Of a stretch of DNA of 64,000 nt, positions 1 to 64,000 are shown one piece after another (the first letter of the stretch is position 1; each line of letters starts with the position of its first letter). The notes below the pieces were generated by a model that had not been told where the DNA came from, made no database searches, and saw nothing but the letters and a program-made list of their open reading frames with translations. Both the position numbers and the translations under genes were made by a program. This DNA is from Bradyrhizobium sp. AZCC 2176 (lineage in GTDB: Bacteria; Pseudomonadota; Alphaproteobacteria; Rhizobiales; Xanthobacteraceae), in NCBI RefSeq assembly GCF_036924645.1, contig NZ_JAZHRX010000001.1:1860001-1924000 (forward strand), read 5' to 3'.

Positions 1-70
1 CGTGCCCACCATCAAATGCAGCGGCGGAAAGATGGTGGGCACGGCGCAAGTGCGCTTTTGCCCATCCTAC
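1..70. repeat. Interspersed palindromic repeat, GTGGGCA family (copy 1)
   Basis: Twelve-base inverted arms, GTGCCCACCATC at 2-13 and GATGGTGGGCAC at 31-42, are followed by a GCGCAAGTGCGC motif and CCCATCCTAC. A related element lies at 44448-44539. It sits downstream of the GntR gene. No gene is seen between 1 and 94. Confidence 0.7.
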
Positions 71-94
71 GATCTTGCGCAAGCGGCGAACGTC

Positions 95-799
95 TTACAC
101 CGACACCGCGTAGAGTTCGTACTCCCCGCGCACCAGCTCGATATGGGCGCGCATCGCGGCCGCAGCACCCGACTTGTCGCCGCGCATGATCGCGACCACG
201 ACGCGGTCGTGTTCGGCGTGGGATTTCGCCAGCCGTCCGAGGTTGCGGAACTGGGCGCGGCGGAACGGCTGGACGCGCACCCGCGTCGCCAAGGTCATCT
301 CGGCGATGTAGCCGTTCTGCGAGCCGGCATAGATCGCGTTGTGGAAGCGCTCATTGACCTCGTGAAAGCGCTCGGGATTGCCGGCGTGGCTCAGCACCCG
401 CAATTCCTCGTGAATCCCTTCCAGCTTCTGGCGATCGGCCGGCGGCATCCGCTCGGCGGCGAGGCCGGCGCACAGCGCTTCCAGCTCCGCCATCGCCTCG
501 AACATTTCAGTCAAGCGATCCAGCGAGGGCTGCGCGACGACGGCGCCGCGATGGGCGCGGGCTTCGACTAGGCCGCTCGCCACCAATTGCCGCAGCGCCT
601 CGCGGACCGGCGTGCGCGACACGGAGAAGCGCCGCGCAATATCCGTCTCGTCGAGCGCCGAACCCGGCCGCAGCACGCCGCGCACGATCTCGTCGGCCAA
701 CTGCAGCCGCAGTTCTTCCGCGCGCGTGACCTTGTCGCGTTGCAATGACGGCCGATCGACGCGGCGAACCGTGGTTTCCGGGAGATCCTCCAGGCTCAT
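95..799 (-). CDS. GntR-family regulator with FCD ligand domain
   Basis: This 234-residue protein has an N-terminal winged helix (about residues 25-95, with the typical [13 protein letters not shown] recognition segment) and an all-helical FCD effector domain (about 100-225). FCD regulators are usually local repressors released by an organic-acid ligand. Its start codon overlaps the stop of the preceding HpxZ/AtzH-like gene in an ATGA arrangement. It is therefore the last gene of the transporter/amidase operon and very likely its regulator. A near-palindromic TTGCATACAA upstream of the operon (8541-8550) is a plausible operator. The ligand is unknown. Confidence 0.88.
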
Positions 800-1194
800 G
801 TCGCTTGACCCTGTGCTTCGTTGATGATGCTGACATGGGCGGCGACGACCTTCCAGCCATCGGCAAAGCGCACCCAGGTCTGCATCTGCCGTCCTACCTT
901 GCCGGGTAAGGATTCGGGATAGAACAGCGTCGAGGCGACGGCAGTGTCGCGGCCATAGGTCGTGATCACGGTCTTGTCGGTCCTGCGGCCGAGCCCGACC
1001 GGCGAGCGCGCCGCGCGAAACGCCATGATCTCCTCGTAGCCATAGAGATTTTCACCGACGCCGTAGCGCAGCGTGCGGGGATCGTTGCGGAACAATTCGT
1101 CGAGCACCGCAATGTCATTCGACACCAGCGCCTTTTCATAGCGCGCGAATTGCGCGGTGACTTCGGCCAGCACGTCGGGAAGATCGATCTCCAT
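796..1194 (-). CDS. HpxZ/AtzH-like SnoaL-fold protein (DUF3225 type)
   Basis: This 132-residue cone-fold (NTF2/SnoaL) protein belongs to the family of AtzH and HpxZ. Family members occur beside AtzE-type amidases in cyanurate/biuret breakdown and in the oxalurate/purine hpx loci. I start it at the ATG beginning [12 protein letters not shown]; a longer reading would overlap the amidase gene. The core contains [13 protein letters not shown] and the C-terminal strands [17 protein letters not shown]. It lies 2 bases after the amidase stop and overlaps the GntR start. AtzH acts on 1,3-dicarboxyurea, but whether this protein does is not shown by the sequence. Confidence 0.78.
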
Positions 1195-1196
1195 CG

Positions 1197-2600
1197 CTAC
1201 AATCCTCTCGGCGGCGGCGCAGCGGCAACGCCCATCTGTTCCAGCGCGTGCGCGACGCGCAGCGCAATATCCTCCCGCCACGGCGCAGCAATGATCTGCA
1301 CGCCGATCGGCATCGGCTCCAGCGGCACCGGCACTGCAACCACGGGCAGGCCGATGAACGAGATCGGCTGGGTATGGATGCCGATATTGGCGCGCACCGG
1401 CAGTTCGACGCCGTCGAGCACGAAGTTTACCTGCCCGAGCTTCGGCGCGATGCAGGGCGTGGCCGGCGCGATGATCACGTCGACCGATCTGAACAGCTCC
1501 AGTACCTTTGCGCGATACCAGCGGCGGAATTTTTGCGCGCGATCGACCAGTGGCGCCGGAACCATCGCCCCCGCAATCAGGCGGTCGCGCACCGCCGGAT
1601 CGAAATCGTTCGGACGCTTGCGCAGGCGGTCGAGATGCAGCGAGGCACCCTCGGTCGTGGTGATCACGTAAGCCGCAGCGCGGGCGCGCGCGGCCTCGGG
1701 AATTTCAATCGTTTGCGCGGCATTCAGCGCCTTGGCGACGCGTGCGACAGCCTCGACCGCTTCCGGGAAAACATTCTTCTGGAAATAACCGCCGGCCACC
1801 GCGACCCGCAAGCCGTCGATGCCCTGGGCCAGCCGCGAGGCGACCGGCTCAACCGGTCGCGTCGTGCAGGCCGCGTCATCGGCGTCAGGACCCTGCATGG
1901 CGTCATAGGCCAGCGCGAGATCGCCGACGCTGCGCGCGAACGGGCCGAGATGATCGAGGCTCGCGACAAAGGGAAACGAGCGCGCGCGCGACAGCCGGCC
2001 GTAGGTCGGCTTCAGGCCAAAGATGCCGCAGAACGACGACGGCACCCGGATCGAGCCGTTGGTATCGGACCCCAGGGCGATCGGAACGAGCGCACCGCCG
2101 ACTGCACTGCCCGAGCCACCCGAAGAGCCGCCGGTCATCCGCGTCGGATCGTGCGGATTGCGCGACGGGCCGTCATGCACATTCTCGCCCGTAAAATCGT
2201 AGGCGTATTCGCCCATGTTGAGCGCGCCGACCAAAACGGCGCCTTGAGCCTCCATGCCCTCGATCAGCGTGGCATCGCGCGGCGAGGCTGCGAGATCGCG
2301 GTTGATCTTCGAGCCGGCGCGGGTAGCGAGCCCCTTGACGTCAAAAAGATTCTTCACCGCGAACGGCACGCCGGCGAGCGGACCGATCTTCTGACCGGCG
2401 GCGACCTTGGCATCGATTGCTTTGGCCGTGGCACGCGCGCGATCCGCGGTGACATCGGTAAAGGAGTTCAGCACAGTATCGTGTTTGGCGATCCGCGCCA
2501 GTGCGGCTTCCGTCGCATCGAGCGCGGAAAGCTTGCGATCCGTTACGGCTTGCGCGATCTGTTGCGCCGACATTCCATCTGATTTCACGGTCACGGTCAT
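1197..2600 (-). CDS. AtzE-family amidase (amidase signature enzyme)
   Basis: This 467-residue amidase-signature hydrolase cleaves C-N amide-type bonds in the cytoplasm. The catalytic Ser-cisSer-Lys set is visible: Lys83 in FAVKNLFD, the GGSSGGS segment near residue 159, and the nucleophile Ser183 in [11 protein letters not shown]. The start at 2600 follows the upstream AtzG-like gene by 7 bases; an alternative start at 2642 would overlap that gene. AtzE works with AtzG as 1-carboxybiuret hydrolase, and the hpx homologue HpxY acts in oxalurate breakdown. The gene order AtzG-AtzE-HpxZ/AtzH supports one of these two chemistries, but the substrate cannot be chosen from sequence alone. Confidence 0.88.
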
Positions 2601-2607
2601 GGCGCCA

Positions 2608-2790
2608 TCACGCAATGTAGACGCTGGCCGGCTCGGTTTCATCCGGCAGCGGAAACTCGTCGACCAGCCGCGCCAGCCTCAGCGACACTTCGAGGTTCGC
2701 GCGTATGGCGGGACGCCAGGCTTCCTCGACCGGCAGCGCGAGCGCTTTCGCAACAGCGTCGATGTAATTATTCAGGGGGTCGGCAGCCAT
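2608..2790 (-). CDS. AtzG-like small subunit (DUF4089 type)
   Basis: This 60-residue, mostly helical protein (core IDAVAKALALPVEEAWRPAI, then LARLVDEFPLPDE) matches the AtzG/HpxX type. AtzG forms a heterotetramer with AtzE and is needed to stabilise the amidase, much as GatC does for GatA. It is the gene immediately upstream of the amidase, with a 7-base gap, and it follows the ABC ATPase gene by 18 bases. That position fits translation as part of one operon. Confidence 0.75.
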   Translation of the reverse strand: MAADPLNNYIDAVAKALALPVEEAWRPAIRANLEVSLRLARLVDEFPLPDETEPASVYIA

Positions 2791-2808
2791 TTCGCTCCCA
2801 CTCGATTT

Positions 2809-4608
2809 CTAGTGAACCGGCAACGGCGGATGCGGGATCGCCGTCAGCAATTCCTTCGTATAGGCATCCTGCGGATCGCCGAGCACGCGCTCGGATGTGC
2901 CCTGCTCCACGATTCGTCCCGCGCGCATCACGATGACACGATCGCACAGCAAACGCACCACATTCAGATCATGCGACACGAACAAATAGCTCATGCCCAT
3001 CGATTGCTTGAGATCCTGCAGCAGATTGAGCACCACCGCCTGAACCGAGACGTCGAGCGCCGCCGTCGGCTCGTCGAGGATCACGAGCTTGGGATGCAGC
3101 GCAATCGCGCGCGCGATGCCGACGCGGGCCTTCTGGCCGCCGGACAATTGGTGCGGAAAGCGATCGAGCAGGTTGACCGGCAGGCCGACCAGCCCGGCAA
3201 GCTCCTCGCAGCGGGCGCGCAAGGCGTCGCGGCCTTTGACATCGCCAAGCTGCAGAAGCGGATCGGCGATGGCTCGCACAGCGGTGAAGCGCGGGTTGAG
3301 GCTGTCGGTCGGGTCCTGGAACACCATCTGGATACTCTTGCGCAGCGGCAGCCGCGCAAATGCCTGCGGCAGGATGGCGCCGATCTCTTCGCCGTCGAAC
3401 AGGATGCGGCCGGAGGTCTGGTCGAGCAGACGCATCACCATCATCGAGGTCGTCGACTTGCCGCAGCCGGATTCGCCGACCAGGCCGACGCTCTCGCCAT
3501 GGCCGACGGTGAAGCCGATGCCGTCAACCGCGCGGAATATCGCGGCTTCGACCGGCGGCTTGCGGGAGAACAGTTTTGACAACACCGCGCTGGCGCCCTG
3601 GCGCGGATATTCCTTCACCAGCTTTTCGACGAGGAGGAGGGGCTTGGTGATGTCGTCACCCCCGGGCTTGACCCGGGGGTCCATCACTGAAGAAGAGCCT
3701 TCTGAAGAGTGATGGATGGCCGGGCATTGGCGAGCGGAAGCGACGCCGTTCTTCGGACGGCTATGCCCGGCCATGACAGGAGTCTCGTCCTCCGGCAGCA
3801 GATCCCGCAACGACACCCCGATCCTCGGCGTCGCGCGCATCAGTTTCTTGGTATAGGCGTGCTCGGGCCTGGCAAAAATATCCGCCGACTTCGCCGTCTC
3901 CACCACCCGGCCCTTTTCCATCACCACCACGCGGTCGCAATAGGCGGCGGCGAGCCCGAGATCATGCGTGATCAGGATCGTCGACATGTGCCGGCGCTTC
4001 GTTAGTTCCACGATCAGATCCATCACCGCCTTCTGCGTGGTGACGTCGAGCCCCGTGGTCGGCTCGTCCGCGATCAGGAGCTGCGGATTGCAGGCCAGCG
4101 CCAGCGCGATCACCACGCGCTGGCACATGCCGCCGGAGAGTTCGAACGGGTAGGCATGGTAGCGCTCGCGCGGGCGCGCGATCTTGACCTGCTCCAGCGC
4201 CTCGATCGCCTTTTCGCCGCGGTCGCTGGCCGCGCTCTGCACGTGCTGGCGCAGCACATCCTCGATCTGATCGCCCACTTTCCGGATCGGATTGAGTGCG
4301 GCGCGCGGGTTCTGAAAAATCATCGAGATTTCGCGGCCGCGCAGATCGCGCATCTCGTTTTCACTCGCGGCCTTGACGTCGATGCCGGAGAACATCACCG
4401 AACCGTCGGCGATCCTGCCGGCACGGTCGAGAATCCGCATCACGGCATACGACGTCACCGACTTGCCGGAGCCGGATTCGCCGACGATGCCGAGCGTCTC
4501 GCCCTTGGCCACGGAAATGTTGACGTGCTGCACGGCTTTCACGATGCCGCGTCGCGTGGTGAATTCGACGGTGAGATCGCTGACGTCGAGCAAAGGCTGG
4601 GCGGTCAT
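2809..4608 (-). CDS. Double ATP-binding subunit of a peptide/nickel-type ABC importer
   Basis: This 599-residue fusion carries two nucleotide-binding domains, equivalent to DppD plus DppF. Domain 1 has Walker A GESGSGKS, signature LSGGMCQR and Walker B LLIADEP. Domain 2 has GESGCGKST, LSGGQKAR and LVILDEP. It would power the two permeases encoded upstream. The start at 4608 has a GGAGG site; a start at 4647 lacks one. The linker between domains (about residues 277-318) is encoded by an interspersed repeat at 3658-3777 that keeps the frame open. That segment has no counterpart in typical family members and is probably a disordered insert. Confidence 0.9.
   Translation of the reverse strand: MTAQPLLDVSDLTVEFTTRRGIVKAVQHVNISVAKGETLGIVGESGSGKSVTSYAVMRILDRAGRIADGSVMFSGIDVKAASENEMRDLRGREISMIFQNPRAALNPIRKVGDQIEDVLRQHVQSAASDRGEKAIEALEQVKIARPRERYHAYPFELSGGMCQRVVIALALACNPQLLIADEPTTGLDVTTQKAVMDLIVELTKRRHMSTILITHDLGLAAAYCDRVVVMEKGRVVETAKSADIFARPEHAYTKKLMRATPRIGVSLRDLLPEDETPVMAGHSRPKNGVASARQCPAIHHSSEGSSSVMDPRVKPGGDDITKPLLLVEKLVKEYPRQGASAVLSKLFSRKPPVEAAIFRAVDGIGFTVGHGESVGLVGESGCGKSTTSMMVMRLLDQTSGRILFDGEEIGAILPQAFARLPLRKSIQMVFQDPTDSLNPRFTAVRAIADPLLQLGDVKGRDALRARCEELAGLVGLPVNLLDRFPHQLSGGQKARVGIARAIALHPKLVILDEPTAALDVSVQAVVLNLLQDLKQSMGMSYLFVSHDLNVVRLLCDRVIVMRAGRIVEQGTSERVLGDPQDAYTKELLTAIPHPPLPVH
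3658..3777. repeat. Interspersed repeat inserted in frame inside the ABC ATPase gene
   Basis: Three nested inverted repeats lie here: CCCCCGGG/CCCGGGGG, TCCATCACT/AGTGATGGA and GGCCGGGCAT/ATGCCCGGCC (3718-3727 with 3763-3772). The composition looks like the extragenic palindromes common in Bradyrhizobium. Here it lies wholly within the open frame, in the linker between the two ATPase domains. Confidence 0.8.
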
Positions 4609-4717
4609 GACGACCTCCGCAAAAATATCGAAAACAACCCCATGCAAAGTAGAACGGTCAGGACCCCTGTCGCATTCCCCTTGCGGGGGCCGAGACGAGC
4701 AAAGCTTGAGTCAACCA

Positions 4718-5617
4718 TCACGTCCTCCGCTGCGGATCGACGATGTCGCGCAGGCCGTCGCCGAGCAAATTGAAGCAGAACACCGCGATCATCAGCGCAA
4801 GCCCGGGGAACAGCGCGATCCACCATTCGCCCGAAACCATGAAGCCTGCGCCCTCCGCGACCATGATGCCCCATTCCGCCGTCGGCGGCCGCACGCCGAG
4901 CCCGATGAAGGAGAGCCCGGCGGCGTTGAGGATCGCATAGCCCATGGTCAGCGACATCTGCACGATCATGATCGGCATGATGTTGGGCAGGATGTGCACC
5001 AGCAGAATCCGCATTTCGCCGTTGCCCGACAACCGCGCCGCCTGCACGAAGCCGGCATCGCGGCGCACGTTCGCTTCGGCCCGCGCGACGCGCGCGTAGA
5101 GCGGAAAGTTCACGATCGCGGTCGCGATGATGATGTTCTGTACGGTATTGCCGAGCGCCGCCACGATGCCCATTGCCAGCACGAACAGCGGAAACGCCAT
5201 GATGGTGTCGGCGATGCGGCCGACGATGCGGTCGGTCCAGCCGCCGAAATAGCCGGCGGCGATGCCGGCAAGGCCCCCCATCAGGAACACCAGCGCCACG
5301 GAGGCAACCGCGATGAACGTATCGAGCCGCGTGGCGACGACGACGCGACTGAAAATGTCGCGGCCCAACTGGTCGGTGCCGAACCAGTGCGCCGCCGACG
5401 GCGGCTTCAGGGCTGACGCGGTATCGCTGGCGAGCGGATCGTAGGGCACGATGGTGGGGCCGAAGATCGCCGCGAACAGGATGATGATCAACAGGCCGAA
5501 AGCGAACGCCGTGACGCGGTTTTCGCCGAGCACGTAGCGGGTATGTTCGAAGACCGCAGCCAATCCCGAGGTACGTGCGGGACCGGCGGGTTCAACGGCA
5601 GGCGCAACGCTACTCAT
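4718..5617 (-). CDS. ABC importer permease, DppC type
   Basis: This 299-residue inner-membrane permease belongs to the peptide/nickel importer class. It has an N-terminal membrane segment (FAFGLLIIILFAAIFGP), the OppC-type PYDPLASD region, then five further hydrophobic segments. A conserved ATPase-coupling loop reads EANVRRDAGFVQAARLSGNGEMRIL. It pairs with the DppB-type permease whose stop lies 9 bases upstream. The 109 bases between this gene and the ATPase contain no other gene. The substrate is presumably the compound attacked by the AtzE-type amidase encoded downstream (inference). Confidence 0.9.
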   Translation of the reverse strand: MSSVAPAVEPAGPARTSGLAAVFEHTRYVLGENRVTAFAFGLLIIILFAAIFGPTIVPYDPLASDTASALKPPSAAHWFGTDQLGRDIFSRVVVATRLDTFIAVASVALVFLMGGLAGIAAGYFGGWTDRIVGRIADTIMAFPLFVLAMGIVAALGNTVQNIIIATAIVNFPLYARVARAEANVRRDAGFVQAARLSGNGEMRILLVHILPNIMPIMIVQMSLTMGYAILNAAGLSFIGLGVRPPTAEWGIMVAEGAGFMVSGEWWIALFPGLALMIAVFCFNLLGDGLRDIVDPQRRT

Positions 5618-5626
5618 GTTCCAACC

Positions 5627-6640
5627 TCACCCTTCCAGCCGCACGCGCGGATCGATTACGCCGTAGAGAATGTCGATGATCAGATTGAGCAGCACGTACA
5701 TGACCGCCATGGTCAGCACGAAACCCTGCACCGGCGCGAAGTCCGATGAGATCAACGCTTCCACCGCGTAGGAGCCGATACCGGGCCAGGCGAAGACTTT
5801 TTCGACCAGCACGTTGGCGCCCAGCAGGAACGAGAACACCATGCTGAGCGTGGTGATCACCGGCAGCATGGCGTTGCGAAACGCGTAGGTTACGATCACG
5901 GTCGACGGCGACAGCCCGCTGGCGCGCGCGGTGCGGACGAAGTCGGACGCCAGCACCGCCAGCATCGAGGCCCGCGTCATGCGCGCGATCGGCGCCAGCG
6001 AGAAGATCGCCAGCGTCGCCGCCGGCAGGATCATCTGGCTCAGCGCCGAGCGAAACGTCTCGAATTCGCGCGCAATCAGCGCGTCGATCAGATAGAGGCC
6101 GGTCACGGCCGGTGGCGCGCTGTAGAACACGTCGAGCCGGCCGAGCGGCGCCGGCGACCAGCCGAGCCTGAAATAGAAGACATAGACCAGCACGAGGCCT
6201 GTAAAGAACACCGGCAGCGATACGCCGGCCGTCGTGGTGACGCGGCAGAGATGGTCGATCCAGGAGCCCGGCCGGGTGGCGGCGAGCATGCCGAGCGGAA
6301 TCGCGATCGCGATCGAAACGACGAGGCCGAGCAGCGTCAGTTCGGCGGAAGCCGGCAGGCGGTTGCGGATTTCGGTCGCGACCGGCTGGCCCGTGGTCAA
6401 TGAGTTGCCGAAATCGCCATGCGCGAGATCGTTGGTGTAGCGCAGGAATTGCTCGATCAGCGGCTTGTCGAAGCCGAGTTTCTTGCGGATCTGCTCGATC
6501 GCTTCCTTGCTCGCCGCGGGCCCGGCGAAATAAGCGGCCGGGTCACCCGGCAGCGCGCGCGTCAGGAGGAATGTCACGATCACGACCCCGATCAGCGACG
6601 GGATCGCGAACATCAGCCGCTTGCCGATCATGGTCAGCAT
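5627..6640 (-). CDS. ABC importer permease, DppB type
   Basis: This 337-residue permease starts MLTMIGKRLMFAIPSLIGVV and has the family features: the DPAAYFAGP periplasmic region, five more membrane segments, and the coupling motif RTARASGLSPSTVIVTYAFRNA. Length and order match DppB/OppB/GsiC. It forms the importer channel with the DppC-type protein. About 120 bases separate it from the binding-protein gene, and these hold a repetitive GCGAATGG cluster. Confidence 0.9.
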   Translation of the reverse strand: MLTMIGKRLMFAIPSLIGVVIVTFLLTRALPGDPAAYFAGPAASKEAIEQIRKKLGFDKPLIEQFLRYTNDLAHGDFGNSLTTGQPVATEIRNRLPASAELTLLGLVVSIAIAIPLGMLAATRPGSWIDHLCRVTTTAGVSLPVFFTGLVLVYVFYFRLGWSPAPLGRLDVFYSAPPAVTGLYLIDALIAREFETFRSALSQMILPAATLAIFSLAPIARMTRASMLAVLASDFVRTARASGLSPSTVIVTYAFRNAMLPVITTLSMVFSFLLGANVLVEKVFAWPGIGSYAVEALISSDFAPVQGFVLTMAVMYVLLNLIIDILYGVIDPRVRLEG

Positions 6641-6668
6641 GGGGTGCGCTCCTTGCTCCGCAAGGAGC

Positions 6669-6760
6669 GCGCGAATAGCGAATGGCGAATGGCGAATAGA
6701 TATCCGCGGCCGTTCGTCACCATTCGCTGCTCCCTATTCGCTGGCCACTCGCCATTCGCC
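6669..6760. repeat. GCGAATGG/A tandem motif cluster with inverted copies
   Basis: Four GCGAAT(A/G)G units at about 6669-6698 face complementary CCATTCGC and CTATTCGC units at about 6720-6760. The RNA could fold into an imperfect hairpin. Its position between the binding-protein and permease genes of an ABC operon suits an element that sets their expression ratio (inference). Confidence 0.55.
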
Positions 6761-6763
6761 CGC

Positions 6764-8383
6764 TCACGCCTTTACCAGCGCGCGATAATCCAGACGCCGG
6801 TGGAACCAGTATTGATAGCCCGACACATTCTTCTGCATCGCGACGTTGACGTAGGGCTGATACAGCGGAATGCGCGGGATGTCCTTGAAGGCGAGATCGA
6901 CAAAACCTTTTACATCGGTGTCGTATTTGCTGGTGTTGCCGGTGGCCGCGGCGTCGACGGCGCCGCTGATGAATTCGTCCATCGCCTTCGACTGGTAGCT
7001 CATGGTGTTGAAGATCGAATTCTTGCCGTCGTAGCACCAGATGAAGAAATATTCGGGGTAGTCGAGCCAGCCGGAGAACACGTTGGTGTAGAGCGGCAGC
7101 ACCTTCTTGTTGAGTTCGGTGCGCCAGTTGGCGCCGGGGATCTTGTTGATGGTGGTCTTGATGCCGATCTGGGCGAGGCTCTCCTGCACCAGCACGCAGA
7201 GTGGTTCGTTGACGCCGGCAAAGCCGAGATCGAACGACAGCGTTGTCTCGAAACCGTTGGGATGACCGGCCTCCGCCAGCAGCGCCTTGGCCCTGGCGAT
7301 ATCGGTGACGTATTTGGTCGGCTGCGGCCACGCTACTTCGGTCGCCTTGTCGGCAGCGGCGCCGAACATTGGCTTGGCGAGACCGAACAGCACCGCATCC
7401 ATGATCTTCTGGTAGGGGATCGCGCAGGCGACGGCTTCGCGAACCTTGGGGTTGTCGAACGGCGGGATCTTGACGTTCATGCCGATATACTGGACGCCGT
7501 TGGAATACGGCACCGAGACGATGTTGAGCTTGCCGTTGTCCTTCAGCTCGACGAAATCCTTGTTCGGCAGATCGTAGGAGATGTCGGCATCGCCGCGCTC
7601 CAGGAGCGCGCGCCGGTTGCCGGCCTGCGGTACCATGCGCCAGATCACGCGCTTGACTTTCGGCATTGGGCCGCCAACCCAGGCGTCATTGCGCTCCATG
7701 ATGACTTCGGTACCGGCGGTCCACTTTGTCACCTTGTAGGCGCCGGAGCCCGCGGTCTGCTGCTTGGTGTATTCGAGTCCCCAGGGATCCTTCTCGGCGG
7801 CGTTCTTCTTCACCAGTTCCGAGTTGACGACGCAGGGCACGATGACCGCAAGGTCAGGAATCGTGAGACGGTCCTTCTTGGCGAAATCGACCCGCACGGT
7901 GTTGTCGTCGACGACGACGAACTGGTCGGTCTTGGTCAGAGAGCCTGCGCCCATCTGGAACGTCGGGAAACCACCGACGCTCACCGCGCGATCGAGCGAC
8001 CACTTGACGTCCTTGGCCGTGACCGGCGTGCCGTCGTGGAACGTGGCTTTCTTCTTCAGCTTGAAGGTGACCGACATGTCGCCGACGTTCATGTCCTCGG
8101 CGAGTTCGGGCTTGAACTTGTCGCGATCGTAATACGGCACGCCGCCCGGACCGCTCTTCATCTCGTGGCTGATCAGGCGGTCGTAGCAATTCCACGACAC
8201 TTCATAGCCGGGCACGTTGGTGCCGACGCCATGAATGTCGAGATTGTTGGGGCCGCTTTCCGAGACGATCAATAGCGTCTCAGACCGCGCATCAGCCTTG
8301 GCCGCGGACCAGATCGCCGGCGCGGGCACCATCGCGCCCGCGGCAACTCCGGTGACGGATTTCAGGAAATCGCGACGCTTCAT
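6764..8383 (-). CDS. Tat-exported solute-binding protein of the peptide/nickel-type ABC importer
   Basis: This 539-residue family-5 periplasmic binding protein begins MKRRDFLKSVTG. The twin arginine and hydrophobic stretch indicate Tat export. The start at 8383 is preceded by GGAG; an in-frame start at 8446 would add 21 residues with no role. Typical DppA/OppA features include LAEDMNVGDMSVTFKLKKKA and FHDGTPVTAKDVKWSLDRA. It is the first gene of the operon ending in the GntR regulator. The ligand could be a small amide or ureide rather than a peptide, judging from the amidase genes downstream. Confidence 0.9.
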   Translation of the reverse strand: MKRRDFLKSVTGVAAGAMVPAPAIWSAAKADARSETLLIVSESGPNNLDIHGVGTNVPGYEVSWNCYDRLISHEMKSGPGGVPYYDRDKFKPELAEDMNVGDMSVTFKLKKKATFHDGTPVTAKDVKWSLDRAVSVGGFPTFQMGAGSLTKTDQFVVVDDNTVRVDFAKKDRLTIPDLAVIVPCVVNSELVKKNAAEKDPWGLEYTKQQTAGSGAYKVTKWTAGTEVIMERNDAWVGGPMPKVKRVIWRMVPQAGNRRALLERGDADISYDLPNKDFVELKDNGKLNIVSVPYSNGVQYIGMNVKIPPFDNPKVREAVACAIPYQKIMDAVLFGLAKPMFGAAADKATEVAWPQPTKYVTDIARAKALLAEAGHPNGFETTLSFDLGFAGVNEPLCVLVQESLAQIGIKTTINKIPGANWRTELNKKVLPLYTNVFSGWLDYPEYFFIWCYDGKNSIFNTMSYQSKAMDEFISGAVDAAATGNTSKYDTDVKGFVDLAFKDIPRIPLYQPYVNVAMQKNVSGYQYWFHRRLDYRALVKA

Positions 8384-8540
8384 GGGTGATGCTCCAAACG
8401 CCTGAGGAAAATGGCTTTGGAACTGGAATCGCAAGGTTTGTGCCAATCCTTAAAGGAAAGCTAACCCTCACCTAAGATACTGATCTATCTAACGGATCGG
8501 CGATTCTCCGGAATTTCTCGGCAGTCGATTCGGACCTGGA

Positions 8541-8550
8541 TTGCATACAA
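8541..8550. promoter_or_regulatory. Candidate GntR-FCD operator
   Basis: TTGCATACAA differs by one base from the perfect palindrome TTGTATACAA, a form seen for FCD-type GntR operators. It lies about 160 bases upstream of the first operon gene. The remaining sequence from 8384 to 8622 shows no gene. Only one site is visible, so this is tentative. Confidence 0.35.
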
Positions 8551-8622
8551 AGAAGCATATTTGCCTATTTTTCTTGCAGCTATTTGACCCGCTCCTTTGC
8601 TGTGCGGCCTCCGGCGCTCCCT

Positions 8623-9576
8623 TCAAATCGGCCAAAGCAAATCCTGCAATTCGAGGAGGTCAGCGGCCTTCTCTTGCCATCCCTCGATACAGACGTGCCT
8701 GACGGGATCGCTCGCCCGATGGAGCAGCATCAGCGCCATCAGCCGCCGCTTCAGGTCGGAATTGATCTCCGCGGCTGAATATCCGTACCCCACAAAAAGA
8801 CTTCGCACGCGACGCGGCATGCCGGCGGTCATGAAGGCGCTCGGGCCAAGCAGGTCATATTCGCCCCACCCGGTCATCACGTCGCCGAAATCGAACAGGC
8901 CCGCGAGGTGCCAGCGGTCGCCATCGCGCCTCAACAGGAAATTCTCCGGAATATATTCGCCGATCAGAATCACCGGCGGCTTGTCGAACGGAATGAGCGC
9001 CGCCGCATCGCGCAGCAATTCGTCCAGCCCATCCAGGAATTTCTGCGGCAATCCGAGGCGCTCGTGCCGGGCGCGGCATCCCGCGATTTGCCCTCGCATG
9101 AAACCGCCCCAGTCCGGCTCGATCCGGGCCAACGCGCCGATCGGGGCGCGCTGCACCTCGGCAACGGTCTCGCCGATTTCCGCCAGCACACGCTCCTTTT
9201 CCTGTTCCGGCAGAGACGGCCACGCTTGCGCGCCCAGGATGCCCGGCAGCCGCGTGATGACGAGATAGGGCCATCCGTCGCGCTCGCCTTCGGCGACGAT
9301 TTCGGGGATCGCGATCCGAAGCCGTCCGCGAAGCTGCGCGAGCGAGCCGCGTTCCGAGACGCATTGGGAACGAAGAAAGGGCGGGAAAATCTTCAGGATG
9401 AGTTTCTCGTCAAGCGCCATGACGACGTTGGTGCCGGTGGCGAAGACATGCGGTGCCGCGCACGCCAGGCCGTGGCTGCGGGCGATGTCGAGCGCGATCG
9501 GCACCCATTGCGCCGGCTCTTCGCGCCAGGCCCGGAAGGGCTCGTAATCTGTGAATGCCGGCAGTGATGCAGTCAT
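8623..9576 (-). CDS. APH-fold phosphotransferase-like protein with altered catalytic loop
   Basis: This 317-residue protein has the aminoglycoside phosphotransferase/choline kinase fold. A nucleotide-lobe lysine lies in EKLILKIF, and a metal-binding DFG is present in GLFDFGDV. The usual catalytic HGDxxxxN loop reads IGEYIPEN: the histidine and the catalytic aspartate are replaced by Ile and Glu, while the Asn is kept. It may be inactive, or it may use Glu as the base. The start at 9576 is preferred, because the upstream in-frame extension runs into an interspersed repeat. No resistance role should be assumed. It has no evident operon partner. Confidence 0.72.
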   Translation of the reverse strand: MTASLPAFTDYEPFRAWREEPAQWVPIALDIARSHGLACAAPHVFATGTNVVMALDEKLILKIFPPFLRSQCVSERGSLAQLRGRLRIAIPEIVAEGERDGWPYLVITRLPGILGAQAWPSLPEQEKERVLAEIGETVAEVQRAPIGALARIEPDWGGFMRGQIAGCRARHERLGLPQKFLDGLDELLRDAAALIPFDKPPVILIGEYIPENFLLRRDGDRWHLAGLFDFGDVMTGWGEYDLLGPSAFMTAGMPRRVRSLFVGYGYSAAEINSDLKRRLMALMLLHRASDPVRHVCIEGWQEKAADLLELQDLLWPI

Positions 9577-9597
9577 GGTGGCCTGACTTCGTTTGTC

Positions 9598-9679
9598 GTC
9601 ATTGCGAGGAGCGAAGCGACGAAGCAATCCATGTCTCCGCAAGTGGCGCCATGGATTGCTTCGCTTCGCTCGCAATGAC
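9598..9679. repeat. Interspersed palindromic repeat (GTCATTGCGAG family)
   Basis: The inverted arms GTCATTGCGAG...GCAATCCATG and CATGGATTGC...CTCGCAATGAC enclose a short loop. This is a pattern widespread between genes in Bradyrhizobium and related genera. It fills most of the gap between the APH-fold gene and the binding-protein gene and could form a strong hairpin at transcript ends. Confidence 0.8.
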
Positions 9680-9690
9680 GGAGAGGATGG

Positions 9691-11013
9691 CTATCTATCC
9701 GGGTTCGCCCGCTCGAACTGGCGCAGCAGGCGGTTGCCGCGCTCGACGGCGAGATCAAGCGCTGCCTGCGCGGACTGCTTGCCGCTGAAAACCTGCTCGA
9801 GTTCTTCGTCGATCACGCCGCGGATCAGCACAAAGGACCCAAGCCGGATTCCCTTCGAGTTCTCGGTCGGCGGCTTCAAGGTCAGTTGCTCGATACCGAT
9901 CGCCGCGCCGGGATCGCGATCGTAAAAGCCCTGTGCGCGGGTGAGGTCGAAGGCGGCGCGGGTGATCGGCAGATAACCGGTGTTCTGATGCCAGGCGGCC
10001 TGGACTTCCGGCTTCGAGAGATAGGCGAAGAATCGCGCGACGCCGGTGTATTCGGTACGCGGCCGGTCGCGCAGCACCCATAGGGTGGCGCCGCCGATGA
10101 TGGAGTTTTGCGGGGCACCGGCGATTTCGGGCCGGTACGGGACCATGCCGTAACCGACCTCGAATTTGGAATTGGCCTTGATGTCCGCGCGCGTCCCGGA
10201 CGAGCCGATGAAGATCGCACATTCGCCTTTTTGAAAGCGCGGCTCGGCAGATTGCCCGCGGCCGCCATAGTAGAAAACTTTCGTCGCCTGCCATTCTGCA
10301 AGCTGCGCGATGTGCCGCACCACGTCCTGGTTATTGAAAGTCAGCTCCGCATCGAGCCCGCCAAAGCCATTGGCCCGGGTCGCCAGCGGCAGATTGTGGA
10401 ATGCGGAAAAATTCTCGACATGGACCCAGGAGGGCCAGGAGGTGGTGAGCCCGCAGGGCGAACCGGCCGCGCGCAGGCGCTTCGCCGCAGCGCCGACCTC
10501 GGCCCAGGTCTTCGGCGCCACCTCCGGATCGAGACCGGCGGCACGGAACAGATCCTTATTGTAATAAAGGATCGGCGTCGAGACATTGAACGGGAACGAC
10601 AGCATGTTGCCGGCGACGTCGGAATAATAGCCGGTCACGGCCGGCAGATACGCCTCCGGCGCGAACGGCTCCGACTGGTCGCGCATCAATTCGTATACCG
10701 GATAGATCGCGCCCTTTGCCGCCATCATGGTCGCGGTCGCGATCTCGTTGACCTGAACGATGGCGGGCTGGCTTCGCGAACGGAATGCAAAGATCGCCGC
10801 TGTCACCGTCTCGGTGTAGTTGCCCTTGTAGGTCGGCACGATCCGGTAGTCGGCCTGCGACGCATTGAAATCGGCCGCCAGCTTTTCGAGCTGCTTGCCG
10901 AGTTCCCCCGACATCGCGTGCCACCACATGATCTCGGTGGCGGCCTGCGCCGGAGACGCAAGCGCGGTGGCGGCGAGCGCTGCGAATTGCAAGAATCTCA
11001 AGACCAATTTCAC
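9691..11013 (-). CDS. UgpB-like ABC solute-binding protein (orphan)
   Basis: This 440-residue family-1 extracellular binding protein is most like UgpB, the sn-glycerol-3-phosphate binder. It has a signal peptide (FLQFAALAATALASPAQA) followed by ATEIMWWHAMSGELGKQLEKL, and typical segments VNEIATATMMAAKGAIYPV and TGYLPITRAAFD. I start it at a GTG (11013) with AGGA upstream, because this gives a normal signal peptide; longer in-frame readings to 11067 or 11121 exist. No Ugp permease or ATPase gene is adjacent, so it must use a transporter encoded elsewhere. The 259 bases upstream show nothing definite. Confidence 0.85.
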   Translation of the reverse strand: MKLVLRFLQFAALAATALASPAQAATEIMWWHAMSGELGKQLEKLAADFNASQADYRIVPTYKGNYTETVTAAIFAFRSRSQPAIVQVNEIATATMMAAKGAIYPVYELMRDQSEPFAPEAYLPAVTGYYSDVAGNMLSFPFNVSTPILYYNKDLFRAAGLDPEVAPKTWAEVGAAAKRLRAAGSPCGLTTSWPSWVHVENFSAFHNLPLATRANGFGGLDAELTFNNQDVVRHIAQLAEWQATKVFYYGGRGQSAEPRFQKGECAIFIGSSGTRADIKANSKFEVGYGMVPYRPEIAGAPQNSIIGGATLWVLRDRPRTEYTGVARFFAYLSKPEVQAAWHQNTGYLPITRAAFDLTRAQGFYDRDPGAAIGIEQLTLKPPTENSKGIRLGSFVLIRGVIDEELEQVFSGKQSAQAALDLAVERGNRLLRQFERANPDR

Positions 11014-11272
11014 GGTGACTATCCTGCTCTGCCGCGCCGGCGATGTACCTGCTCGCCGCACCCTCATAAATCCCTCAGACCGCGGCTTCAATCCGCTCGG
11101 CATCACCGCAGCGCACAACACAATTTAAGATTGCAGCGAGATTATCAGTATTACCCACCGCATATCCCCCGCCAGCCCAGCCTTCAATAGCCAAACATCG
11201 GTAAATTCTGCTAAAAATGCGTTGAACCTTTTCTCCCCGCCGCAGACTCCATCTCTAAGGGGATTGTCGCCT

Positions 11273-11548
11273 GTGTATCGCCGCGCCGACCTTTCGCGGA
11301 CCGTCGTGCTTGTTGTCGCGCTGTTGCTTACGGCGGTTTCAACGAGGGTTTTTGCGCGCGAGTTTCGTATCCCAGATCCCCAGAGCGAGAGGCATCCGAT
11401 CGATGCGTTCCATTCCCGCCGGTCCGGCGCGGAACAGGAAGCCCGAGAACATATCAGGACCGGCGCAGCCGACCTCAACCGTACCATCGTTGCATTGATC
11501 GGGGGGACGACGCCGGTATTGATCGCGCATCTTCGTGGAGTGGAGTGA
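11273..11548 (+). pseudogene. Truncated TRAP-type DctP solute-binding protein
   Basis: The 91-residue reading begins at a GTG with AAGGGG upstream. A signal peptide (VVLVVALLLTAVSTRVFA) is followed by REFRIPDPQSERHPIDAF and by EHIRTGAADLNRTIVALIG. These resemble the first strand and the ExxRxGALDLxRxNVAxxG region of DctP proteins, which are normally about 330 residues. Only the N-terminal quarter remains. Its TGA overlaps the GTG of the histidine kinase (GTGA), so the two may still be translationally coupled. It may be a relic of a periplasmic sensor subunit for that kinase. The family match is by eye. Confidence 0.5.
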
Positions 11549-13638
11549 ATTTGACCGGCGCACCGCAACAACAGCGAGCAGCGGAACGGCCGGCGAGTTT
11601 CGCCGCGCGCGGCCGGTTTCGCGTCGTGCAGTGGCTGCGCGCGGTGCCGATCCGCTGGCGCATCCTGTCGATCGCGGCATTGAACTCCGCCGTCGTCGTG
11701 GTGCTCGCCGTATTGATCTGGAACGGCGCCAAGGTGCTGGATTCGGCCTGGGACGACGTCCGGCAGGTCCGGGAGTCCGACAAGATCCTGGCGCTGCTGG
11801 AAAGCGAAACCAGCCGGCTGCAGAACCTGATCCACCGCTACATCAACCAGCCGAGCCCGGAGCTGTTCGCCGAGATCCTGCTGCTGCGCGAAGCGGTGCT
11901 CGGCACCCTCACCACGCGCGCCGCCAACGACCCGATGCTGTCAGGATCGGTCGCGCGGCTCGAGCACGTCACCGACCGTTTCCTCAACGGCTTTGGCGAA
12001 TTGCGCGCCGTGCAGGCCACCATCACCAAGACCTATGAGCAGCAGGTGCTGGGCCCCGCGCGCGAAATGGCCGGGCTGTATTCGATCATCGAGGGCGCCA
12101 CCGGCCATCGCGACGCGCAGATCTGGCCGTCGCTCGGAAGATCCCGTGAAGCGTTCACGGCCATGCTGGTCGCCGCCAACGCCTATTATCTGTCGCCCGC
12201 CTCGGCCTCCGCTGAGGACGCCCGCAGAAATACCGAGACGATCGAGAAGACCATCCCCGTGATGACCGACCTCGCCGACAACGACCTGCAGCGCATGGCG
12301 CTGACGCGGCTGCAGGCGCGCACCGTGGCGCTGCGCGAGGGGATGGCCAAGCTGACCGAGCAACTCGCGATCCGGACCGAACTGCTGCGCAACACCATCG
12401 ACGCCAGCCAGGCCGAGGCCATCGGCGTCATCGACGAGTTGTCGGGCAAGATGCGCCAGCGCGAGCAGAAGGCGCAGGAGACATTCGACAGGACGCTGTC
12501 GGCCATCTCGCGCCGGGTGCTGTCGATCGCCGTGATGTTCCTCGGCGTCATCCTGTCCGCCGGCGTTCTGATCGCGCTCTCGATCCGTCTGCCGCTGCAG
12601 CAGATCCTGGCGGCGATGCATGCGATCACCTCCGGCAACTACGATCGCCGCGTCCAGGGCACCACCGCCAGGGACGAGGTCGGCGCCATGGCGCGCGCGG
12701 TGGACGTGTTCCGCGAAAACGCCATCGCCAAGCGCAAGACCGAGGACGAGCTGCGCGCCTCGAAGGAACGGGCCGAAAGCGCGCTGCTCGAACTCAACAC
12801 CGCGCAGCAGAACCTGATCGACGCCGAACGGCTGGCGGCACTCGGCGGGCTGGTCGCCGGCGTCGCCCATGAGGTCAACAACCCGATCGGCATCAGCCTG
12901 ACGGTGGCCTCGAGCTTCGCGCGCCGGGCTGAGACGTTCGAGCAGGAATTGCGCACCGAGCCGCTGCGCCGCTCCAAGCTCGACGAATTCGTCAAGAGCT
13001 CGCGCGATGCAGCAGGGCAACTGGTGGCGAACCTGCACCGCGCTGGCGAGCTGATCCAGTCGTTCAAGCAGGTGGCGGTGGACCGCTCGCATGCCGAGCG
13101 CCGGCAATTCAACCTGAGCGAGGCCACCGACCAGATCGTCGCCAGCCTGAAGCCGGTGCTGAAGAAGGCGGCGATCACGCTGTCGGTGGACGTGCCGGAA
13201 GGGCTTTTCATCGACGGCTATCCCGGCTCCTACGGCCAGATATTAACCAATCTCTTCCTCAACGCCGCCAATCATGCCTTTACCGACGGCCGTTCCGGGG
13301 CGATCTCGATCTCGGCACGGGGGCGCGGCAGCGACGATGTCGAGATCATTTTTGCCGACAACGGGGCCGGAATGACGCCGGACGTGCAGCGGCAGGCGTT
13401 CGACCCCTTCTTTACGACGCGCCGCAACGAAGGCGGTACCGGGCTGGGCTTGCATATCGTCTATAATCTTGTCACTCAACAGCTCGGCGGCCGGATGATG
13501 CTGGAGTCAAGGCTGGGACAAGGCACCACCTTCCGCATTATCATGCCGAAAGTCGCCAAGGGCGGATCCACGAGTACAGACCAGACAGCAGCCGACGGAA
13601 CTTCTCAATGGCCGAACAGGACGATGTCCTCCACCTGA
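11545..13638 (+). CDS. Membrane sensor histidine kinase (HAMP, HisKA-type)
   Basis: This 697-residue kinase begins at a GTG overlapping the DctP remnant. Two membrane helices (about 38-60 and 324-348) bound a roughly 260-residue helical periplasmic sensor. A HAMP linker (about 345-400) and a coiled coil follow. The phospho-acceptor His442 lies in GGLVAGVAHEVNNPIG. The ATPase domain has NLFLNAANHA (N box), DNGAGM and GGTGLGLHI (G boxes). Its 3' end overlaps the next gene by 31 bases. It is probably the input kinase of a phosphorelay with the two genes downstream. Confidence 0.92.
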   Translation: MNLTGAPQQQRAAERPASFAARGRFRVVQWLRAVPIRWRILSIAALNSAVVVVLAVLIWNGAKVLDSAWDDVRQVRESDKILALLESETSRLQNLIHRYINQPSPELFAEILLLREAVLGTLTTRAANDPMLSGSVARLEHVTDRFLNGFGELRAVQATITKTYEQQVLGPAREMAGLYSIIEGATGHRDAQIWPSLGRSREAFTAMLVAANAYYLSPASASAEDARRNTETIEKTIPVMTDLADNDLQRMALTRLQARTVALREGMAKLTEQLAIRTELLRNTIDASQAEAIGVIDELSGKMRQREQKAQETFDRTLSAISRRVLSIAVMFLGVILSAGVLIALSIRLPLQQILAAMHAITSGNYDRRVQGTTARDEVGAMARAVDVFRENAIAKRKTEDELRASKERAESALLELNTAQQNLIDAERLAALGGLVAGVAHEVNNPIGISLTVASSFARRAETFEQELRTEPLRRSKLDEFVKSSRDAAGQLVANLHRAGELIQSFKQVAVDRSHAERRQFNLSEATDQIVASLKPVLKKAAITLSVDVPEGLFIDGYPGSYGQILTNLFLNAANHAFTDGRSGAISISARGRGSDDVEIIFADNGAGMTPDVQRQAFDPFFTTRRNEGGTGLGLHIVYNLVTQQLGGRMMLESRLGQGTTFRIIMPKVAKGGSTSTDQTAADGTSQWPNRTMSST

Positions 13639-15353
13639 TCGACGATACCGGAGTAGCTCCGGAGGACTCGTCCGCCCGCAAGTGGAAGATCGCCGTCATC
13701 GACGACGATGCCGCGGTGCACGAGGGCACCCGCTTTGCGCTGAGCGACTACAATTTGCACGGCGCGACGCTGGAAATCCTCTCCGCCTATTCCGCGGCCG
13801 AAGGCCGCACCTTGATGCGCGACAATCCTGATGTCGCGGCCGTGCTGCTCGATGTCATCATGGAAACCGACGTCGCGGGGCTGGAGCTCGTCGAATACAT
13901 CCGCAACGAGATCAAGAACGAAACCGTCCGCATCATTCTGCGCACCGGCCAGCCGGGACAAGCGCCCGAGCGCCGCGTCATCGTCCAGTACGACATCAAC
14001 GACTACAAGGCCAAGACCGAGCTGACGGCCGACAAGCTGTTCACCTCGCTCACCGCGGCGCTGCGCAGCTACCAGCAGCTCGAGCGCATGGTGCAGACCA
14101 GGCGCGGGCTTGAAATCATCATCGACGCCGCCTCGACGCTCTACGACTTCAAATCGATGCAGCGGCTTGCGGAGGGCGTGTTGACGCAGCTCGCCTCGCT
14201 GCTCAATGTCGACTGCGCCGGCATCCTGGTGCTGCGCGACGACGGCGCCTCGGGGAGCGAATTCTCGGTCCTCGCAGGCTCGGGCTGCTACAGCCGCTTT
14301 ATCGGCACCACGAGTTCGAAGGCGCTCGATCCGGATCTGCGGGTGATGGTGGAAGCCGCCTTCCAGCGCCGCAAAAACGAGTTCGCCGACCACCGCAGCG
14401 TGCTCTATTTGCGCACCGGAAGCGGTCGCGAAGTGGTGGTGCTGCTGCAGGCCGAGCGCCAGCTCTCCGACACCGATCGCGCGCTGGTCGAGATTTTCTC
14501 CAGCCGGCTGTCGATCGCATTCGACAACGTCATCCTCTACCGGCAACTGCACGAGGCCAATACCCAGCTCGAGGACCGCGTCGCCCAGCGCACCCGCGCG
14601 CTGATGCAGGCCAACCGAAGACTCTCGGCGCAGTGGCTGCGGCTGCAGCGCGCCAACGGCTTCAAGAACGAAATTCTCGGCACCGTCGCCCACGATTTGA
14701 AGAATCCGCTCGGCGTGATCCTCGGCCGCACCGAAATGCTGACCGAGCTGATCGGCGCCGGCTCGCCCAAGGAGAACGTCACCGCCCAGGTCGAGCATAT
14801 CCGGGACGCCACCAAGCGCCTGACCTCGATGGTCGATCACCTGATTTCGGATGCGATGGCGGATGCCTTCGACATCACCATCCGTCGCGAACCGGTCGAT
14901 ATCGCAGCGCTCGTGACCGAGGTCGCCGATTCCAACCTGCCCTCGGCGGTCAACAAGCAACAGGCCATCACCGTATCCGCCCCGCCGAATATCGTCACCA
15001 TGTGCGATGCCGACCGGATCCGCGAGGCGATCGACAACCTCGTCAGCAACGCCATCAAATACTCGCCGATCGGCGGCAAGATCACGGTGGCCGTTGCCCA
15101 TGAGGGCGGCGACACGGTGATCCGAATCGCCGACCAGGGCGCCGGCCTTTCGCCGGAGGATCTCGGCCGGCTGTTCGGCCGCTTCCAGCGGCTCTCGGCC
15201 AAGCCGACGGCCGGAGAAAGTTCGACCGGCCTGGGACTGTCGATCGTCAAACGTATCATCGACATGCATGGCGGCCATGTCACCGCCGATAGTGCCGGCC
15301 CCGGACAGGGATCGACGTTTACCGTTACACTGCCTGCGACAGAAACGACATGA
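13608..15353 (+). CDS. Hybrid receiver - DUF3369 - histidine kinase
   Basis: This 581-residue cytoplasmic protein has a receiver domain at the front (about 25-150, acceptor Asp82 in VLLDVIMETD). A DUF3369/GAF-like segment follows (about 165-310). Then come a coiled coil, a HisKA domain with His362 in TVAHDLKNPLG, and an ATPase domain ending in STGLGLSIV. The receiver-before-kinase order suggests it receives phosphate from the upstream kinase and passes output to the OmpR-type regulator downstream. No membrane segment is present. Its stop overlaps the next start (ATGA). Confidence 0.92.
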   Translation: MAEQDDVLHLIDDTGVAPEDSSARKWKIAVIDDDAAVHEGTRFALSDYNLHGATLEILSAYSAAEGRTLMRDNPDVAAVLLDVIMETDVAGLELVEYIRNEIKNETVRIILRTGQPGQAPERRVIVQYDINDYKAKTELTADKLFTSLTAALRSYQQLERMVQTRRGLEIIIDAASTLYDFKSMQRLAEGVLTQLASLLNVDCAGILVLRDDGASGSEFSVLAGSGCYSRFIGTTSSKALDPDLRVMVEAAFQRRKNEFADHRSVLYLRTGSGREVVVLLQAERQLSDTDRALVEIFSSRLSIAFDNVILYRQLHEANTQLEDRVAQRTRALMQANRRLSAQWLRLQRANGFKNEILGTVAHDLKNPLGVILGRTEMLTELIGAGSPKENVTAQVEHIRDATKRLTSMVDHLISDAMADAFDITIRREPVDIAALVTEVADSNLPSAVNKQQAITVSAPPNIVTMCDADRIREAIDNLVSNAIKYSPIGGKITVAVAHEGGDTVIRIADQGAGLSPEDLGRLFGRFQRLSAKPTAGESSTGLGLSIVKRIIDMHGGHVTADSAGPGQGSTFTVTLPATETT

Positions 15354-16090
15354 CCAAGAGCCCGCACATCATCATTGTCGATGACGAGGCACCGGCCCGC
15401 GAGATGGTCGGTGATTACCTCAAGATGCACGGCTTTGGCGTTACGCTGTGCGACGGCGGCAAAAGCCTGCGCGCCGTAATCGAGACCAACGTGCCCGACC
15501 TCGTGGTGCTCGACCTCAACATGCCCGAGGAAGACGGGCTGTCGATCATCCGCGACCTCAAGAGCCGCATCAACGTTCCCGTCATCATGCTGACGGCCAC
15601 CGCAAGCCCGATCGACCGCGTCGTTGGCCTCGAACTCGGTGCCGACGACTACATCGCAAAGCCCTGCGAGCTGCGCGAACTGATGGCGCGCATCCGCTCG
15701 GTACTTCGCCGCAGCACGCCCGCCAGGGCCGCGGCTGCGCCTGAGGCTGCGGCTGCAAAGGCGGAGAAGGAACAGCTAGTGCGGTTCGGCACCAAATGGC
15801 TCGACCTCGAAGCCCAGGCGTTGCGCGACGACGAAGGCAACGAGCATCCGCTGACGGCGTCCGAATTCGGCCTGCTGAAAGTGTTCGCCGCAAATCCGAA
15901 GCGCGTGCTGTCGCGCGAGCGGCTGCTGGAATTGGCCAATGCGCGCGATGCCGAAGCCTTCGACCGCGCCGTCGACCTGCGCATCATGCGCATCCGGCGC
16001 AAGATCGAAATCGACCCGACCAAGCCCGCCGTAATCCGCACGATCAGAGGCGGCGGCTATCTGTTCTCGCCGACGGGCGAGAAGGGCTAG
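15350..16090 (+). CDS. OmpR-type response regulator
   Basis: This 246-residue DNA-binding regulator has a receiver domain with acid pocket Asp11/Asp12 and acceptor Asp55 (LVVLDLNMP), plus a lysine in YIAKPCE. An Ala-rich linker leads to a winged-helix domain (LTASEFGLLKVFAANPKRVLSRERLLEL and VIRTIRGGGYLF). It is the output of the three-gene signalling operon and starts inside the stop of the hybrid kinase gene. Its target genes cannot be read from this window. Confidence 0.93.
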   Translation: MTKSPHIIIVDDEAPAREMVGDYLKMHGFGVTLCDGGKSLRAVIETNVPDLVVLDLNMPEEDGLSIIRDLKSRINVPVIMLTATASPIDRVVGLELGADDYIAKPCELRELMARIRSVLRRSTPARAAAAPEAAAAKAEKEQLVRFGTKWLDLEAQALRDDEGNEHPLTASEFGLLKVFAANPKRVLSRERLLELANARDAEAFDRAVDLRIMRIRRKIEIDPTKPAVIRTIRGGGYLFSPTGEKG

Positions 16091-16099
16091 GTCTTTCTC

Positions 16100-16137
16100 C
16101 GTCGTCCCTGCGAACGCATGCGTTCGCAGGGACGACG
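16100..16137. repeat. Perfect 38-bp palindrome after the response regulator
   Basis: The arm CGTCGTCCCTGCGAACGCA is followed at once by its exact complement, giving a loop-free palindrome. It is the core of a repeat family also seen near 63290-63460. It lies 10 bases after the regulator stop and may act as a transcript end, although no T-run follows. Confidence 0.75.
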
Positions 16138-16216
16138 ATCGCCTGCTCGGAACTAATCCGCATCTGAAATCCTCCAATTTTCCGCATATTGAAATTACTG
16201 GCATTTTCGCCCCGAA

Positions 16217-16245
16217 TGTTTCGTCGCAGGCCCCGCGACGAAACA
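16217..16245. promoter_or_regulatory. Inverted repeat upstream of the ECF sigma gene
   Basis: TGTTTCGTCGC and GCGACGAAACA form perfect 11-base arms around a 7-base loop. CGACGAAACA recurs at 17047-17056, upstream of the small exported-protein gene, so it may be a shared promoter or operator element for this sigma factor group. It could instead be a hairpin terminator for the preceding operon. Confidence 0.4.
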
Positions 16246-16358
16246 ATTCTCTCCTGCACGAAACCATTTTTCCCTTTTGGTGCAGACGTCCCGAAACCGA
16301 GCCTAATTAACAATCCTCCCAACGAAACGCCGCCCGGCGTCGGAATTGGGAGCCTGTC

Positions 16359-16970
16359 ATGTCGAACGTCATCGCCATCAACGCCGCAGCCAAGAAGTCG
16401 ATTGCCGCCGCCCGTGCGACATCCGACGAAATGCTGCTGCAGAGTATTGCCAAGGGCGACCGCACGGCGATGCATGTGCTTTATTCCCGTCATAACGTCC
16501 GGGTTTACCGCTTCGTGCTGCGCATGGTGCGCGACACCACGATGGCGGAAGACCTCGTCAGCCAGGTGTTCCTCGACGTGTGGCGGACCGCCAGCCAGTT
16601 CGAGGGCCGCTCGCAGGTTTCGACCTGGCTGCTGTCGATTGCCCGTTTCAAGGCGCTGACCGCGCTGCGCCAGCGCAAGCATGAGGACATCGAGCAGGAA
16701 GACGTGCTCGAGATCGCCGATGGGGCCGACACGCCGGAGGCCTCGCTCGACCGCAGCAACACCAGCGCGATCCTGCGCGCCTGCGTCGCCAAGCTGTCGC
16801 CGGCCCATCGCGAGATCATCAATCTGGTGTACTACCATGAGAAGTCGGTGGAAGAGGCCGGCGCGATCATCGGGATTCCCCAGAGCACGGTGAAGACCCG
16901 GATGTTCTATGCCCGCAAACAATTGGCCGAGTTGCTTAAGGGCGCCGGCGTGGACAGCCTCGCTGCATAA
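16359..16970 (+). CDS. ECF-type sigma-70 family factor
   Basis: This 203-residue sigma factor has region 2 (MVRDTTMAEDLVSQVFLDVW and STWLLSIARFKALTALRQ) and region 4 (LSPAHREIINLVYYHEKSVEEAGAI then GIPQSTVKTRMFYAR). There is no region 3 and no fused C-terminal sensor. No anti-sigma gene with membrane segments is adjacent; the next gene encodes a small exported protein. ECF factors commonly control their own promoter, and the CGACGAAACA motif found upstream of both genes could be part of that signal. Confidence 0.88.
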   Translation: MSNVIAINAAAKKSIAAARATSDEMLLQSIAKGDRTAMHVLYSRHNVRVYRFVLRMVRDTTMAEDLVSQVFLDVWRTASQFEGRSQVSTWLLSIARFKALTALRQRKHEDIEQEDVLEIADGADTPEASLDRSNTSAILRACVAKLSPAHREIINLVYYHEKSVEEAGAIIGIPQSTVKTRMFYARKQLAELLKGAGVDSLAA

Positions 16971-17146
16971 AGCGACGCTGTTTCAATAGGTTGACACAGC
17001 ATTGGGAGCGAAAAACGGGTCGATTTCGGCGGACAAAGCTTACCTCCGACGAAACAAATGAAACAATCGGCGACATCACCCGGAAAAACTCGGCCCCTAT
17101 ACCTTTCACCAACACCGCAACACCAACGCCGAACAGGAGAGCGAAC

Positions 17147-17347
17147 GTGCTGAAGCCGTCCTTCCGCCTTTTCATCGTCCCGCTCGGCGCCGTCGCGACC
17201 CTCGCCACCCTCTCGGCCCAGAACGTCCAGCCCCGCGCCCAGCGCGACAGTGGTTCGACGTTCGTGCGTGAACAGGTGGTGGACTGCGGCACCAAGAGTC
17301 CCAAGGAGATCTGCGTGATTTCCTACGACAGCGAGACCCCCCGCTGA
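17147..17347 (+). CDS. Small exported protein downstream of ECF sigma
   Basis: The start is a GTG with AGGAG upstream, giving 66 residues. A short hydrophobic leader (FRLFIVPLGAVATLATLSA) is followed by a charged segment with two cysteines (VVDCGTKSPKEICVISYDS) that could form a disulfide in the periplasm. Longer in-frame readings to 16991 exist but contain low-complexity sequence. It is not recognised as a named family. The position after the sigma gene and the shared upstream motif suggest it belongs to the same regulon. Confidence 0.55.
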   Translation: MLKPSFRLFIVPLGAVATLATLSAQNVQPRAQRDSGSTFVREQVVDCGTKSPKEICVISYDSETPR

Positions 17348-17390
17348 ATTTCTAGCCTCCCAAGCTCTGGACCTCCCAAGTAACCTCCAA

Positions 17391-17432
17391 CGACCCGGCC
17401 GGGATGCCCCCCAGCCGGGTCGCTCTGTTTTT
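17391..17432 (+). terminator. Intrinsic terminator after the ECF sigma group
   Basis: CGACCCGGC and GCCGGGTCG form a 9-bp stem around a 14-base loop, followed by CTCTGTTTTT. This is a good rho-independent terminator about 45 bases after the small exported-protein stop. Confidence 0.8.
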
Positions 17433-17568
17433 GGCGCCTGATTTCGTGTGCGTCGCGCGAAAAAGTCTCACAGAGACGTGACGCCGCCCAGGCCGTCGCG
17501 CACGTAACGCCCTGCCCCATCACCGCGAATTTCATCAAGCACCCGGCAATGTCGCGCCGGGACCGGTG

Positions 17569-18270
17569 ATGGACTTTTCGATGCTCAATCTCGTTCTCGC
17601 GCTGCTCGCAGGTGTCGTCACCGTGGCTGCCCCTTGCACGCTCCCGATGCTGCCTATCCTCCTCGGGGCATCGGTCGGCCAGTCCGGCAAGGTACGGCCG
17701 GCGATGATCGCACTCGGCTTTGTGATGTCATTCTCGATGGTGGCATTGCTGCTGAGTGCGATCACGCGCGTGTTCGATTTCGACCCCAATCATCTGCGAA
17801 ACGCTGCGGCGGTCGTTCTGGTCGGCTTCGGTTTGCTGATGATCTGGCCGGCACCGTTCGAATGGCTCTCGGTCCGGATCGGCGCCTTCAGCGCCCATTC
17901 GGCCGCGTCCCGTCAGGGCGTGATTGGCGGCTTCGTTCTGGGCACCACGCTCGGCCTGGTCTGGACGCCTTGCGCCGGCCCGGTGCTGGGTTCGATCCTG
18001 ACCGTCATCGCGACATCGAAAGACACTGCCTGGGCGAGCCTGTTGCTCGTCGTCTATGCGATCGGCGCGGCGCTGCCGATGCTCGCGATCGCCTATGGCG
18101 GGCAGGCCGTCACCACCCGCGTTCGCAGCGTCGCGCGGATCGCGCCGCGACTGCAGCAAGGGTTCGGCGTCGTCGTGATCGCCTTCGCGCTTCTCTCCTA
18201 CTTCCAGTACGACACGCTGATCGTGGCGTGGCTGACCGGATTTTACCCCAATGGCCAGATCGGCCTCTGA
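17569..18270 (+). CDS. CcdA/DsbD-type thiol-disulfide membrane protein
   Basis: This 233-residue inner-membrane protein has six hydrophobic segments in two pseudo-repeats. Each carries a proline-flanked cysteine (AAPCTLPMLP and WTPCAGPVLG), the redox pair of CcdA/SoxV/DsbD. It transfers electrons from cytoplasmic thioredoxin across the membrane. A GTG lies just upstream of the chosen ATG. The next gene encodes a periplasmic thioredoxin, so the pair looks like a split DipZ/DsbD. It may serve cytochrome c maturation or the sox system at 36-43 kb, but that link is inference. Confidence 0.87.
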   Translation: MDFSMLNLVLALLAGVVTVAAPCTLPMLPILLGASVGQSGKVRPAMIALGFVMSFSMVALLLSAITRVFDFDPNHLRNAAAVVLVGFGLLMIWPAPFEWLSVRIGAFSAHSAASRQGVIGGFVLGTTLGLVWTPCAGPVLGSILTVIATSKDTAWASLLLVVYAIGAALPMLAIAYGGQAVTTRVRSVARIAPRLQQGFGVVVIAFALLSYFQYDTLIVAWLTGFYPNGQIGL

Positions 18271-18286
18271 TCCAATGGAGACCACT

Positions 18287-18853
18287 ATGACCCTACCCTC
18301 ACTCGCCGCATCCGCTGTGATCGCCATGCTTTCTCTCGCGGGCTCGGTAGTACCTGCCTTCTGCGGTGATGCGGCACACGCGACGGAAACGCCGTTCGCC
18401 GTCGCCGCAACGCAGGCCACCGCGCCCGATTTCGTCGGCCTCGGCAACTGGTTCAATTCCGCGCCGCTCAAACTGGCCGATCTCCGCGGCAAGGTGGTGC
18501 TGGTGAATTTCTGGACCTATGGCTGCGTCAACTGCGTGAACACGCTGCCGCACGTCACCAAGCTCTACGCCAAATACAGGGATCGCGGCTTCGTTGTTAT
18601 CGGCATCCATACCCCGGAGTTTCCGTTCGAACGTTCGGCGTCCAATGTCCAGACCGCGCTGAAGCGGCACGGCATCACCTATCCGGTGGCGCAGGACAAC
18701 GATTCGCAGACCTGGAACGCCTACCGTAACCGCTATTGGCCGGCGCAATATATCGTCGACCAGAACGGCAAGATCGTGTTCCAGCACGATGGCGAAGGCC
18801 AATACGAGGAGATCGACCGCACCGTGGCGCGGTTGTTAAACGCTGCGAGCTGA
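18287..18853 (+). CDS. Periplasmic thioredoxin-like protein (DipZ C-domain/TlpA-like)
   Basis: This 188-residue protein has a signal peptide (AVIAMLSLAGSVVPAFCGDAAHA), then a TlpA/AhpC-like thioredoxin fold. The active site is YGCVNC in VNFWTYGCVNCVNTLP. The WTYxCxNC pattern is characteristic of DipZ-type domains, where the first CxxC residue follows Gly rather than Trp. The start at 18287 has GGAG 6 bases upstream; a start at 18251 would overlap ccdA. The likely redox partner is the CcdA-type protein encoded 16 bases upstream. Confidence 0.87.
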   Translation: MTLPSLAASAVIAMLSLAGSVVPAFCGDAAHATETPFAVAATQATAPDFVGLGNWFNSAPLKLADLRGKVVLVNFWTYGCVNCVNTLPHVTKLYAKYRDRGFVVIGIHTPEFPFERSASNVQTALKRHGITYPVAQDNDSQTWNAYRNRYWPAQYIVDQNGKIVFQHDGEGQYEEIDRTVARLLNAAS

Positions 18854-18938
18854 GATCACGCAACTCAGGCTGTCACATTACGGCCGCACACTTTGCCGCT
18901 TGACGCGGCCACGCCGGCCGTGATGTTTGCCGCCAACG

Positions 18939-19907
18939 ATGGATACCGCGGCAAGCGAGAATGAAGTCAGGCTGCGCAAGGGCACGTCGCTCAATGAGCG
19001 GCTCATCCTCGCGGGCGTTGCCGTACTCATGTGTTTGATTGCCTTGCCTGGCCTTAGTCACCTGGCGGACGAATATTGGCTTGGCATCGCCGCCCTGTTT
19101 GCGCTGCTGTTCGGATGCGTCCTGCTGGGCGCAGCCTTGCTTGATCGCAACGTCGTCTGGATCATTACGCCAGGCGAAATCCTGATCGGCGAACAACGTC
19201 CGTTCGGAAAGTTGCACCGAAGATTGATCAGGGATGATGAAATATCGGGGATGCGTCTTCGAAGGAGCAGCGGCAAATCAATCGAGTTCAGCCTCCTATT
19301 CGAGACTGAATCGGGCGATTTGCTTGCCTCGCCCCCGTTGCCGGACATCACGCAGGTGCACCAAACCACTGTCCGAATTGCCCGGCTGCTGCGGCTTCCT
19401 AATCCCGCGCCGATCGAGAATCCGCTCGACGCCGCAAATGCCGGGATTCAGCTAGGCAAGCCGGTCAACCCCAAACGGGTGCGAGCATACAGGCTTCTCA
19501 TCGTGCTGCTTGCCTGCATGCTGAGCATTCCGTTTATCCATGCGCTCTGGAACGACACATTGTCCGCCTTTGGGATCGCCGTCTGGTCGCTCGGCGCGAT
19601 CGTCGTCTTCGTACTGCTCAGATCCCTCAATCGGATGGCTGCATGCTGGACCGTCCGCGATGGCGCCATCAGGATTGAACGACTGTCGTGGAATGGCACG
19701 ATGGAAGTGGAAACGATCGGCGGTGACGACGTCGCGACCGTCGACGTCGAGAGCGGCGGTCGCAAGGATAGCCTCTACGTGATCGCAATCCGGCTTCGCA
19801 CGGGGAAGAAAATCCGAAGCCCGGCGCTGGCCGGCAAGGATCAGACCCGCGCCGTGCAAGCCGAGATCATCCGGCGACTGGGACTGAATCCATCGGCTGC
19901 CGGATAG
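18939..19907 (+). CDS. Membrane protein of unknown function
   Basis: This 322-residue protein is not recognised as a named family. It has two N-terminal membrane helices (ERLILAGVAVLMCLIALPGL and YWLGIAALFALLFGCVLLGAALL), then a soluble stretch. A second helix pair follows (about 185-235, LLIVLLACMLSIPFIHAL and IAVWSLGAIVVFVLL), then another soluble domain. The two halves resemble each other in layout (two helices followed by a PH-like beta segment), suggesting an internal duplication. It stands alone between the thioredoxin and cytochrome bd genes. Confidence 0.65.
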   Translation: MDTAASENEVRLRKGTSLNERLILAGVAVLMCLIALPGLSHLADEYWLGIAALFALLFGCVLLGAALLDRNVVWIITPGEILIGEQRPFGKLHRRLIRDDEISGMRLRRSSGKSIEFSLLFETESGDLLASPPLPDITQVHQTTVRIARLLRLPNPAPIENPLDAANAGIQLGKPVNPKRVRAYRLLIVLLACMLSIPFIHALWNDTLSAFGIAVWSLGAIVVFVLLRSLNRMAACWTVRDGAIRIERLSWNGTMEVETIGGDDVATVDVESGGRKDSLYVIAIRLRTGKKIRSPALAGKDQTRAVQAEIIRRLGLNPSAAG

Positions 19908-20054
19908 GCTTGCACGCCTGTTCCGCGCGGCACGCAGGTATAATCGTCGCATCGAGCATGGTAAGGTACACGCCTGGTTCGGACGCAATTTTCGAAAACT
20001 CCAGTTCGGTTTTTCGAGATCGCGCCTGACGAAACTTGCGACAGGTGGTTGCCG

Positions 20055-21464
20055 ATGTTCGAAGGCTGGGATGCGGTCGTATTGGCCCGGGCGCAGTTTG
20101 CATTCACGATGTCGTTCCACATCATATTCCCTGCCTTCTCGATCGGGCTCGCCAGCTATCTCGCCGTGCTCGAAGCGCTGTGGCTTTGGACCGGGCGCGA
20201 AGTCTTCATCAACCTGTTCAACTACTGGCTAAAAATCTTTGCCGTCGCCTTCGGCATGGGCGTGGTATCGGGCATCGTGATGTCCTACCAGTTCGGCACC
20301 AACTGGTCGGCCTTTTCCGACAAGACCGGCCCGGTGATCGGGCCGCTGATGGCCTATGAGGTTTTGACGGCGTTCTTCCTCGAAGCCGGCTTCCTCGGCG
20401 TGATGCTGTTCGGCCTTAAGCGTGTCGGGCCAAGACTGCATTTTCTGGCGACGCTGATGGTCGCGATCGGCACGCTGATTTCGGCGTTCTGGATTCTGTC
20501 CGCCAATTCCTGGATGCAGACGCCGGCCGGCCATGCCGTCAATGCCGACGGGCAGTTCATCGCCGCCGACTGGCTGAAGGTGATCTTCAACCCGTCATTT
20601 CCCTACCGCCTCGTGCACATGGTGCTGGCGGCGTATCTGACCACCGCGCTGGTGGTCGGCGCGGTCGGCGCCTGGCATCTGCTGCGCGACCGCCATCTCG
20701 CGGGCCCGCGCGTGATGTTTTCGATGGCGATGTGGATGGCGACGCTGGTGGCGCCGATCCAGATCCTCGCCGGCGATCAGCACGGGCTCAACACGCTGGA
20801 GCATCAGCCGGTGAAGATCATGGCGATGGAGGGGCATTTCCAGAGCCACAAGGACGGTGCGCCCCTGGTCCTGTTCGGCCTGCCCAACCAGAGTGCCGGC
20901 AGGGTCGACTACGCGATCGAGGTGCCGAAGCTGGGATCGGTGATCCTCAAGCATTCGCCTGATGCGCCGATGGCCGGCCTCGACACCGTGCCGCGCGAAA
21001 ACTGGCCGCCGGTGCCGATCACGTTCTGGTCGTTCCGCATCATGGTCGGCATGGGACTGCTCATGCTGGCGCTCGGCCTGTTCAGCCTGTTGATGCGCAT
21101 GCAGGGCAAGCTCTACGATTCCCGGTTGCTGCACATGTTTGCGGTCGCGATGGCTCCCGCAGGCTTCATCGCCGTGCTGGCGGGCTGGATCACCACCGAG
21201 ACCGGGCGGCAGCCCTACACGGTGTACGGATTATTGCGGACGCTTGAATCGGCGTCGCCGCTGGCGGCGCCCGCGGTCGCCTCGTCGCTGATCGCCTTCA
21301 TTATCGTCTATTTCGCCGTGTTCACGGCCGGCGTAATCTATTTGCTGCGCCTGATGGCGGCCCCGCCGCATCCCGGCGAAGAGGGACCGTCGCACGACGT
21401 TCCGATCCGCTCGGCCGGCATCACGCCTGCCGCAGGCGCGGCAACCGAGGGGGCCGCCCGATGA
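20055..21464 (+). CDS. cydA: Cytochrome bd-type ubiquinol oxidase subunit I (CIO type)
   Basis: This 469-residue subunit I of a bd-type quinol oxidase has nine predicted membrane segments. Heme ligands fit His near the start (SFHIIFPAFSIG) and Met in LEHQPVKIMAMEGHF. The GRQPYTVYGLLRT motif is diagnostic. The Q loop is short, as in the cyanide-insensitive CioA group, rather than long as in E. coli CydA. It reduces O2 to water with electrons from quinol and without proton pumping. Its stop overlaps the cydB start. I see no convincing FNR box in the 147 bases upstream. Confidence 0.92.
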   Translation: MFEGWDAVVLARAQFAFTMSFHIIFPAFSIGLASYLAVLEALWLWTGREVFINLFNYWLKIFAVAFGMGVVSGIVMSYQFGTNWSAFSDKTGPVIGPLMAYEVLTAFFLEAGFLGVMLFGLKRVGPRLHFLATLMVAIGTLISAFWILSANSWMQTPAGHAVNADGQFIAADWLKVIFNPSFPYRLVHMVLAAYLTTALVVGAVGAWHLLRDRHLAGPRVMFSMAMWMATLVAPIQILAGDQHGLNTLEHQPVKIMAMEGHFQSHKDGAPLVLFGLPNQSAGRVDYAIEVPKLGSVILKHSPDAPMAGLDTVPRENWPPVPITFWSFRIMVGMGLLMLALGLFSLLMRMQGKLYDSRLLHMFAVAMAPAGFIAVLAGWITTETGRQPYTVYGLLRTLESASPLAAPAVASSLIAFIIVYFAVFTAGVIYLLRLMAAPPHPGEEGPSHDVPIRSAGITPAAGAATEGAAR

Positions 21465-22468
21465 TCCCGATCGACCTTCCGACCATCTGGGCCTTCATCA
21501 TCGCTTTTGCGGTGTTCGTCTACGTCGTGATGGACGGCTTCGACCTCGGCCTCGGCATCCTGTTTCCGCTGTTTCCGGAGAAGCGGGATCGCGACGTCGT
21601 CATGAACAGTGTCGCGCCGGTCTGGGACGGCAACGAAACCTGGCTGGTGCTCGGCGGCGGCGGCCTGATGGCGGCCTTCCCGCTGGCCTATGCCGTGCTG
21701 ATGCCGGCGCTCTATACGCCGATGATTGCCATGCTGCTCGGCCTGGTGTTCCGCGGCGTCGCCTTCGAATTCCGCTGGCGCACGACAAGGGAGCGAAACA
21801 GGTGGGACATCGCCTTTTTCGGCGGCTCGTTGCTGGCGACGCTGGCGCAGGGCATCGCGCTCGGCGCCATCCTGCAGGGCGTGCATGTCGAGGGGCGGTA
21901 CTATGCCGGCGGCTGGTGGGACTGGCTGACGCCGTTCAGCATTTTGACCGGCGTGTCGCTGGTGATCGGCTATGCGCTATTAGGGGCGACATGGCTGGTC
22001 ATGAAGACCGAAGGCGCATTGCGCGACCGCGCCTATCATCTGAGCTGGGTCCTGTTGCTGGCGATGCTGGGCGCCATCGGCGCGGTGAGTATCGCAACCC
22101 CGTTCCTTCATGTGCAGTACACGCACCGCTGGTTCGCCTGGCCGAACATCCTCTTTACCGCGCCGGTACCGATCGCAGTCGCCGCGGTCACCGTCCTGTT
22201 GCTGCGCAGCCTCGCCAACAAATACGACTACCAGCCGTTCTTCCTGGCGCTGGCGCTGTTCGCGCTGTCCTATGCCGGGCTCGGCATCAGCATGTATCCC
22301 TATATCGTACCGCAGAGCATCACGATCTGGCAGGCGGCGGCGCCGGCGAACAGCCAGCTTTTCATGCTGTTCGGCGTCGCCGCGCTGATCCCGCTGATCC
22401 TCGGCTATACCGCCTGGGCCTATTGGGTGTTTCGCGGCAAGGTCAAACCCGAGAGCGGATATCATTGA
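21461..22468 (+). CDS. cydB: Cytochrome bd-type ubiquinol oxidase subunit II
   Basis: This 335-residue subunit II has eight membrane segments and begins with the conserved VYVVMDGFDLGLGILFPL. It also has APVWDGNETWLVLGGGGLMAAFP. It binds subunit I to form the oxidase core. It overlaps cydA by 4 bases (ATGA). Its own TGA shares a base with the ATG of the next, very small gene. Confidence 0.93.
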   Translation: MIPIDLPTIWAFIIAFAVFVYVVMDGFDLGLGILFPLFPEKRDRDVVMNSVAPVWDGNETWLVLGGGGLMAAFPLAYAVLMPALYTPMIAMLLGLVFRGVAFEFRWRTTRERNRWDIAFFGGSLLATLAQGIALGAILQGVHVEGRYYAGGWWDWLTPFSILTGVSLVIGYALLGATWLVMKTEGALRDRAYHLSWVLLLAMLGAIGAVSIATPFLHVQYTHRWFAWPNILFTAPVPIAVAAVTVLLLRSLANKYDYQPFFLALALFALSYAGLGISMYPYIVPQSITIWQAAAPANSQLFMLFGVAALIPLILGYTAWAYWVFRGKVKPESGYH

Positions 22469-22596
22469 TGCCGACAGAGCCAAACCCGCGCCCGCTGACA
22501 CAGCGCCTGCTGTGGTTCGTCGCGCTGTGGCTTGGCGGCGTCGGCACCGTGGCGCTGATTTCGTTTTGCCTGCGGCTGTGGATCGCGCCGAAATAA
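22468..22596 (+). CDS. Small single-helix oxidase accessory protein (DUF2474/CydX-like)
   Basis: This 42-residue protein consists of a polar N-terminus (MPTEPNPRPLTQRLLWFV) and one membrane helix (ALWLGGVGTVALISFCLRLW). It begins in the cydB stop (TGATG), indicating coupled translation. CydX-type and DUF2474 proteins sit in this position and stabilise the bd oxidase hemes. Length, overlap and topology all fit. Confidence 0.8.
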   Translation: MPTEPNPRPLTQRLLWFVALWLGGVGTVALISFCLRLWIAPK

Positions 22597-22715
22597 GGCA
22601 GCGGGGACCTCCCATGAATTGGGCAGTTGACGGAAACAGAAGACATTTCAACTACCTATTCGCCCCACTCGCCCTAAACTTGCCATCAAGCCGGCCCTGA
22701 GATTTGATGGTTCCC

Positions 22716-22763
22716 GAGCGCGATCAGCAAAAGTGGGAACCGGTTTTGCGTCCGATCGCGCTC
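22716..22763. repeat. Interspersed hairpin repeat (AAGTGGGAACCGGTTTT family)
   Basis: Arms GAGCGCGATC and GATCGCGCTC enclose AAAAGTGGGAACCGGTTTTG. A sister copy is at 40837-40885. The enclosed core also resembles the GCGTTTTCGAGCGAAGTGG family at 31.7, 32.1 and 61.7 kb. Confidence 0.8.
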
Positions 22764-22776
22764 TGACCTAAAAATG

Positions 22777-22824
22777 GCGCATGATCTTGTCGCCAAACCG
22801 CTCACACTTTGGCGGATCATGCGC
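22777..22824. repeat. Second hairpin, GCGCATGATC inverted repeat
   Basis: Arms GCGCATGATC and GATCATGCGC are separated by 28 bases. It directly follows the preceding repeat and ends 33 bases before the L,D-transpeptidase start, so it lies in the mRNA leader region of that gene. Confidence 0.65.
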
Positions 22825-22857
22825 ATTTGGCCAGCGCGCCACGAGGAGAGTTCTTCG

Positions 22858-23457
22858 ATGACTAAATTTCGGCACGTGATCTGGATGGTGATCGCTGCAA
22901 GCGGTCTGGTCCTTTCGGCCCCGCAGAGCCAGGCGCAGATGCGACAGCCCGACGTCGGCGACCAGCCGGGGCTTATCCCTGACGAGTCGATCGAACTCGA
23001 TCCGCAGTTCAAAAAGACCGCGGTACTCTATCGCACCAACGAAGCGCCGGGCACCATCATCGTCGTCACGGCCGAACGTCATCTCTATCTCATTCAGGGC
23101 AACGGCCGTGCGCTGCGCTATGGCATCGGCGTCGGCCGCGAGGGATTCCAGTGGCAGGGCCTGGTCAACATCACGCGCAAGGCGGAATGGCCGGACTGGA
23201 CGCCGCCGCCGGAGATGATCGCGCGCCAGCCCTACCTGCCGCGCTTCATGGCCGGCGGTCCCGGCAATCCGCTCGGGGCGCGCGCGATGTATCTCGGCAC
23301 CACCGTCTACCGCATCCACGGCACCAACCGGCCTGACACGATCGGTACCGCCGTCTCCTCCGGCTGCTTCCGGCTGGTCAACGCCGACGTTGCCGACCTC
23401 TACGAGCGTGTGCCGGTCGGCACCAAGGTCATCATCCGGCAAAAGCCGGAATTGTAA
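22858..23457 (+). CDS. L,D-transpeptidase (YkuD domain)
   Basis: This 199-residue exported enzyme forms 3-3 crosslinks in peptidoglycan or attaches proteins to it. A signal peptide (HVIWMVIAASGLVLSAPQSQAQ) precedes a YkuD domain from about residue 65. The catalytic signature is HGTNRPDTIGTAVSSGCFRL, with His, the Ser-Gly-Cys nucleophile and Arg. The start at 22858 has GAGGAGAG upstream; an in-frame start at 22774 would include repeat sequence. It is monocistronic. Confidence 0.93.
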   Translation: MTKFRHVIWMVIAASGLVLSAPQSQAQMRQPDVGDQPGLIPDESIELDPQFKKTAVLYRTNEAPGTIIVVTAERHLYLIQGNGRALRYGIGVGREGFQWQGLVNITRKAEWPDWTPPPEMIARQPYLPRFMAGGPGNPLGARAMYLGTTVYRIHGTNRPDTIGTAVSSGCFRLVNADVADLYERVPVGTKVIIRQKPEL

Positions 23458-23510
23458 TTGCGACACGGCCTCTCCTGCGGATCCATTCCCTGAAATTAGT
23501 GAGTTAAAAA

Positions 23511-24551
23511 ATGCTACGGACATTTCGAGGCGGCCTCCTGATCGGGCTGGCGGTCGCAGTCGCGATCGCGGCTATCGCAATCACCTATGAGCGTTACGAC
23601 ACCAAGACGCTGAAGCGGACTATCCGCCGCGGCGACGTGCTGTGCGGCGTCAACAAGGGCCTGCCCGGCTTCTCAATCCCTGACGACAAAGGCGACTGGA
23701 CCGGCTTCGACGTCGACTTCTGCCGCGCGGTGGCCGCGGCGATCTTCGACGACCCCAAGAAGGCGAAGTTCATCCCGCTCGACGCCAATGAGCGTTTCAA
23801 GGAACTGCAGAGCCGCAAGGTCGACATCCTTTCCCGCAACACGACCTGGAGCATGTCGCGCGAGAGCAACTACGCGCTCTATTTCCCGGCCGTCGCCTAT
23901 TACGACGGCCAGGGCTTCATGCTGCCACGCTCGCGCAACATCGATTCGGCGCTGGACCTCAACAACAGCAAGGTTTGCGTGCAGGAGGGGACGACGACGG
24001 TACTCAACGTCGCCGACCATTTCCGCGCCAACAACATGAAATACACCGAGGTCAAATTTCCCAAGCTGGAAGACGTACTCAAGGCCTATGAATCCGGCAA
24101 GTGCGACACCTTCACCGCCGACGTCTCTCAGCTCTACGCGCTCCGCTTGAACCTTATCCAGCCGAGCGACCATGTCATCCTGCCAGACGTCATCTCCAAG
24201 GAGCCGCTCGCGCCCGTGGTGCGCCAGCGCGACGACGACTGGATGATGCTCGTGAAGTGGACGCTGTATGCGATGATCAACGCCGAGGAACTCGGCATCA
24301 CCTCGAAGAACATCGACGAGGCGCTGAAGTCGAAGAAACCCGACGTGATGCGGCTGGTCGGCACCGAGGGCAGCTATGGCGAGGACCTCGGGCTGCCCAA
24401 GGATTGGGCCGCCCGCATCATTCGCCACGTCGGCAATTACGGCGAGGTCTACGAGCGCAATGTCGGCGAAGGATCGAAGCTGAAGATCCCGCGCGGGCTG
24501 AATTCGCTCTGGAGCAACGGCGGCATCCAGTACGCTCCGCCGATACGGTGA
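23511..24551 (+). CDS. General amino-acid ABC transporter binding protein, AapJ-like (orphan)
   Basis: This 346-residue family-3 periplasmic binding protein has a leader (LLIGLAVAVAIAAIAITYERY) that may act as signal peptide or anchor. A typical AapJ body follows: RGDVLCGVNKGLPGFSIPDDKG, GFDVDFCRAVAAAIF, ILSRNTTWSMSRESN and CDTFTADVSQLYALR. It should bind L-amino acids for an AapQMP-type importer, but no permease or ATPase gene lies beside it. It is isolated between the transpeptidase gene and a repeat. Confidence 0.9.
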   Translation: MLRTFRGGLLIGLAVAVAIAAIAITYERYDTKTLKRTIRRGDVLCGVNKGLPGFSIPDDKGDWTGFDVDFCRAVAAAIFDDPKKAKFIPLDANERFKELQSRKVDILSRNTTWSMSRESNYALYFPAVAYYDGQGFMLPRSRNIDSALDLNNSKVCVQEGTTTVLNVADHFRANNMKYTEVKFPKLEDVLKAYESGKCDTFTADVSQLYALRLNLIQPSDHVILPDVISKEPLAPVVRQRDDDWMMLVKWTLYAMINAEELGITSKNIDEALKSKKPDVMRLVGTEGSYGEDLGLPKDWAARIIRHVGNYGEVYERNVGEGSKLKIPRGLNSLWSNGGIQYAPPIR

Positions 24552-24564
24552 CGGCCGCGAGGCC

Positions 24565-24642
24565 GTCATTCCGGGGCGCGCTTAGCGCGAACCCGGAATC
24601 TCGAGATTCCGGGTCTGGTCCTTCGGACCATCCCGGAATGAC
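24565..24642. repeat. Interspersed repeat, GTCATTCCGGG family (copy 1)
   Basis: Terminal inverted GTCATTCCGGG and CCCGGAATGAC enclose the palindrome CCCGGAATCTCGAGATTCCGGG-like core. A second copy lies at 25833-25910, so the two bracket the acyl-CoA dehydrogenase gene. Confidence 0.85.
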
Positions 24643-24652
24643 CGGGTAGCCT

Positions 24653-25792
24653 TCAATACCCCTTCATCCGCGCCAGTTGATCCGCGTGGTAGTTGCTGTC
24701 CCCGAACAATTCCTGGCAGACCCGCGCGCGCTTCATGAAGAAGCCGATGTCGAACTGGTCGGTCATGCCCATGCCGCCATGCATCTGCACGCCCTCCTGC
24801 ACCGCCAGCGTCGCGGTGGTGCCGGCGCGTGCCTTGGCAACTGCGACCACGGCACCCGCGTGATCGAAATCGCCGTCCAGCGTTTGCAGCGCCCTCAGGA
24901 CGGCCGCGCGGGTGATCTCGATATCGATATAAAGCTGAGCCGCGCGGTGCTGCAGCGCCTGGAATTCGCCGATCAGTTTGCCGAACTGCTTGCGTTCCTT
25001 GAGATAGGTGACGGTGCGGCCGAACACCTCCTCGCTCAGGCCCACCATTTCGGAGGCCACCGCACCGCGGCCGATATTGAGCACGCCGTCCAGCAGCGCC
25101 CCGCCCTGATCGACCTCGCCGAGCACATGATCAGCATCGACCTCGACATTGGCGAATTCGATTCTGGCGGCGTTATGCACATCGACCATCACGGTGCGTT
25201 CGATGGCGACTCCCCTGGCCTTGGGATCGACCAGAAACAGCGTCAGCCCGTTGCGCTCGCCGGCCGCGCCGCCGGTGCGGCCGGCAACGATCAGAAGATC
25301 GGCGGCGTGGCCATCGACCACGAGGGCCTTGGCGCCGTTCAGTTTGAACCCGTTGCCGGAACGCACCGCCTGCAACCTTGTCTGCAGCGGACGATGTTTT
25401 GCGCCTTCGTCGATCGCGAGCGCAGCCAGCAGCGAGCCGTCGGCGATCTTCGGCAGATGCGCCGATTTCTGCGCCTCGCTGCCGCCGCGCGACAATGCCG
25501 AGGCCGCCAGGATCGCCGTCGACAAGAACGGCGACGGCATCAGGGTGCGGCCGATTTCCTCCATCACCACGCCGGCCTCGACACAGCCGAGCCCGCTGCC
25601 GCCGAAATTTTCGGGCACCAGCAATCCGGAAAAGCCCATCTCGGCAAACGCCTTCCAGAGGTCGCGGGAAAAGCCCGTGGCGTCTTTGCTGTCGCGCAAG
25701 CTGCGCAGATGCGACACCGGCGCCTTGTCGCTGATGAGACCGCGCGCGCTGTCGCGCAGCATGGATTGTTCTTCGGTGAGGACGAGGGGCAT
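24653..25792 (-). CDS. Acyl-CoA dehydrogenase family protein (1)
   Basis: This 379-residue flavoprotein has the three-part ACAD fold: an N-terminal helical domain (MPLVLTEEQSMLRDSARGLI), a beta domain and a C-terminal helical domain (KERKQFGKLIGEFQALQHRAAQLY and QMHGGMGMTDQFDIG). It oxidises an acyl-CoA at C2-C3 with FAD. The start at 25792 is chosen because the open frame upstream only translates a repeat. It pairs with the second ACAD gene upstream, as in heteromeric side-chain or branched-acyl degrading enzymes. The substrate is unknown. Confidence 0.88.
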   Translation of the reverse strand: MPLVLTEEQSMLRDSARGLISDKAPVSHLRSLRDSKDATGFSRDLWKAFAEMGFSGLLVPENFGGSGLGCVEAGVVMEEIGRTLMPSPFLSTAILAASALSRGGSEAQKSAHLPKIADGSLLAALAIDEGAKHRPLQTRLQAVRSGNGFKLNGAKALVVDGHAADLLIVAGRTGGAAGERNGLTLFLVDPKARGVAIERTVMVDVHNAARIEFANVEVDADHVLGEVDQGGALLDGVLNIGRGAVASEMVGLSEEVFGRTVTYLKERKQFGKLIGEFQALQHRAAQLYIDIEITRAAVLRALQTLDGDFDHAGAVVAVAKARAGTTATLAVQEGVQMHGGMGMTDQFDIGFFMKRARVCQELFGDSNYHADQLARMKGY

Positions 25793-25832
25793 TGGCTGTT
25801 CCAGTTCAAAAGTAGCGCGTGAATTTTGAGGC

Positions 25833-25910
25833 GTCATTCCGGGGCGATGCGCAGCATCGAACCCGGAATCTCGAGGTTCCGGGTTCACGCTCCGCGTGCC
25901 CCGGAACGAC
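25833..25910. repeat. Interspersed repeat, GTCATTCCGGG family (copy 2)
   Basis: GTCATTCCGGGG and CCCCGGAACGAC ends flank a CCCGGAATCTCGAGGTTCCGGG-like core. It fills the gap between the two acyl-CoA dehydrogenase genes and extends the open frame of the first one without evident function. Confidence 0.85.
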
Positions 25911-25920
25911 GGAAAGAGCC

Positions 25921-27105
25921 TCACGCCCCCGGCAGATCGAGGATGCGCTTGGCGACAATGCCGAGCATCACCTCGCTAGTACCGCCTTCGATCGAGTTGG
26001 CCTTGGTGCGCAGCCAGGCGCGCGGACGGGCGCCGCCCCTGGAGCGCCCGCTTTCCCATTCCAGCGCATCGATGCCGCCGGCCGACATCAGGATTTCGTG
26101 GCGGCGCTTGTTGAGCTCGGTGCCGTAATACTTCATCGCCGAGGAAAACGCCGGATGCGACTGCCCGGCCTTGGCGAGATCAACGGCGCGCTCGGCCACG
26201 GCCGCAAACGCCGCCTCGTCGATGTCGAACGCGGCGATCTGGCCACGCAGCATGGCATCATCGAGCCGGCCGGAATCATCGCTACCGACGGAGTCAGCGG
26301 CGACCTGCCCAAGCGGACGGCCAATACCGCGCTCGCCAGTGCCCGAGATCATCGCGCGCTCATGCTGCAGCAAATATTTCGCGACATCCCAGCCGCGGTT
26401 GACTTGGCCTACCACATGCGACTTCGGCACGCGGACATTGTCGAAGAAGGTTTCGCAGAACGGCGAATAGCCCGATATCAACAGGATGGGCTTGGTTGAA
26501 ACGCCCTTCGAGGCCATGTCGAACAGGATAAAACTGATGCCGTCGTGCTTCTTCGCCGCGGGATCGGTCCGCACCAGGCAGAAGATCCAGTCGGCGTAGT
26601 TCGCGTATGATGTCCAGATCTTCTGACCATTGATGATGTAATCGTCGCCGTCGCTCTCGGCACGGGTCTGCAGCGAGGCGAGGTCCGATCCGGCGTTCGG
26701 CTCGGAATAGCCCTGGCACCAGCGGATCAGGCCCGCGGCGATTTTTGGCAGATGCTCCTTCTTCTGCGCCTCGTTACCGTACTTCAGCAGTGCCGGCCCG
26801 AGCATCCAGATGCCGAAACTCGACAGCGGCGACCGCGCGCCCATTGCCGCCATCTCCTCGCGCAGCACCTTGTGCTCGGCGCGATCGAGCCCTCCGCCGC
26901 CATATTCCTTCGGCCAATCCGGCACGGTCCAGCCCTTGTCGCGCATCCGCTCGAACCAGACGCGCTGCGGCTCGGACGAGAATTTTGCGTTACGTCCGCC
27001 CCAATAGGTATCGTTCTCCGAGGTCATCGGACGCCGCATCTCCGGCGGGCAATTGGCCTCCAGCCAGGCGCGGGTTTCACGGCGGAATGTTTCCAGATCG
27101 GACAT
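25921..27105 (-). CDS. Acyl-CoA dehydrogenase family protein (2)
   Basis: This 394-residue ACAD family protein has KEYGGGGLDRAEHKVLREEMA in the N-terminal domain, the flavin-contact region YSEPNAGSDLASLQTRA, and a C-terminal segment IEGGTSEVMLGIVAKRIL. The last of these is typical of the family near the catalytic region. It is the first gene of a two-ACAD unit. Such pairs often form heteromers for bulky substrates such as steroid or terpene side chains, but no substrate is indicated here. It is divergent from the CMD-family gene. Confidence 0.88.
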   Translation of the reverse strand: MSDLETFRRETRAWLEANCPPEMRRPMTSENDTYWGGRNAKFSSEPQRVWFERMRDKGWTVPDWPKEYGGGGLDRAEHKVLREEMAAMGARSPLSSFGIWMLGPALLKYGNEAQKKEHLPKIAAGLIRWCQGYSEPNAGSDLASLQTRAESDGDDYIINGQKIWTSYANYADWIFCLVRTDPAAKKHDGISFILFDMASKGVSTKPILLISGYSPFCETFFDNVRVPKSHVVGQVNRGWDVAKYLLQHERAMISGTGERGIGRPLGQVAADSVGSDDSGRLDDAMLRGQIAAFDIDEAAFAAVAERAVDLAKAGQSHPAFSSAMKYYGTELNKRRHEILMSAGGIDALEWESGRSRGGARPRAWLRTKANSIEGGTSEVMLGIVAKRILDLPGA

Positions 27106-27264
27106 GATGGCGTTTCCATGTGGGATGTTGAGGTGACCTTAGCCCTCGCGTTGCGGAATTCAATATATGTCTGACGTCAGCCCATGCCGCGCCGACGGTA
27201 GTCATGACGCCCGATCGGGTGTATGCGCAAAGCCGTAACGATTGAAAAACAACAGGAAACCGGC

Positions 27265-27810
27265 ATGCGCCTGAAATTGCTTTCGCCTGGCGAAATGAGC
27301 GCCGACCAGAAAGAAACCTACGACGAAGCGATATCAGGCAAGCGCGGCGCCCCGCCGGCGCCGATGATGGCCTGGCTCAACAGTCCCGAGATGGCGCGGC
27401 ATGCCACAAGGCTCGGCGAGCAACTTCGGTTCAACACGATGTTTCCGGCAAAGCTTTCCGAGATCGCGATCCTCGTCACCGCGCGGCACTGGACCTCGCA
27501 CTACGAATGGTTCGCGCACAAGCGCCTGGCGTTGAAGGGCGGTATGGATCCCAAGATCATCGAGGACATCCGCGACCGCCGCACGCCGACCTTCGACGAT
27601 CCCAAGGGCCAGATGATCTACGACGTCGCCAAGTCGCTGCATGAGGGCAAAGGCGTGTCGCAGCCGCTGTATGACGAGGCCGTGAAGGTGCTCACCGAAC
27701 GCGGGATCGTCGAGGTGATCGGGCTGTGCGGCTATTACACCATGGTATCGATGACGCTGAACACGTTTGAGTTCGGACTGCCTGACGGAGAGGTGTCAGA
27801 TCTTGCGTGA
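27265..27810 (+). CDS. Carboxymuconolactone decarboxylase (CMD) family protein
   Basis: This 181-residue all-helical CMD/AhpD-fold protein has the family region KLSEIAILVTARHWTSHYEWFAHKRLALKGG. The position where AhpD has CxxC holds no cysteine pair, so peroxidase activity is unlikely; the conserved Glu and His remain. The ATG at 27265 has AGGAAA upstream and is preferred over the earlier in-frame codon at 27223. With the VOC protein following in the same direction and the two ACADs divergent, it may belong to an aromatic or fatty-acid catabolic group. Confidence 0.8.
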   Translation: MRLKLLSPGEMSADQKETYDEAISGKRGAPPAPMMAWLNSPEMARHATRLGEQLRFNTMFPAKLSEIAILVTARHWTSHYEWFAHKRLALKGGMDPKIIEDIRDRRTPTFDDPKGQMIYDVAKSLHEGKGVSQPLYDEAVKVLTERGIVEVIGLCGYYTMVSMTLNTFEFGLPDGEVSDLA

Positions 27811-27878
27811 GCGCGTACGGTGCGTAACTCTCCCTCTCCCGCAAGCGGGCGAGGTTGAGATCAACAAGCGGAGACAAC

Positions 27879-28373
27879 ATGCCCGAGAACCCACCCATCA
27901 TTGCCGGCACCCGGATCGGGCATGTCCACCTCAAGGTCGCTGACCTCGAGCGCGCGCTCGGCTTCTATTGCGGCGTGCTTGGCTTCGAGGTGATGCAGCG
28001 GATGGGCGCCAGCGCGGCATTCATTTCGGCCGGCGGCTATCATCATCACATCGGCCTCAACACCTGGGAAAGCAAAGGCGGCCATCCGCCGCCGCCGGGC
28101 ACCACCGGGCTGTTTCACACCGCCATTCTCTATCCGACGCGCCCCGCGCTGGCGGATGCGCTGTATCGCGTGATCGAGGCCGGCATCGAGCTCGATGGCG
28201 CCAGCGACCACGGCGTCAGCGAGGCGCTTTATTTGCGCGATCCCGACCAGAACGGCGTCGAGCTCTACCGCGACCGGCCGCAGGAAGAATGGCCTCGCGC
28301 ACCGGATGGATCGCTCGCGATGTTCACGAAAAGGCTGGATCTGGAGGATCTGTTGCGGCAGCGGGAGGCATAA
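27879..28373 (+). CDS. VOC-family metalloprotein (glyoxalase/dioxygenase fold)
   Basis: This 164-residue protein has two beta-alpha-beta-beta-beta modules. Likely metal ligands are His in IGHVHLKV, His in TTGLFHTAIL and Glu in NGVELYRDRP, the catechol-2,3-dioxygenase pattern. It also has the characteristic HHHIGLNTW segment. It lies 68 bases after the CMD gene on the same strand. It could be an extradiol dioxygenase-like or lyase-type enzyme; the substrate is not inferable. Confidence 0.82.
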   Translation: MPENPPIIAGTRIGHVHLKVADLERALGFYCGVLGFEVMQRMGASAAFISAGGYHHHIGLNTWESKGGHPPPPGTTGLFHTAILYPTRPALADALYRVIEAGIELDGASDHGVSEALYLRDPDQNGVELYRDRPQEEWPRAPDGSLAMFTKRLDLEDLLRQREA

Positions 28374-28385
28374 GACGGCACATCG

Positions 28386-28889
28386 TCAAAGCATATTCAA
28401 CAAACTTGCGAGCCAACCGGATACATAGAGACCGAGACCGAAGATCGCGTGCGTGAGGAGGCTATGCAGGCGAGCGGCCATCGGGCGCGACGTGCGGCTG
28501 GCGGCGACGCCGAGGCCCATTCCGGGCTGCATCAGCAGAAACGGGAAGGTCACGCTGCCGACGCCGACAACCAGCGGAGGGCCGATGGTTGGATGGTGGA
28601 CCCAGTCGAGGCCCCAGATCGCAAGCAGCATGGCCGCGAGCACGATGCCGATCAGATAGTGGGCACCCCACCCGATCAGGCGTTCGCCCTCTACCGGCGG
28701 AGAGACGGCGATTTGATCGTGGCGAAAGCGCCCGCGCAGCAGATGGCCGATCCAGCGGCCCACCAAACCATAGTCCAATGGGGCAATGCCGAGCAGCCGC
28801 TTCCGCAGCGCGGTCCAGCCGTCCATGATCGCCGTCGCACCTGATCCCATCAAGACCGCGTCTATGAGATAGTTCGTTGCCTCAACCAC
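28386..28889 (-). CDS. DUF2938 family membrane protein
   Basis: This 167-residue inner-membrane protein has four hydrophobic segments (YLIDAVLMGSGATAIMDGW, YLIGIVLAAMLLAIWGL, LVVGVGSVTFPFLLM and AIFGLGLYVSGWLASLL). It also has the MQPGMGLGVAAS motif seen in the DUF2938 family. I start it at a GTG (28889) with GGAGA upstream, because this overlaps the methyltransferase stop and gives a family-like N-terminus. A longer frame to 29024 only shadows the methyltransferase. Its function is unknown. Confidence 0.75.
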   Translation of the reverse strand: MVEATNYLIDAVLMGSGATAIMDGWTALRKRLLGIAPLDYGLVGRWIGHLLRGRFRHDQIAVSPPVEGERLIGWGAHYLIGIVLAAMLLAIWGLDWVHHPTIGPPLVVGVGSVTFPFLLMQPGMGLGVAASRTSRPMAARLHSLLTHAIFGLGLYVSGWLASLLNML

Positions 28890-29763
28890 GCGCCGTCTCC
28901 GCCGCCGCGTCCGATGCAGCCCCTGCTCGAGCGCGCACCATCCAGCAGGCGGCTGTAAAGCGAACCTCTGCTTCGTGCACAAAAGGAGAAAAGGCGGCGC
29001 GAACCGTCTCGATGACCTGCGCACGGACCCGGCTGTCCGTCTCCTGCAGGATCAGGCCGACGGGACCAAGCTGCGACAAGTAACGGACCAGTTCCTTCTC
29101 GGATAACGTGCAGGTGACATCGATGGGCCGGATATCGATTTCGGCCCAGCCGCTCTCTTGAAGGATGGCGTTGACCCGGTAGCGGTCGGCGAAGGCGAAC
29201 TGTCCCGGTGCTCCCGGCCGGCGGGCGGGTAGATTTGGCAGCAGCGGTGCCGCGGCACGTTCGGCTGTTGTCATGAACGTATTTTCCGCGGGCTCCCGCC
29301 AGGCAACGAATCGCATCTCGGCGTCATTCTTGGCGGCGCGCCGCAGGTTCGAGAAGGCGCGAACCGGATTTCCAACGAACATCACGCCGAAGCGCGAGAT
29401 GATCGTATCGAATCTGTCGGGCTGGAACGCATACGTCTCTGCGCTGGCGCAAACGAAGCTCGCCGGCACGCGCTCCGACTCGGCGCAGGCTCGGGCGGCC
29501 GCGATCATCGGCTCCGAAATGTCGATGCCGGTGCAGCTTCCCTTTGTTGCGAGCCGCCGCGCGACCGCGAGCGTTGTGCCGCCCGCGCCACAGCCGACGT
29601 CGAGCACGCAGGCACCGGATCGGGAGGCAACCGCTTCGACGAGGATTTCCTTGAACGGTTTGAATATCCGTTCGATCACATCCTGAGTTCCAAGCCAGGC
29701 GCGTCCCGCGGGACCGTTCCAAAGTCTCATTTGTTCGTCATCGCTCAGGTGCGCTGCATCCAT
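28882..29763 (-). CDS. Class I SAM-dependent methyltransferase
   Basis: This 293-residue enzyme has a Rossmann SAM site at VLDVGCGAGGTTLAVARRL (motif I), the acidic SAM-contact GIDISEPM and the motif IV region FDTIISRFGVMF. The N-terminus MRLWNGPAGRAWLGTQ is typical of small-molecule methyltransferases. It overlaps the DUF2938 gene downstream. Upstream lies a MerR-type promoter with a 19-base spacer and a dyad, and a divergent, frameshifted MerR gene. It is probably the target of that regulator. Confidence 0.87.
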   Translation of the reverse strand: MDAAHLSDDEQMRLWNGPAGRAWLGTQDVIERIFKPFKEILVEAVASRSGACVLDVGCGAGGTTLAVARRLATKGSCTGIDISEPMIAAARACAESERVPASFVCASAETYAFQPDRFDTIISRFGVMFVGNPVRAFSNLRRAAKNDAEMRFVAWREPAENTFMTTAERAAAPLLPNLPARRPGAPGQFAFADRYRVNAILQESGWAEIDIRPIDVTCTLSEKELVRYLSQLGPVGLILQETDSRVRAQVIETVRAAFSPFVHEAEVRFTAACWMVRARAGAASDAAAETARG

Positions 29764-29807
29764 GATCCGTCTTCCTTGTTGCTTGCCTTCACCGAAGGGA
29801 AGGCTCC

Positions 29808-29838
29808 ATGATGCCAGTTCAAGTCAACTTGAGGTCAA
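29808..29838 (-). promoter_or_regulatory. MerR-type promoter with 19-bp spacer and dyad operator
   Basis: Read on the minus strand, TTGACC (29833-29838) and CATCAT (29808-29813) are 19 bases apart, the overlong spacing typical of MerR-activated promoters. The spacer holds the dyad TCAAGT-CA-ACTTGA (29819-29832), close to a SoxR/MerR operator. It would drive the methyltransferase/DUF2938 pair and may autoregulate the divergent regulator. Confidence 0.6.
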
Positions 29839-29841
29839 GAG

Positions 29842-30287
29842 ATGGATGGCATTGATATCGCGGAGGTGGCGCAGCGTTCCGGCGTTCCCGCCTCGACGCT
29901 GCGGTTCTACGAGGAAAAGCGGCTGATCGCCTCGATCGGGAGGCGTGGTCTGCGCCGCTTGTTCGATGCGACCGTGCTGGAGCGGTTGGCGCTGATAGCG
30001 GTGGGGGGCGCGCCGCCGGATTTTCGCTCGACGAGATTGCGCGGATGTTCGCGCCCGACGGACGGCCGCGTATCGATCGGAAGATGCTCGTGGCGAAGGC
30101 GGAGGAGCTAGACAGGACAATTCGCAGACTGAACGCCATGCGGGACGGCCTGCGCCATGCTGCGGCGTGCCCCGCGCCAAGCCACATGGAATGCCCGACC
30201 TTCCGTCGCATTCTGCGGGCCGCCGCGTCAGGTGCTATTGGTCGACGGGAGAGGGCTCGGCGGCCATCGCGGGCACTAGTCCGGTAA
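29842..30287 (+). pseudogene. MerR-family regulator, frameshifted
   Basis: The first part reads as a MerR winged helix (IAEVAQRSGVPASTLRFYEEKRLI, then RRLFDATVLERLALIAVG). The frame is lost at about 30002-30019 in a GGGGGGC-GCGCCGCCGG tract. The neighbouring frame then continues with GFSLDEIARMFAPDGRPRID, RKMLVAKAEELDRTIRRL and a Cys/His segment ending HMECPTFRRIL. Restoring one base would give one protein of about 148 residues. It is either a true pseudogene or a sequencing error. It is divergent from the methyltransferase, whose promoter carries a MerR-like dyad. Confidence 0.75.
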
Positions 30288-30319
30288 CGGCAATCGTCAC
30301 CGTTCAGCCGAAAGCCTCT

Positions 30320-31540
30320 TCACTTGGACGTTCCGCGAATCATGACCAGCACCGCCGCCGTCAGCTCCACCGCGACGCAGCCGTAGAACGGCAGCGTATA
30401 GCTGCCGGACAGATCGCGCAGCAGGCCGACCACGCCGGGACCGAACGCGTAAGTGATCTGGTTGACTGCCGTGATCAGGCTGACCAGCACGCCGAACGAA
30501 CGCGGATCGAACTCGCGCTGCACGATCAGCGCCGGCAGCGTGATCAGATTGCCGACCGAAAAGCCGAACAGCGCACAGGCCGCGATCAGCGCGTAATCAT
30601 GATGCACGTTGATGATGATCAGCAGCGCGATCGCCTGGCTGACGAACGAAAGCGACGACGCCAGCCGCTGATTCATCCGGTCGATCACGAACGAAAACAG
30701 CACGCGGCCGACCACCGCCATCGCGGTCAATAGCGCCACCGCAATCGCCGCCTGCTGCCGCCCGATCACCGAATCCAGAAACGAGATCAAATGCACGATG
30801 AAGCCGACCTGTGCGAACAGCACCAGCGCGAACGCCGCTGACACCGAGAGGAAGCCGATATCGCGAAAGGCGCGTGCGCGAATTTGCGTCGGCGACGGCG
30901 CGTCCGCGGCCTCGACATCGCCTGCGCTCGAATGGGCCGGCGGCCGTCCGACGGCCAGCAGGATCACCGGCACCATCACCGCGACCATCACCACCGCGGA
31001 CGCGGTCATCGCGCGGGAAAAACCGAAATGGCCGATCGCCATGACCAGCAAGGGGACGCCGGCGATGCCGCCAAAGCTCGCGCCGTTCAGCGCCAGGCTG
31101 ATCGCCATGCCGCGCTTCTTGTCGAACCAGAGGCCCAGCACGTTGGTGATGATGCCGAGGCTGGTGCCGGCCCAGCCGAAGGCGAGCACGGCATTGGCAA
31201 GGTAAAGCTGCCAAGGCTCGCGCACCTGCCCGATCGAGATCGCGGCGGCGGCCATCGCGAACGTTCCCGCGATCAGGCAATTGCGCGGGCCGAACGCCTT
31301 GATGGCTTCGCTGACGAACGCCACCAGCGCGGCGCCGAACAGATAGAAGAACGTGGTGCCGGACGAGATCAGCGACGCCGGCCAGCCGTGCAACCGCTGC
31401 AGTTCGGCGACATAGACGCTCTGGCCATAGAAGCCGAGCCCCCAGCCGAACGTCGCCAGCAGGAAACAGACGACGACGATGCGCCAGCCGTCGTAGCGGA
31501 TCGAGGTCTCGTCGCGAGCGGTGTAGTTGAGAGCGTCCAA
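30320..31540 (-). CDS. MFS transporter (monocarboxylate/oxalate-like)
   Basis: This 406-residue protein has twelve predicted membrane helices and a central cytoplasmic loop (PAHSSAGDVEAADAPSPTQI). The first helix region reads GWRIVVVCFLLATFGWGLGFYGQS, and the N-half has FDKKRGMAISLALNGASFGG, as in the MCT/OFA-like MFS group. The start is uncertain: I favour a TTG at 31540 giving LDALNYTARDE at the N-terminus, but a GTG at 31588 is also open. The substrate is unknown. Confidence 0.83.
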   Translation of the reverse strand: MDALNYTARDETSIRYDGWRIVVVCFLLATFGWGLGFYGQSVYVAELQRLHGWPASLISSGTTFFYLFGAALVAFVSEAIKAFGPRNCLIAGTFAMAAAAISIGQVREPWQLYLANAVLAFGWAGTSLGIITNVLGLWFDKKRGMAISLALNGASFGGIAGVPLLVMAIGHFGFSRAMTASAVVMVAVMVPVILLAVGRPPAHSSAGDVEAADAPSPTQIRARAFRDIGFLSVSAAFALVLFAQVGFIVHLISFLDSVIGRQQAAIAVALLTAMAVVGRVLFSFVIDRMNQRLASSLSFVSQAIALLIIINVHHDYALIAACALFGFSVGNLITLPALIVQREFDPRSFGVLVSLITAVNQITYAFGPGVVGLLRDLSGSYTLPFYGCVAVELTAAVLVMIRGTSK

Positions 31541-31662
31541 GAGAGGCCTCTTCGTTTCTGTCGCGTCATTGCCGCGCTTGCCGGGCACATGTCGGCAACA
31601 GCGAACAAAGCTGCAAGGGCGATCAATTCGACGGACACCGAACTGTCAGCAGATGGCAACAA

Positions 31663-31721
31663 TAGCGTTTTCGAGCGAAGTGGATCCCGGTTCGCGTAAA
31701 GAAAACGCGTCAAACAAAAAG
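31663..31721. repeat. Interspersed repeat, AGCGTTTTCGAGCGAAGTGG family (copy 1)
   Basis: GCGTTTTC (31665-31672) and GAAAACGC (31701-31708) form the stem, enclosing GAGCGAAGTGGATCCCGGTT. Same-orientation copies lie at 32114-32209 and 61673-61774. Its end touches the stop codon of the SnoaL-like gene. Confidence 0.85.
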
Positions 31722-32084
31722 CTAGCCTGCCGGCTTCGACGGATCGTAGAAGAACCGTTCGCGGAAAACCCTGTCGCCGCGCCATTCCTGCAGCGCAACT
31801 TCGTCGAACCGGCCGGTCTTGCCGGAATGGTAGACGAACTCGAACACCCAGTTGATCGCGACGCGATCGCCCTCGACGATCGACGTCACGCAAGTCGACG
31901 TGACGCTCTTCACGCGTTCCAGCACCGCGCGCTCATGCGCCACCAGAACATCGCGGCCGACCCGCGGCGTCGCCGCGTTCTCCTGCATGCTGGCGTCCTC
32001 GGTATAGAAACGCTCGATCGCCCCGGCGTGATCGCCAGAGACGACGGCTGCAATGAACTCATCGAGCCGGGCGCGCGTCGGCAT
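31722..32084 (-). CDS. NTF2/SnoaL-like protein
   Basis: This 120-residue single cone-fold domain begins MPTRARLDEFIAAVVSGDHAGAIERFY and contains the family strand VAINWVFEFVYHSGKTGRFDEVALQEW. Such proteins are small isomerases, hydrolases or binding proteins; a specific role cannot be assigned. The start at 32084 has GGAGG upstream. The open frame upstream of it is repeat DNA. The gene is bracketed by two same-orientation repeat copies. Confidence 0.78.
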   Translation of the reverse strand: MPTRARLDEFIAAVVSGDHAGAIERFYTEDASMQENAATPRVGRDVLVAHERAVLERVKSVTSTCVTSIVEGDRVAINWVFEFVYHSGKTGRFDEVALQEWRGDRVFRERFFYDPSKPAG

Positions 32085-32113
32085 GGGACCTCCAGCAATT
32101 GACGTGAGAATTA

Positions 32114-32209
32114 TAGCGTTTTCGAGCGAAGTGGGCACCGGTTCGCGCGAAGAAAACGCGTCAAACATGAATCTGCAGCTTCGGTTCTGATTCAATCAGA
32201 ACCGAAGCT
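32114..32209. repeat. Interspersed repeat (copy 2) with 33-bp terminator-like hairpin
   Basis: Part A has GCGTTTTC (32116-32123) and GAAAACGC (32152-32159). Part B (32177-32209) is a 16-base perfect inverted repeat, AGCTTCGGTTCTGATT and complement, with a one-base loop. It ends next to the MFS gene stop. Part B may end transcription of that minus-strand gene, although no clear T-run is present. Confidence 0.8.
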
Positions 32210-33454
32210 CTAAATACTCAGATCGGGAATCTCGTCGACCGCCCGCAATTTTGCGCGCTGCTTGGCGAATGACGCAAGCGACAAAACCGCAAGACCCAGC
32301 AGCACCGGCGGAAACACCACCATGTTGACCATCGACCAGCCGTAATGCGCCAGCAACTGGCCGGACGAGAACGAGCCCAGCGCCATCATCCCGAACACCA
32401 GGAAATCGTTGAAGGCCTGCACCTTGTTGCGTTCCTGCGGCCAATGCGTCTCCAGCACCAGTGCCGACGCGCCGATAAATGCAAAGTTCCACCCCACCCC
32501 GAGCACGATCAGCGTCGCCCAGAAATGCATCGCGGTGATGCCGGCAAGGCCGATTCCCGCCGCAGCCGCTTCCAGCAGCAGGCCGAGCGCCACGATCCTT
32601 GGCGCGCCGAAGCGTGCGATCAGCGAGCCCGTGAAGAAGCTCGGCCCGTACATCGCCACGATGTGCCACTGAATGCCGAAATTGGAATCGCTGACCGTCA
32701 GGCCGCACATCTTCATGGCGAGCGGCGCCGAGGTCATCACCAGATTCATCATGGGGTAGGCAATCACCCCGCACATCGCGGCCGCAATGAAGCGCGGCTG
32801 CCGCGCGATCGTCCACAGCGGCCGGCCGCCATGCATATCCGACGGCGCCGGCTTCGGTGCATCGACACCCCACAGCACCGCCATAGCCACCAGCGCGACA
32901 AAGGCCTGCACCACGAAGCTGCAGGCAAACAGATAAGGCGGCCAGATATCCATGGTCCACTGCACGAGCTGCGGACCGAGCACGCCGGCGAATACGCCGC
33001 CCGCCATCACCCAGGACAATGCCTTGGGACGGAATGCGGCACTGGCGCCGTCGGCGGCGGCAAAGCGATAGGATTGCGCCACCGCGCCGTAGAAACCGCC
33101 GAGGAACGTCGCGCCGCAGAACAGCCAGAACGAAGCGTACAGGACGGCGACGGCGGCGAACGCGCCGGTCAGCACGCCGCAGAACGTACCGATGATGAAA
33201 GCTGCGCGGCGGCCATAGGCGCGCGAGATCGCGCCAGTGGGCAGCGTGCCGGCGGCGAGCCCGAGCACATACATCGAGAGCGGCACGGTGGCGAACGTGA
33301 TGCTCGGCGCCAGTGTCGCGCCGACGATCGAGCCGGTGGCGAAGATGACCGCCGAATTGGCGCCGGTCAGCGCCTGCGCCGCGGCAAGCCTCAGCACATT
33401 GGCGCGCGCGCGTGCGTCGTTAGTTACCTCTACGGTAGCAGTCGTATCCAGCAT
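32210..33454 (-). CDS. MFS transporter
   Basis: This 414-residue, twelve-helix MFS protein has the N-half motif GAISRAYGRRAAFIIGTFCG and a C-half region FTGSLIARFGAPRIVALGLLLEA, both in the loop-2/3 positions of the superfamily. The central loop is short (GVDAPKPAPSDMHGGRP). It resembles uncharacterised drug- or metabolite-efflux MFS proteins. No gene with an obvious linked function is adjacent. The 228 bases after its start (33455-33682) show no gene, only a CGCTCGCGCGAGCG palindrome. Confidence 0.85.
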   Translation of the reverse strand: MLDTTATVEVTNDARARANVLRLAAAQALTGANSAVIFATGSIVGATLAPSITFATVPLSMYVLGLAAGTLPTGAISRAYGRRAAFIIGTFCGVLTGAFAAVAVLYASFWLFCGATFLGGFYGAVAQSYRFAAADGASAAFRPKALSWVMAGGVFAGVLGPQLVQWTMDIWPPYLFACSFVVQAFVALVAMAVLWGVDAPKPAPSDMHGGRPLWTIARQPRFIAAAMCGVIAYPMMNLVMTSAPLAMKMCGLTVSDSNFGIQWHIVAMYGPSFFTGSLIARFGAPRIVALGLLLEAAAAGIGLAGITAMHFWATLIVLGVGWNFAFIGASALVLETHWPQERNKVQAFNDFLVFGMMALGSFSSGQLLAHYGWSMVNMVVFPPVLLGLAVLSLASFAKQRAKLRAVDEIPDLSI

Positions 33455-33682
33455 CGGCCTTCCCGCCCGGCAGGCCCCGGGCAGGGAGCCTTATCGATTC
33501 ATTGCGGGCCACTATGAAGACGTGAGGAGGCGCGATCAACCGGCGCAAACGGGCGCAGGCCATGCGAAGCGCGCACCCGCTCGTCGCGGAAAATGCGTCC
33601 TCGGGCCGAAGGGCAGACCAGCGCCGCGCACCCGCTCGCGCGAGCGAGCGGACAGCAGACTACGTTACGCGAAAGCGTCCTT

Positions 33683-34177
33683 TCACGGCCGCTTCTTGCC
33701 CGGTTTCCTTTCGGCTCGCACCGCACCGGTCTTGTGGACTTTTGAGCGAGGATCGGCCACGCCGGGGCGCGGGAAACCTGGATTCCAATCAAGCGTAATC
33801 GTGGCGGCGAAGCCGAAGAAGCTGGAGCGGCTCATGCCGAGCTCTGTGGCGCGCTTGTCGACCCGCGTAATCAGGCTCTTCGGCAAATAGACGTTCACCC
33901 GCTCGGACGGATCGGGCGGATCGACCCCGACAATAAAATAGGCGACGACGTCGGCGCCCTTGGGCAACGCGATCTGCTCGATCGGCGTCGGCTCCGGCAG
34001 CGGCCTGCCCTGCTCTGCCATTCCGTCCACCGCTCGCGCCAGCGCGCCCTCCGCTTTCTCGATCGCCTCTTCCTGCGAACGCCCGCCGGCCACGCAGCCC
34101 GGAAAATCGGGAAACCATGCGCCGAGCGCACCGCGCGGACCGCGCTCCAGCACTGCCGGATAATGCCGCTTCTTCAA
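33683..34177 (-). CDS. HicB-family antitoxin-like protein with ribbon-helix-helix domain
   Basis: This 164-residue protein has an N-terminal partial-RNase-H HicB domain (PAVLERGPRGALGAWFPDFPGCVAGG then SQEEAIEKAEGALARAVDGM). A ribbon-helix-helix segment follows (RVNVYLPKSLITRVDKRATELGMSRSSFFGFAA) and a basic tail. The start is a TTG with GAGGAGG upstream. HicB normally follows a HicA toxin gene, but no HicA is next to it: the upstream strand is taken by a methyltransferase on the opposite strand. It probably represses its own promoter through the nearby palindrome. Confidence 0.82.
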   Translation of the reverse strand: MKKRHYPAVLERGPRGALGAWFPDFPGCVAGGRSQEEAIEKAEGALARAVDGMAEQGRPLPEPTPIEQIALPKGADVVAYFIVGVDPPDPSERVNVYLPKSLITRVDKRATELGMSRSSFFGFAATITLDWNPGFPRPGVADPRSKVHKTGAVRAERKPGKKRP

Positions 34178-34199
34178 TCTGGCCTCCTCGCGAGTGGTA

Positions 34200-34228
34200 T
34201 GCTATTTAACACACACGGGGTGTGTCAA
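34200..34228 (-). promoter_or_regulatory. hicB promoter with overlapping operator palindrome
   Basis: On the minus strand, TTGACA (34223-34228) and ATAGCA (34200-34205) are 17 bases apart, a good sigma-70 arrangement. TTAACACAC and GTGTGTCAA (34206-34228) form an 8-of-9 matching dyad over the -35 element and spacer, well placed for autorepression by the ribbon-helix-helix domain. Confidence 0.6.
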
Positions 34229-34269
34229 ATCACACAATGATGATAGCATGGGCCAGGATGGCGGGCAAA

Positions 34270-35139
34270 ATGGACACGCAGGCTGAACTCCGCATTATCC
34301 GTGCGGCCTACGCCAAACAGGTGCTTGCCGCCGCAAACGTGACCGATGCGCGCGTAGCCCAAGCGTTTGCGACCATTCCGCGCGAGGATTTTCTCGGCCC
34401 GGGTCCGTGGCTGGTAAGACGGTGGATGCGCGACTATGTGTCGACGCCCGACGCCGATCCCGTCTATCTCTATACCGACGATCTGGTCGCGCTGGTGCCC
34501 GAGCGTGGCGTCAATAACGGGCAACCGTCGCTGCACGCCCATCTCATCCATCAGGCCTTGCCCGCGGTCGGCGGGCACGTGGTGCATGTTGGGACTGGCA
34601 CGGGCTATTACACCGCCATCCTCGCACATCTCGTCGGGCCGTCCGGGCGGGTAACGGGAATCGAATATGATGGGAGCCTTGCCGCGCGTGCCGGAGCCAA
34701 CCTGGCACCCTATCCGAATGTCGCGGTTATTGAAGGCGACGGCACGCAGGTGCCGTTCGATGCCGCCGACGTGATCTATGTCAATGCCGGCTGCACGCGA
34801 CCGGCGACATGCTGGCTCGATGGCCTTGCCGATGGCGGCCGCCTGATCATGCCGATGACGTCGGATCGGGGATTTGGCGGCGTTACGCCGGAGCGCATGG
34901 CGAGTGCCGGCGCCGTGTTCCGAATTGAGCGAAGAGCGGCGGACTATTTTGCATATTGGGTCTCGCCCGTTGCGATCTTTCCCTGCGCCGGCAGCCGCGA
35001 CGAGGCGTCCGAACGGGCGCTGGCCGAAGCCTTTGCCCGTGGCGGCTTGCAAAAGGTGACGCGGCTGTACCGCGACCAGGACGTTTCCGACGAGCGCTGC
35101 TGGCTTCGCGGGCCGGGCTGGTGCCTCGCCTTCAATTGA
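34270..35139 (+). CDS. PCMT-like SAM-dependent methyltransferase
   Basis: This 289-residue protein is related to protein-L-isoaspartate O-methyltransferase. It has ATIPREDFLGPGPW near the N-terminus, PSLHAHLIHQALP, and the SAM motif VVHVGTGTGYYTAILAHLVG with acidic GIEYDGSLAARA. True Pcm enzymes read SxPxxxAxM at the PSLHAHL position, so the substrate may differ. The start at 34270 has AGGATGG upstream; ATG 34258 is an alternative. The gene is divergent from hicB. Confidence 0.78.
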   Translation: MDTQAELRIIRAAYAKQVLAAANVTDARVAQAFATIPREDFLGPGPWLVRRWMRDYVSTPDADPVYLYTDDLVALVPERGVNNGQPSLHAHLIHQALPAVGGHVVHVGTGTGYYTAILAHLVGPSGRVTGIEYDGSLAARAGANLAPYPNVAVIEGDGTQVPFDAADVIYVNAGCTRPATCWLDGLADGGRLIMPMTSDRGFGGVTPERMASAGAVFRIERRAADYFAYWVSPVAIFPCAGSRDEASERALAEAFARGGLQKVTRLYRDQDVSDERCWLRGPGWCLAFN

Positions 35140-35154
35140 CGCGCCAAAGGGCGA

Positions 35155-35841
35155 CTACGCTGACAGGTCCGATCGCTGAAAAGCCAGGATCATATTGTTG
35201 GCGGGCATTTGCACGGTTTCGATCAATGCAAGGCCAACGTCTGCCGCGAGCTTCTCGACATCGGCGACGTCGCGCACGCCCCATTCGGCGTCCTGCTGGC
35301 GAAGGCTGGTGTCGAACACGGCGTTACTCATCGCGGTGTGCTTGCCGTCGCGCTTGAACGGGCCGTACAGAAACAACCGACCGTCAGCGCGCAGATATCG
35401 TCCCGCGCCGGCGAACAGGCCCTCGGCGACGCGCCAGGGCGCGATGTGGATCACGTTGGCGCAGAACACCGCCAGCAATTCCGCCGGACCGCCGCCGTCT
35501 CGCATCGCCGAAGACCAGACGGGATCGGTGAGATCAATGCGGTGCGGCGGACGAATGTTGGGCATGCCGGCATAGGCGCGCCACGCTTCGATGCTCTTCA
35601 GGTGCCGCTCGTTGAGATCGCTCGGCCACCAGGTGATGTCGGGGGTGTGTTTTGCAAAATGCACCACATGCTGGCCGGTGCCGCTGCCGGCCTCCAGCAC
35701 GTCACCGGATTTGCCGGCGAGAAATTTCTGCAGCACCGCCCAGATCGGCACATGATTGCGGTGGAATGCCGCCGCATCGAGCCGGCCGTCCGGTTCGACC
35801 GGCCGGCCATCCTTGCCGAATTCCACGACATATTCGGCCAT
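35155..35841 (-). CDS. DUF938 class I SAM-dependent methyltransferase
   Basis: This 228-residue protein has the DUF938 signature: an N-terminal PDGRLDAAAFHRNHVPIWAVL, the SAM motif VLEAGSGTGQHVVHFAKHTP, WWPSDLNERHLKSI and CANVIHIAPWRVAEGLF. DUF938 proteins are predicted methyltransferases without an assigned substrate. It is convergent with the PCMT-like gene and lies 58 bases from the stop of the ArsR gene on the same strand. Confidence 0.87.
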   Translation of the reverse strand: MAEYVVEFGKDGRPVEPDGRLDAAAFHRNHVPIWAVLQKFLAGKSGDVLEAGSGTGQHVVHFAKHTPDITWWPSDLNERHLKSIEAWRAYAGMPNIRPPHRIDLTDPVWSSAMRDGGGPAELLAVFCANVIHIAPWRVAEGLFAGAGRYLRADGRLFLYGPFKRDGKHTAMSNAVFDTSLRQQDAEWGVRDVADVEKLAADVGLALIETVQMPANNMILAFQRSDLSA

Positions 35842-35899
35842 TACCGCCTCGCCCGAAAATCGTTGCAGAAATCGTTACACGCCTGAAACGCGGGAAGCG

Positions 35900-36265
35900 T
35901 CACTTCAGTTCGCCGCAATAAATCTCTTTCAGCACCTGCAGCAGGCGCAATGCACGCTCGTCGGCCACCCGATAATGCAGCGTCTGCGACGTCCGCCGGA
36001 ATTCGACCAGACCATCGGCGCGCAATTTCGCCAGATGCTGCGACAATGCGGACTGGCTCAGCTTGACGATGCCGACGAGTTCCCCGACCGTCATCTCGCC
36101 GCGCACGGCAAGAAAACAGAGGATCAGCAAACGCTTTTCGTTGGCCAGCATTTTCAGGAGTTGGGCGGCTTCGCCGGCCTGCTTCGCCAGTTTCTTCAGC
36201 GCCGCCGCCTCGTCGGCGCCAGGGGCGATTTGCGTCTCTTTGGCTGCCGCCGCGGCTGCTCTCAT
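35900..36265 (-). CDS. ArsR-family regulator of the sox locus (SoxR type)
   Basis: This 121-residue ArsR/SmtB winged-helix repressor has a helix-turn-helix at VGIVKLSQSALSQHLAKLRADGLVEFRR. The core has no metal-binding CxC; its two cysteines (one in LILCFLA, one near the C-terminus in IYCGELK) could form the sulfide/persulfide-responsive pair described for SoxR/BigR-type repressors. It is divergent from soxC, and the 155 bases between them hold repeated TTAGC motifs. Assignment as the sox repressor is by context. Confidence 0.82.
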   Translation of the reverse strand: MRAAAAAAKETQIAPGADEAAALKKLAKQAGEAAQLLKMLANEKRLLILCFLAVRGEMTVGELVGIVKLSQSALSQHLAKLRADGLVEFRRTSQTLHYRVADERALRLLQVLKEIYCGELK

Positions 36266-36316
36266 AGCGTCAAATCCGGGATGGTTTTCCGTGCCTGCGA
36301 AGCACAGATAACATAT

Positions 36317-36355
36317 TAGCGTCTCATCCTTTCTTTAGCATTGACTAAATTAGCA
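36317..36355. promoter_or_regulatory. Candidate sox operator region
   Basis: Three TTAGC direct copies (36317-36321, 36336-36340, 36351-36355) surround the dyad TTAGCATTGACTAA (36336-36349). The region is AT-rich between the divergent ArsR gene and soxC and is the obvious binding region for the repressor. TTGACT at 36342-36347 could be a -35 for soxC. Confidence 0.35.
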
Positions 36356-36420
36356 AATGTCGATACCGGTTCAAAAAAGCAAGAAATGATGCGGCGATGT
36401 GGCCGCGAGGGGAAGAAAAC

Positions 36421-37728
36421 GTGCGGCCTGACCCGTTACGCAGCAAAGCTATTCCCTCTGGTTTCGCCGGCACGGACGCGCCTTTGGGACGACGCGGCTT
36501 TCTCACGCTAGGCGCGGCGCTGACCGGCGGCCTCGCCCTTGGCGGCAAACCCGTCATCGCCGCCCCCGCGCAGGAGGCTCCGCCCGCCGACGCCCCCTGG
36601 TCGCAATCGATCGGCGCGGGCGTGGTCGACCGGCCCTACGGCCGGCCCGCGGATACCGAAGCCTCCGTGATCCGGCGCAACGTCCCCTGGCTCACCGCCA
36701 GCGCGGAATCTTCGGTGAGCTTTTCGCCGTTGCAGGACCTTCACGGCATCATCACCCCGAACGGACTGTTCTTCGAGCGCCACCATGCGGGACGGCCCGA
36801 TGTCGATCCGGCGCAGCACAAGCTGATGATCCACGGGCTGGTCGAGCGCCCGCTGCTGCTCACCATGAAGGACATCCTGCGCTTCCCGTCCATATCGCGC
36901 ATCCATTTCATCGAATGCCCGGCCAATGGCGGCATGAACTGGCGCGCCGCGCAGATGAACTCGCTGCAATTCAGCCACGGCATGGTCAGTTGCGCCGAAT
37001 GGACCGGCGTCAGGCTGTCGACGCTGCTGGAGGAAGTGGGCGTCAAGAAAGAGGCGAATTGGGCGATGGTCGAAGGCGCCGACGGCGCGCATATGAACCG
37101 AAGCCTGCCGCTCGAGAAATGTCTGGACGATTGTCTCGTGGTCTACGCGCAGAACGGCGAGGCGCTGCGGCCCGAACAGGGCTATCCGCTGCGGCTGGTG
37201 GTGCCGGGCTGGGAAGGCAACGTCAACATCAAATGGCTGCGCAGGATCAAGCTCGGCGACAAGCCATGGCATTCGCGCGAGGAAACCTCGAAATACACCG
37301 ACCTGATGCCCGACGGCACCTCGCGCGGCTTCACCTGGCTGATCGACGCCAAATCCGTCATTACTTTTCCCTGCCCGGAAAAGCCGCTCGACCGGCCCGG
37401 CCTCTATGAGATCAGGGGACTGGCCTGGACCGGTAACGGCAAGGTCAAGCGTGTCGACGTCTCGATGGACGGCGGCGTCAACTGGCAGAGCGCGCGGCTG
37501 CACGAGCCGGTGCTATCGAAGGCACTCACAAAGTTCACCCTGCCCTGGCGCTGGGACGGCCGTCCGGCGCTGGTCGCATCCCGCGTCATCGACGAAACCG
37601 GTTACGTGCAACCGACAATTGCGGAGCTGCGAAAGCAGCGCGGCTCGAACTCGGTCTATCACAACAATTCGATCCAGACCTGGCAGGTCAAATCAGACGG
37701 AAGCGTCTTCAATGTACAGCTCGCGTAA
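36421..37728 (+). CDS. soxC: Sulfite/sulfane dehydrogenase molybdenum subunit SoxC
   Basis: This 435-residue Tat substrate (PLGRRGFLTLGAALTGGLALGG) has a sulfite-oxidase-type molybdopterin domain and a C-terminal dimerisation domain. The Mo-ligating cysteine is Cys166 in RIHFIECPANGGMNW. SoxCD removes electrons from the sulfane sulfur bound to SoxY in the periplasm. The GTG start (36421) has GGGAAG upstream; an ATG at 36397 is also open. It is the first gene of the sox operon and overlaps soxD by 17 bases. Confidence 0.93.
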   Translation: MRPDPLRSKAIPSGFAGTDAPLGRRGFLTLGAALTGGLALGGKPVIAAPAQEAPPADAPWSQSIGAGVVDRPYGRPADTEASVIRRNVPWLTASAESSVSFSPLQDLHGIITPNGLFFERHHAGRPDVDPAQHKLMIHGLVERPLLLTMKDILRFPSISRIHFIECPANGGMNWRAAQMNSLQFSHGMVSCAEWTGVRLSTLLEEVGVKKEANWAMVEGADGAHMNRSLPLEKCLDDCLVVYAQNGEALRPEQGYPLRLVVPGWEGNVNIKWLRRIKLGDKPWHSREETSKYTDLMPDGTSRGFTWLIDAKSVITFPCPEKPLDRPGLYEIRGLAWTGNGKVKRVDVSMDGGVNWQSARLHEPVLSKALTKFTLPWRWDGRPALVASRVIDETGYVQPTIAELRKQRGSNSVYHNNSIQTWQVKSDGSVFNVQLA

Positions 37729-38383
37729 GATTTGCCTGCCGATCGTGGCCATCGTGCTTGCGGCCGGAAACCTCGCCGGCGCGGCCGAGCCCGGCTCGTT
37801 CGGTTACGGCACCGTGGCGAGCCCGGCGCAGATCGCGGGATGGGACATTGACGTGCGCGGCGAGGACGGTGCAGGCCTGCCGCCGGGCAAAGGCACGGTC
37901 GACAGGGGCGCCGACGTCTACGCCGAGCAATGCGCCGCCTGCCATGGAACCTTCGGCGAAGGCGAAGGCCGCTTCCCCAAGCTGGTGGGCGGCGTCGGAT
38001 CGCTCCGGGACGAGCGCCCGGAGCCGACGGTCGGCAGCTACTGGCCGTTTGCCCCGACCCTATGGGACTATATTAACCGCGCCATGCCGATGCCCGCGCC
38101 GCACACATTGTCAGCGGATGACGTTTATGCTTTGACCGCCTATATTCTGAGCTTGAACGACCTCGTTCCCCATGAATTCGTTGCCGATCGCAACAGCTTG
38201 CCGAAAGTCAAAATGCGCAATCGCGACAATTTCATCTGGACCGACCCGCGCCCCGATACGATGGCAAAACCCTGCATGAACGCTTGCGTCAACGCCGCCG
38301 ATGTCAGGATATCGTCGACGGCCGAAGGCAGGGACCTGACACCGCGCACGACCGGCCCGCTCGACACGATGCAACCGAAATAG
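37712..38383 (+). CDS. soxD: Cytochrome c subunit SoxD
   Basis: This 223-residue exported c-type cytochrome has a signal peptide (ICLPIVAIVLAAGNLAGA), heme site CAACH in YAEQCAACHGTFGEGEG, and distal Met candidates in RAMPMPAPHTLS. A second heme site is absent; only CMNAC lies near the C-terminus, so it is monoheme. It accepts electrons from SoxC. The start lies inside the end of soxC, which suggests coupled translation. Confidence 0.9.
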   Translation: MYSSRKICLPIVAIVLAAGNLAGAAEPGSFGYGTVASPAQIAGWDIDVRGEDGAGLPPGKGTVDRGADVYAEQCAACHGTFGEGEGRFPKLVGGVGSLRDERPEPTVGSYWPFAPTLWDYINRAMPMPAPHTLSADDVYALTAYILSLNDLVPHEFVADRNSLPKVKMRNRDNFIWTDPRPDTMAKPCMNACVNAADVRISSTAEGRDLTPRTTGPLDTMQPK

Positions 38384-38400
38384 AGACTACGGAAACGCCT

Positions 38401-38772
38401 GTGACCGATCATTTCAAGACGAAATCCGCAAAGCTCCCGGCGTTCACGCTGGCACTGGCGATCGGCGCTTTCGCTTCCACTGGCACCGCGCACGCCCAGT
38501 CCGCGGTGGACGAAGGCCGCAAGCTCGCCTTCGACCGCAGCAAGGGCAACTGCCTGACCTGTCATGTCATCAAGGGCGGCAATCTGCCCGGCACGATCGG
38601 GCCCGAGCTGATCGACATCAAGAGCAAATATCCCAAGCGCGAGGATCTCGTCGCCATTCTCAACGACGAAACCCTGCGTAATCCGCTGACCGTGATGCCT
38701 CCGTTCGGACGCAACCGGATCCTGACCGAAAAGGAAATCAACGCAGTGGTGGATTTCCTGCAGACGCTGTGA
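38401..38772 (+). CDS. soxX: Cytochrome c subunit SoxX
   Basis: This 123-residue monoheme cytochrome has a signal peptide ending TAHAQ and heme motif CLTCH in GNCLTCHVIKGG. Family segments PGTIGPELIDIKSKYP and VMPPFGRNRILTEKEI supply the axial Met. With SoxA it couples thiosulfate to the cysteine of SoxY. The start is a GTG at 38401, 17 bases after the soxD stop. Confidence 0.92.
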   Translation: MTDHFKTKSAKLPAFTLALAIGAFASTGTAHAQSAVDEGRKLAFDRSKGNCLTCHVIKGGNLPGTIGPELIDIKSKYPKREDLVAILNDETLRNPLTVMPPFGRNRILTEKEINAVVDFLQTL

Positions 38773-38847
38773 CGCAAGACCAAGAGATTCAAGACCAAGA
38801 GATTTAAGGCTGTGACGTGCGCGCGCACGCTTTAGGAGACGATAGAC

Positions 38848-39336
38848 ATGACTGACGTCGGATTTTCGGCCACGCGGCGGCTGATCTTGCAGGGTGCAGG
38901 CGCGGTCGCGCTGTTCGGCCTCGGCAATCCACTCTTCGGCCTGACACCGGCGCTCGCCGCGGCCAACGACAAATATCCCGAGGATGCCTTCAAGGCGAAG
39001 AGCGAAGCCGATGCGATCAAGGCGCTCTACGGCAAGACGGCGGAGCCTTCAGACAAGGTCAAGATGGACGCGCCCGAAATCGCGGAGAACGGCGCAGTGG
39101 TTCCGATTTCGGTGACGACGACGCTTGCGGACGTGACCTCGATCTCGTTCCTGGTCAGCGAAAATCCGGTCGCGCTGGTGGCATCCTACAAGATTCCGGC
39201 AGGCACGCTTCCAAACGTTGCCAACCGCATCAAGATGGCGAGAACCAGCAACGTCATCGTGGTCGTGGAAGCCGGCGGCAAGCTCTACAGCGCCACCAAG
39301 GAAGTCAAGGTCACCGTCGGCGGTTGCGGCGGTTAA
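38848..39336 (+). CDS. soxY: Sulfur carrier subunit SoxY
   Basis: This 162-residue Tat-type protein (ATRRLILQGAGAVALFG) ends in VTVGGCGG. Cys160 of this swinging GGCGG arm covalently carries the sulfur chain in the Sox cycle. It binds SoxZ, encoded 12 bases downstream. The leader with twin Arg allows export of the folded SoxYZ complex, with SoxZ hitchhiking. Confidence 0.95.
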   Translation: MTDVGFSATRRLILQGAGAVALFGLGNPLFGLTPALAAANDKYPEDAFKAKSEADAIKALYGKTAEPSDKVKMDAPEIAENGAVVPISVTTTLADVTSISFLVSENPVALVASYKIPAGTLPNVANRIKMARTSNVIVVVEAGGKLYSATKEVKVTVGGCGG

Positions 39337-39348
39337 GGGAGAATTCAG

Positions 39349-39660
39349 ATGGCATCGACCATTCGTGTGCGCGCCACTTCGAGCGGCGAGACCACCGAGG
39401 TGCAGGCACTGATCCAGCACCCGATGGATTCCGGCTTCGTCAAGGACGCCAAGGGTGAGATCATTCCGGCGCATTTCATCCAGCAACTCACCTTCGAACA
39501 TGACGGCAAGAACGTGTTCGCCGCGGACTGGGGCGGCGGCGTCTCCAAGGACCCCTATGTCAAGTTCGCCTTCAAGGGGGCCAAGAAGGGCGACGAGCTG
39601 AAGATCAGTTGGGTCGACAACAAGGGCGCGACCGACACCGCCACGGCGAAGATCCAATGA
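39349..39660 (+). CDS. soxZ: SoxZ, partner of the sulfur carrier
   Basis: This 103-residue Ig-like beta protein without a signal peptide begins MASTIRVRATSSGETTEVQALIQHPM and includes AHFIQQLTFEHDGKNV. It forms the SoxYZ heterodimer and is probably exported with SoxY. Its stop overlaps the soxA start (ATGA). Confidence 0.95.
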   Translation: MASTIRVRATSSGETTEVQALIQHPMDSGFVKDAKGEIIPAHFIQQLTFEHDGKNVFAADWGGGVSKDPYVKFAFKGAKKGDELKISWVDNKGATDTATAKIQ

Positions 39661-40523
39661 AGCTGCGATCCGCGATCTATCTGGCGTCCGCAGCCGTTGC
39701 GCTCGCGGCGTTGACGCTTGTAAGCACGCTGCCCTCGGGCGCCGCCGACAAGGTCGATCCCGTCGCCGACGCCAAGGCGTTCCAGAAATTCTTCACCGAC
39801 AAATTTCCCAAGGTCAAGTTCGAGGATTTCGTCAACGGCCCCTATTCGATGAACGAGGACCTGCACCGGCAGTGGCAGGAGAAGGAACAATTCCCGCCCT
39901 ACGAGTTTTCGCTCGAAATGGGCAAGGAAATGTTTTCCAAGCCGTTCAAGAACGGCAAGACCTATGCGGATTGCTTCCCGAACGGCGGCATCGGCATCCG
40001 CCAGAACTACCCTTACTTCGACGAGAAGGAAGGCAAGGTCATTACGCTTGAACTGGCGCTGAACCGCTGCCGTGAGGCCAATGGCGAGCCGCCGTATTCC
40101 TATGTGAAGGACGAAATGGCGGCCTTGACTGCCTATATGGCCTTTACCTCGCGCGGCAAGCCGATGGACATCAAGATCCCGAACGATCCCCGCGCGCTGG
40201 AAGCCTACCAGAACGGCAAGGAATATTTCTACACGCGGCGCGGCCAGCTCAATTTCTCCTGCGCCACCTGCCATGTGCAAAGCCCGGGCGAGCGCATCCG
40301 TGCCGAAATCCTGGCGCCCGCGCTCGGCATCGTCAACGCGATGCCGATCTATCGCTCCGAGTGGAGCGGCATGGGCACCACCAGCCGGCGATTCACCACC
40401 TGCAACAGCCAGATCCGCGGCGTGCCGCTCAGCCCGCAGGACGATGAGTACCGCAACGTGGAATATTACTTGTCCTATGTCAGCAACGGGCTGCCGATAT
40501 CGGGTCCGGGAGCGCGGCCATGA
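39657..40523 (+). CDS. soxA: L-cysteine S-thiosulfotransferase subunit SoxA
   Basis: This 288-residue exported cytochrome has a signal peptide, one intact heme site CATCH (NFSCATCHVQSPGER) and the proximal cysteine ligand in RRFTTCNSQIRG. The N-terminal domain, which binds a second heme in some species, has only CFPNGG, so this is the monoheme form. SoxAX conjugates thiosulfate to SoxY. The start at 39657 overlaps soxZ, and the stop overlaps the next gene by 4 bases. Confidence 0.93.
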   Translation: MKLRSAIYLASAAVALAALTLVSTLPSGAADKVDPVADAKAFQKFFTDKFPKVKFEDFVNGPYSMNEDLHRQWQEKEQFPPYEFSLEMGKEMFSKPFKNGKTYADCFPNGGIGIRQNYPYFDEKEGKVITLELALNRCREANGEPPYSYVKDEMAALTAYMAFTSRGKPMDIKIPNDPRALEAYQNGKEYFYTRRGQLNFSCATCHVQSPGERIRAEILAPALGIVNAMPIYRSEWSGMGTTSRRFTTCNSQIRGVPLSPQDDEYRNVEYYLSYVSNGLPISGPGARP

Positions 40524-40837
40524 GGAACACGACGCTCACCTCCGCATTGATTCTGGGGCTGCTGGCGGCAGGCGCAACGACCGCGCTCGCCGCAGGATCC
40601 GAGGACGAATTCAAGGCCGCCTACGCCGCGGCCGAAACCGCCAACAAGGAAGCCGGCAAGCTGCGCAACCAGTGGACCACCACGGCGAACACGCTGGCGG
40701 CGGCGAAGAAGGCGGCCGAGGTCGGCGATTTCGATAAAGCTACCGCGTCCGCCAAGGAAGCCGAGGCCCTGGCCAAGGCTTCGATCTTCCAGGCCACCAG
40801 CGAGAAGACCCGCTGGAAGGACATGGAAATTCGCTAG
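40520..40837 (+). CDS. SoxK-like SoxAX-binding protein
   Basis: This 105-residue exported helical protein has a signal peptide ending ALAAG. It continues with Ala/Lys-rich helices (SEDEFKAAYAAAETANKEAG, then AAKKAAEVGDFDKATASAKEAEAL). It matches the small SoxAX-associated protein (SAXB/SoxK) by position, size and composition; that protein stimulates SoxAX activity. It overlaps soxA by 4 bases. Confidence 0.8.
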   Translation: MRNTTLTSALILGLLAAGATTALAAGSEDEFKAAYAAAETANKEAGKLRNQWTTTANTLAAAKKAAEVGDFDKATASAKEAEALAKASIFQATSEKTRWKDMEIR

Positions 40838-40885
40838 AGCATGGTCCCGAAAAGTGGAAACCGGTTTTCTGCCAAGATCATGCTC
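40837..40885. repeat. Interspersed hairpin repeat within the sox operon
   Basis: GAGCATGGTC and GATCATGCTC (one mismatch) enclose AAAAGTGGAAACCGGTTTTC. The copy at 22716-22763 is its sister. It begins at the last base of the soxK stop codon and separates it from soxB. It may be an mRNA-processing or partial-termination site inside the operon. Confidence 0.8.
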
Positions 40886-40921
40886 AACAATTAAGAGTCT
40901 TTACGACGCGCGGAGACCCGC

Positions 40922-42676
40922 ATGACCATCCGCCGCCGCGATTTCCTGACGTTAGCGGGCGCCGCCACCCTGTCCGGCAGCCTGCCGCGGCTCAGTGCGC
41001 ATGCCGCCGATAACAATGCAGGCGTTTACGATCTCGAACGCTTCGGCAACGCGCGCATCCTGCACATCACCGATACCCATGCGCAGCTTCGGCCGGTGTT
41101 CTTCCGCGAGCCGAGCGTCAATCTCGGCGTCGGACCGATGCGGGGCAATCCGCCGCATCTGGTCGGACGCGCCTTCCTCGATCGCTTCGGCATCCGGCCC
41201 GACAGTGCCGACGCCTACGCTTTCACCTGCATCGAATTCGAGAAAGCTGCCGGGAGATTCGGCAAGCTCGGCGGCTTCGCGCATCTGAAGACATTGATCG
41301 ACCGGATGCGCAGCGAGGCTGGATCGGGACGTTCGCTGCTGCTCGACGGCGGCGACCTATGGCAGGGTTCCGGCCTTTCCAACACGCTGCAGGGCGCCGA
41401 CATGGTGGACGCGGCGAACCTGCTCGGCATCGAAGCCATGACCGGCCATTGGGAGTTCACCTACGGCGAAAAGGCGTTGCGCGCCAACCTCGAACGCTTC
41501 AAGGGCGAATTCCTGGCGCAGAACGTTTTTCTCACCGAGGAAGCCGCCTTCAACGATGCCAAGGCGTTCGATCCGGCGTCGGGACGCGTGTTCAAGCCGT
41601 CCGTCATCAAGGAGATCGGCGGGCACCGCATCGCCGTGATCGGTCAGGCGTTCCCTTACGTGCCGATCGCGCACCCCAAGCGCTTCACACCCGATTGGAA
41701 ATTCGGCATTCGCGACGAGGAACTGCAAAAGCTCGTCGATACCCATCGCAACACCGACAAGGTCGATGCCGTCATTCTGCTGTCGCATAACGGCATGGAT
41801 GTCGACCTCAAGCTCGCCAGCCGCGTCACCGGCATCGATGTCATTCTCGGCGGCCATACCCACGACGCCGTGCCGCAGCCGATTGCCGTAAACAATCCGG
41901 GCGGCGTCACGCTCGTCACCAATGCCGGCTCGAACGGCAAGTTTCTGGCGGTGCTCGATCTCGACATCGGCAAGGGCAAGGTCAGCAATGTGCGCTACCG
42001 GCTGCTGCCAGTGTTTTCGGAGTTGCTGAAGCCCGATCCGGCGATGCAGGCGCTGATCGACAAGGCCCGCGAGCCGCATGCGGCTGCCCTGAGCGAGAAG
42101 GTTGGGTCTGCCGATCGCCTGCTCTATCGCCGCGGCAATTTCAGCGGCAGCATGGACCAGTTGATCTGCGATGCGCTACGCGACGAACTGAACGCCGAGA
42201 TCGCGCTGTCGCCGGGATTTCGCTGGGGCACCACCGCACTGGCAGGCCAGCCGCTGACGATGGAGGACGTGATGGCGCAGACCGCCGTCACTTATCCCGA
42301 GACCTACATCCAGACCATGACCGGCGGCCAGATCAAGGACGTGCTGGAAGACATCTGCGACAATCTCTTCAACACCGATCCCTATTACCAACAGGGCGGC
42401 GACATGGTCCGCGTCGGCGGCCTCGCCTACACCTGCACGCCGGCCGAATCCGTGGGCAAGCGGATTTCCGATCTGAAGCTCGACAGCGGCCACGCGCTGC
42501 AAGCCGGCAAGCGCTACAAGGTGGCGGGCTGGGCCTCGGTCAACGAACAGAGCGGCGCGCCGGTCTGGGATGTCGTCGCCAGACATCTGCAGTCGGGCAA
42601 GCCGCCCAACAGGGCCGCGCCGGGCGTCACGCTGAAAGGCGTTGAAGATAATCCGGGCATTGCAGGACAGGGATGA
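40922..42676 (+). CDS. soxB: Thiosulfohydrolase SoxB
   Basis: This 584-residue Tat-exported enzyme (MTIRRRDFLTLAGAATLSG) has a dimanganese metallophosphoesterase domain: DTHAQL, LLDGGDLWQGSG, TGHWEFTYG, LLSHNGMDVD and LGGHTHDAVP. A 5'-nucleotidase-like C-terminal domain follows. It hydrolyses the sulfate group from SoxYZ-S-thiosulfonate. Its stop overlaps the DsrE-like gene start (ATGA). Confidence 0.95.
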   Translation: MTIRRRDFLTLAGAATLSGSLPRLSAHAADNNAGVYDLERFGNARILHITDTHAQLRPVFFREPSVNLGVGPMRGNPPHLVGRAFLDRFGIRPDSADAYAFTCIEFEKAAGRFGKLGGFAHLKTLIDRMRSEAGSGRSLLLDGGDLWQGSGLSNTLQGADMVDAANLLGIEAMTGHWEFTYGEKALRANLERFKGEFLAQNVFLTEEAAFNDAKAFDPASGRVFKPSVIKEIGGHRIAVIGQAFPYVPIAHPKRFTPDWKFGIRDEELQKLVDTHRNTDKVDAVILLSHNGMDVDLKLASRVTGIDVILGGHTHDAVPQPIAVNNPGGVTLVTNAGSNGKFLAVLDLDIGKGKVSNVRYRLLPVFSELLKPDPAMQALIDKAREPHAAALSEKVGSADRLLYRRGNFSGSMDQLICDALRDELNAEIALSPGFRWGTTALAGQPLTMEDVMAQTAVTYPETYIQTMTGGQIKDVLEDICDNLFNTDPYYQQGGDMVRVGGLAYTCTPAESVGKRISDLKLDSGHALQAGKRYKVAGWASVNEQSGAPVWDVVARHLQSGKPPNRAAPGVTLKGVEDNPGIAGQG

Positions 42677-43134
42677 ACGGTTTTTCGACCATCATTCGCG
42701 CCATGCTGGCGGCAGCGCTGATCGCAGTCGCCACGTCCGATGCTCGCACCCAGCAGGTGCCGCTGCAGGACAAGCCGTTTGCCGAGCACAAGATCGTGCT
42801 GCAGCTCTCCGACAATGACCCGCGGAAACAGGGCCTCGTGCTCAGCGTCGCCAGCAACCTGATGAAGCATTACGATCCCGACAAGGTCGCGATCGAGGTC
42901 GTGGCGTTCGGTCCCGGCATCGATCTGCTGCGCCCGGAAAACCCCAACCGCAAGATGGTCGAGAGCCTGGCGGCGCAGGGCGCGCGTTTCGATATCTGCC
43001 TCAACACCGTCGATACGCTCGAACGTGAAGCGGGCAAGCGGCCGGAGTTCATCGCCGCGGCAACGCCGGTGCAGGTCGGCGTGGCGCAGATTCTGTTTCT
43101 GACCGAGAACGGGTATACGCTGGTGCGACCGTGA
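42673..43134 (+). CDS. DsrE-family protein, exported, sox-linked
   Basis: This 153-residue protein has a leader (IIRAMLAAALIAVATSDART) and a DsrE/F-like fold (HKIVLQLSDNDPRKQGLVLSVASNL, then KVAIEVVAFGPGIDLL). A cysteine in RFDICLNTVDTL is a possible persulfide carrier. Coupled to soxB by a 4-base overlap, it probably handles sulfane sulfur in the periplasm. The role is inferred from family and position. Confidence 0.83.
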   Translation: MNGFSTIIRAMLAAALIAVATSDARTQQVPLQDKPFAEHKIVLQLSDNDPRKQGLVLSVASNLMKHYDPDKVAIEVVAFGPGIDLLRPENPNRKMVESLAAQGARFDICLNTVDTLEREAGKRPEFIAAATPVQVGVAQILFLTENGYTLVRP

Positions 43135-43261
43135 GGACGCGGGATTTCAATTCTGCCTGATGCCACCATCGTACCGTCAGGCGTGGTACAATCGATGGGA
43201 ATTGCAGGAGCAGGGCCGGAGCAACGTCCGGCCCCAGGGTCATTTCCGATCCGTCATCTCA

Positions 43262-43287
43262 GGAATAAGCGCAATTGCGCTTATTCC
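43262..43287. repeat. 26-bp perfect palindrome downstream of the sox operon
   Basis: GGAATAAGCGCAA is followed directly by its complement. GGCGCTCGCGTAGCGAGCC follows, a second small palindrome. No gene is seen from 43135 to 43399. The pair may end the sox transcript, although no T-run is evident. Confidence 0.65.
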
Positions 43288-43399
43288 GAAGGCGCTCGCG
43301 TAGCGAGCCCCGAAGGATAGACGGCCGGGCTGTCGCCCTTCGAGACGGTCGCGTTGCGGTCTCTTCAGGGTGACGGGAGCTAGTCTAGGGAAATCAGCC

Positions 43400-44440
43400 A
43401 TGATCTTTCGTCAACTCTTCGACAGCGTTTCAGGCACCTATAGCTATCTGCTGGCCAGTCGCGCCGGCGGCGAGGCGTTGATCCTCGACCCCGTGCTGGA
43501 GAAAGCCGACCGCTACTGCCAGCTCCTGCGCGAACTCGATCTGCGGCTGGTGAAGGCGGTCGACACCCATCTGCACGCCGACCACGTCACCGGCCTCGGT
43601 GAACTGCGCGACCGCACCCAGTGCATCACCATCATGGGCGAGCAGAGCAAGGCCGACGTGGTGTCGATGCGGGTCTCCGATGGCGACAAGGTGATGGTCG
43701 AGGGCCTGAGCCTCGACGTCATGTACACGCCTGGCCACACCGATGACTCCTACTCTTATCTGATGGGCGACCGCGTCTTCACAGGCGATACGCTGCTGAT
43801 CCGCGGCACCGGCCGCACCGATTTCCAGAACGGCTCTTCGCGCGCGCAGTACGAATCGATCTTCAACCGGCTGCTGAAACTGCCGGATGAAACCATGGTA
43901 TTCCCCGCCCACGACTACAAGGGCGACACGGTTTCCACCATCGGCGAGGAGCGGCGTTACAATCCGCGGCTGCAGGTGCGCTCGGTCGATGAATATATCG
44001 AGCTGATGGCCAATCTGAAGCTGCCGAACCCGAAGATGATGGACGTCGCGGTGCCCGCCAACATGCATGTCGGCCTGCACCAGGAAGAGCTTGCCAAACA
44101 GGGGCTCGCGCTCTCCGCGCGCGACGCCATCAACAGCCTCGGCCGGCCCGACATCCTGCTGGTCGATCTGCGCGAAACCAGCGAGCGCGCCAAGCACGGC
44201 ACGATCTCGGGCGCGCTGCATGCGCCCTACCCCGGTATCGCCGAGAGCCTCAAGCCGGGCGGCATGCTGCGCGAAGTCGCCGCCGCCACCGGCCGCCGCG
44301 TGGTGTTCTTCTGCGCCTTCGGCGAACGTTCCGCGATGGCGGTGACCGCCGCGAAGCGCGCAGGGCTAGCCAACACCGCGCACATCGAAGGCGGTATCGA
44401 TGCGTGGAAGAAGGTCGGCGGACCGGTGGTGATGGGGTGA
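43400..44440 (+). CDS. Persulfide dioxygenase-rhodanese fusion
   Basis: This 346-residue protein has an N-terminal metallo-beta-lactamase-fold domain of the ETHE1 type (THLHADH, YTPGHTDDSYSY, FTGDTLLIRGTGRTDFQNG, VFPAHDYKG). A C-terminal rhodanese domain follows from about residue 245, with active-site loop FFCAFGERSAMA. It should oxidise glutathione persulfide to sulfite in the cytoplasm while the rhodanese part transfers sulfur. The start at 43400 is preferred over one at 43370. It is separated from the sox operon by palindromes but forms part of the same sulfur theme. Confidence 0.9.
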   Translation: MIFRQLFDSVSGTYSYLLASRAGGEALILDPVLEKADRYCQLLRELDLRLVKAVDTHLHADHVTGLGELRDRTQCITIMGEQSKADVVSMRVSDGDKVMVEGLSLDVMYTPGHTDDSYSYLMGDRVFTGDTLLIRGTGRTDFQNGSSRAQYESIFNRLLKLPDETMVFPAHDYKGDTVSTIGEERRYNPRLQVRSVDEYIELMANLKLPNPKMMDVAVPANMHVGLHQEELAKQGLALSARDAINSLGRPDILLVDLRETSERAKHGTISGALHAPYPGIAESLKPGGMLREVAAATGRRVVFFCAFGERSAMAVTAAKRAGLANTAHIEGGIDAWKKVGGPVVMG

Positions 44441-44447
44441 GAAGTCC

Positions 44448-44539
44448 GTAGGGTGGGCAAAGGCGCGCTTGCGCCGTGCCCACCATCTATCAACACATTC
44501 GCTCTGGATGGTGGGCACGCTTCGCTTTGCCACCCTACG
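44448..44539. repeat. Interspersed palindromic repeat, GTGGGCA family (copy 2)
   Basis: GTAGGGTGG and CCACCCTAC form the outer arms, with GTGCCCACCATC and GATGGTGGGCAC inside. The element at 1-70 shares the inner arms. It lies between the convergent persulfide dioxygenase and btuF genes. Confidence 0.8.
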
Positions 44540-44550
44540 AAACTACGAAT

Positions 44551-45387
44551 TTACTTCCCCACCCGCTTCACTTCCGCCGCCAGCGCATCCAGCGCATCCG
44601 CCAGCATGACGCCGCCGCACTCGGTCAGCCGTTCCGGAATCACGATGCGCTTTTCCGGCGGATAGAAGCGCTCCAACGCCGGGTGCAACAGAAATGCCTG
44701 GCCGTCGTCCTTCGCAGTGTCGCCGGCCTGCGAAACCACGATGAAGTCCGGCCGCAAGTTGACAATCGCCTCCAGCGAGGCGAATCCACCGAACGCAAAA
44801 CCGAGATCGCCGGCCGCGCTGCGCAAGCCAATTTCGCCGAGCAGCGAACCGACAAAACTGTCGCTGCCCGCCACCCAACCACGCCGCGACAATGGCAGCA
44901 CGCGATAGTGCTGTTCCGAGACCGCGCGGCGGGCGCGCGCCAGCGCCGCATCAAGCCGCGCGATTTCCGCGGCTGCGCGATCGGGATGTCCGGTGATATC
45001 GCCGGCCTCGCGGATCTGCTGCCGCGCTTCGTCGAGGGTTCGCGGCACGGCAAGCTCGGCAAGATGAAGTCCCTTGGCCTTCAACAGCTCCCGCGTCGAT
45101 CGCTTGTCGAACGCACTTGCGACGACAATGTCGGGTCTGATCAGCAGAACGTCCTCGGCACCTCCGGACAAAACCGGATACCGGCTGATGTCGGCCGCCT
45201 GCGATTGCCACCCGTCCCGCGAAAACCGACTCAATCCCAGAATCTGTTCGGGATCGGCCAGCGTCAGCAGCAATTGGTCGGTGCAGACATTCATCGATAC
45301 CAGGCGCGGCAGATTGGTTGCAAGCGCAGCGCCGCCCGGCAATGCGAGCGTCATCATCGCGACCAGAAATGCCAGCCGTCGTCGCAT
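44551..45387 (-). CDS. btuF: Cobalamin-binding periplasmic protein BtuF-like
   Basis: This 278-residue exported protein has a signal peptide (RRRLAFLVAMMTLALPGGAALA) and a bilobed class III binding fold. Key segments are LVSMNVCTDQLLLTLADPEQIL, LIRPDIVVASAFDKRST and FIVVSQAGDT. It delivers cobalamin to the BtuC-D importer. Its start coordinate coincides with the end of btuD, and the whole group is divergent from a B12 riboswitch. Other vitamin or siderophore ligands are possible on sequence alone; context favours B12. Confidence 0.82.
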   Translation of the reverse strand: MRRRLAFLVAMMTLALPGGAALATNLPRLVSMNVCTDQLLLTLADPEQILGLSRFSRDGWQSQAADISRYPVLSGGAEDVLLIRPDIVVASAFDKRSTRELLKAKGLHLAELAVPRTLDEARQQIREAGDITGHPDRAAAEIARLDAALARARRAVSEQHYRVLPLSRRGWVAGSDSFVGSLLGEIGLRSAAGDLGFAFGGFASLEAIVNLRPDFIVVSQAGDTAKDDGQAFLLHPALERFYPPEKRIVIPERLTECGGVMLADALDALAAEVKRVGK

Positions 45388-46169
45388 CAGATATCCGCCC
45401 AGGGGACGATGACGGCCTCGCGCTGGAATTCCGCGCGATAGGCCGAGATCCGGAACACATCGGCCATCACCTGCTCGGACAGCGCCACGGCCGGCGCGCC
45501 CTGCGACACCAGCCGGCCTTCGCGCAGCACCAGCACATGGTCGGCGAACCGCGCTGCGAGTCCCAGATCATGCGTCACGACAATGACGAGCACGCCCTTG
45601 TCGGCGGTCGCGCGCAAATTCTTCATGACGTCGATCTGGTGCCGAGGGTCGAGCGAGGCGGTCGGCTCGTCGGCCAGGATGACCGGCGCCTCCACCGCCA
45701 GCGCGCGGGCCAGCGCGACGCGGCTGCGCTCGCCGCCGGACAATTCCGTGACGCGGCGATCGCTGAACGCCATCACATCGACCGCCTGCATCGCGCGCAA
45801 AACCGCCTCCGCATCCCGAGGCGACAGCCGCGCCGGATCGGTGGCGCCGTGCGGGTAGCGGCCGAGCGCCACGATATCGCGGGCCGGTAGCGGCCAGTGC
45901 ACGACATGGCCTTGCGGCAAATAGCCGAAGCGTTTTGCGCGCTCGCGCAGCGGCAGCGAAGCCAGCGCCTGGCTGCCGATTTCGATCTCGCCCTCGGACG
46001 GGATCAATCCCGCCAGCGCCCGCAACAGCGTGGTCTTGCCGGCGCCGTTCGGCCCGACCAGCGCCACCAGATGTCCCGGCGAGAGCGTCAGCGAAACGTC
46101 TTTCAGCACGACGCGACCGGCGAGCCGCACGCAGAGTCCCGTTGCGGTCAGCAGCGCCGCATCGCTCAT
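45387..46169 (-). CDS. btuD: Cobalamin ABC transporter ATPase BtuD-like
   Basis: This 260-residue ATPase of the FecCD/BtuCD importer family has Walker A GPNGAGKTTLLRAL, signature LSGGERSRVALARAL and Walker B VILADEPTASLD. It energises the BtuC permease. It overlaps both neighbours slightly, which suggests tight translational coupling with btuC upstream and btuF downstream. Confidence 0.9.
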   Translation of the reverse strand: MSDAALLTATGLCVRLAGRVVLKDVSLTLSPGHLVALVGPNGAGKTTLLRALAGLIPSEGEIEIGSQALASLPLRERAKRFGYLPQGHVVHWPLPARDIVALGRYPHGATDPARLSPRDAEAVLRAMQAVDVMAFSDRRVTELSGGERSRVALARALAVEAPVILADEPTASLDPRHQIDVMKNLRATADKGVLVIVVTHDLGLAARFADHVLVLREGRLVSQGAPAVALSEQVMADVFRISAYRAEFQREAVIVPWADI

Positions 46170-47209
46170 GCGACACCTCCGCCGAGCGCGCGGCGTTCGC
46201 GCATGATCAGGTAGAGGAAGAACGGCACGCCGATGATCGAGGTCAGCACGCCGACCTTGATGTCGGAGGTCGAGGGAATGATGCGCACCGCGATGTCGGC
46301 CGCCAGCAGCAGCGCCGAGCCGGCGAGCGCGCTTGGCACCAATAGCCGACCCGGATCATGCCCGATCAGCGGCCGCATCAGATGCGGCGCGACCAGGCCT
46401 ATGAACCCGATGGTGCCGGTGACGGCGACCGCGCCACCGACACCGAGCGCCACGCCCGAAATCACGAACAGCCGCAAACGTCCGACATCGACGCCGAGGC
46501 TTTGCGCGGTTTCTTCGCCGAGACTCAGCGCGCGAAACGCATGGCGCTGGCTGAACAGCATGATCGCGCCGGCGATGATGAACGGCAGCGCCAGCATCAC
46601 GTGCTGAAAGCTGCGGTCCTCCAGCGAGCCGAGCAGCCAGAACGCGATCTCCAGGACCACAAAGGGGTTGCTAGAGAGGTTCATCACCAGCGCGGTGGCA
46701 GCCCCGGCAAAACTCGAAATCGCCAAGCCCGACAGGATGAGGATCAGCAGCCCGGCATTGCGGCCAGCGATGGTCAGCAGCACGAATACTGAAGCGAACG
46801 CCGCGATGATCGCCGCCACCGGCAGGGCATAGGAGCGCACATCGGCCAGCCCCAGCGCGATCACCAGCACCGCGCCGAACGCGGCGGATTGCGGCGCACC
46901 GAACAGCGAGGGCGAAGCCAGTGGGTTGCGCAGCAGGCCCTGCAGCGACGCGCCCGACAGCCCGAGAATGGCGCCGATCGCCAGCGCCAGCAGCGTCCGC
47001 GGCAGGCGGATCTCCCGCACAATCACCTGTGCCACGTCGCTGCCGCCGCCGAACAGCGCTTCCGCCGCCGCAAGCGGCGACAGCCGCACCGGGCCAATAC
47101 CCAGCGAGATCAGCACCAGCAGCACAACGAGGGCGGCAAGCATTGTGGTCACGCCGATCCTCCGGCGCGCGGCATCCTCGTTGGTCACGGCAACGGTCTC
47201 AACACTCAT
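46166..47209 (-). CDS. btuC: Cobalamin ABC transporter permease BtuC-like
   Basis: This 347-residue FecCD-family permease has about ten membrane helices. Typical segments are GASLQGLLRNPLASPSLFGAPQSAAFGA and GTIGFIGLVAPHLMRPLIGHDPGRLL. It forms a homodimeric channel for the vitamin. The ATG at 47209 (MSVETVAVTNED) is preferred over an open extension to 47296. It is the first gene of the btuCDF unit. Confidence 0.9.
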   Translation of the reverse strand: MSVETVAVTNEDAARRRIGVTTMLAALVVLLVLISLGIGPVRLSPLAAAEALFGGGSDVAQVIVREIRLPRTLLALAIGAILGLSGASLQGLLRNPLASPSLFGAPQSAAFGAVLVIALGLADVRSYALPVAAIIAAFASVFVLLTIAGRNAGLLILILSGLAISSFAGAATALVMNLSSNPFVVLEIAFWLLGSLEDRSFQHVMLALPFIIAGAIMLFSQRHAFRALSLGEETAQSLGVDVGRLRLFVISGVALGVGGAVAVTGTIGFIGLVAPHLMRPLIGHDPGRLLVPSALAGSALLLAADIAVRIIPSTSDIKVGVLTSIIGVPFFLYLIMRERRALGGGVA

Positions 47210-47367
47210 CGATCGTCCTAAAGCAGTTTTACCCGCCCCGGTACAGGAGTTCAGGCAAGGAGCAGGCAGCGTGCTCATGCGGCAAAAATAGCGCACTCGT
47301 CCAGTGAGGAATGCTGTGGGCGCCCAAGGCGGATTGACTCGGACTTTGACAAACTTCTACCATAGTT

Positions 47368-47552
47368 CCGACGGTTCCCGCTTTGGGGATCAAAAGGGAA
47401 TGCGGTGCGGGGAATCTCCCCAATTCCGCGGCTGCCCCCGCAACTGTAAGCGGCGAATCCTTCGTCATAGGCCACTGGGAATCTCGGTCCTGGGAAGGCG
47501 ACGAAGGGTAACGACCCGCGAGCCAGGAGACCTGCCGTCAGCCGTGGTCACA
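47368..47552 (+). ncRNA. Cobalamin riboswitch
   Basis: The leader of the TonB receptor gene contains GGTTCCCG...AAAAGGGAATGCGGTG, then GCGGCTGCCCCCGCAACTGTAAGCGG, and the B12 box AGCCAGGAGACCTGCC at 47521-47536. These appear in the order of the cobalamin class. Binding of adenosylcobalamin would shut off the receptor gene. It lies in the 457-base gap between the divergent btuC and receptor genes. Confidence 0.93.
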
Positions 47553-47666
47553 CGCGAAGATGTCGGTCGGGGAGTACAGGCATTAGCTTCACCTAAGCTG
47601 CTCAAAGCACATGGTGAGACTTGGTTCGCTGTGACGTGCCACTGACGTCATACCGAGGCTCTAACT

Positions 47667-49940
47667 ATGTCTTCCACGCTAGCCACAACCATACAGCGGC
47701 GTCGCGCCATTCTGTTGGCTTCGACTTTTCTCATACCGGCTCTCTTGCTGGGCGTCTCTGCAGCGCATGCACAGCAAACCACATCGTCGGATGAGTTGCC
47801 GCCGATCGAGGTCAATCCGCCCGGCGACGCGAACCGGACCCGAGCCAAACCCGCCACCGACCAGACCTCGACCTCGCGCCGCATCGTGCCTCGCACATCT
47901 TCGAGGCCCGACCCCAACGCTGTTCCAGCGCCCGGCCCGGCGGCGGACTCGTTCTCGACCGGCGTAGGCGCTGTCCGGCAATTCAACGGCATCGTCGGCG
48001 CATCGACCGCGGTCATAACAGCGCAGGATATCGCGCGTTCGCCGGCCTACACCGTACAGGAAATCATCGCTCAGACACCGGGCGTGCAGCTAACGACCCT
48101 GTTTGGCGGCGTTAATGGCGCAAGGACCAGTGTCGACCTCCGTGGCTTCGGTGCGTTCGCCTCCTCCAATACCCTGCTCCTCATCAATGGACGCAGGGTC
48201 AATGACGTCGATATGCAAGGCGTGGATTTCTCGACCATTCCGCGCGATTCGATCGAGCGCATCGAAATCACCCGCGGCAACAGCGGCGCGGTACTGTACG
48301 GCGACAACGCCATCGGCGGCGTCATCAACATCGTCCTGAAGAACGGCGTCGGCGGCCCGCCCGTCGCGATCCGCGCCGAAGCCGGCGTCGGATCGTTCAA
48401 CCAGCGGCAGGCCTCTGTTTCGGCCGCGACCAATTACGGACCGTGGTCGACGTCGTTCTACGGCAACGGCATCAAGTCCGACGGCTATCGGGTCAACAAC
48501 GCCCTCGACCAGCGCAACGGCGTCGGCAATTTGAATTACACCACGCCCGGTCTCACCGCGTTCCTGACGCTCTCGGGCGACGATCAGAAGCTGGGTCTTC
48601 CCGGCGGCCGCACGGTTGATCCGGCGACCGGCCTGAACCAGCTCGTCACCGACCGCCGCGGCACCAATACCCCGTTCGACTACGCCAACCAGCAAGGCGC
48701 CAACGCCACTGCCGGCTTCACCAAGACCCTGACGAACGGCGTTGACCTCATCGTCGATGGCGGCGTGCGGGACAAGAAGCAGCAGGCCGGATTCTTCGGC
48801 CTGTTGCCAACGATCCCGTTCAACTATGTCGACAGCCATCTGCAGACGTGGTCGATCACGCCGCGCTTGAGCATCAAGAACGTGATCTTCGGAATGCCTT
48901 CGACCATCCTGACCGGCGTTGATTATTATGACGCGACCTATCACTCAGAGCGTCCGGTCGCCAAAGGCATGATTCCCATTCACACCTACGATTTGTCGCA
49001 GCAAACGCTCGCCGGGTACTTTCAGCAAACCATCGGACTGTTACCGACGACAGATTTTTCATACGGCGGCCGCCTTCAACGGACCACCCTGAAAGCCCGG
49101 GACATCCTTCAGAACGATCCGAACTGCGCGATTTTCTTCACGTGCAGCGCCCAGAACCTCCCGCTTGACAGCGAGGAAGGCCAATACGCACTGCATATCG
49201 GCGTCGAGCATCGCTTCAACAACGTCTTTTCGGTATTCGGTCGCGCCGCGCGCGCGTTCCGCACGCCGAACGTCGATGAAAGGCTCTCCTCGGGTCCCGC
49301 CTTCGATCCCTTCTTCAACGCGCTTCCCGGTGACTTCAGGCTGAAGACCCAGACCTCTCATGACATCGAGGGCGGCGTTCGCATCAAGTCTGGACCGCTC
49401 GAAGTTCAATCGAGCATCTACAACATGGACCTTGAGAACGAACTTCATTTCAACCCGGTACAGCGCTTCAACGTCAATCTCGACCCGACCCGCCGCTATG
49501 GCTCGGAAACCAGCGCGTCGTTTCGTGTCAGCGATACCGTGCAGTTGCGCGGCGGCATGGCCTATACCCGTGCGGTGTTCCGCGAAGGCCCGTTTGCCGG
49601 CAACGACGTTCCGCTGGTGTCCCGCTACACCGGCAGCGCCGGCGTCAGTTGGAACATCTGGCAGAACTATCTCGTCGCCGACGCCACCGTGCGTGCCTGG
49701 AGCGAGCGCTTCATGGACAACGACCAGGCCAATATTCAACGCTTGATTCCAGCGAGTGCAACGGTCGATTTCAAGCTGAGCGGCGCGTACGAGCGCTTCT
49801 TCTGGTCAATCTCCGTCAACAATATTCTCAATGCGCAGTACTACGACTACGCCGTCGAGAGCCTGTTCACGCCCGGCCGCTTCTCGGCCTATCCGCTGCC
49901 CGGACGGACCTACATGGTGAAGGCCGGCGCGACGTTCTGA
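47667..49940 (+). CDS. btuB: TonB-dependent outer-membrane receptor, BtuB-like
   Basis: This 757-residue protein has a signal peptide (LASTFLIPALLLGVSAAHAQ) and a TonB box-like stretch (SDELPPIEVNPPG). A Pro/Arg-rich linker and a plug domain follow (VQEIIAQTPGVQL, RGFGAFASSNTLLLINGRRVND, ERIEITRGNSGAVLYGDNAIGG). The rest is a 22-strand barrel ending in aromatic AGATF. The B12 riboswitch upstream and btuCDF opposite identify cobalamin as the likely cargo. It is probably its own transcription unit, ending at the terminator near 50000. Confidence 0.88.
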   Translation: MSSTLATTIQRRRAILLASTFLIPALLLGVSAAHAQQTTSSDELPPIEVNPPGDANRTRAKPATDQTSTSRRIVPRTSSRPDPNAVPAPGPAADSFSTGVGAVRQFNGIVGASTAVITAQDIARSPAYTVQEIIAQTPGVQLTTLFGGVNGARTSVDLRGFGAFASSNTLLLINGRRVNDVDMQGVDFSTIPRDSIERIEITRGNSGAVLYGDNAIGGVINIVLKNGVGGPPVAIRAEAGVGSFNQRQASVSAATNYGPWSTSFYGNGIKSDGYRVNNALDQRNGVGNLNYTTPGLTAFLTLSGDDQKLGLPGGRTVDPATGLNQLVTDRRGTNTPFDYANQQGANATAGFTKTLTNGVDLIVDGGVRDKKQQAGFFGLLPTIPFNYVDSHLQTWSITPRLSIKNVIFGMPSTILTGVDYYDATYHSERPVAKGMIPIHTYDLSQQTLAGYFQQTIGLLPTTDFSYGGRLQRTTLKARDILQNDPNCAIFFTCSAQNLPLDSEEGQYALHIGVEHRFNNVFSVFGRAARAFRTPNVDERLSSGPAFDPFFNALPGDFRLKTQTSHDIEGGVRIKSGPLEVQSSIYNMDLENELHFNPVQRFNVNLDPTRRYGSETSASFRVSDTVQLRGGMAYTRAVFREGPFAGNDVPLVSRYTGSAGVSWNIWQNYLVADATVRAWSERFMDNDQANIQRLIPASATVDFKLSGAYERFFWSISVNNILNAQYYDYAVESLFTPGRFSAYPLPGRTYMVKAGATF

Positions 49941-49998
49941 CCGCAATAGCCGGCTCGGCGCCACGGCGCACCGGCTTGTCCTGACCTGACGAGACGGT

Positions 49999-50035
49999 AT
50001 TCTCCTTCGGGCGATTGCCCGGGAGAATGCTTTTT
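49999..50035 (+). terminator. Intrinsic terminator after the TonB receptor gene
   Basis: ATTCTCC-TT-CGGGC and GCCCG-GGAGAAT form a bulged stem of 12 pairs with a GATT loop, followed by GCTTTTT. It lies about 60 bases after the receptor stop. From 49941 to 50329 no convincing gene is seen. Confidence 0.8.
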
Positions 50036-50215
50036 CATGCTGAACCGCTTCCGTTCCGCGCCAACCGCCATGGCCGGATCAGCGTCCGCATTGCGTTGCG
50101 GCAGATGAAGGCCGAAGGACATGCGTCAGCGGCGCTGGGCGCCTGGCTTGCCAGCTTCGATCAAGCCAGCCCCGAGCTGGACGAGGATGACGCGGCCTTT
50201 CATCCTGATGGCTGA
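50027..50215 (+). CDS. Possible small hypothetical protein
   Basis: An open frame of 62 residues begins MLFHAEPLPFRANRHGRISV and ends in an acidic tail (ASPELDEDDAAFHPDG). Its codons look acceptable for this genome, but the start lies inside the receptor terminator and the only purine-rich stretch is too close. It is a weak call. Confidence 0.25.
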   Translation: MLFHAEPLPFRANRHGRISVRIALRQMKAEGHASAALGAWLASFDQASPELDEDDAAFHPDG

Positions 50216-50329
50216 TTTCGCAAGAAAGTGCGCCTTTTTCGACCGAAAATAACGTCCTCTGCGCCCCGATCCGTGGTAAACCGGCCACAGACCGCCCGAC
50301 GATATCAGTCGTGATTTCAGAGGTATAAG

Positions 50330-50569
50330 ATGGACGATGAGCCGAAGAGCGCTGCCGAGCTGAAGGAAATTCGGCTAAAGCGTAAGCGCGACCAGGAAGT
50401 CGAGGGCATCAAGGCGATGGCCGAGATCGCGGCCGCCGATATCGCGATCCGGAAGCGGACAGAGAAGCTGCGCGCGCTCCGTCTGGCGAAGGAAGCGGCC
50501 GACCGCGAAAACCCGCCGGAACCTGTGGCCAGAAGCAAGACCAAGACCAGGACCGCGAAAAGAGGCTGA
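50330..50569 (+). CDS. Small charged helical protein (paralogue A)
   Basis: This 79-residue protein is very rich in Lys, Arg, Glu and Ala (MDDEPKSAAELKEIRLKRKR, then EKLRALRLAKEAADREN) and is predicted to be one long helix with a basic tail. It has no signal peptide. The start follows AGAGGT by about 6 bases. The next gene shares the KLRALRLAKEAA motif and lies 6 bases downstream, so the two appear to be duplicated and co-transcribed. Function not recognised. Confidence 0.6.
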   Translation: MDDEPKSAAELKEIRLKRKRDQEVEGIKAMAEIAAADIAIRKRTEKLRALRLAKEAADRENPPEPVARSKTKTRTAKRG

Positions 50570-50575
50570 CCTGAC

Positions 50576-50866
50576 ATGACGAAAGAGGATCGCGATCGGG
50601 CCCAGGCGCGTATCGACAAGGCGACAAAGGCGGCCCAGGACGCAAGGTCCGGCAAGGCCGAACGCGACGCCGCGGCCAAGGCCGTGCTCGACAATATGGC
50701 GAAGCTGAAGGCGTTGCGGCTCGCGCGCGAGGCAGCCGAGCCACAACGTGCGCCGGCCGCAAGGGCCGCAAAGAAGGCGCCCGCCGGCACCAAACGGCCA
50801 GCCGAGAAATCGGTGGCCCTGTCCGAGTGGCTGGCTAGCCAGCAGAACGGCGGACGGCGAACCTGA
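50576..50866 (+). CDS. Small charged helical protein (paralogue B)
   Basis: This 96-residue, Ala/Lys/Arg-rich, probably coiled-coil protein begins MTKEDRDRAQARIDKATKAA. MAKLKALRLAREAAEPQ matches the corresponding helix of the preceding gene. A basic Pro/Ala linker and a C-terminal VALSEWLASQQNGGRRT follow. Function not recognised. A nucleic-acid or nucleoid contact would fit the charge but is speculation. Confidence 0.6.
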   Translation: MTKEDRDRAQARIDKATKAAQDARSGKAERDAAAKAVLDNMAKLKALRLAREAAEPQRAPAARAAKKAPAGTKRPAEKSVALSEWLASQQNGGRRT

Positions 50867-50880
50867 GGCCGGATTTACCG

Positions 50881-50935
50881 GTGTCATCATGCCCGGCAAA
50901 AGCGCGAAGCGCGTCTTCGCGCTAAACGACCCGGG
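50881..50935. repeat. Palindromic repeat between convergent small genes
   Basis: AGCGCGAAG (50901-50909) and CTTCGCGCT (50915-50923) form the stem, flanked by GCCCGG and CCGGG. It is placed between convergent genes and probably serves as a bidirectional transcript end. Confidence 0.65.
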
Positions 50936-50960
50936 AAAGTTAAGTCAGATATCCGCAGCG

Positions 50961-51203
50961 TTATGCCGGACCTGGCCAGTCGATCAGCGACCGCGTCTTG
51001 TTCTCGGCGTCGTAGACCTGCACCTGAAGCATCTGGAATCGATTCTTCAGGGCCATGCCGGCCTCTTCGGCCGCCTCGACCGTCTCGTGATGCGATTTGA
51101 AATGACCGTCCACCACCAGCGAGTAACCGGTGGTCGGCGCCTTGTCGGCTCGGATCATTTTTCGCGGCTGCGGTTCGTCCGCCGCGATGCGGGGCTTCTT
51201 CAT
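50961..51203 (-). CDS. Small hypothetical protein
   Basis: This 80-residue protein has a basic N-terminus (MKKPRIAADEPQPRKMIRAD) followed by an alpha/beta segment (GYSLVVDGHFKSHHETVEAA, then EEAGMALKNRFQMLQVQVYD). The pattern suggests a compact fold of strand, helix and strand. No family is recognised and no signal peptide is present. It is convergent with paralogue B. Confidence 0.6.
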   Translation of the reverse strand: MKKPRIAADEPQPRKMIRADKAPTTGYSLVVDGHFKSHHETVEAAEEAGMALKNRFQMLQVQVYDAENKTRSLIDWPGPA

Positions 51204-51370
51204 GCTTACTCCGTGTGAACGCCCCTTGGACTGAACGCCGCAAAAAGGGCAGGAAAATTGGTGTGGCCAGCGTTAAGATGCCGGCCAAGCGCAACAGGAT
51301 TGAGGTCATGCCGTTACTCCGAATCGGCATGCAGAGCAAACGCCGATTCAGCCGGCGAAAAAGGCATCAC

Positions 51371-51526
51371 ATGGGCGGAACTGGCAGAAAGAGCGAGCCT
51401 CCGAAAAAACCCGACGACAAATCGAAAAAGCCGGAACGTGCGCCGGTCGAGGATGACGACTACGAGGACGGCGATATCGCCACGCCGAAGCGCGACCGCC
51501 ACGGCAATGACGACGAGCCGTTGTAG
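51371..51526 (+). CDS. Small low-complexity hypothetical protein
   Basis: This reading of 51 residues starts MGGTGRKSEPPKKPDDKSKK and ends with an acidic DDDYEDGDI segment and DRHGNDDEPL. The charge pattern (basic first half, acidic second half) suggests a disordered protein. AAAGG lies upstream of the ATG. A longer in-frame reading from 51215 looks less natural. Function not recognised. Confidence 0.4.
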   Translation: MGGTGRKSEPPKKPDDKSKKPERAPVEDDDYEDGDIATPKRDRHGNDDEPL

Positions 51527-51542
51527 CGCGGCAAGCAAAGGT

Positions 51543-51678
51543 GTCATCGCCCGCCAACGGGTCGCGCGAATGCGCGCCCGATGACGGGCTCCGGCGGTCG
51601 ATCCAGTACGCCGAGGCCTTTCCGTACAACATCGGCACCGCGGAATACTGGATCGCCCGGTCAAGGCCGGGCGATGAC
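51543..51678. repeat. Mosaic interspersed repeat, GTCATCGCCCG ends
   Basis: GTCATCGCCCG (51543-51553) and CGGGCGATGAC (51668-51678) form exact terminal inverted repeats. The inner 31 bases at 51554-51584 recur in reverse orientation at 56253-56283. It fills the gap before the ATP-grasp gene. Confidence 0.8.
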
Positions 51679-51681
51679 GAT

Positions 51682-52935
51682 CTATGTTTGGCCAAACCCC
51701 TCCTCCTCAATCGTCCGGATACTCCCGAGATCGAGCAGATGCGCACCAAAGCCGCCACGCGCGAGTTTGACCGCTGATTTCGGCGAGGCCAGCAGCCATG
51801 CCGCCGTCACCGCAAGCGGAACGGCGCAGATCCAGTCCGACCGCACCGGCGTGAGTTCTTCGGTGCTCCCGGCATAAGGTCCGCTGTGCGCAAACAGGCG
51901 CACGCATTCCCTGGCGATGTCGCGCCGCGTACCACAGCGCGCGCTGCATCCGAGCAGCGCCTGCATCGCCAGGTGCGTGAGCACGCCCTCGCGTCCCTCG
52001 GGCGATGCTGCCGGCGCCTCGCCCAGCGATATCAGAAGCAGGAGCCCGACCAGATCGACGCCGGCACGATATGCGTTGACGGGCTCGACCAGGCGCGGAT
52101 TGCAATCGATCAGCAGTGGCGCGCCGCCGCCATCGGGCATGATGTAGTCGATCGACAGCGCACCGTGCCAATCGAGCGCTTGTCCGACCTTTTCGAGATG
52201 AGCGCGAACGGCAGGCCGCCTCACGCTCTGCTTGATCGCCTCGCCGCCGCCCACGCCAGGCATGACCTGCCGATAGGCATGAAAGCCGACCATTCGGCCA
52301 CGGCAAAACACCGACTGCGCCTTCTCGGTCGTACCGGCGATAAGGTCCTGCACCAGCACCTCACCAGCGAACGCGTCGCCGGCGCCGAGATCGTGCAGCG
52401 CGCCTTCGAGATCGGCGGCATTGCGAATGAACCAGATGCCGCGGCTCGCGGTGCCGATCGACGTCTTGATGACAGAGGGAAAGCGCACAGCTTCACGCAA
52501 TGGCTGCGACGATCTCACAATCTGCGTCAGCGGTTGCGGCAGTCGCAGCCGGTCGAGCAGCCGGCTGAAGCCGGCCTTGCTGTGCGCCGTGCGATAGCTC
52601 GCAAAACTCGGCAGCGCGATACCGGCACGGCCTTCGATGCGCTGCTTCGCCCGGGCAAACAAAAATCCCTGCTCATGCGTCGGCAGCAGCACGTCGAATT
52701 TCGCCTCAGCCAATCGCTGCTCGATGAAGGCCAGATAACCGGTGGGGTCATCACGCAGTCCAGGGCAGCGATGAAATTTTCGGACGAAGCCCGAGAACCG
52801 CGAAAGGCACCATGGCGAGGGATCGCAGACTTCGATCTCATGACCCGAAAGACCCAGAATCGTAATCGCCTCCCGGGCCGAGGTGGAGGAACCTTCGGAG
52901 ACGAGCACCCGGAGCGGTTTTGCGGGATCAGGCAT
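51682..52935 (-). CDS. ATP-grasp domain enzyme
   Basis: This 417-residue protein has a Rossmann-like pre-ATP-grasp region (RVLVSEGSSTSAREAITILGLSGHEIEV). An ATP-grasp fold follows (VIKTSIGTASRGIW, then HGALSIDYIMPDGGGAPLLIDCNPRLVEP), where Asp, Asp and Asn in the last segment are likely metal ligands. The C-terminal 100 residues have no recognised match. ATP-grasp ligases join a carboxylate to an amine or thiol via acyl phosphate. The protein resembles carbamoyl-phosphate-synthase-like ligases acting on small molecules or peptides. The substrate is unknown. It is divergent from an MFS gene, with 174 bases between. Confidence 0.82.
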   Translation of the reverse strand: MPDPAKPLRVLVSEGSSTSAREAITILGLSGHEIEVCDPSPWCLSRFSGFVRKFHRCPGLRDDPTGYLAFIEQRLAEAKFDVLLPTHEQGFLFARAKQRIEGRAGIALPSFASYRTAHSKAGFSRLLDRLRLPQPLTQIVRSSQPLREAVRFPSVIKTSIGTASRGIWFIRNAADLEGALHDLGAGDAFAGEVLVQDLIAGTTEKAQSVFCRGRMVGFHAYRQVMPGVGGGEAIKQSVRRPAVRAHLEKVGQALDWHGALSIDYIMPDGGGAPLLIDCNPRLVEPVNAYRAGVDLVGLLLLISLGEAPAASPEGREGVLTHLAMQALLGCSARCGTRRDIARECVRLFAHSGPYAGSTEELTPVRSDWICAVPLAVTAAWLLASPKSAVKLARGGFGAHLLDLGSIRTIEEEGFGQT

Positions 52936-53109
52936 GTCGGATCATTGCCGAGCCGGACCGCCTTTGTCTCCCGATTTTATGATGCCTTTGGCGTGTCCCT
53001 GCCCTCCGCCGGGGCAGCCATGCAGCGGCATTCATGGACAAATAACGGCTGGACGATAATTTCACCACCGCCCTGCCGGGCCGTAAATGACACGGGATTT
53101 TGAACTGAC

Positions 53110-54324
53110 ATGGTCGACATTCTGGCCGCACCGCAACAAGCCAAAGCGGACACTTCGCTGCGTACGCTGGCTGCGATTTCGGCCGCCCATTGGGTCAGCC
53201 ACTTCCATCTCTTCGTGCTGCCGATGCTGTTTCCGTTCCTTAAGGAACAGCTCGGCGTCGGTTATATCGAGCTCGGTTTCGCGTTGACCGTGTTCGGCGT
53301 CGTCTCGGGCCTGACGCAAGCCCCGATCGGCTATCTCGCCGACCATATCGGCGCGCGAAAAGTGCTGCTGATCGGCCTCACCGCAGGCGGCCTCGCGCTG
53401 ATCATGCTCGGCCTGCATTTGAGCTACGCCTCGCTGATCGTCTGCGCCGCGCTGCTCGGGCTCGCCAACAGCGTCTATCATCCGTGCGACTATGCGATCC
53501 TGTCGACGCATATGGACGAAGCGCGGATGGGCCGCGCGTTTTCGGTCCACACTTTTGCGGGCTTCCTCGGCGGCGCGGTGGCACCCGCGATCATGGCTGC
53601 ACTGGTGGCAACTGTCGGCGGTCTCGGCGCGCTGATCGTGGCCGGCGCCGTCGGCCCTGCTGTGGCGCTGCTGTTGATCGCGGTCAGAATTCCGGATGCG
53701 AGTTCGGCCGATCGCAAGACCGATGGCGCGCCGGTACCGCAGCAGAGCATCGTGACGCCTGCCATCATCGTGCTGACGATTTTCTTCATGCTGCTCGGCC
53801 TGTCGAATGCCGGCATCAGCAATTTCGGTGTCGTCGCGCTGATGAGCGGCTATGGCGTGACATTCTCGGCCGCCAATATCGCGCTGACCGCCTTTCTCGG
53901 CGCCAGCGCGGCCGGCGTGCTGGCCGGCGGCTATCTCGCCGACCGCACGAAACGCCACGGCAACGTCGCCGCCGCATGCTTTGCGATCAACGCCGTTATC
54001 ATATCAATCATTGCGACGATCAACCTGCCGTCGGCCGTGCTGACCGCCGCGATGGGGCTGGCCGGATTCCTCGGCGGCGTCATCGCGCCGTCGCGCGACA
54101 TGCTGGTGCGCAACGCCGCACCGGCAGGCGCGGCCGGCCGCGCGTTCGGCATCGTCTCGACCGGCTTCAATTTCAGCGGCATTCTCAGCCCGCTATTGTT
54201 CGGCTGGATCATGGACCAGAGCCTGCCGCATTGGGTGTTCGGCGCATCCGTTGCCTTCATGGTGCTGACGGTCCTGCTGGCGCTGGTGACCGACCGCAAG
54301 CCGGCGGAACCCGCTCGGGCCTAA
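53110..54324 (+). CDS. MFS transporter (Fsr-like)
   Basis: This 404-residue, twelve-helix carrier begins SLRTLAAISAAHWVSHFHLFVLPMLFPFL and has GLANSVYHPCDYAILSTHM, the YHP pattern of fosmidomycin-resistance-type MFS proteins. A central loop lies at PDASSADRKTDGAPVPQQS. The gene precedes a D-aminoacylase-type amidohydrolase gene by 99 bases on the same strand, so it could import or export that enzyme's substrate or product. That link is inference. Confidence 0.85.
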   Translation: MVDILAAPQQAKADTSLRTLAAISAAHWVSHFHLFVLPMLFPFLKEQLGVGYIELGFALTVFGVVSGLTQAPIGYLADHIGARKVLLIGLTAGGLALIMLGLHLSYASLIVCAALLGLANSVYHPCDYAILSTHMDEARMGRAFSVHTFAGFLGGAVAPAIMAALVATVGGLGALIVAGAVGPAVALLLIAVRIPDASSADRKTDGAPVPQQSIVTPAIIVLTIFFMLLGLSNAGISNFGVVALMSGYGVTFSAANIALTAFLGASAAGVLAGGYLADRTKRHGNVAAACFAINAVIISIIATINLPSAVLTAAMGLAGFLGGVIAPSRDMLVRNAAPAGAAGRAFGIVSTGFNFSGILSPLLFGWIMDQSLPHWVFGASVAFMVLTVLLALVTDRKPAEPARA

Positions 54325-54423
54325 CTACCTGCCGATGCATTCCTGAGCCTCATCCCCGGCGGTTGACTGTGCGGGGGCACGTTGGATGATGCGCCAACAA
54401 AAACCAGAACCGGGATGGAAGCC

Positions 54424-56166
54424 ATGACCTCGACCCCCGACCTCGTGATCCGTGGCGGCACCGTTGCCGATGGCAAGGGCGGCGAATTGTTCGAAGCCGA
54501 TGTGGCGATCTCCGGCGGTCGCATCACCGAAGTCGGCAAGGTGGCAGCAAAGGGCAACGAAGAGATCGACGCCAAAGGCAAACTGGTCGCGCCCGGCTTT
54601 GTCGACGTCCACACCCATTATGATGGCCAGGTCACCTGGAGCCAGGATATCACGCCTTCGTCGCAGAACGGCGTCACGACAGCGATCATGGGTAATTGCG
54701 GCGTCGGCTTCGCGCCCTGCCGTCCGGCCGACCATGTCCGGCTGATCCAGTTGATGGAAGGCGTCGAGGACATCTCCGAGCCGGTACTGAGCGCCGGCAT
54801 TCCCTGGGCCTGGGAAAGCTTTCCGGATTACATGGAGTGGCTGTCGAAGCGAAGCTTTGACATGGATATCGGCGCGCAACTGCCGCACGCAGCACTGCGC
54901 GTCTATGTGATGGGCGAACGCGGCGCGCGGCGTGATCCGTCGACACCAGAAGACAACAAGGCGATGGCGGCACTGGCTGCCGATGCGGTGCGATCCGGCG
55001 CGCTCGGCTTTTCGACGTCGCGCACATTGAATCATCGCACATCGACCGGCGATTTCACGCCGACTCTAAAGGCCGGCGAGGACGAACTGACCGCGATCGC
55101 GGCAGCGATGCACGCGCAAGGCCGCAGCGTCTTTCAGTTCGTGCTCGATCTCTCCGGCATCGACGAAGACCTGCCGATGATGCTGCGGGTGGCGGAAAAC
55201 ACCAATATCCCGGTATCGTTCTCGATCACGCAGAACGACAAGGCGCCGCAGCGCTGGCGCCAGACGCTGGATACGATCCGCGACGCTTCGGCGCGTGGCC
55301 TGTCGATCACCGCGCAGATCGCCGCCCGCCCGGTCGGGCTGATGCTCGGTCTGGAATTGTCACGCAATCCGTTCCAGACCCATCCGAGCTACCAGGCGAT
55401 CGCGCATCTGCCGCTCACCGAGCGGCTCGCGCGGCTGCGCCGGCCGGAAGTGCGTAAAGCCATTCTGAGCGAGCATGCCACCGCGACCGACGACCCACTG
55501 TTCTTCCGGCCGAATTACGACAAGATGTACCTGCTCGGAAACCCGCCGGATTACGAACAGCCGCCGGAAAACACGCTCGGCGCGCAGGCCCGCCGCCAGG
55601 GCAAACAGCCGGAAGAACTCGCCTATGATGCGATGCTGACGGACGAAGGCCGCGGCATGCTCTACGTGCCGTTCCTCAATTATGCCGACGGCAATCTCGA
55701 TGCGACGCGCGAGATGCTGCGTGATCCCAATGCCGTGCCGGGCCTCTCCGACGGCGGCGCGCATTGCGGCATCATCTGCGACGCCAGCTTCCCGACCTAT
55801 CTCCTGACGCACTGGACGCGCGACCGCAGCCGCGGCGAAAAATTGTCGATCCCGTTCGTGGTGGCGGCGCAGTCGCGCAAGACCGCGCTCTCGGTCGGCC
55901 TCTACGACCGCGGCGTCATCGCCCCAGGCTTCAAGGCCGACGTCAACGTCATCGACTATGACCGGCTGCATCTGCATCCGCCGAAGGTTCACTACGACCT
56001 GCCGGTCGGCGGCCGCCGCCTGATGCAGCAGGTCGACGGCTACGAGGCCACCATCGTCTCCGGCGTGGTGACGCAGCGCGGCGGCAAGGCCACCGCTGCA
56101 CGCCCAGGCAGACTGGTGCGCGGCGCGCAGGGGACCAAGCCGCAATTCGACGCGGCGGCGAGTTAA
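54424..56166 (+). CDS. D-aminoacylase-type amidohydrolase
   Basis: This 580-residue amidohydrolase-superfamily enzyme has a beta domain plus TIM barrel. The metal motif is HTH in APGFVDVHTHYDGQVTWSQD. Further features are TTAIMGNCGVGFAPCRP, LSDGGAHCGIICDASFPT (conserved metal Asp and His region) and RGVIAPGFKADVNVIDYDRL. Family members hydrolyse N-acyl-D-amino acids or related amides. The start at 54424 has GGAAG upstream; ATG 54382 is also open. Confidence 0.88.
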   Translation: MTSTPDLVIRGGTVADGKGGELFEADVAISGGRITEVGKVAAKGNEEIDAKGKLVAPGFVDVHTHYDGQVTWSQDITPSSQNGVTTAIMGNCGVGFAPCRPADHVRLIQLMEGVEDISEPVLSAGIPWAWESFPDYMEWLSKRSFDMDIGAQLPHAALRVYVMGERGARRDPSTPEDNKAMAALAADAVRSGALGFSTSRTLNHRTSTGDFTPTLKAGEDELTAIAAAMHAQGRSVFQFVLDLSGIDEDLPMMLRVAENTNIPVSFSITQNDKAPQRWRQTLDTIRDASARGLSITAQIAARPVGLMLGLELSRNPFQTHPSYQAIAHLPLTERLARLRRPEVRKAILSEHATATDDPLFFRPNYDKMYLLGNPPDYEQPPENTLGAQARRQGKQPEELAYDAMLTDEGRGMLYVPFLNYADGNLDATREMLRDPNAVPGLSDGGAHCGIICDASFPTYLLTHWTRDRSRGEKLSIPFVVAAQSRKTALSVGLYDRGVIAPGFKADVNVIDYDRLHLHPPKVHYDLPVGGRRLMQQVDGYEATIVSGVVTQRGGKATAARPGRLVRGAQGTKPQFDAAAS

Positions 56167-56174
56167 GGGAGCGC

Positions 56175-56298
56175 GAAAGTAGCCCGGGTGCAGCGAAGCG
56201 TAACCCGGGAATCTTGCAGGCGGATCGACCGCCCCGGATTGCGCGGAGCCTGTCATCGGGCGCGCATTCGCGCGACCCGTTGGCTCCATCGGGCTACG
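56175..56298. repeat. Mosaic interspersed repeat, GTAGCCCG ends
   Basis: GTAGCCCG and CGGGCTAC form the outer inverted repeat, with AACCCGGG and CCCCGGATT inside. It carries at 56253-56283 the 31-base module shared, in reverse, with the repeat at 51554-51584. It lies between convergent genes. Confidence 0.8.
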
Positions 56299-56311
56299 AA
56301 ACTCTGCAGGT

Positions 56312-56971
56312 TTATGCGGGTCGGAGCATCGAGAGCCGCAGATCCGATCCCACCGGCATCAGCTCGTAGGGCGGTTTCCAGCCCGGCAACGCCGCGAGGC
56401 GCTCGCGCCAGGCATGGAGCGCCGGAAAATCCGCCGTGATGTCGAAGCCGGTCTCCTCCTTGGGGTAATAGACATATCCCGCCAGGGAAAAATCCACGAT
56501 GGTGGGCTTGTCGCCGAGCATGAAGGCGCGATCGGCGAGGTGCTTTTCAGCGATCGCAAAGCTCGCCTCGGTACGCGAGCGCAGGAACGACAGGATGGCC
56601 GGATGCACCGGCTCGGGCATGAATGACCTCTGAAACCGGTGCATCGCATGGTTGTTCGTGAACTTGTGATTATCGAACATGATCCAGCGCAAGGCCTCGT
56701 ATCGCTGGTCGGTGCTGGGCGCAAACTTGCCGGTAGTTTCCGCGAGCCAGATCAGGATCGCGCCCGACTGCGACATAAGCTGCCCGTCGACTTCGAGCAC
56801 CGGGACCTCGCCCATGGCGTTCGTAGTTGCCCGCCAGCCCGGATCGCGGGTCTGGCCGCCAGCAAAATCCACCCCTACCGGCTCCCAGTCGAGGCCGGCG
56901 CAATTCATATAGAGCGCCAGCTTGTAGGAGTTTCCGGAGGCGCCAATGCAATGGAGCTTGTATCGGGCCAT
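56312..56971 (-). CDS. Glutathione S-transferase family protein
   Basis: This 219-residue protein has a thioredoxin-like N-domain (KLHCIGASGNSYKLALYMNCAGL, with the Ser after Asn as candidate catalytic residue; cis-Pro in GEVPVLEVDGQLMSQSGAI) and a helical C-domain (MLGDKPTIVDFSLAGYVYY). The N-domain is fused by an open frame to a shadow of the upstream MFS gene, so I start at MARYKLHC (56971), 5 bases after the MFS stop. The two genes are likely co-transcribed. The substrate is unknown. Confidence 0.88.
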   Translation of the reverse strand: MARYKLHCIGASGNSYKLALYMNCAGLDWEPVGVDFAGGQTRDPGWRATTNAMGEVPVLEVDGQLMSQSGAILIWLAETTGKFAPSTDQRYEALRWIMFDNHKFTNNHAMHRFQRSFMPEPVHPAILSFLRSRTEASFAIAEKHLADRAFMLGDKPTIVDFSLAGYVYYPKEETGFDITADFPALHAWRERLAALPGWKPPYELMPVGSDLRLSMLRPA

Positions 56972-56976
56972 TCCGC

Positions 56977-58275
56977 TCACGCGAACTTCGGCTGCACGGT
57001 CGCCTGGGCCATCAGCCTCTTGCGCTCCGTGTTCGGCCAGAGCAGCAACAGCCCGAGCAGGCCCGACGCCGCCATGATCACGGCGTTGATGGTGAAGCCG
57101 GTCATGTAACCGTCGAGCGGCACCACGGCGTTCTGGATCACGACGCCCATCACGGAAGGGGCAATCATGCCCGCCAGCGTATAGATCGCCCCATAGATCG
57201 CGAGCACAGCGCCACGCTGCTGTACCGGCGTGAATTCGCCGAGCATCGGCGGGCAGACCACATAGATCGAGCCGCAGAGCCCGGAGCCGACCACGAGGAA
57301 CGCGATCTGCAGCCCGGCGCCGTCGACATGCGGCATCACCGTGAGGATCAGCCCGCCGATGATCAGCGGCACCGAACCGAGCACGCCGCGCGCACCCCGC
57401 GTCGTGAAGCCGCGCGCCAGCATCACCTGCGAGATCCATCCCGTCAGCAGCACGATGGTGGCGCCGAACACCCAGGGCAGCACCGAAACCCAGCCCGCAT
57501 CCTTTTGCGAAAAGCCGAGCCCCTTGACGATGAACGGCGTGAACCAGGTCAACCCGAGCGACAGCGCCCAATAGGCGCCGAAAGTCGCCGCACAGCAGCC
57601 GATGAACGTTCGCGAGGTCAGAAGCTGCAAATAGGGTACGCGCGGGTCGGCTGCTGCCGCCGCGACCGTCTGCACCAGCGGCCCTTCCTTGCCCATCACC
57701 AGCCACGCCACCGCCCACATCAGGCCGACCAGGCCGAGTGCACCGAAGGCGTAGTGCCAGCTATGATTGACGATGATCCAGTTCAGCGCCGGCACCGCGA
57801 GGATCACGCCGAATGCGGAGCCCTGCGAAAGAATGGCGGTGGGCAGCGTTCGCTTCTCGTCGGGAAACCATTTGTAGACTGCATGCGCCGCCACCGCAAA
57901 CGCCGGCCCCTCGCCGGCGCCGAGGATGATGCGGCAGATCACGAGCGTGGTGAAACCGACGGTGCCGACCATCGGAAACTGCGCCACCGACCAGATCACC
58001 GCCATCGCCAGCAGCACCCAGCGGGTGTCGACGCGGTTGACGATGAAGCCGACGACGATGGCCGAGATCGAAAACAGGATGAAGAACGAAGAGCCGAGGA
58101 AGCCGAACTGTTCCGGCGAGAGCTTCAGCTCGTCCATGATCGGGGCGCCGGCGAGGCCGACCACGATCTTGTCGGCAAAGTTCACCAGCATGAACAGGAA
58201 CAGTAGGAAAGTGACTTTCCATGCGCCCTTGGGCGTCGCCTTGAACGTCCCCTCGGGCGTCTGTTGCGCGGTCAT
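56977..58275 (-). CDS. MFS transporter (anion:cation symporter-like)
   Basis: This 432-residue, twelve-helix protein has KVTFLLFLFMLVNFADKIVVGLAGAPIM, then RIILGAGEGPAFAVAAHAVYKWFPDEKRT. The GEGP-KWFP motif of the ACS family (organic-acid symporters) is clear. It is the first gene of a pair with the GST gene. An inverted repeat TGTGGCA/TGCCACA lies 126 bases upstream and might control it. Confidence 0.87.
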   Translation of the reverse strand: MTAQQTPEGTFKATPKGAWKVTFLLFLFMLVNFADKIVVGLAGAPIMDELKLSPEQFGFLGSSFFILFSISAIVVGFIVNRVDTRWVLLAMAVIWSVAQFPMVGTVGFTTLVICRIILGAGEGPAFAVAAHAVYKWFPDEKRTLPTAILSQGSAFGVILAVPALNWIIVNHSWHYAFGALGLVGLMWAVAWLVMGKEGPLVQTVAAAAADPRVPYLQLLTSRTFIGCCAATFGAYWALSLGLTWFTPFIVKGLGFSQKDAGWVSVLPWVFGATIVLLTGWISQVMLARGFTTRGARGVLGSVPLIIGGLILTVMPHVDGAGLQIAFLVVGSGLCGSIYVVCPPMLGEFTPVQQRGAVLAIYGAIYTLAGMIAPSVMGVVIQNAVVPLDGYMTGFTINAVIMAASGLLGLLLLWPNTERKRLMAQATVQPKFA

Positions 58276-58400
58276 GGCTGGTTTCCCCGTTTAATCTTTG
58301 CAGGCTCTGTAAGATCGGCCGGTTCCGATGGTACAAGGGGGATCGCGCGCAAGGCAACCCGGATTTTTCCGCAGATGCCCGCTCCGCAACTGCCGGCTGC

Positions 58401-58420
58401 TGTGGCAGGCGTGTGCCACA
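58401..58420. promoter_or_regulatory. Inverted repeat in the divergent MFS/ABC control region
   Basis: TGTGGCA-GGCGTG-TGCCACA has perfect 7-base arms with a 6-base centre, the form of a dimeric-repressor operator. It lies in the 262 bases between the divergent MFS and LolD-type genes. Confidence 0.35.
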
Positions 58421-58537
58421 ACCGGATCACGATCACGTCGCGGCGCGATTGAGGCCGTGATCCGGGGCGCCCGCCCTGATATGTTGCATGCCATCACGTC
58501 AGGGGATTTTCATGGTCAGATCGGTCCATCGTCGCGC

Positions 58538-59212
58538 ATGACCAACGGCAATCCCAACGTGCTTCATGTGGCGGGCCTGACCAAGAGCTACCGTACGGCC
58601 GGCGAGGAAGTCGCGGTGCTGCGCGGGGTGAACCTGACGGTCGCCGCGGGCGAGAGTGTCGCGCTGACGGGTGAATCCGGTAGCGGCAAGAGCACGCTGT
58701 TACACCTGATCGCAGGCCTCGATGCGGCCGATGGGGGCGAGATCAGGCTGGCCGATGCACAGGTCTCCGAACTTAACGATGCTGCCCGGGCGGAATTGCG
58801 CCGCGACCGGCTCGGCCTGGTGTTTCAGCAATACAACCTGATCCCGAGTCTCACGGTGGAGCACAACCTCGTCTTCCAGTCGCGCATCGCCGGCCGCCAC
58901 GACGCGGCCTGGCACCGCGAACTGGTGGAGCGGCTGGGACTCGGCCGTTTCCTGAAACGCTATCCCGAGCAATTGTCCGGCGGCCAGCAACAACGCGTCG
59001 CGATCGGCCGGGCGCTAGCCGTAAAACCGCTGCTGCTGCTGGCGGATGAGCCGACCGGCAATCTCGACGAGGACACCGCGGACGAGGTGCTGGCGCTGGC
59101 GCGCGATCTGGTGACGCGCAGCGGCTGCGGTTTTCTCATGGTGACCCACAGCGAACGGCTCGCCGCCACGCTCGACCGCCAGGTCAACCTCCATGCCGGG
59201 GTGATCGCGTGA
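58538..59212 (+). CDS. LolD/AttE-type ABC ATPase
   Basis: This 224-residue ATPase of the MacB/LolD type has Walker A GESGSGKSTLLHL, Q loop LGLVFQQYNLIPSLTVEHNL, signature LSGGQQQRVAIGRAL and Walker B LLLLADEPTGNLD. It pairs with the FtsX-type permease that overlaps its stop by 4 bases. With the AttH-like gene it forms an AttEFGH-like group. The start is uncertain: 58538 lacks a strong ribosome site, and 58481 is an alternative. Confidence 0.88.
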   Translation: MTNGNPNVLHVAGLTKSYRTAGEEVAVLRGVNLTVAAGESVALTGESGSGKSTLLHLIAGLDAADGGEIRLADAQVSELNDAARAELRRDRLGLVFQQYNLIPSLTVEHNLVFQSRIAGRHDAAWHRELVERLGLGRFLKRYPEQLSGGQQQRVAIGRALAVKPLLLLADEPTGNLDEDTADEVLALARDLVTRSGCGFLMVTHSERLAATLDRQVNLHAGVIA

Positions 59213-61672
59213 AGCGCGCGCTGTGGACGCTGGCCGTATTGCTGAGCCATTGGCGGCGGCATCCGATGCAGCTTGCTACCTTGCTGATCGGATTGATCTC
59301 GGCAACCGCGCTGTGGAGCGGCGTGCAGGCGCTCAATCAGCAGGCGCGCAACTCCTACGATCGCGCCGCCGCCACGTTTGGCGGCACGCGCACCGCCATG
59401 CTGGTCGCCCGCAGCGGCGCAAGTTTTCCGCAACAACTCTTCGTCGATTTGCGCCGCGCCGGCTGGCCTGTCTCGCCGGTACTCGAAGGCCGGATCCAGA
59501 TCGAGCGGACGCTCGTTCCGCCTACTGGGCATCGAACCGGTGACGCTGCCCGCGGAAGTCGGCAATGCGCCTACGATCGGCAGAGCCGATCTGCTGTCCT
59601 TCATGACACCGCCGGGCGCGACGCTGGTGGCACCGGAGACGCTTTCCGACCTCAAGCTCGCGGAGGGCGCCCGCCCAGAGGCCAATGGCAGCGCGTTGCT
59701 GCCGCCGCTTCGCGTGCAGCCGAATCTCGCGCCCGGCGTATTGGTCGTCGACATCGGCATCGCGCAGAGCCTTTTGAAAATGCCGGATCAGCTCTCGCGC
59801 CTGCTGATCGGCAAGACGGCGGGCAAGCGCGCATCTCTTGAAAGCATTGCCGGCGACAGGCTTCGCCAGATCGAACCCGATGCGGAGACCGACCTTGAGC
59901 GCCTCACCGACAGTTTTCACCTGAATTTGACCGCGTTCGGGTTGCTGTCGTTCTTTGTCGGACTCTTTATCGTCAATTCCGCGATCGGGCTCGCCTTCGA
60001 GCAACGCCTGCCGGTGTTGCGCACCTTGCGCGCCTGCGGCGTCTCGGCGCGGATGCTCAACGGCGTGCTGGTGCTTGAGCTGGTGTCGCTGGCGCTGATC
60101 GCGGGGCTGATTGGTCTGGTGTGCGGCTACTTTATCGCCGGTGCGCTGCTGCCCGACGTCGCCGCATCGCTGCGCGGACTTTATGGCGCGCAAATTCCGG
60201 GGCACCTGACGCTCAAGCCGCAATGGTGGTTTGCGGGCATCGCCATCAGCATTCTCGGCGCGCTCGCCGCCGCTGCCGCCAGCCTGACCAAGGCGCTGCG
60301 GTTGCCGTTGCTTGCCACCGCCCAGCCTTTCGCCTGGCAACAGGCGCAGCGGCGCTGGCTGACCTATCAGAGCGCGCTGGCGCTCGCGGCATTCGCCGCT
60401 GCGGCATGCTTTCTCTTGTTCGGCGATTCCCTGATTTCGGGCTTTGCCGTGCTCGCTGCATTGATGCTGGGCGCGGCGCTGATCCTGCCGATGTTCCTGG
60501 AATTCATGCTGTCGCTGGGTCAGCGCTATGCGCGAGCCCCGGTCAGCATCTGGTTCTGGGCCGATAGCCGTCAGCAACTATCCGGGCTGTCGCTCGCCCT
60601 GATGGCGCTGTTGCTTGCACTTGCCGTCAATGTCGGCGTCTCCACCATGGTCGAGAGTTTCAGCCGCACGTTCCTGGTCTGGCTCGACGGGCGGCTGGCG
60701 GCGGATGTCTATGTCAGCGCGGTCAACGACGCACAGGCGAGCGAGATCAGGGCGTGGCTGCGCGAGCGTCCGGAGGTCGAGGCGGTCCTCCCCGGCGGCC
60801 GCGCCGATACGCAATTGGCGGGCGCGCCGATCGAGGTGCTGGGCCTGCCCGATCACGCCATCTATCGCGACAACTGGCCGCTGCTGCAGTCTGCCGACAA
60901 TGCCTGGGTCAGGCTCCGTCCCGGCAATGCGGCCCTTGTCAGCGAACAACTGGCGCGGCGGCTGAAGCTTTCCGTCGGCGACCGCATCGAAGTGCCCGCG
61001 TCAGGCGGAAACTGGACGCTCGACGTGGCCGGCATCTATGCCGATTACGGCAACCCCAAGGGCCAGATCGCGGTGAACTTCGCCGCGCTGACGCGGCGCT
61101 TTCCGGAAGTCCCGCTGACGCGCATGGGATTGCGGGTCACCTCACCAAAGATACCGGCACTGATCTCGGCACTGCAGGAAAAATTCGCGCTCGACGACCG
61201 CAATGTCGCCGACCAGGCGACGATGAAGGCGGAATCGACGCGGATTTTCAACCGCACTTTTGCGGTAACCGCCGCGCTGAATGCCTTCACGCTTGGGGTG
61301 GCCGGCATCGCGCTGTTGACGAGCCTGCTGACGCTTGCCAATTCCCGGCTGCCGCAACTGGCGCCGCTATGGGCGATCGGCATCACGCGGCGGCGGCTCG
61401 CGGTGATCGAACTTCTGAAGACGATGTCGGTGGCGCTGATCACCACCATCTTCGCGCTTCCGCTCGGTCTGCTGGTCGCGTGGTGTCTGCTTGCGATCGT
61501 CAACGTCAAGGCATTCGGCTGGCGGTTGCCGTTCCATCTCTTTCCGCTGCAACTGCTGTGGCTCACGGGCGTCGCGATGGCGGCCGCGCTCGCCGCGTCT
61601 GCGCTTCCCGTCATCAGGCTGGCGCGCATGCAGCCGGCCAGCCTGATCAGGATTTTTGCCAATGAACGGTAG
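59209..61672 (+). pseudogene. FtsX/AttFG-type ABC permease, broken by a frameshift
   Basis: Residues 1-103 read MKRALWTLAVLLSHWRRHPM onward with a first membrane helix and periplasmic start. At 59515-59520 (GTTCCG) one extra base shifts the frame, and the other frame continues RLLGIEPVTLPAEVG to the natural end at 61672. The repaired protein would be about 820 residues: two FtsX modules with about ten membrane helices and a large periplasmic domain (ADVYVSAVNDAQASEIRAWL). The length, 2464 bases, is one more than a multiple of three. It is a true frameshift or a sequencing error. It pairs with the LolD-type ATPase. Confidence 0.85.
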
Positions 61673-62849
61673 AGCGTTTTCGAGCGAAGTGGGAACCGGT
61701 TCGTGTCAAGAAAACGCGTCAAATCAAGAATCTAGAGCCCCGTTTCGATTCCATCGAAGCGGAAAAGGCTCTAGCGGCCCGATCACCCGGCGCGGCTTCG
61801 TCGGCGGCGCACTCCTCGCGGCGCTCAGTGGCAAGGCACTCGCGCAGGGCTTCGCGGGGTTGGGTGAAAGCGCGGAGGGATTTGCGTCGGTCGTGCCCGG
61901 CAGGACATTCGCATTTCCCGCCGACCACGGACCACATCCAGAATTCCGCATCGAGTGGTGGTACGTGACGGCCAATCTCGCCGACGCGCATGGGGCGGCC
62001 TACGGCGCCCAATGGACGCTGTTTCGACAGGCTATCGCTGCCGGCGGGCCGCCGGAGGGCTGGGCCAACCAGCAGATATGGATGGGCCATGCCGCCGTCA
62101 CGCGCGCCGATACCCATCGCTTCAGCCAGGCGTTCGCGCGCGGCGGGGTCGGCCAGGCCGGTGTCGACGCAAAACCATTTCACGCCTGGATCGATGCCTG
62201 GGAGATGCGTGGGCTCGATCCGGCGACTGACGAAAATATTGCGCCGTGTGAGCTGAAAGCGTCGGGCTCGGACTTCAGCTATACGCTGCGCCTCGGTGCG
62301 GAGCGTCCGCTGGTGCTGCAGGGCGACGGCGGCTACAGCCGCAAATCGCTGCGCGAACAGGCCTCCTACTATTACAGCCAGCCGCATTATACGGCGGCGG
62401 GCATCCTGACCATCGACGACAGGCCTGTCGATGTCACCGGCATGGCCTGGCTCGATCGCGAGTGGAGCAGCCAGCCGCTGGCCTCGGATCAAAGCGGATG
62501 GGACTGGCTCTCGTTGCATTTCAACGCCGGCCACAAGCTGATGCTGTACCGGATGCGCCAGACCGACGGCCAGCATTACGGCTCCGGCAAATGGATCGCG
62601 CCCGACGGCAGCACCGAACAGCTCGCCTCCGCCGACATCACGATGACGCCGCTGACCTTTACCGAGATCGAGAAGCGAAAGATCCCGACGATTTGGCGTA
62701 TCGCTATCCCGAGGATGGCGGTTTCGATTGAATGCAGGCCGCTCAACGCCAGAAGCTGGATGGGGACGAGCTTTCCCTATTGGGAAGGCCCGATCAGTTT
62801 CAGCGGCAGCCATTCGGGACTGGGTTATCTGGAAATGACCGGCTATTAA
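61662..62849 (+). CDS. AttH/CrtC-like lipocalin-domain secreted hydrolase
   Basis: This 395-residue protein has Tat-type TRRGFVGGALLAALSGKALAQG preceded by about 45 residues encoded by an interspersed repeat. The body has FAFPADHGPHPEFRIEWWYV, the AttH/CrtC (hydroxyneurosporene synthase-like) signature, then YYSQPHYTAAGILTIDDRPV and GMAWLDREWSSQPL. In AttEFGH groups this exported protein acts with the ABC complex. The only ATG (61662) overlaps the permease end and lies just upstream of the repeat; GTG 61689 is another option. No start codon exists between the repeat and the Tat motif. Confidence 0.85.
   Translation: MNGRAFSSEVGTGSCQENASNQESRAPFRFHRSGKGSSGPITRRGFVGGALLAALSGKALAQGFAGLGESAEGFASVVPGRTFAFPADHGPHPEFRIEWWYVTANLADAHGAAYGAQWTLFRQAIAAGGPPEGWANQQIWMGHAAVTRADTHRFSQAFARGGVGQAGVDAKPFHAWIDAWEMRGLDPATDENIAPCELKASGSDFSYTLRLGAERPLVLQGDGGYSRKSLREQASYYYSQPHYTAAGILTIDDRPVDVTGMAWLDREWSSQPLASDQSGWDWLSLHFNAGHKLMLYRMRQTDGQHYGSGKWIAPDGSTEQLASADITMTPLTFTEIEKRKIPTIWRIAIPRMAVSIECRPLNARSWMGTSFPYWEGPISFSGSHSGLGYLEMTGY
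61673..61774. repeat. Interspersed repeat, AGCGTTTTCGAGCGAAGTGG family (copy 3), partly coding
   Basis: GCGTTTTC (61674-61681) and GAAAACGC (61710-61717), then CTAGAGCC (61732-61739) with GGCTCTAG (61767-61774), form the two-part structure also seen at 32.1 kb. It is in frame and supplies the N-terminal codons of the AttH-like gene. Confidence 0.85.
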
Positions 62850-62878
62850 GCCGTCGCACGAACAGGGAAAATTCTGCG

Positions 62879-63271
62879 ATGTATCACTTTACCGCGCTCA
62901 TCACCTTGCTGGCGATCCTGGTCTACTTCTACTCGTCCATTCTGGTATCGCGGGCGCGCGGCAAGTTCGGCGTCAAGCTGCCGGCGATTTCGGGCAATCC
63001 GGATTTCGAGCGCGTGTTTCGCGCGCAAATGAATACGCTGGAGTGGCTGCCGATCTTCCTGCCGTCGCTGTGGCTGTTCGCGATCTATGTCGGCGACGGC
63101 ATCGCGGCCGCACTCGGGCTGGTCTGGGTGATCGGCCGGATTCTCTACGTGTTCGGCTATGCCAGGGCGGTCAAGGACCGCAGTACGGGCTTTGCTATCC
63201 AGGCGCTGGCCACGATCGCGCTATGGCTGGGAGCCTTTGGCGCCATCGTATGGCGGCTGGTGCAGGTGTGA
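62879..63271 (+). CDS. MAPEG-family membrane protein
   Basis: This 130-residue protein has four membrane helices. It has VSRARGKFGVKLPAISGNPDFERVFRAQMNTLEWLP, the FxRxxxAxxNxxE-type glutathione-contact motif of MAPEG, and YVFGYARAVKDRSTGFAIQ. MAPEG proteins are glutathione transferases or peroxidases in the membrane. The ATG at 62879 follows AGGGAA by about 9 bases. Confidence 0.9.
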   Translation: MYHFTALITLLAILVYFYSSILVSRARGKFGVKLPAISGNPDFERVFRAQMNTLEWLPIFLPSLWLFAIYVGDGIAAALGLVWVIGRILYVFGYARAVKDRSTGFAIQALATIALWLGAFGAIVWRLVQV

Positions 63272-63284
63272 GAAGAACGCAAGC

Positions 63285-63465
63285 CCCATCCCCGTCGCCC
63301 CTGCGAACGCAGGGGCCCATACGCCGCGGACGGCGTATGGGCACATTGGAAGAGAGCTTCGCTTCAGCAACTCGCTGCGGCAATTGGCCAACGCAAAGCA
63401 TCAGCTACCGCGCGTCATCGATAGATCACGCGGTATGGCTCCGTGCTTTCGCAGGGACGACGGAG
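63285..63465. repeat. Composite interspersed repeat, CCTGCGAACGCAGG family
   Basis: CCCCTGCGAACGCAGGGG is followed by GCCCATACGCCG and CGGCGTATGGGC arms and a final CGCAGGGACGACGG. It is related to the palindrome at 16100-16137. It fills the 198 bases between the MAPEG gene and the convergent binding-protein gene. Confidence 0.75.
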
Positions 63466-63469
63466 AGAG

Positions 63470-64000
63470 CTACTTCACCAGCGGGCAGCCGGAATCCTTC
63501 GCCGCCGGAAACGCCTTGTCGCCGGGAACGACCGCAAGCTGCTTGTAGTAATCCCACGGCTTCTTCGATTCCGACGGCTTCTTGACCTCGAACAGATAGA
63601 GGTCGTGCACCATGCGGCCGTTCTCCAGCACCTTGCCGCCTTGCGCGAAGTCGTCGTCCACCGGAAGCTCCTTTAATTTCTTCGCCACCGCCTCGGTGTC
63701 CTTGGTGCCGGCCGCCTTGACCGCCTTCAGATATTGCAGCGTCGCCGAATAGGTGCCGGCCTGGATCATGTTCGGCATACGGCCGGTGCGCTTGAAGAAG
63801 CGTTCGGCGAGGTTGCGGCTCTTGGCGTCGCGGTCCCAGTAGTAGCCTTCCGTCAGCACCAGGCCTTGCGCGGCCTCGAGCCCGAGGCCGTGGACTTCGG
63901 CGAGCGTCAGCAGCAGGCCGGCGAGCTTCTGGCCGCTCTTGACGATGCCGAATTCCGCCGCCTGCTTGATCGAGTTTGTCGTGTCGAGGCCGGCATTGGC
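63470..64000 (-). CDS. LivK-like branched-chain amino-acid-type binding protein (5' end outside window)
   Basis: The last 176 codons of an ABC solute-binding protein are present; the frame stays open to the window edge. Segments include ANAGLDTTNSIKQAAEFGIV, VLTEGYYWDRDAKSRNLAERF, AGTYSATLQYLKAVKAAGTK and a C-terminus with two Cys-flanking residues, KDSGCPLVK. This is the family-6 type (LivK/AmiC-like), whose members bind branched amino acids, amides or aromatics. The N-terminus, signal peptide and partner genes are not visible. Confidence 0.85.
   Translation of the reverse strand, partial: ANAGLDTTNSIKQAAEFGIVKSGQKLAGLLLTLAEVHGLGLEAAQGLVLTEGYYWDRDAKSRNLAERFFKRTGRMPNMIQAGTYSATLQYLKAVKAAGTKDTEAVAKKLKELPVDDDFAQGGKVLENGRMVHDLYLFEVKKPSESKKPWDYYKQLAVVPGDKAFPAAKDSGCPLVK

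Follow-up and report, generated by a model that had tools for sequence, protein, structure and literature searches.

Triuret, a urea chain, forms from uric acid, and 1-carboxybiuret, the product of the triuret hydrolase TrtA, is the known substrate of AtzGE. Herbaspirillum degrades triuret by the TrtA-TrtB-BiuH-AtzF pathway, in which TrtB is the carboxybiuret decarboxylase, and oxidised uric acid has been proposed as a source of triuret (PMC7948467). The triuret pathway of ammonia oxidisers comes with bmpA-nupABC (PMC12625717). The paper on AtzH (PMC6219798) left open what atzG-atzE-atzH clusters do apart from breaking down cyanuric acid, and raised the possibility that they are older than that role. 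Such a trio is found in the window, the stretch of 64,000 nucleotides of Bradyrhizobium sp. AZCC 2176 analysed here, within an operon of eight genes that probably provide the uptake and the middle part of a nitrogen-starvation pathway by which bacteria of soil and root nodules break triuret down to ammonia. The features are as follows.

95..799, minus strand: GntR-FCD regulator, last gene of the operon (PF00392 and PF07729)
796..1194, minus strand: AtzH/HpxZ-like protein (NF033625, 198 bits, cut-off 135)
1197..2600, minus strand: AtzE (NF006631, 745 bits, cut-off 461)
2608..2790, minus strand: AtzG-like small AtzE partner (PF13318, 2e-17; 6c62 chain C, E=0.006)
2809..4608, minus strand: fused OppD-OppF importer ATPase (two ABC_tran stretches)
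4718..5617, minus strand: OppC-type permease (BPD_transp_1, OppC_N)
5627..6640, minus strand: OppB-type permease (BPD_transp_1 and an N-terminal domain)
6764..8383, minus strand: family 5 solute-binding protein, SBP_bac_5 (PF00496, 260 bits)
8431..8445, minus strand: sigma-54 type -24/-12 promoter of the operon (TGGCAC-N5-TTGC)
8541..8550, minus strand: operator-like motif TTGTATGCAA (TTGTAYRCAA match)

Profile matches of all eight genes bear out the original prediction that they are real and follow one another on the minus strand in the order SBP, OppB, OppC, OppDF, AtzG, AtzE, AtzH and GntR. For AtzE, AtzH and OppDF the mechanical ORFs were shortened by judgement, with an inner ATG taken as the start. 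OppDF and AtzG are separated by 18 bases, AtzE ends 2 bases ahead of the AtzH start, and the AtzH and GntR genes overlap by 4 bases. The AtzG-like gene is the sole copy in the genome. When gene order was compared across Bradyrhizobium, as the original prediction had proposed, 39 of 40 genus loci had the same order, and chance assembly of the operon is therefore rejected. These results support the view of a single uptake-and-hydrolysis unit built around the AtzG-E-H trio.

All three families of the AtzGEH module score above their cut-offs, and their genes are adjacent. AtzE aligns to 6c62 with 489 bits and conserves the Lys/Ser/Ser motifs of the amidase signature. In the alignment to 6bjt, AtzH conserves Tyr22 and Arg46, given as the Pseudomonas ADP residues in PMC6219798. 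We propose that AtzE is a 1-carboxybiuret amidohydrolase and that AtzH is a 1,3-dicarboxyurea decarboxylase yielding allophanate. Since the AtzE of Acidithiobacillus caldus, 59% identical, adjoins AtzD- and HpxW-type genes, the substrate cannot be read from sequence alone.

The genes around the operon and elsewhere in the genome bear on this assignment. An earlier statement that neither AtzD nor AtzF is nearby holds for AtzD throughout the genome and for AtzF only inside the window, because a full-length atzF gene (G000:C1, ORF 1858051-1859970) has its stop 30 bases before window base 1. Its product scores 805 bits on TIGR02713 (cut-off 511) and contains Amidase and AH_C domains. The gene is convergent with the operon, lies 124 bases from the GntR gene, and adjoins the operon in all 40 genus loci fetched. 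With AtzF adjoining and TrtA encoded in the genome, the earlier suggestion of a carboxylated urea, oxamate or similar amide as the imported substrate itself is unsupported.

The TrtA gene lies at 408 kb in this genome, 1.45 Mb from the window. Its product scores 283 bits against the triuret hydrolase 6XIX and 236 against BiuH 6AZO, and conserves Asp24, Lys129, Cys162, Gln202 and the TrtA-type Ala134 (residues and PDB names from PMC7948467). None of the seven isochorismatases in this genome reaches the BiuH cut-off (370); the best is the TrtA gene itself, with 262 bits, and the six others, scanned as domain stretches, score at most 61 bits on the BiuH model. In 16 of the 60 order-level loci, AtzH has close to it a 270-aa 5-FTHF_cyc-lig-like gene that may be TrtB.

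A TrtA orthologue is present in 138 of 146 genus genomes, and the four that lack HpxZ all lack TrtA as well (4/4; Fisher 4e-6). Among 249 genomes of the order, AtzE was found in 63, TrtA in 68 and both in 52, at a TrtA threshold of 247 bits that was chosen after the scores were seen. TrtA is missing at this threshold from 11 of the 63 genomes with AtzE, and AtzE from 16 of the 68 with TrtA; counted by genus, the two occur together in 25 of 27 AtzE genera. In 30 of the 52 genomes with both, spanning 12 families, the genes are at most 10 kb apart on the same strand. Four genus genomes carry TrtA(-permease)-AtzF directly behind the operon and convergent to it, and in G309 one cluster contains the operon, TrtA and AtzF together.

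The promoter regions connect the same genes. The sigma-54 -24/-12 consensus TGGCAC-N5-TTGC has its sole match in the 64 kb upstream of the SBP gene (expected 0.15), and this promoter is exact in 40 of 42 relatives, with one mismatch in the remaining two. Perfect sigma-54 promoters also precede atzF (40/46) and trtA (15/17), and none precedes the permease, an internal gene (0/14). Promoters of the importer operon, atzF and trtA make up 95 of the 98 sigma-54 matches in 1.0 Mb of loci, which were centred on these same three units; in a larger set, only 62 of 79 trtA genes had the exact pattern. The operator-like TTGTATGCAA is likewise the sole TTGTAYRCAA match in 64 kb (expected 0.04), and the motif is similarly placed in 38 of 39 genus loci. 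The atzF and trtA genes share an identical 20-bp operator-like element, and a related motif is located upstream of the importer. The 15-mer TGTACACAATGGCAC is found upstream of atzF in 40 of 46 cases and of trtA in 14 of 17; five of the six atzF genes without it sit behind a trtA that carries it. GntR copies, 52-65% identical, are also encoded near AtzH/TrtA genes that have another importer. The GntR-FCD protein is likely a pathway-specific regulator, and we propose that it binds TTGTAYRCAA-type sites. Since the three transcription units have sigma-54 promoters, we expect nitrogen limitation to affect their expression.

We consider it probable that these genes form a nitrogen-controlled triuret regulon in which TrtA, AtzGE, AtzH and AtzF act in turn. 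TrtA would convert triuret to 1-carboxybiuret and ammonia; AtzGE would remove the terminal amide of 1-carboxybiuret, giving 1,3-dicarboxyurea and ammonia; AtzH would decarboxylate 1,3-dicarboxyurea to allophanate, and AtzF would convert allophanate to ammonia and CO2. The operon would thus supply the importer, the middle enzymes and the regulator for scavenging nitrogen from triuret, a polyurea. The analysis shows the genes with their conservation, co-occurrence and linkage, the catalytic residues and the promoter motifs; we infer each substrate, the pairing of regulator and operator, and the control of the three units (importer-AtzGEH-GntR, atzF and trtA-permease) by nitrogen through sigma-54.

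For the importer, the nearest solved chain to the SBP is YliB (1uqw), at 130 bits only, and the solved relatives gave no guide to the ligand; our guess is triuret, biuret or a related ureide. Since TrtA has its own candidate permease, the peptide-type importer may carry something else. The trio could then act on another acylurea or ureide taken up by this importer, TrtA and AtzF being co-regulated genes for parallel scavenging. Such a division would suit the conservation of the importer in 39 of 40 genus loci, the separate candidate permease of TrtA, and genome G196, which has the same importer, AtzGEH and AtzF and in which TrtA was not detected at threshold. We nevertheless regard it as improbable: TrtA and AtzE are linked in those 30 genomes from 12 families, three kinds of importer occur among the loci seen, and the TrtA product is the known AtzE substrate. 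In the loci seen, the TrtA-AtzE core is accompanied by a peptide-type importer, by Bmp-Nup, or by an unclassified permease with 12 hydrophobic segments. Three members of this permease family gave no hit in Pfam up to E=10 and one gave none in NCBIfam at 1e-20, and the structure model of the 552-aa protein has a mean pLDDT of 36. The peptide-type importer as a defining part of the system was rejected, given Bmp-Nup or another permease elsewhere and its loss in G009 (L064), where the remaining genes are kept.

In the cyanuric acid route of Pseudomonas sp. ADP, whose set matches AtzGEHF, the ring-opening hydrolase AtzD is the source of carboxybiuret for AtzGEH. Of 146 genus genomes, 89 have AtzD-family genes, which could supply the same enzymes in those strains, but the model that finds these detects none in this genome, the 32 same-contig AtzD/HpxZ pairs in the genus are at least 319 kb apart, and a single locus of the order-level AtzE tree (L121) is labelled AtzD, the labels giving TrtA precedence. 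We therefore rejected cyanuric acid as very unlikely in this strain, whose whole genome is without AtzD. An Hpx-type route, in which AtzGE and AtzH convert oxalurate to oxamate, was rejected as very unlikely, although HpxZ is named after that pathway and removal of a terminal amide followed by decarboxylation would suit oxalurate as well: a scan of ten window ORFs and of upstream ORFs found no HpxW-type gamma-glutamyltransferase, and the oxalurate link drawn earlier fits another AtzE clade, family f92, which adjoins HpxW-type genes (11/11 loci) and forms a clade of its own (100/100), apart from the window's AtzE.

The regulon proposed here suggests a role for AtzG-E-H before its adoption by herbicide degraders. 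A wider reading, to which we give an even chance, is that in Alphaproteobacteria and Burkholderiales AtzGEH(F) had its earlier role in triuret catabolism, that AtzD replaced TrtA to give the atrazine-era cyanuric acid operon, and that importers were swapped around a fixed core, often under sigma-54/GntR control. AtzD could replace TrtA because both make 1-carboxybiuret. In the tree, AtzE from pADP-1 falls into one group (100/99) with an AtzD-linked AtzE and the TrtA-linked one of G404. Triuret would be a concrete and testable answer to the question that the AtzH paper left open. The AtzGEH steps would provide a second middle route for the triuret pathway, consuming the unstable carboxybiuret ahead of its decay to biuret, and point to the use of oxidised uric acid by root-nodule bacteria under nitrogen starvation.

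Each enzyme type is already known; the new part is the TrtA-AtzGEH-AtzF combination and its regulation, neither of which was found in the literature searched. The hpx-type ggt-atzG-atzE-atzH cluster of Enterobacteriaceae has a trio of the same families, according to PMC6219798, but an HpxW-type enzyme in place of TrtA and AtzF, and its AtzE belongs to a separate clade. The Burkholderiales atzG-atzE-atzH clusters in that paper share AtzF and ABC transporter genes with the Bradyrhizobium locus; there, atzF is on the same strand, and the available part names no substrate, TrtA or regulation. With the atzDGEHF operon of pADP-1 from Pseudomonas sp. ADP (L151; PMC6219798), Bradyrhizobium shares AtzG, AtzE, AtzH and AtzF, the AtzH catalytic residues and the AtzE motifs. 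It differs in lacking AtzD, with TrtA proposed as the source of carboxybiuret, and in that its set is chromosomal and near-universal across the genus, includes a peptide-type importer in the operon and has sigma-54 type promoters. The triuret pathway of Herbaspirillum and the ammonia oxidisers has in common with it TrtA as the first and AtzF as the last enzyme, with genes for a GntR protein and an ABC importer close by, whereas in Bradyrhizobium no isochorismatase exceeds the BiuH cut-off, the middle consists of AtzGE and AtzH, and the importer is of the peptide type instead of Bmp/Nup.

ORF and profile scans bore out the predicted operon of eight minus-strand genes (8383..95), in the order binding protein (SBP), OppB, OppC, fused OppD-OppF, AtzG, AtzE, AtzH/HpxZ and GntR-FCD, the genes near the 3' end being closely packed. 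The profile scores are 745 bits for AtzE (cut-off 461) and 198 for AtzH/HpxZ (cut-off 135), and the 60-aa AtzG matches PF13318 (2e-17) and occurs as a single copy in the genome, one contig of 7.15 Mb. The original prediction that no AtzF is nearby does not stand, since a full-length allophanate hydrolase lies just beyond the window edge, convergent with the GntR gene. The features in and around the operon are as follows.

Contig 1, 1858051-1859970: AtzF (allophanate hydrolase), ending 30 bases short of window base 1, convergent to GntR; TIGR02713 805 bits, Amidase and AH_C
Fetched locus L009, about 13971-14094: AtzF-GntR gap of 124 bases, by eye seemingly an inverted repeat, possibly a two-way terminator or a repeat element
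Window 3652-3744: insert-like stretch in the linker joining both ATPase halves; its motif resembles a widespread repeat, and the linker is 39 to 82 residues long in the 13/40 relatives that match the search pattern
Window 9571-9680: inverted-repeat element overlapping the N-terminus of an APH-family ORF (8623-9675), whose real start is probably further in; a second genomic copy lies in locus L044
Window 9691-11121: gene for a glycerol-3-phosphate binding protein of UgpB type (568 bits) upstream of the operon, a neighbour kept in most genus loci, with no evident link to the pathway

The predicted absence of AtzD was confirmed by profile (0 in this genome); the same model matches 89/146 genus genomes. 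These AtzD-family genes are not close to HpxZ, and the strains bearing them could use cyanuric acid as feed for the same AtzGEH. Among the seven isochorismatases of the genome, the product of 407971-408747 (contig 1) is closest to the triuret hydrolase TrtA, with 283 and 279 bits to TrtA 6XIX and 6XJ4 versus 236 and 226 to the biuret hydrolase BiuH 6AZO and 6XJM, entries named in PMC7948467. It keeps Asp24, Lys129, Cys162 and Gln202 of TrtA, as well as Ala134, a position occupied by Ser in BiuH 6AZO. No isochorismatase of the genome exceeds the NCBIfam BiuH cut-off of 370 (TrtA gene 262 bits; domain stretches of the other six isochorismatases, 61 or less). According to the literature, the product of TrtA is carboxybiuret, which AtzEG hydrolyses in the ADP cyanuric acid pathway (PMC7948467), AtzE is a carboxybiuret hydrolase and AtzH a likely dicarboxyurea decarboxylase (PMC6219798). 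Tyr22 and Arg46 of AtzH in the numbering of that paper, which by our reading of the primer given there become Tyr19 and Arg43 when counting begins at the start of the gene itself, are conserved in the window AtzH. The earlier guess of a carboxylated urea, oxamate or similar amide is replaced by triuret, a definite and testable candidate substrate of the pathway, with TrtA as the proposed entry point; the peptide-type importer may carry this or another compound.

Directly after TrtA lies a 552-aa permease candidate (406.3-408.0 kb of the genome; L149:6313-7971). In 80 loci fetched by this protein, mostly Bradyrhizobium (84-96% identity), TrtA is immediately upstream in 79, and the 80th starts at a contig edge. 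A relative in locus L199 has 12 hydrophobic segments, searches for Pfam and NCBIfam matches to the 552-aa protein gave none, and the gene is annotated as a "regulator" in Terrarubrum and Paroceanicella. The protein may be a triuret or ureide permease.

TrtA and AtzE also occur together across the order. At a TrtA threshold of 247 bits, chosen after the scores were seen, 249 order genomes contain AtzE in 63, TrtA in 68 and both in 52 (p=2e-28; 6e-25 with the own genus removed). Collapsed by genus, TrtA is present in 25/27 AtzE genera and alone in 11 (p=3e-14). In 30/52 genomes, spread over 12 families, the two genes are at most 10 kb apart and invariably share a strand. Counter-cases are the 11/63 AtzE genomes without TrtA and the 16/68 TrtA genomes without AtzE; one genome of family f52 (G196) has the same peptide-type importer, AtzGEH and AtzF but no TrtA. 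Four genomes without an AtzE match carry TrtA and an AtzH-family match 23-74 bases apart (G172:C1:83971-85022; G383:C20:32211-33282; G263:C14; G307:C40), where AtzH may decarboxylate carboxybiuret itself.

We examined 60 of the 64 order-level HpxZ loci over the cut-off. AtzE is present in 41, from 13 families, and these 41 have nearby TrtA (23), a Bmp-Nup-type fused ATPase (24), AtzF (12), the same GntR (12) and the same Opp importer (4). One core is thus found with three importer types (peptide type, Bmp-Nup and 552-aa permease). Arrangements in named organisms are the following.

Terrarubrum flagellatum: importer-TrtA-permease-AtzF-AtzG-AtzE-AtzH, one strand
Microvirga ossetica: AtzH-AtzF-TrtA-permease-AtzE
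Paroceanicella profunda: TrtA-permease-AtzG-AtzE, and AtzH in divergent orientation
Azospirillum sp. B510: TrtA, BiuH and Bmp-Nup adjoining AtzH, AtzE and AtzF
Methylobacterium aquaticum, Roseomonas mucosa: importer, AtzE and AtzF; TrtA not in the mapped stretch
Salipiger profundus: importer, two BiuH-like genes, AtzGEH-GntR
Acidithiobacillus caldus: AtzGEH accompanied by genes of AtzD and HpxW type
Two Paraburkholderia plasmids, one Novosphingobium plasmid: AtzE and AtzH; TrtA not in the mapped stretch

A 270-aa 5-FTHF_cyc-lig-like protein, possibly TrtB, is encoded near AtzH in 16/60 loci (L097, L099, L105 and others); in 11 of these its gene separates AtzE from AtzH.

In a tree of 79 AtzE sequences, the window AtzE falls in a supported 20-row group (97/87) with 6 TrtA-linked, 1 AtzD-labelled and 13 unlabelled rows; since all labels come from flanking stretches no longer than about 10 kb, a missing label can be wrong, as in locus L127, where TrtA is 8.0 kb off. 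The TrtA label changes 4 times on the tree versus a shuffled mean of 13.7, and is clustered in more than one clade. AtzE of plasmid pADP-1 groups with two others, an AtzD-linked AtzE from a P. putida plasmid and a TrtA-linked one from locus L168 (100/99).

Within the genus, 45 genomes with an HpxZ match on contig C1, mostly complete and some in 2-10 contigs, were listed and 40 loci fetched. AtzF is beside the operon in 40/40 loci and the importer is present in 39/40, although other flanking genes are likewise conserved and genus-level synteny is by itself weak evidence. In locus L064 (genome G009), all four importer genes are gone, with AtzGEH, GntR and AtzF retained. HpxZ is found in 142/146 genus genomes and TrtA in 138/146; TrtA is missing from every one of the four HpxZ-less genomes, and a further four have HpxZ and no TrtA (Fisher 4e-6), a co-absence weakened by relatedness and assembly completeness, since the 8 TrtA-less assemblies (3.5-5.5 Mb) belong to the smaller part of the set. 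In several genomes, two of them from family f31, TrtA is linked directly to AtzF, AtzGEH or both.

G015 (L065), G101 (L186), G127 (L187): TrtA-permease-AtzF run convergent to GntR-AtzH-AtzE; whole importer operon visible in L065 and L186, L187 starting inside AtzE
G048 (L185): TrtA-AtzF at the convergent position beside the operon
G309 (family f31, L184): TrtA-permease-importer-AtzG-E-H-GntR, AtzF convergent
G375 (family f31): TrtA-permease-AtzF together, apart from AtzGEH

Given this direct linkage, trtA-permease appears to have been separated from atzF in most of the genus, the present genome included.

The three transcription units seem to share their regulation. TGGCAC-N5-TTGC, which we take to be the sigma-54 -24/-12 promoter consensus, matches once in the 64-kb window (0.15 expected), at 8431-8445, 62 bases before the SBP ATG. 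This pattern lies upstream of SBP in 40/42 relatives, atzF in 40/46, trtA in 15/17 and the internal permease gene in 0/14; at trtA the exact pattern occurs in 62/79 of the larger permease-fetched set. Of the 98 matches across 1.0 Mb of loci with these genes at their centre, 95 sit at the SBP, atzF and trtA promoters, and 46/2280 random 310-base windows of the same loci, true promoters included, contain one. At atzF and trtA, an operator-like repeat overlaps the -24 element, with an identical 20-mer at both in this genome; sites within 4 mismatches occur in 39/46 atzF and 15/17 trtA upstream regions versus 4/570 random windows, true sites included. The 15-mer TGTACACAATGGCAC is found at atzF in 40/46 and at trtA in 14/17, and five of the six atzF genes without it are downstream of a trtA carrying it. 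In 38/39 genus loci the related TTGTATGCAA precedes SBP (window copy at 8541-8550), and the promoter and operator-like blocks are the main conserved islands of the upstream-region alignment. At order level, loci with this GntR hold 10 motifs in 327 kb (17 loci, 7 motif-bearing) versus 4 in the 817 kb of the 43 loci that lack it; several of the motifs lie upstream of Bmp importers. We infer that the GntR-FCD protein binds these motifs.

TrtB was reportedly defined by Aukema and others in 2020, and a JBC paper of 2018 is said to have dealt with AtzG; either may already have connected AtzGEH clusters with TrtA. No such link was found in the available portions of PMC6219798, PMC7948467 and PMC12625717; the abstract of the last presents trtA, biuH and atzH together as ammonia-oxidiser genes, and its main text, as far as available, speaks of atzF there. 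Two papers on Bradyrhizobium nodule transcriptomes (PMC6321122, PMC9927569) mention an allophanate hydrolase gene, which may or may not be this atzF. Every enzyme type is already known, and the AtzGEH-AtzF-transporter association has been published in general terms. The f92 family matches the published Enterobacteriaceae arrangement: an HpxW-type gene adjoins AtzE in 11/11 loci, TrtA is nearby in 0/11 (genome G618 has a TrtA-like gene on a different contig), and these AtzE form their own clade (11 rows, 100/100). As far as we found, what is new relative to these systems is the TrtA entry point, the spread of TrtA with AtzGE, and a sigma-54 and operator architecture that the importer operon, atzF and trtA-permease have in common and that joins these separate transcription units.
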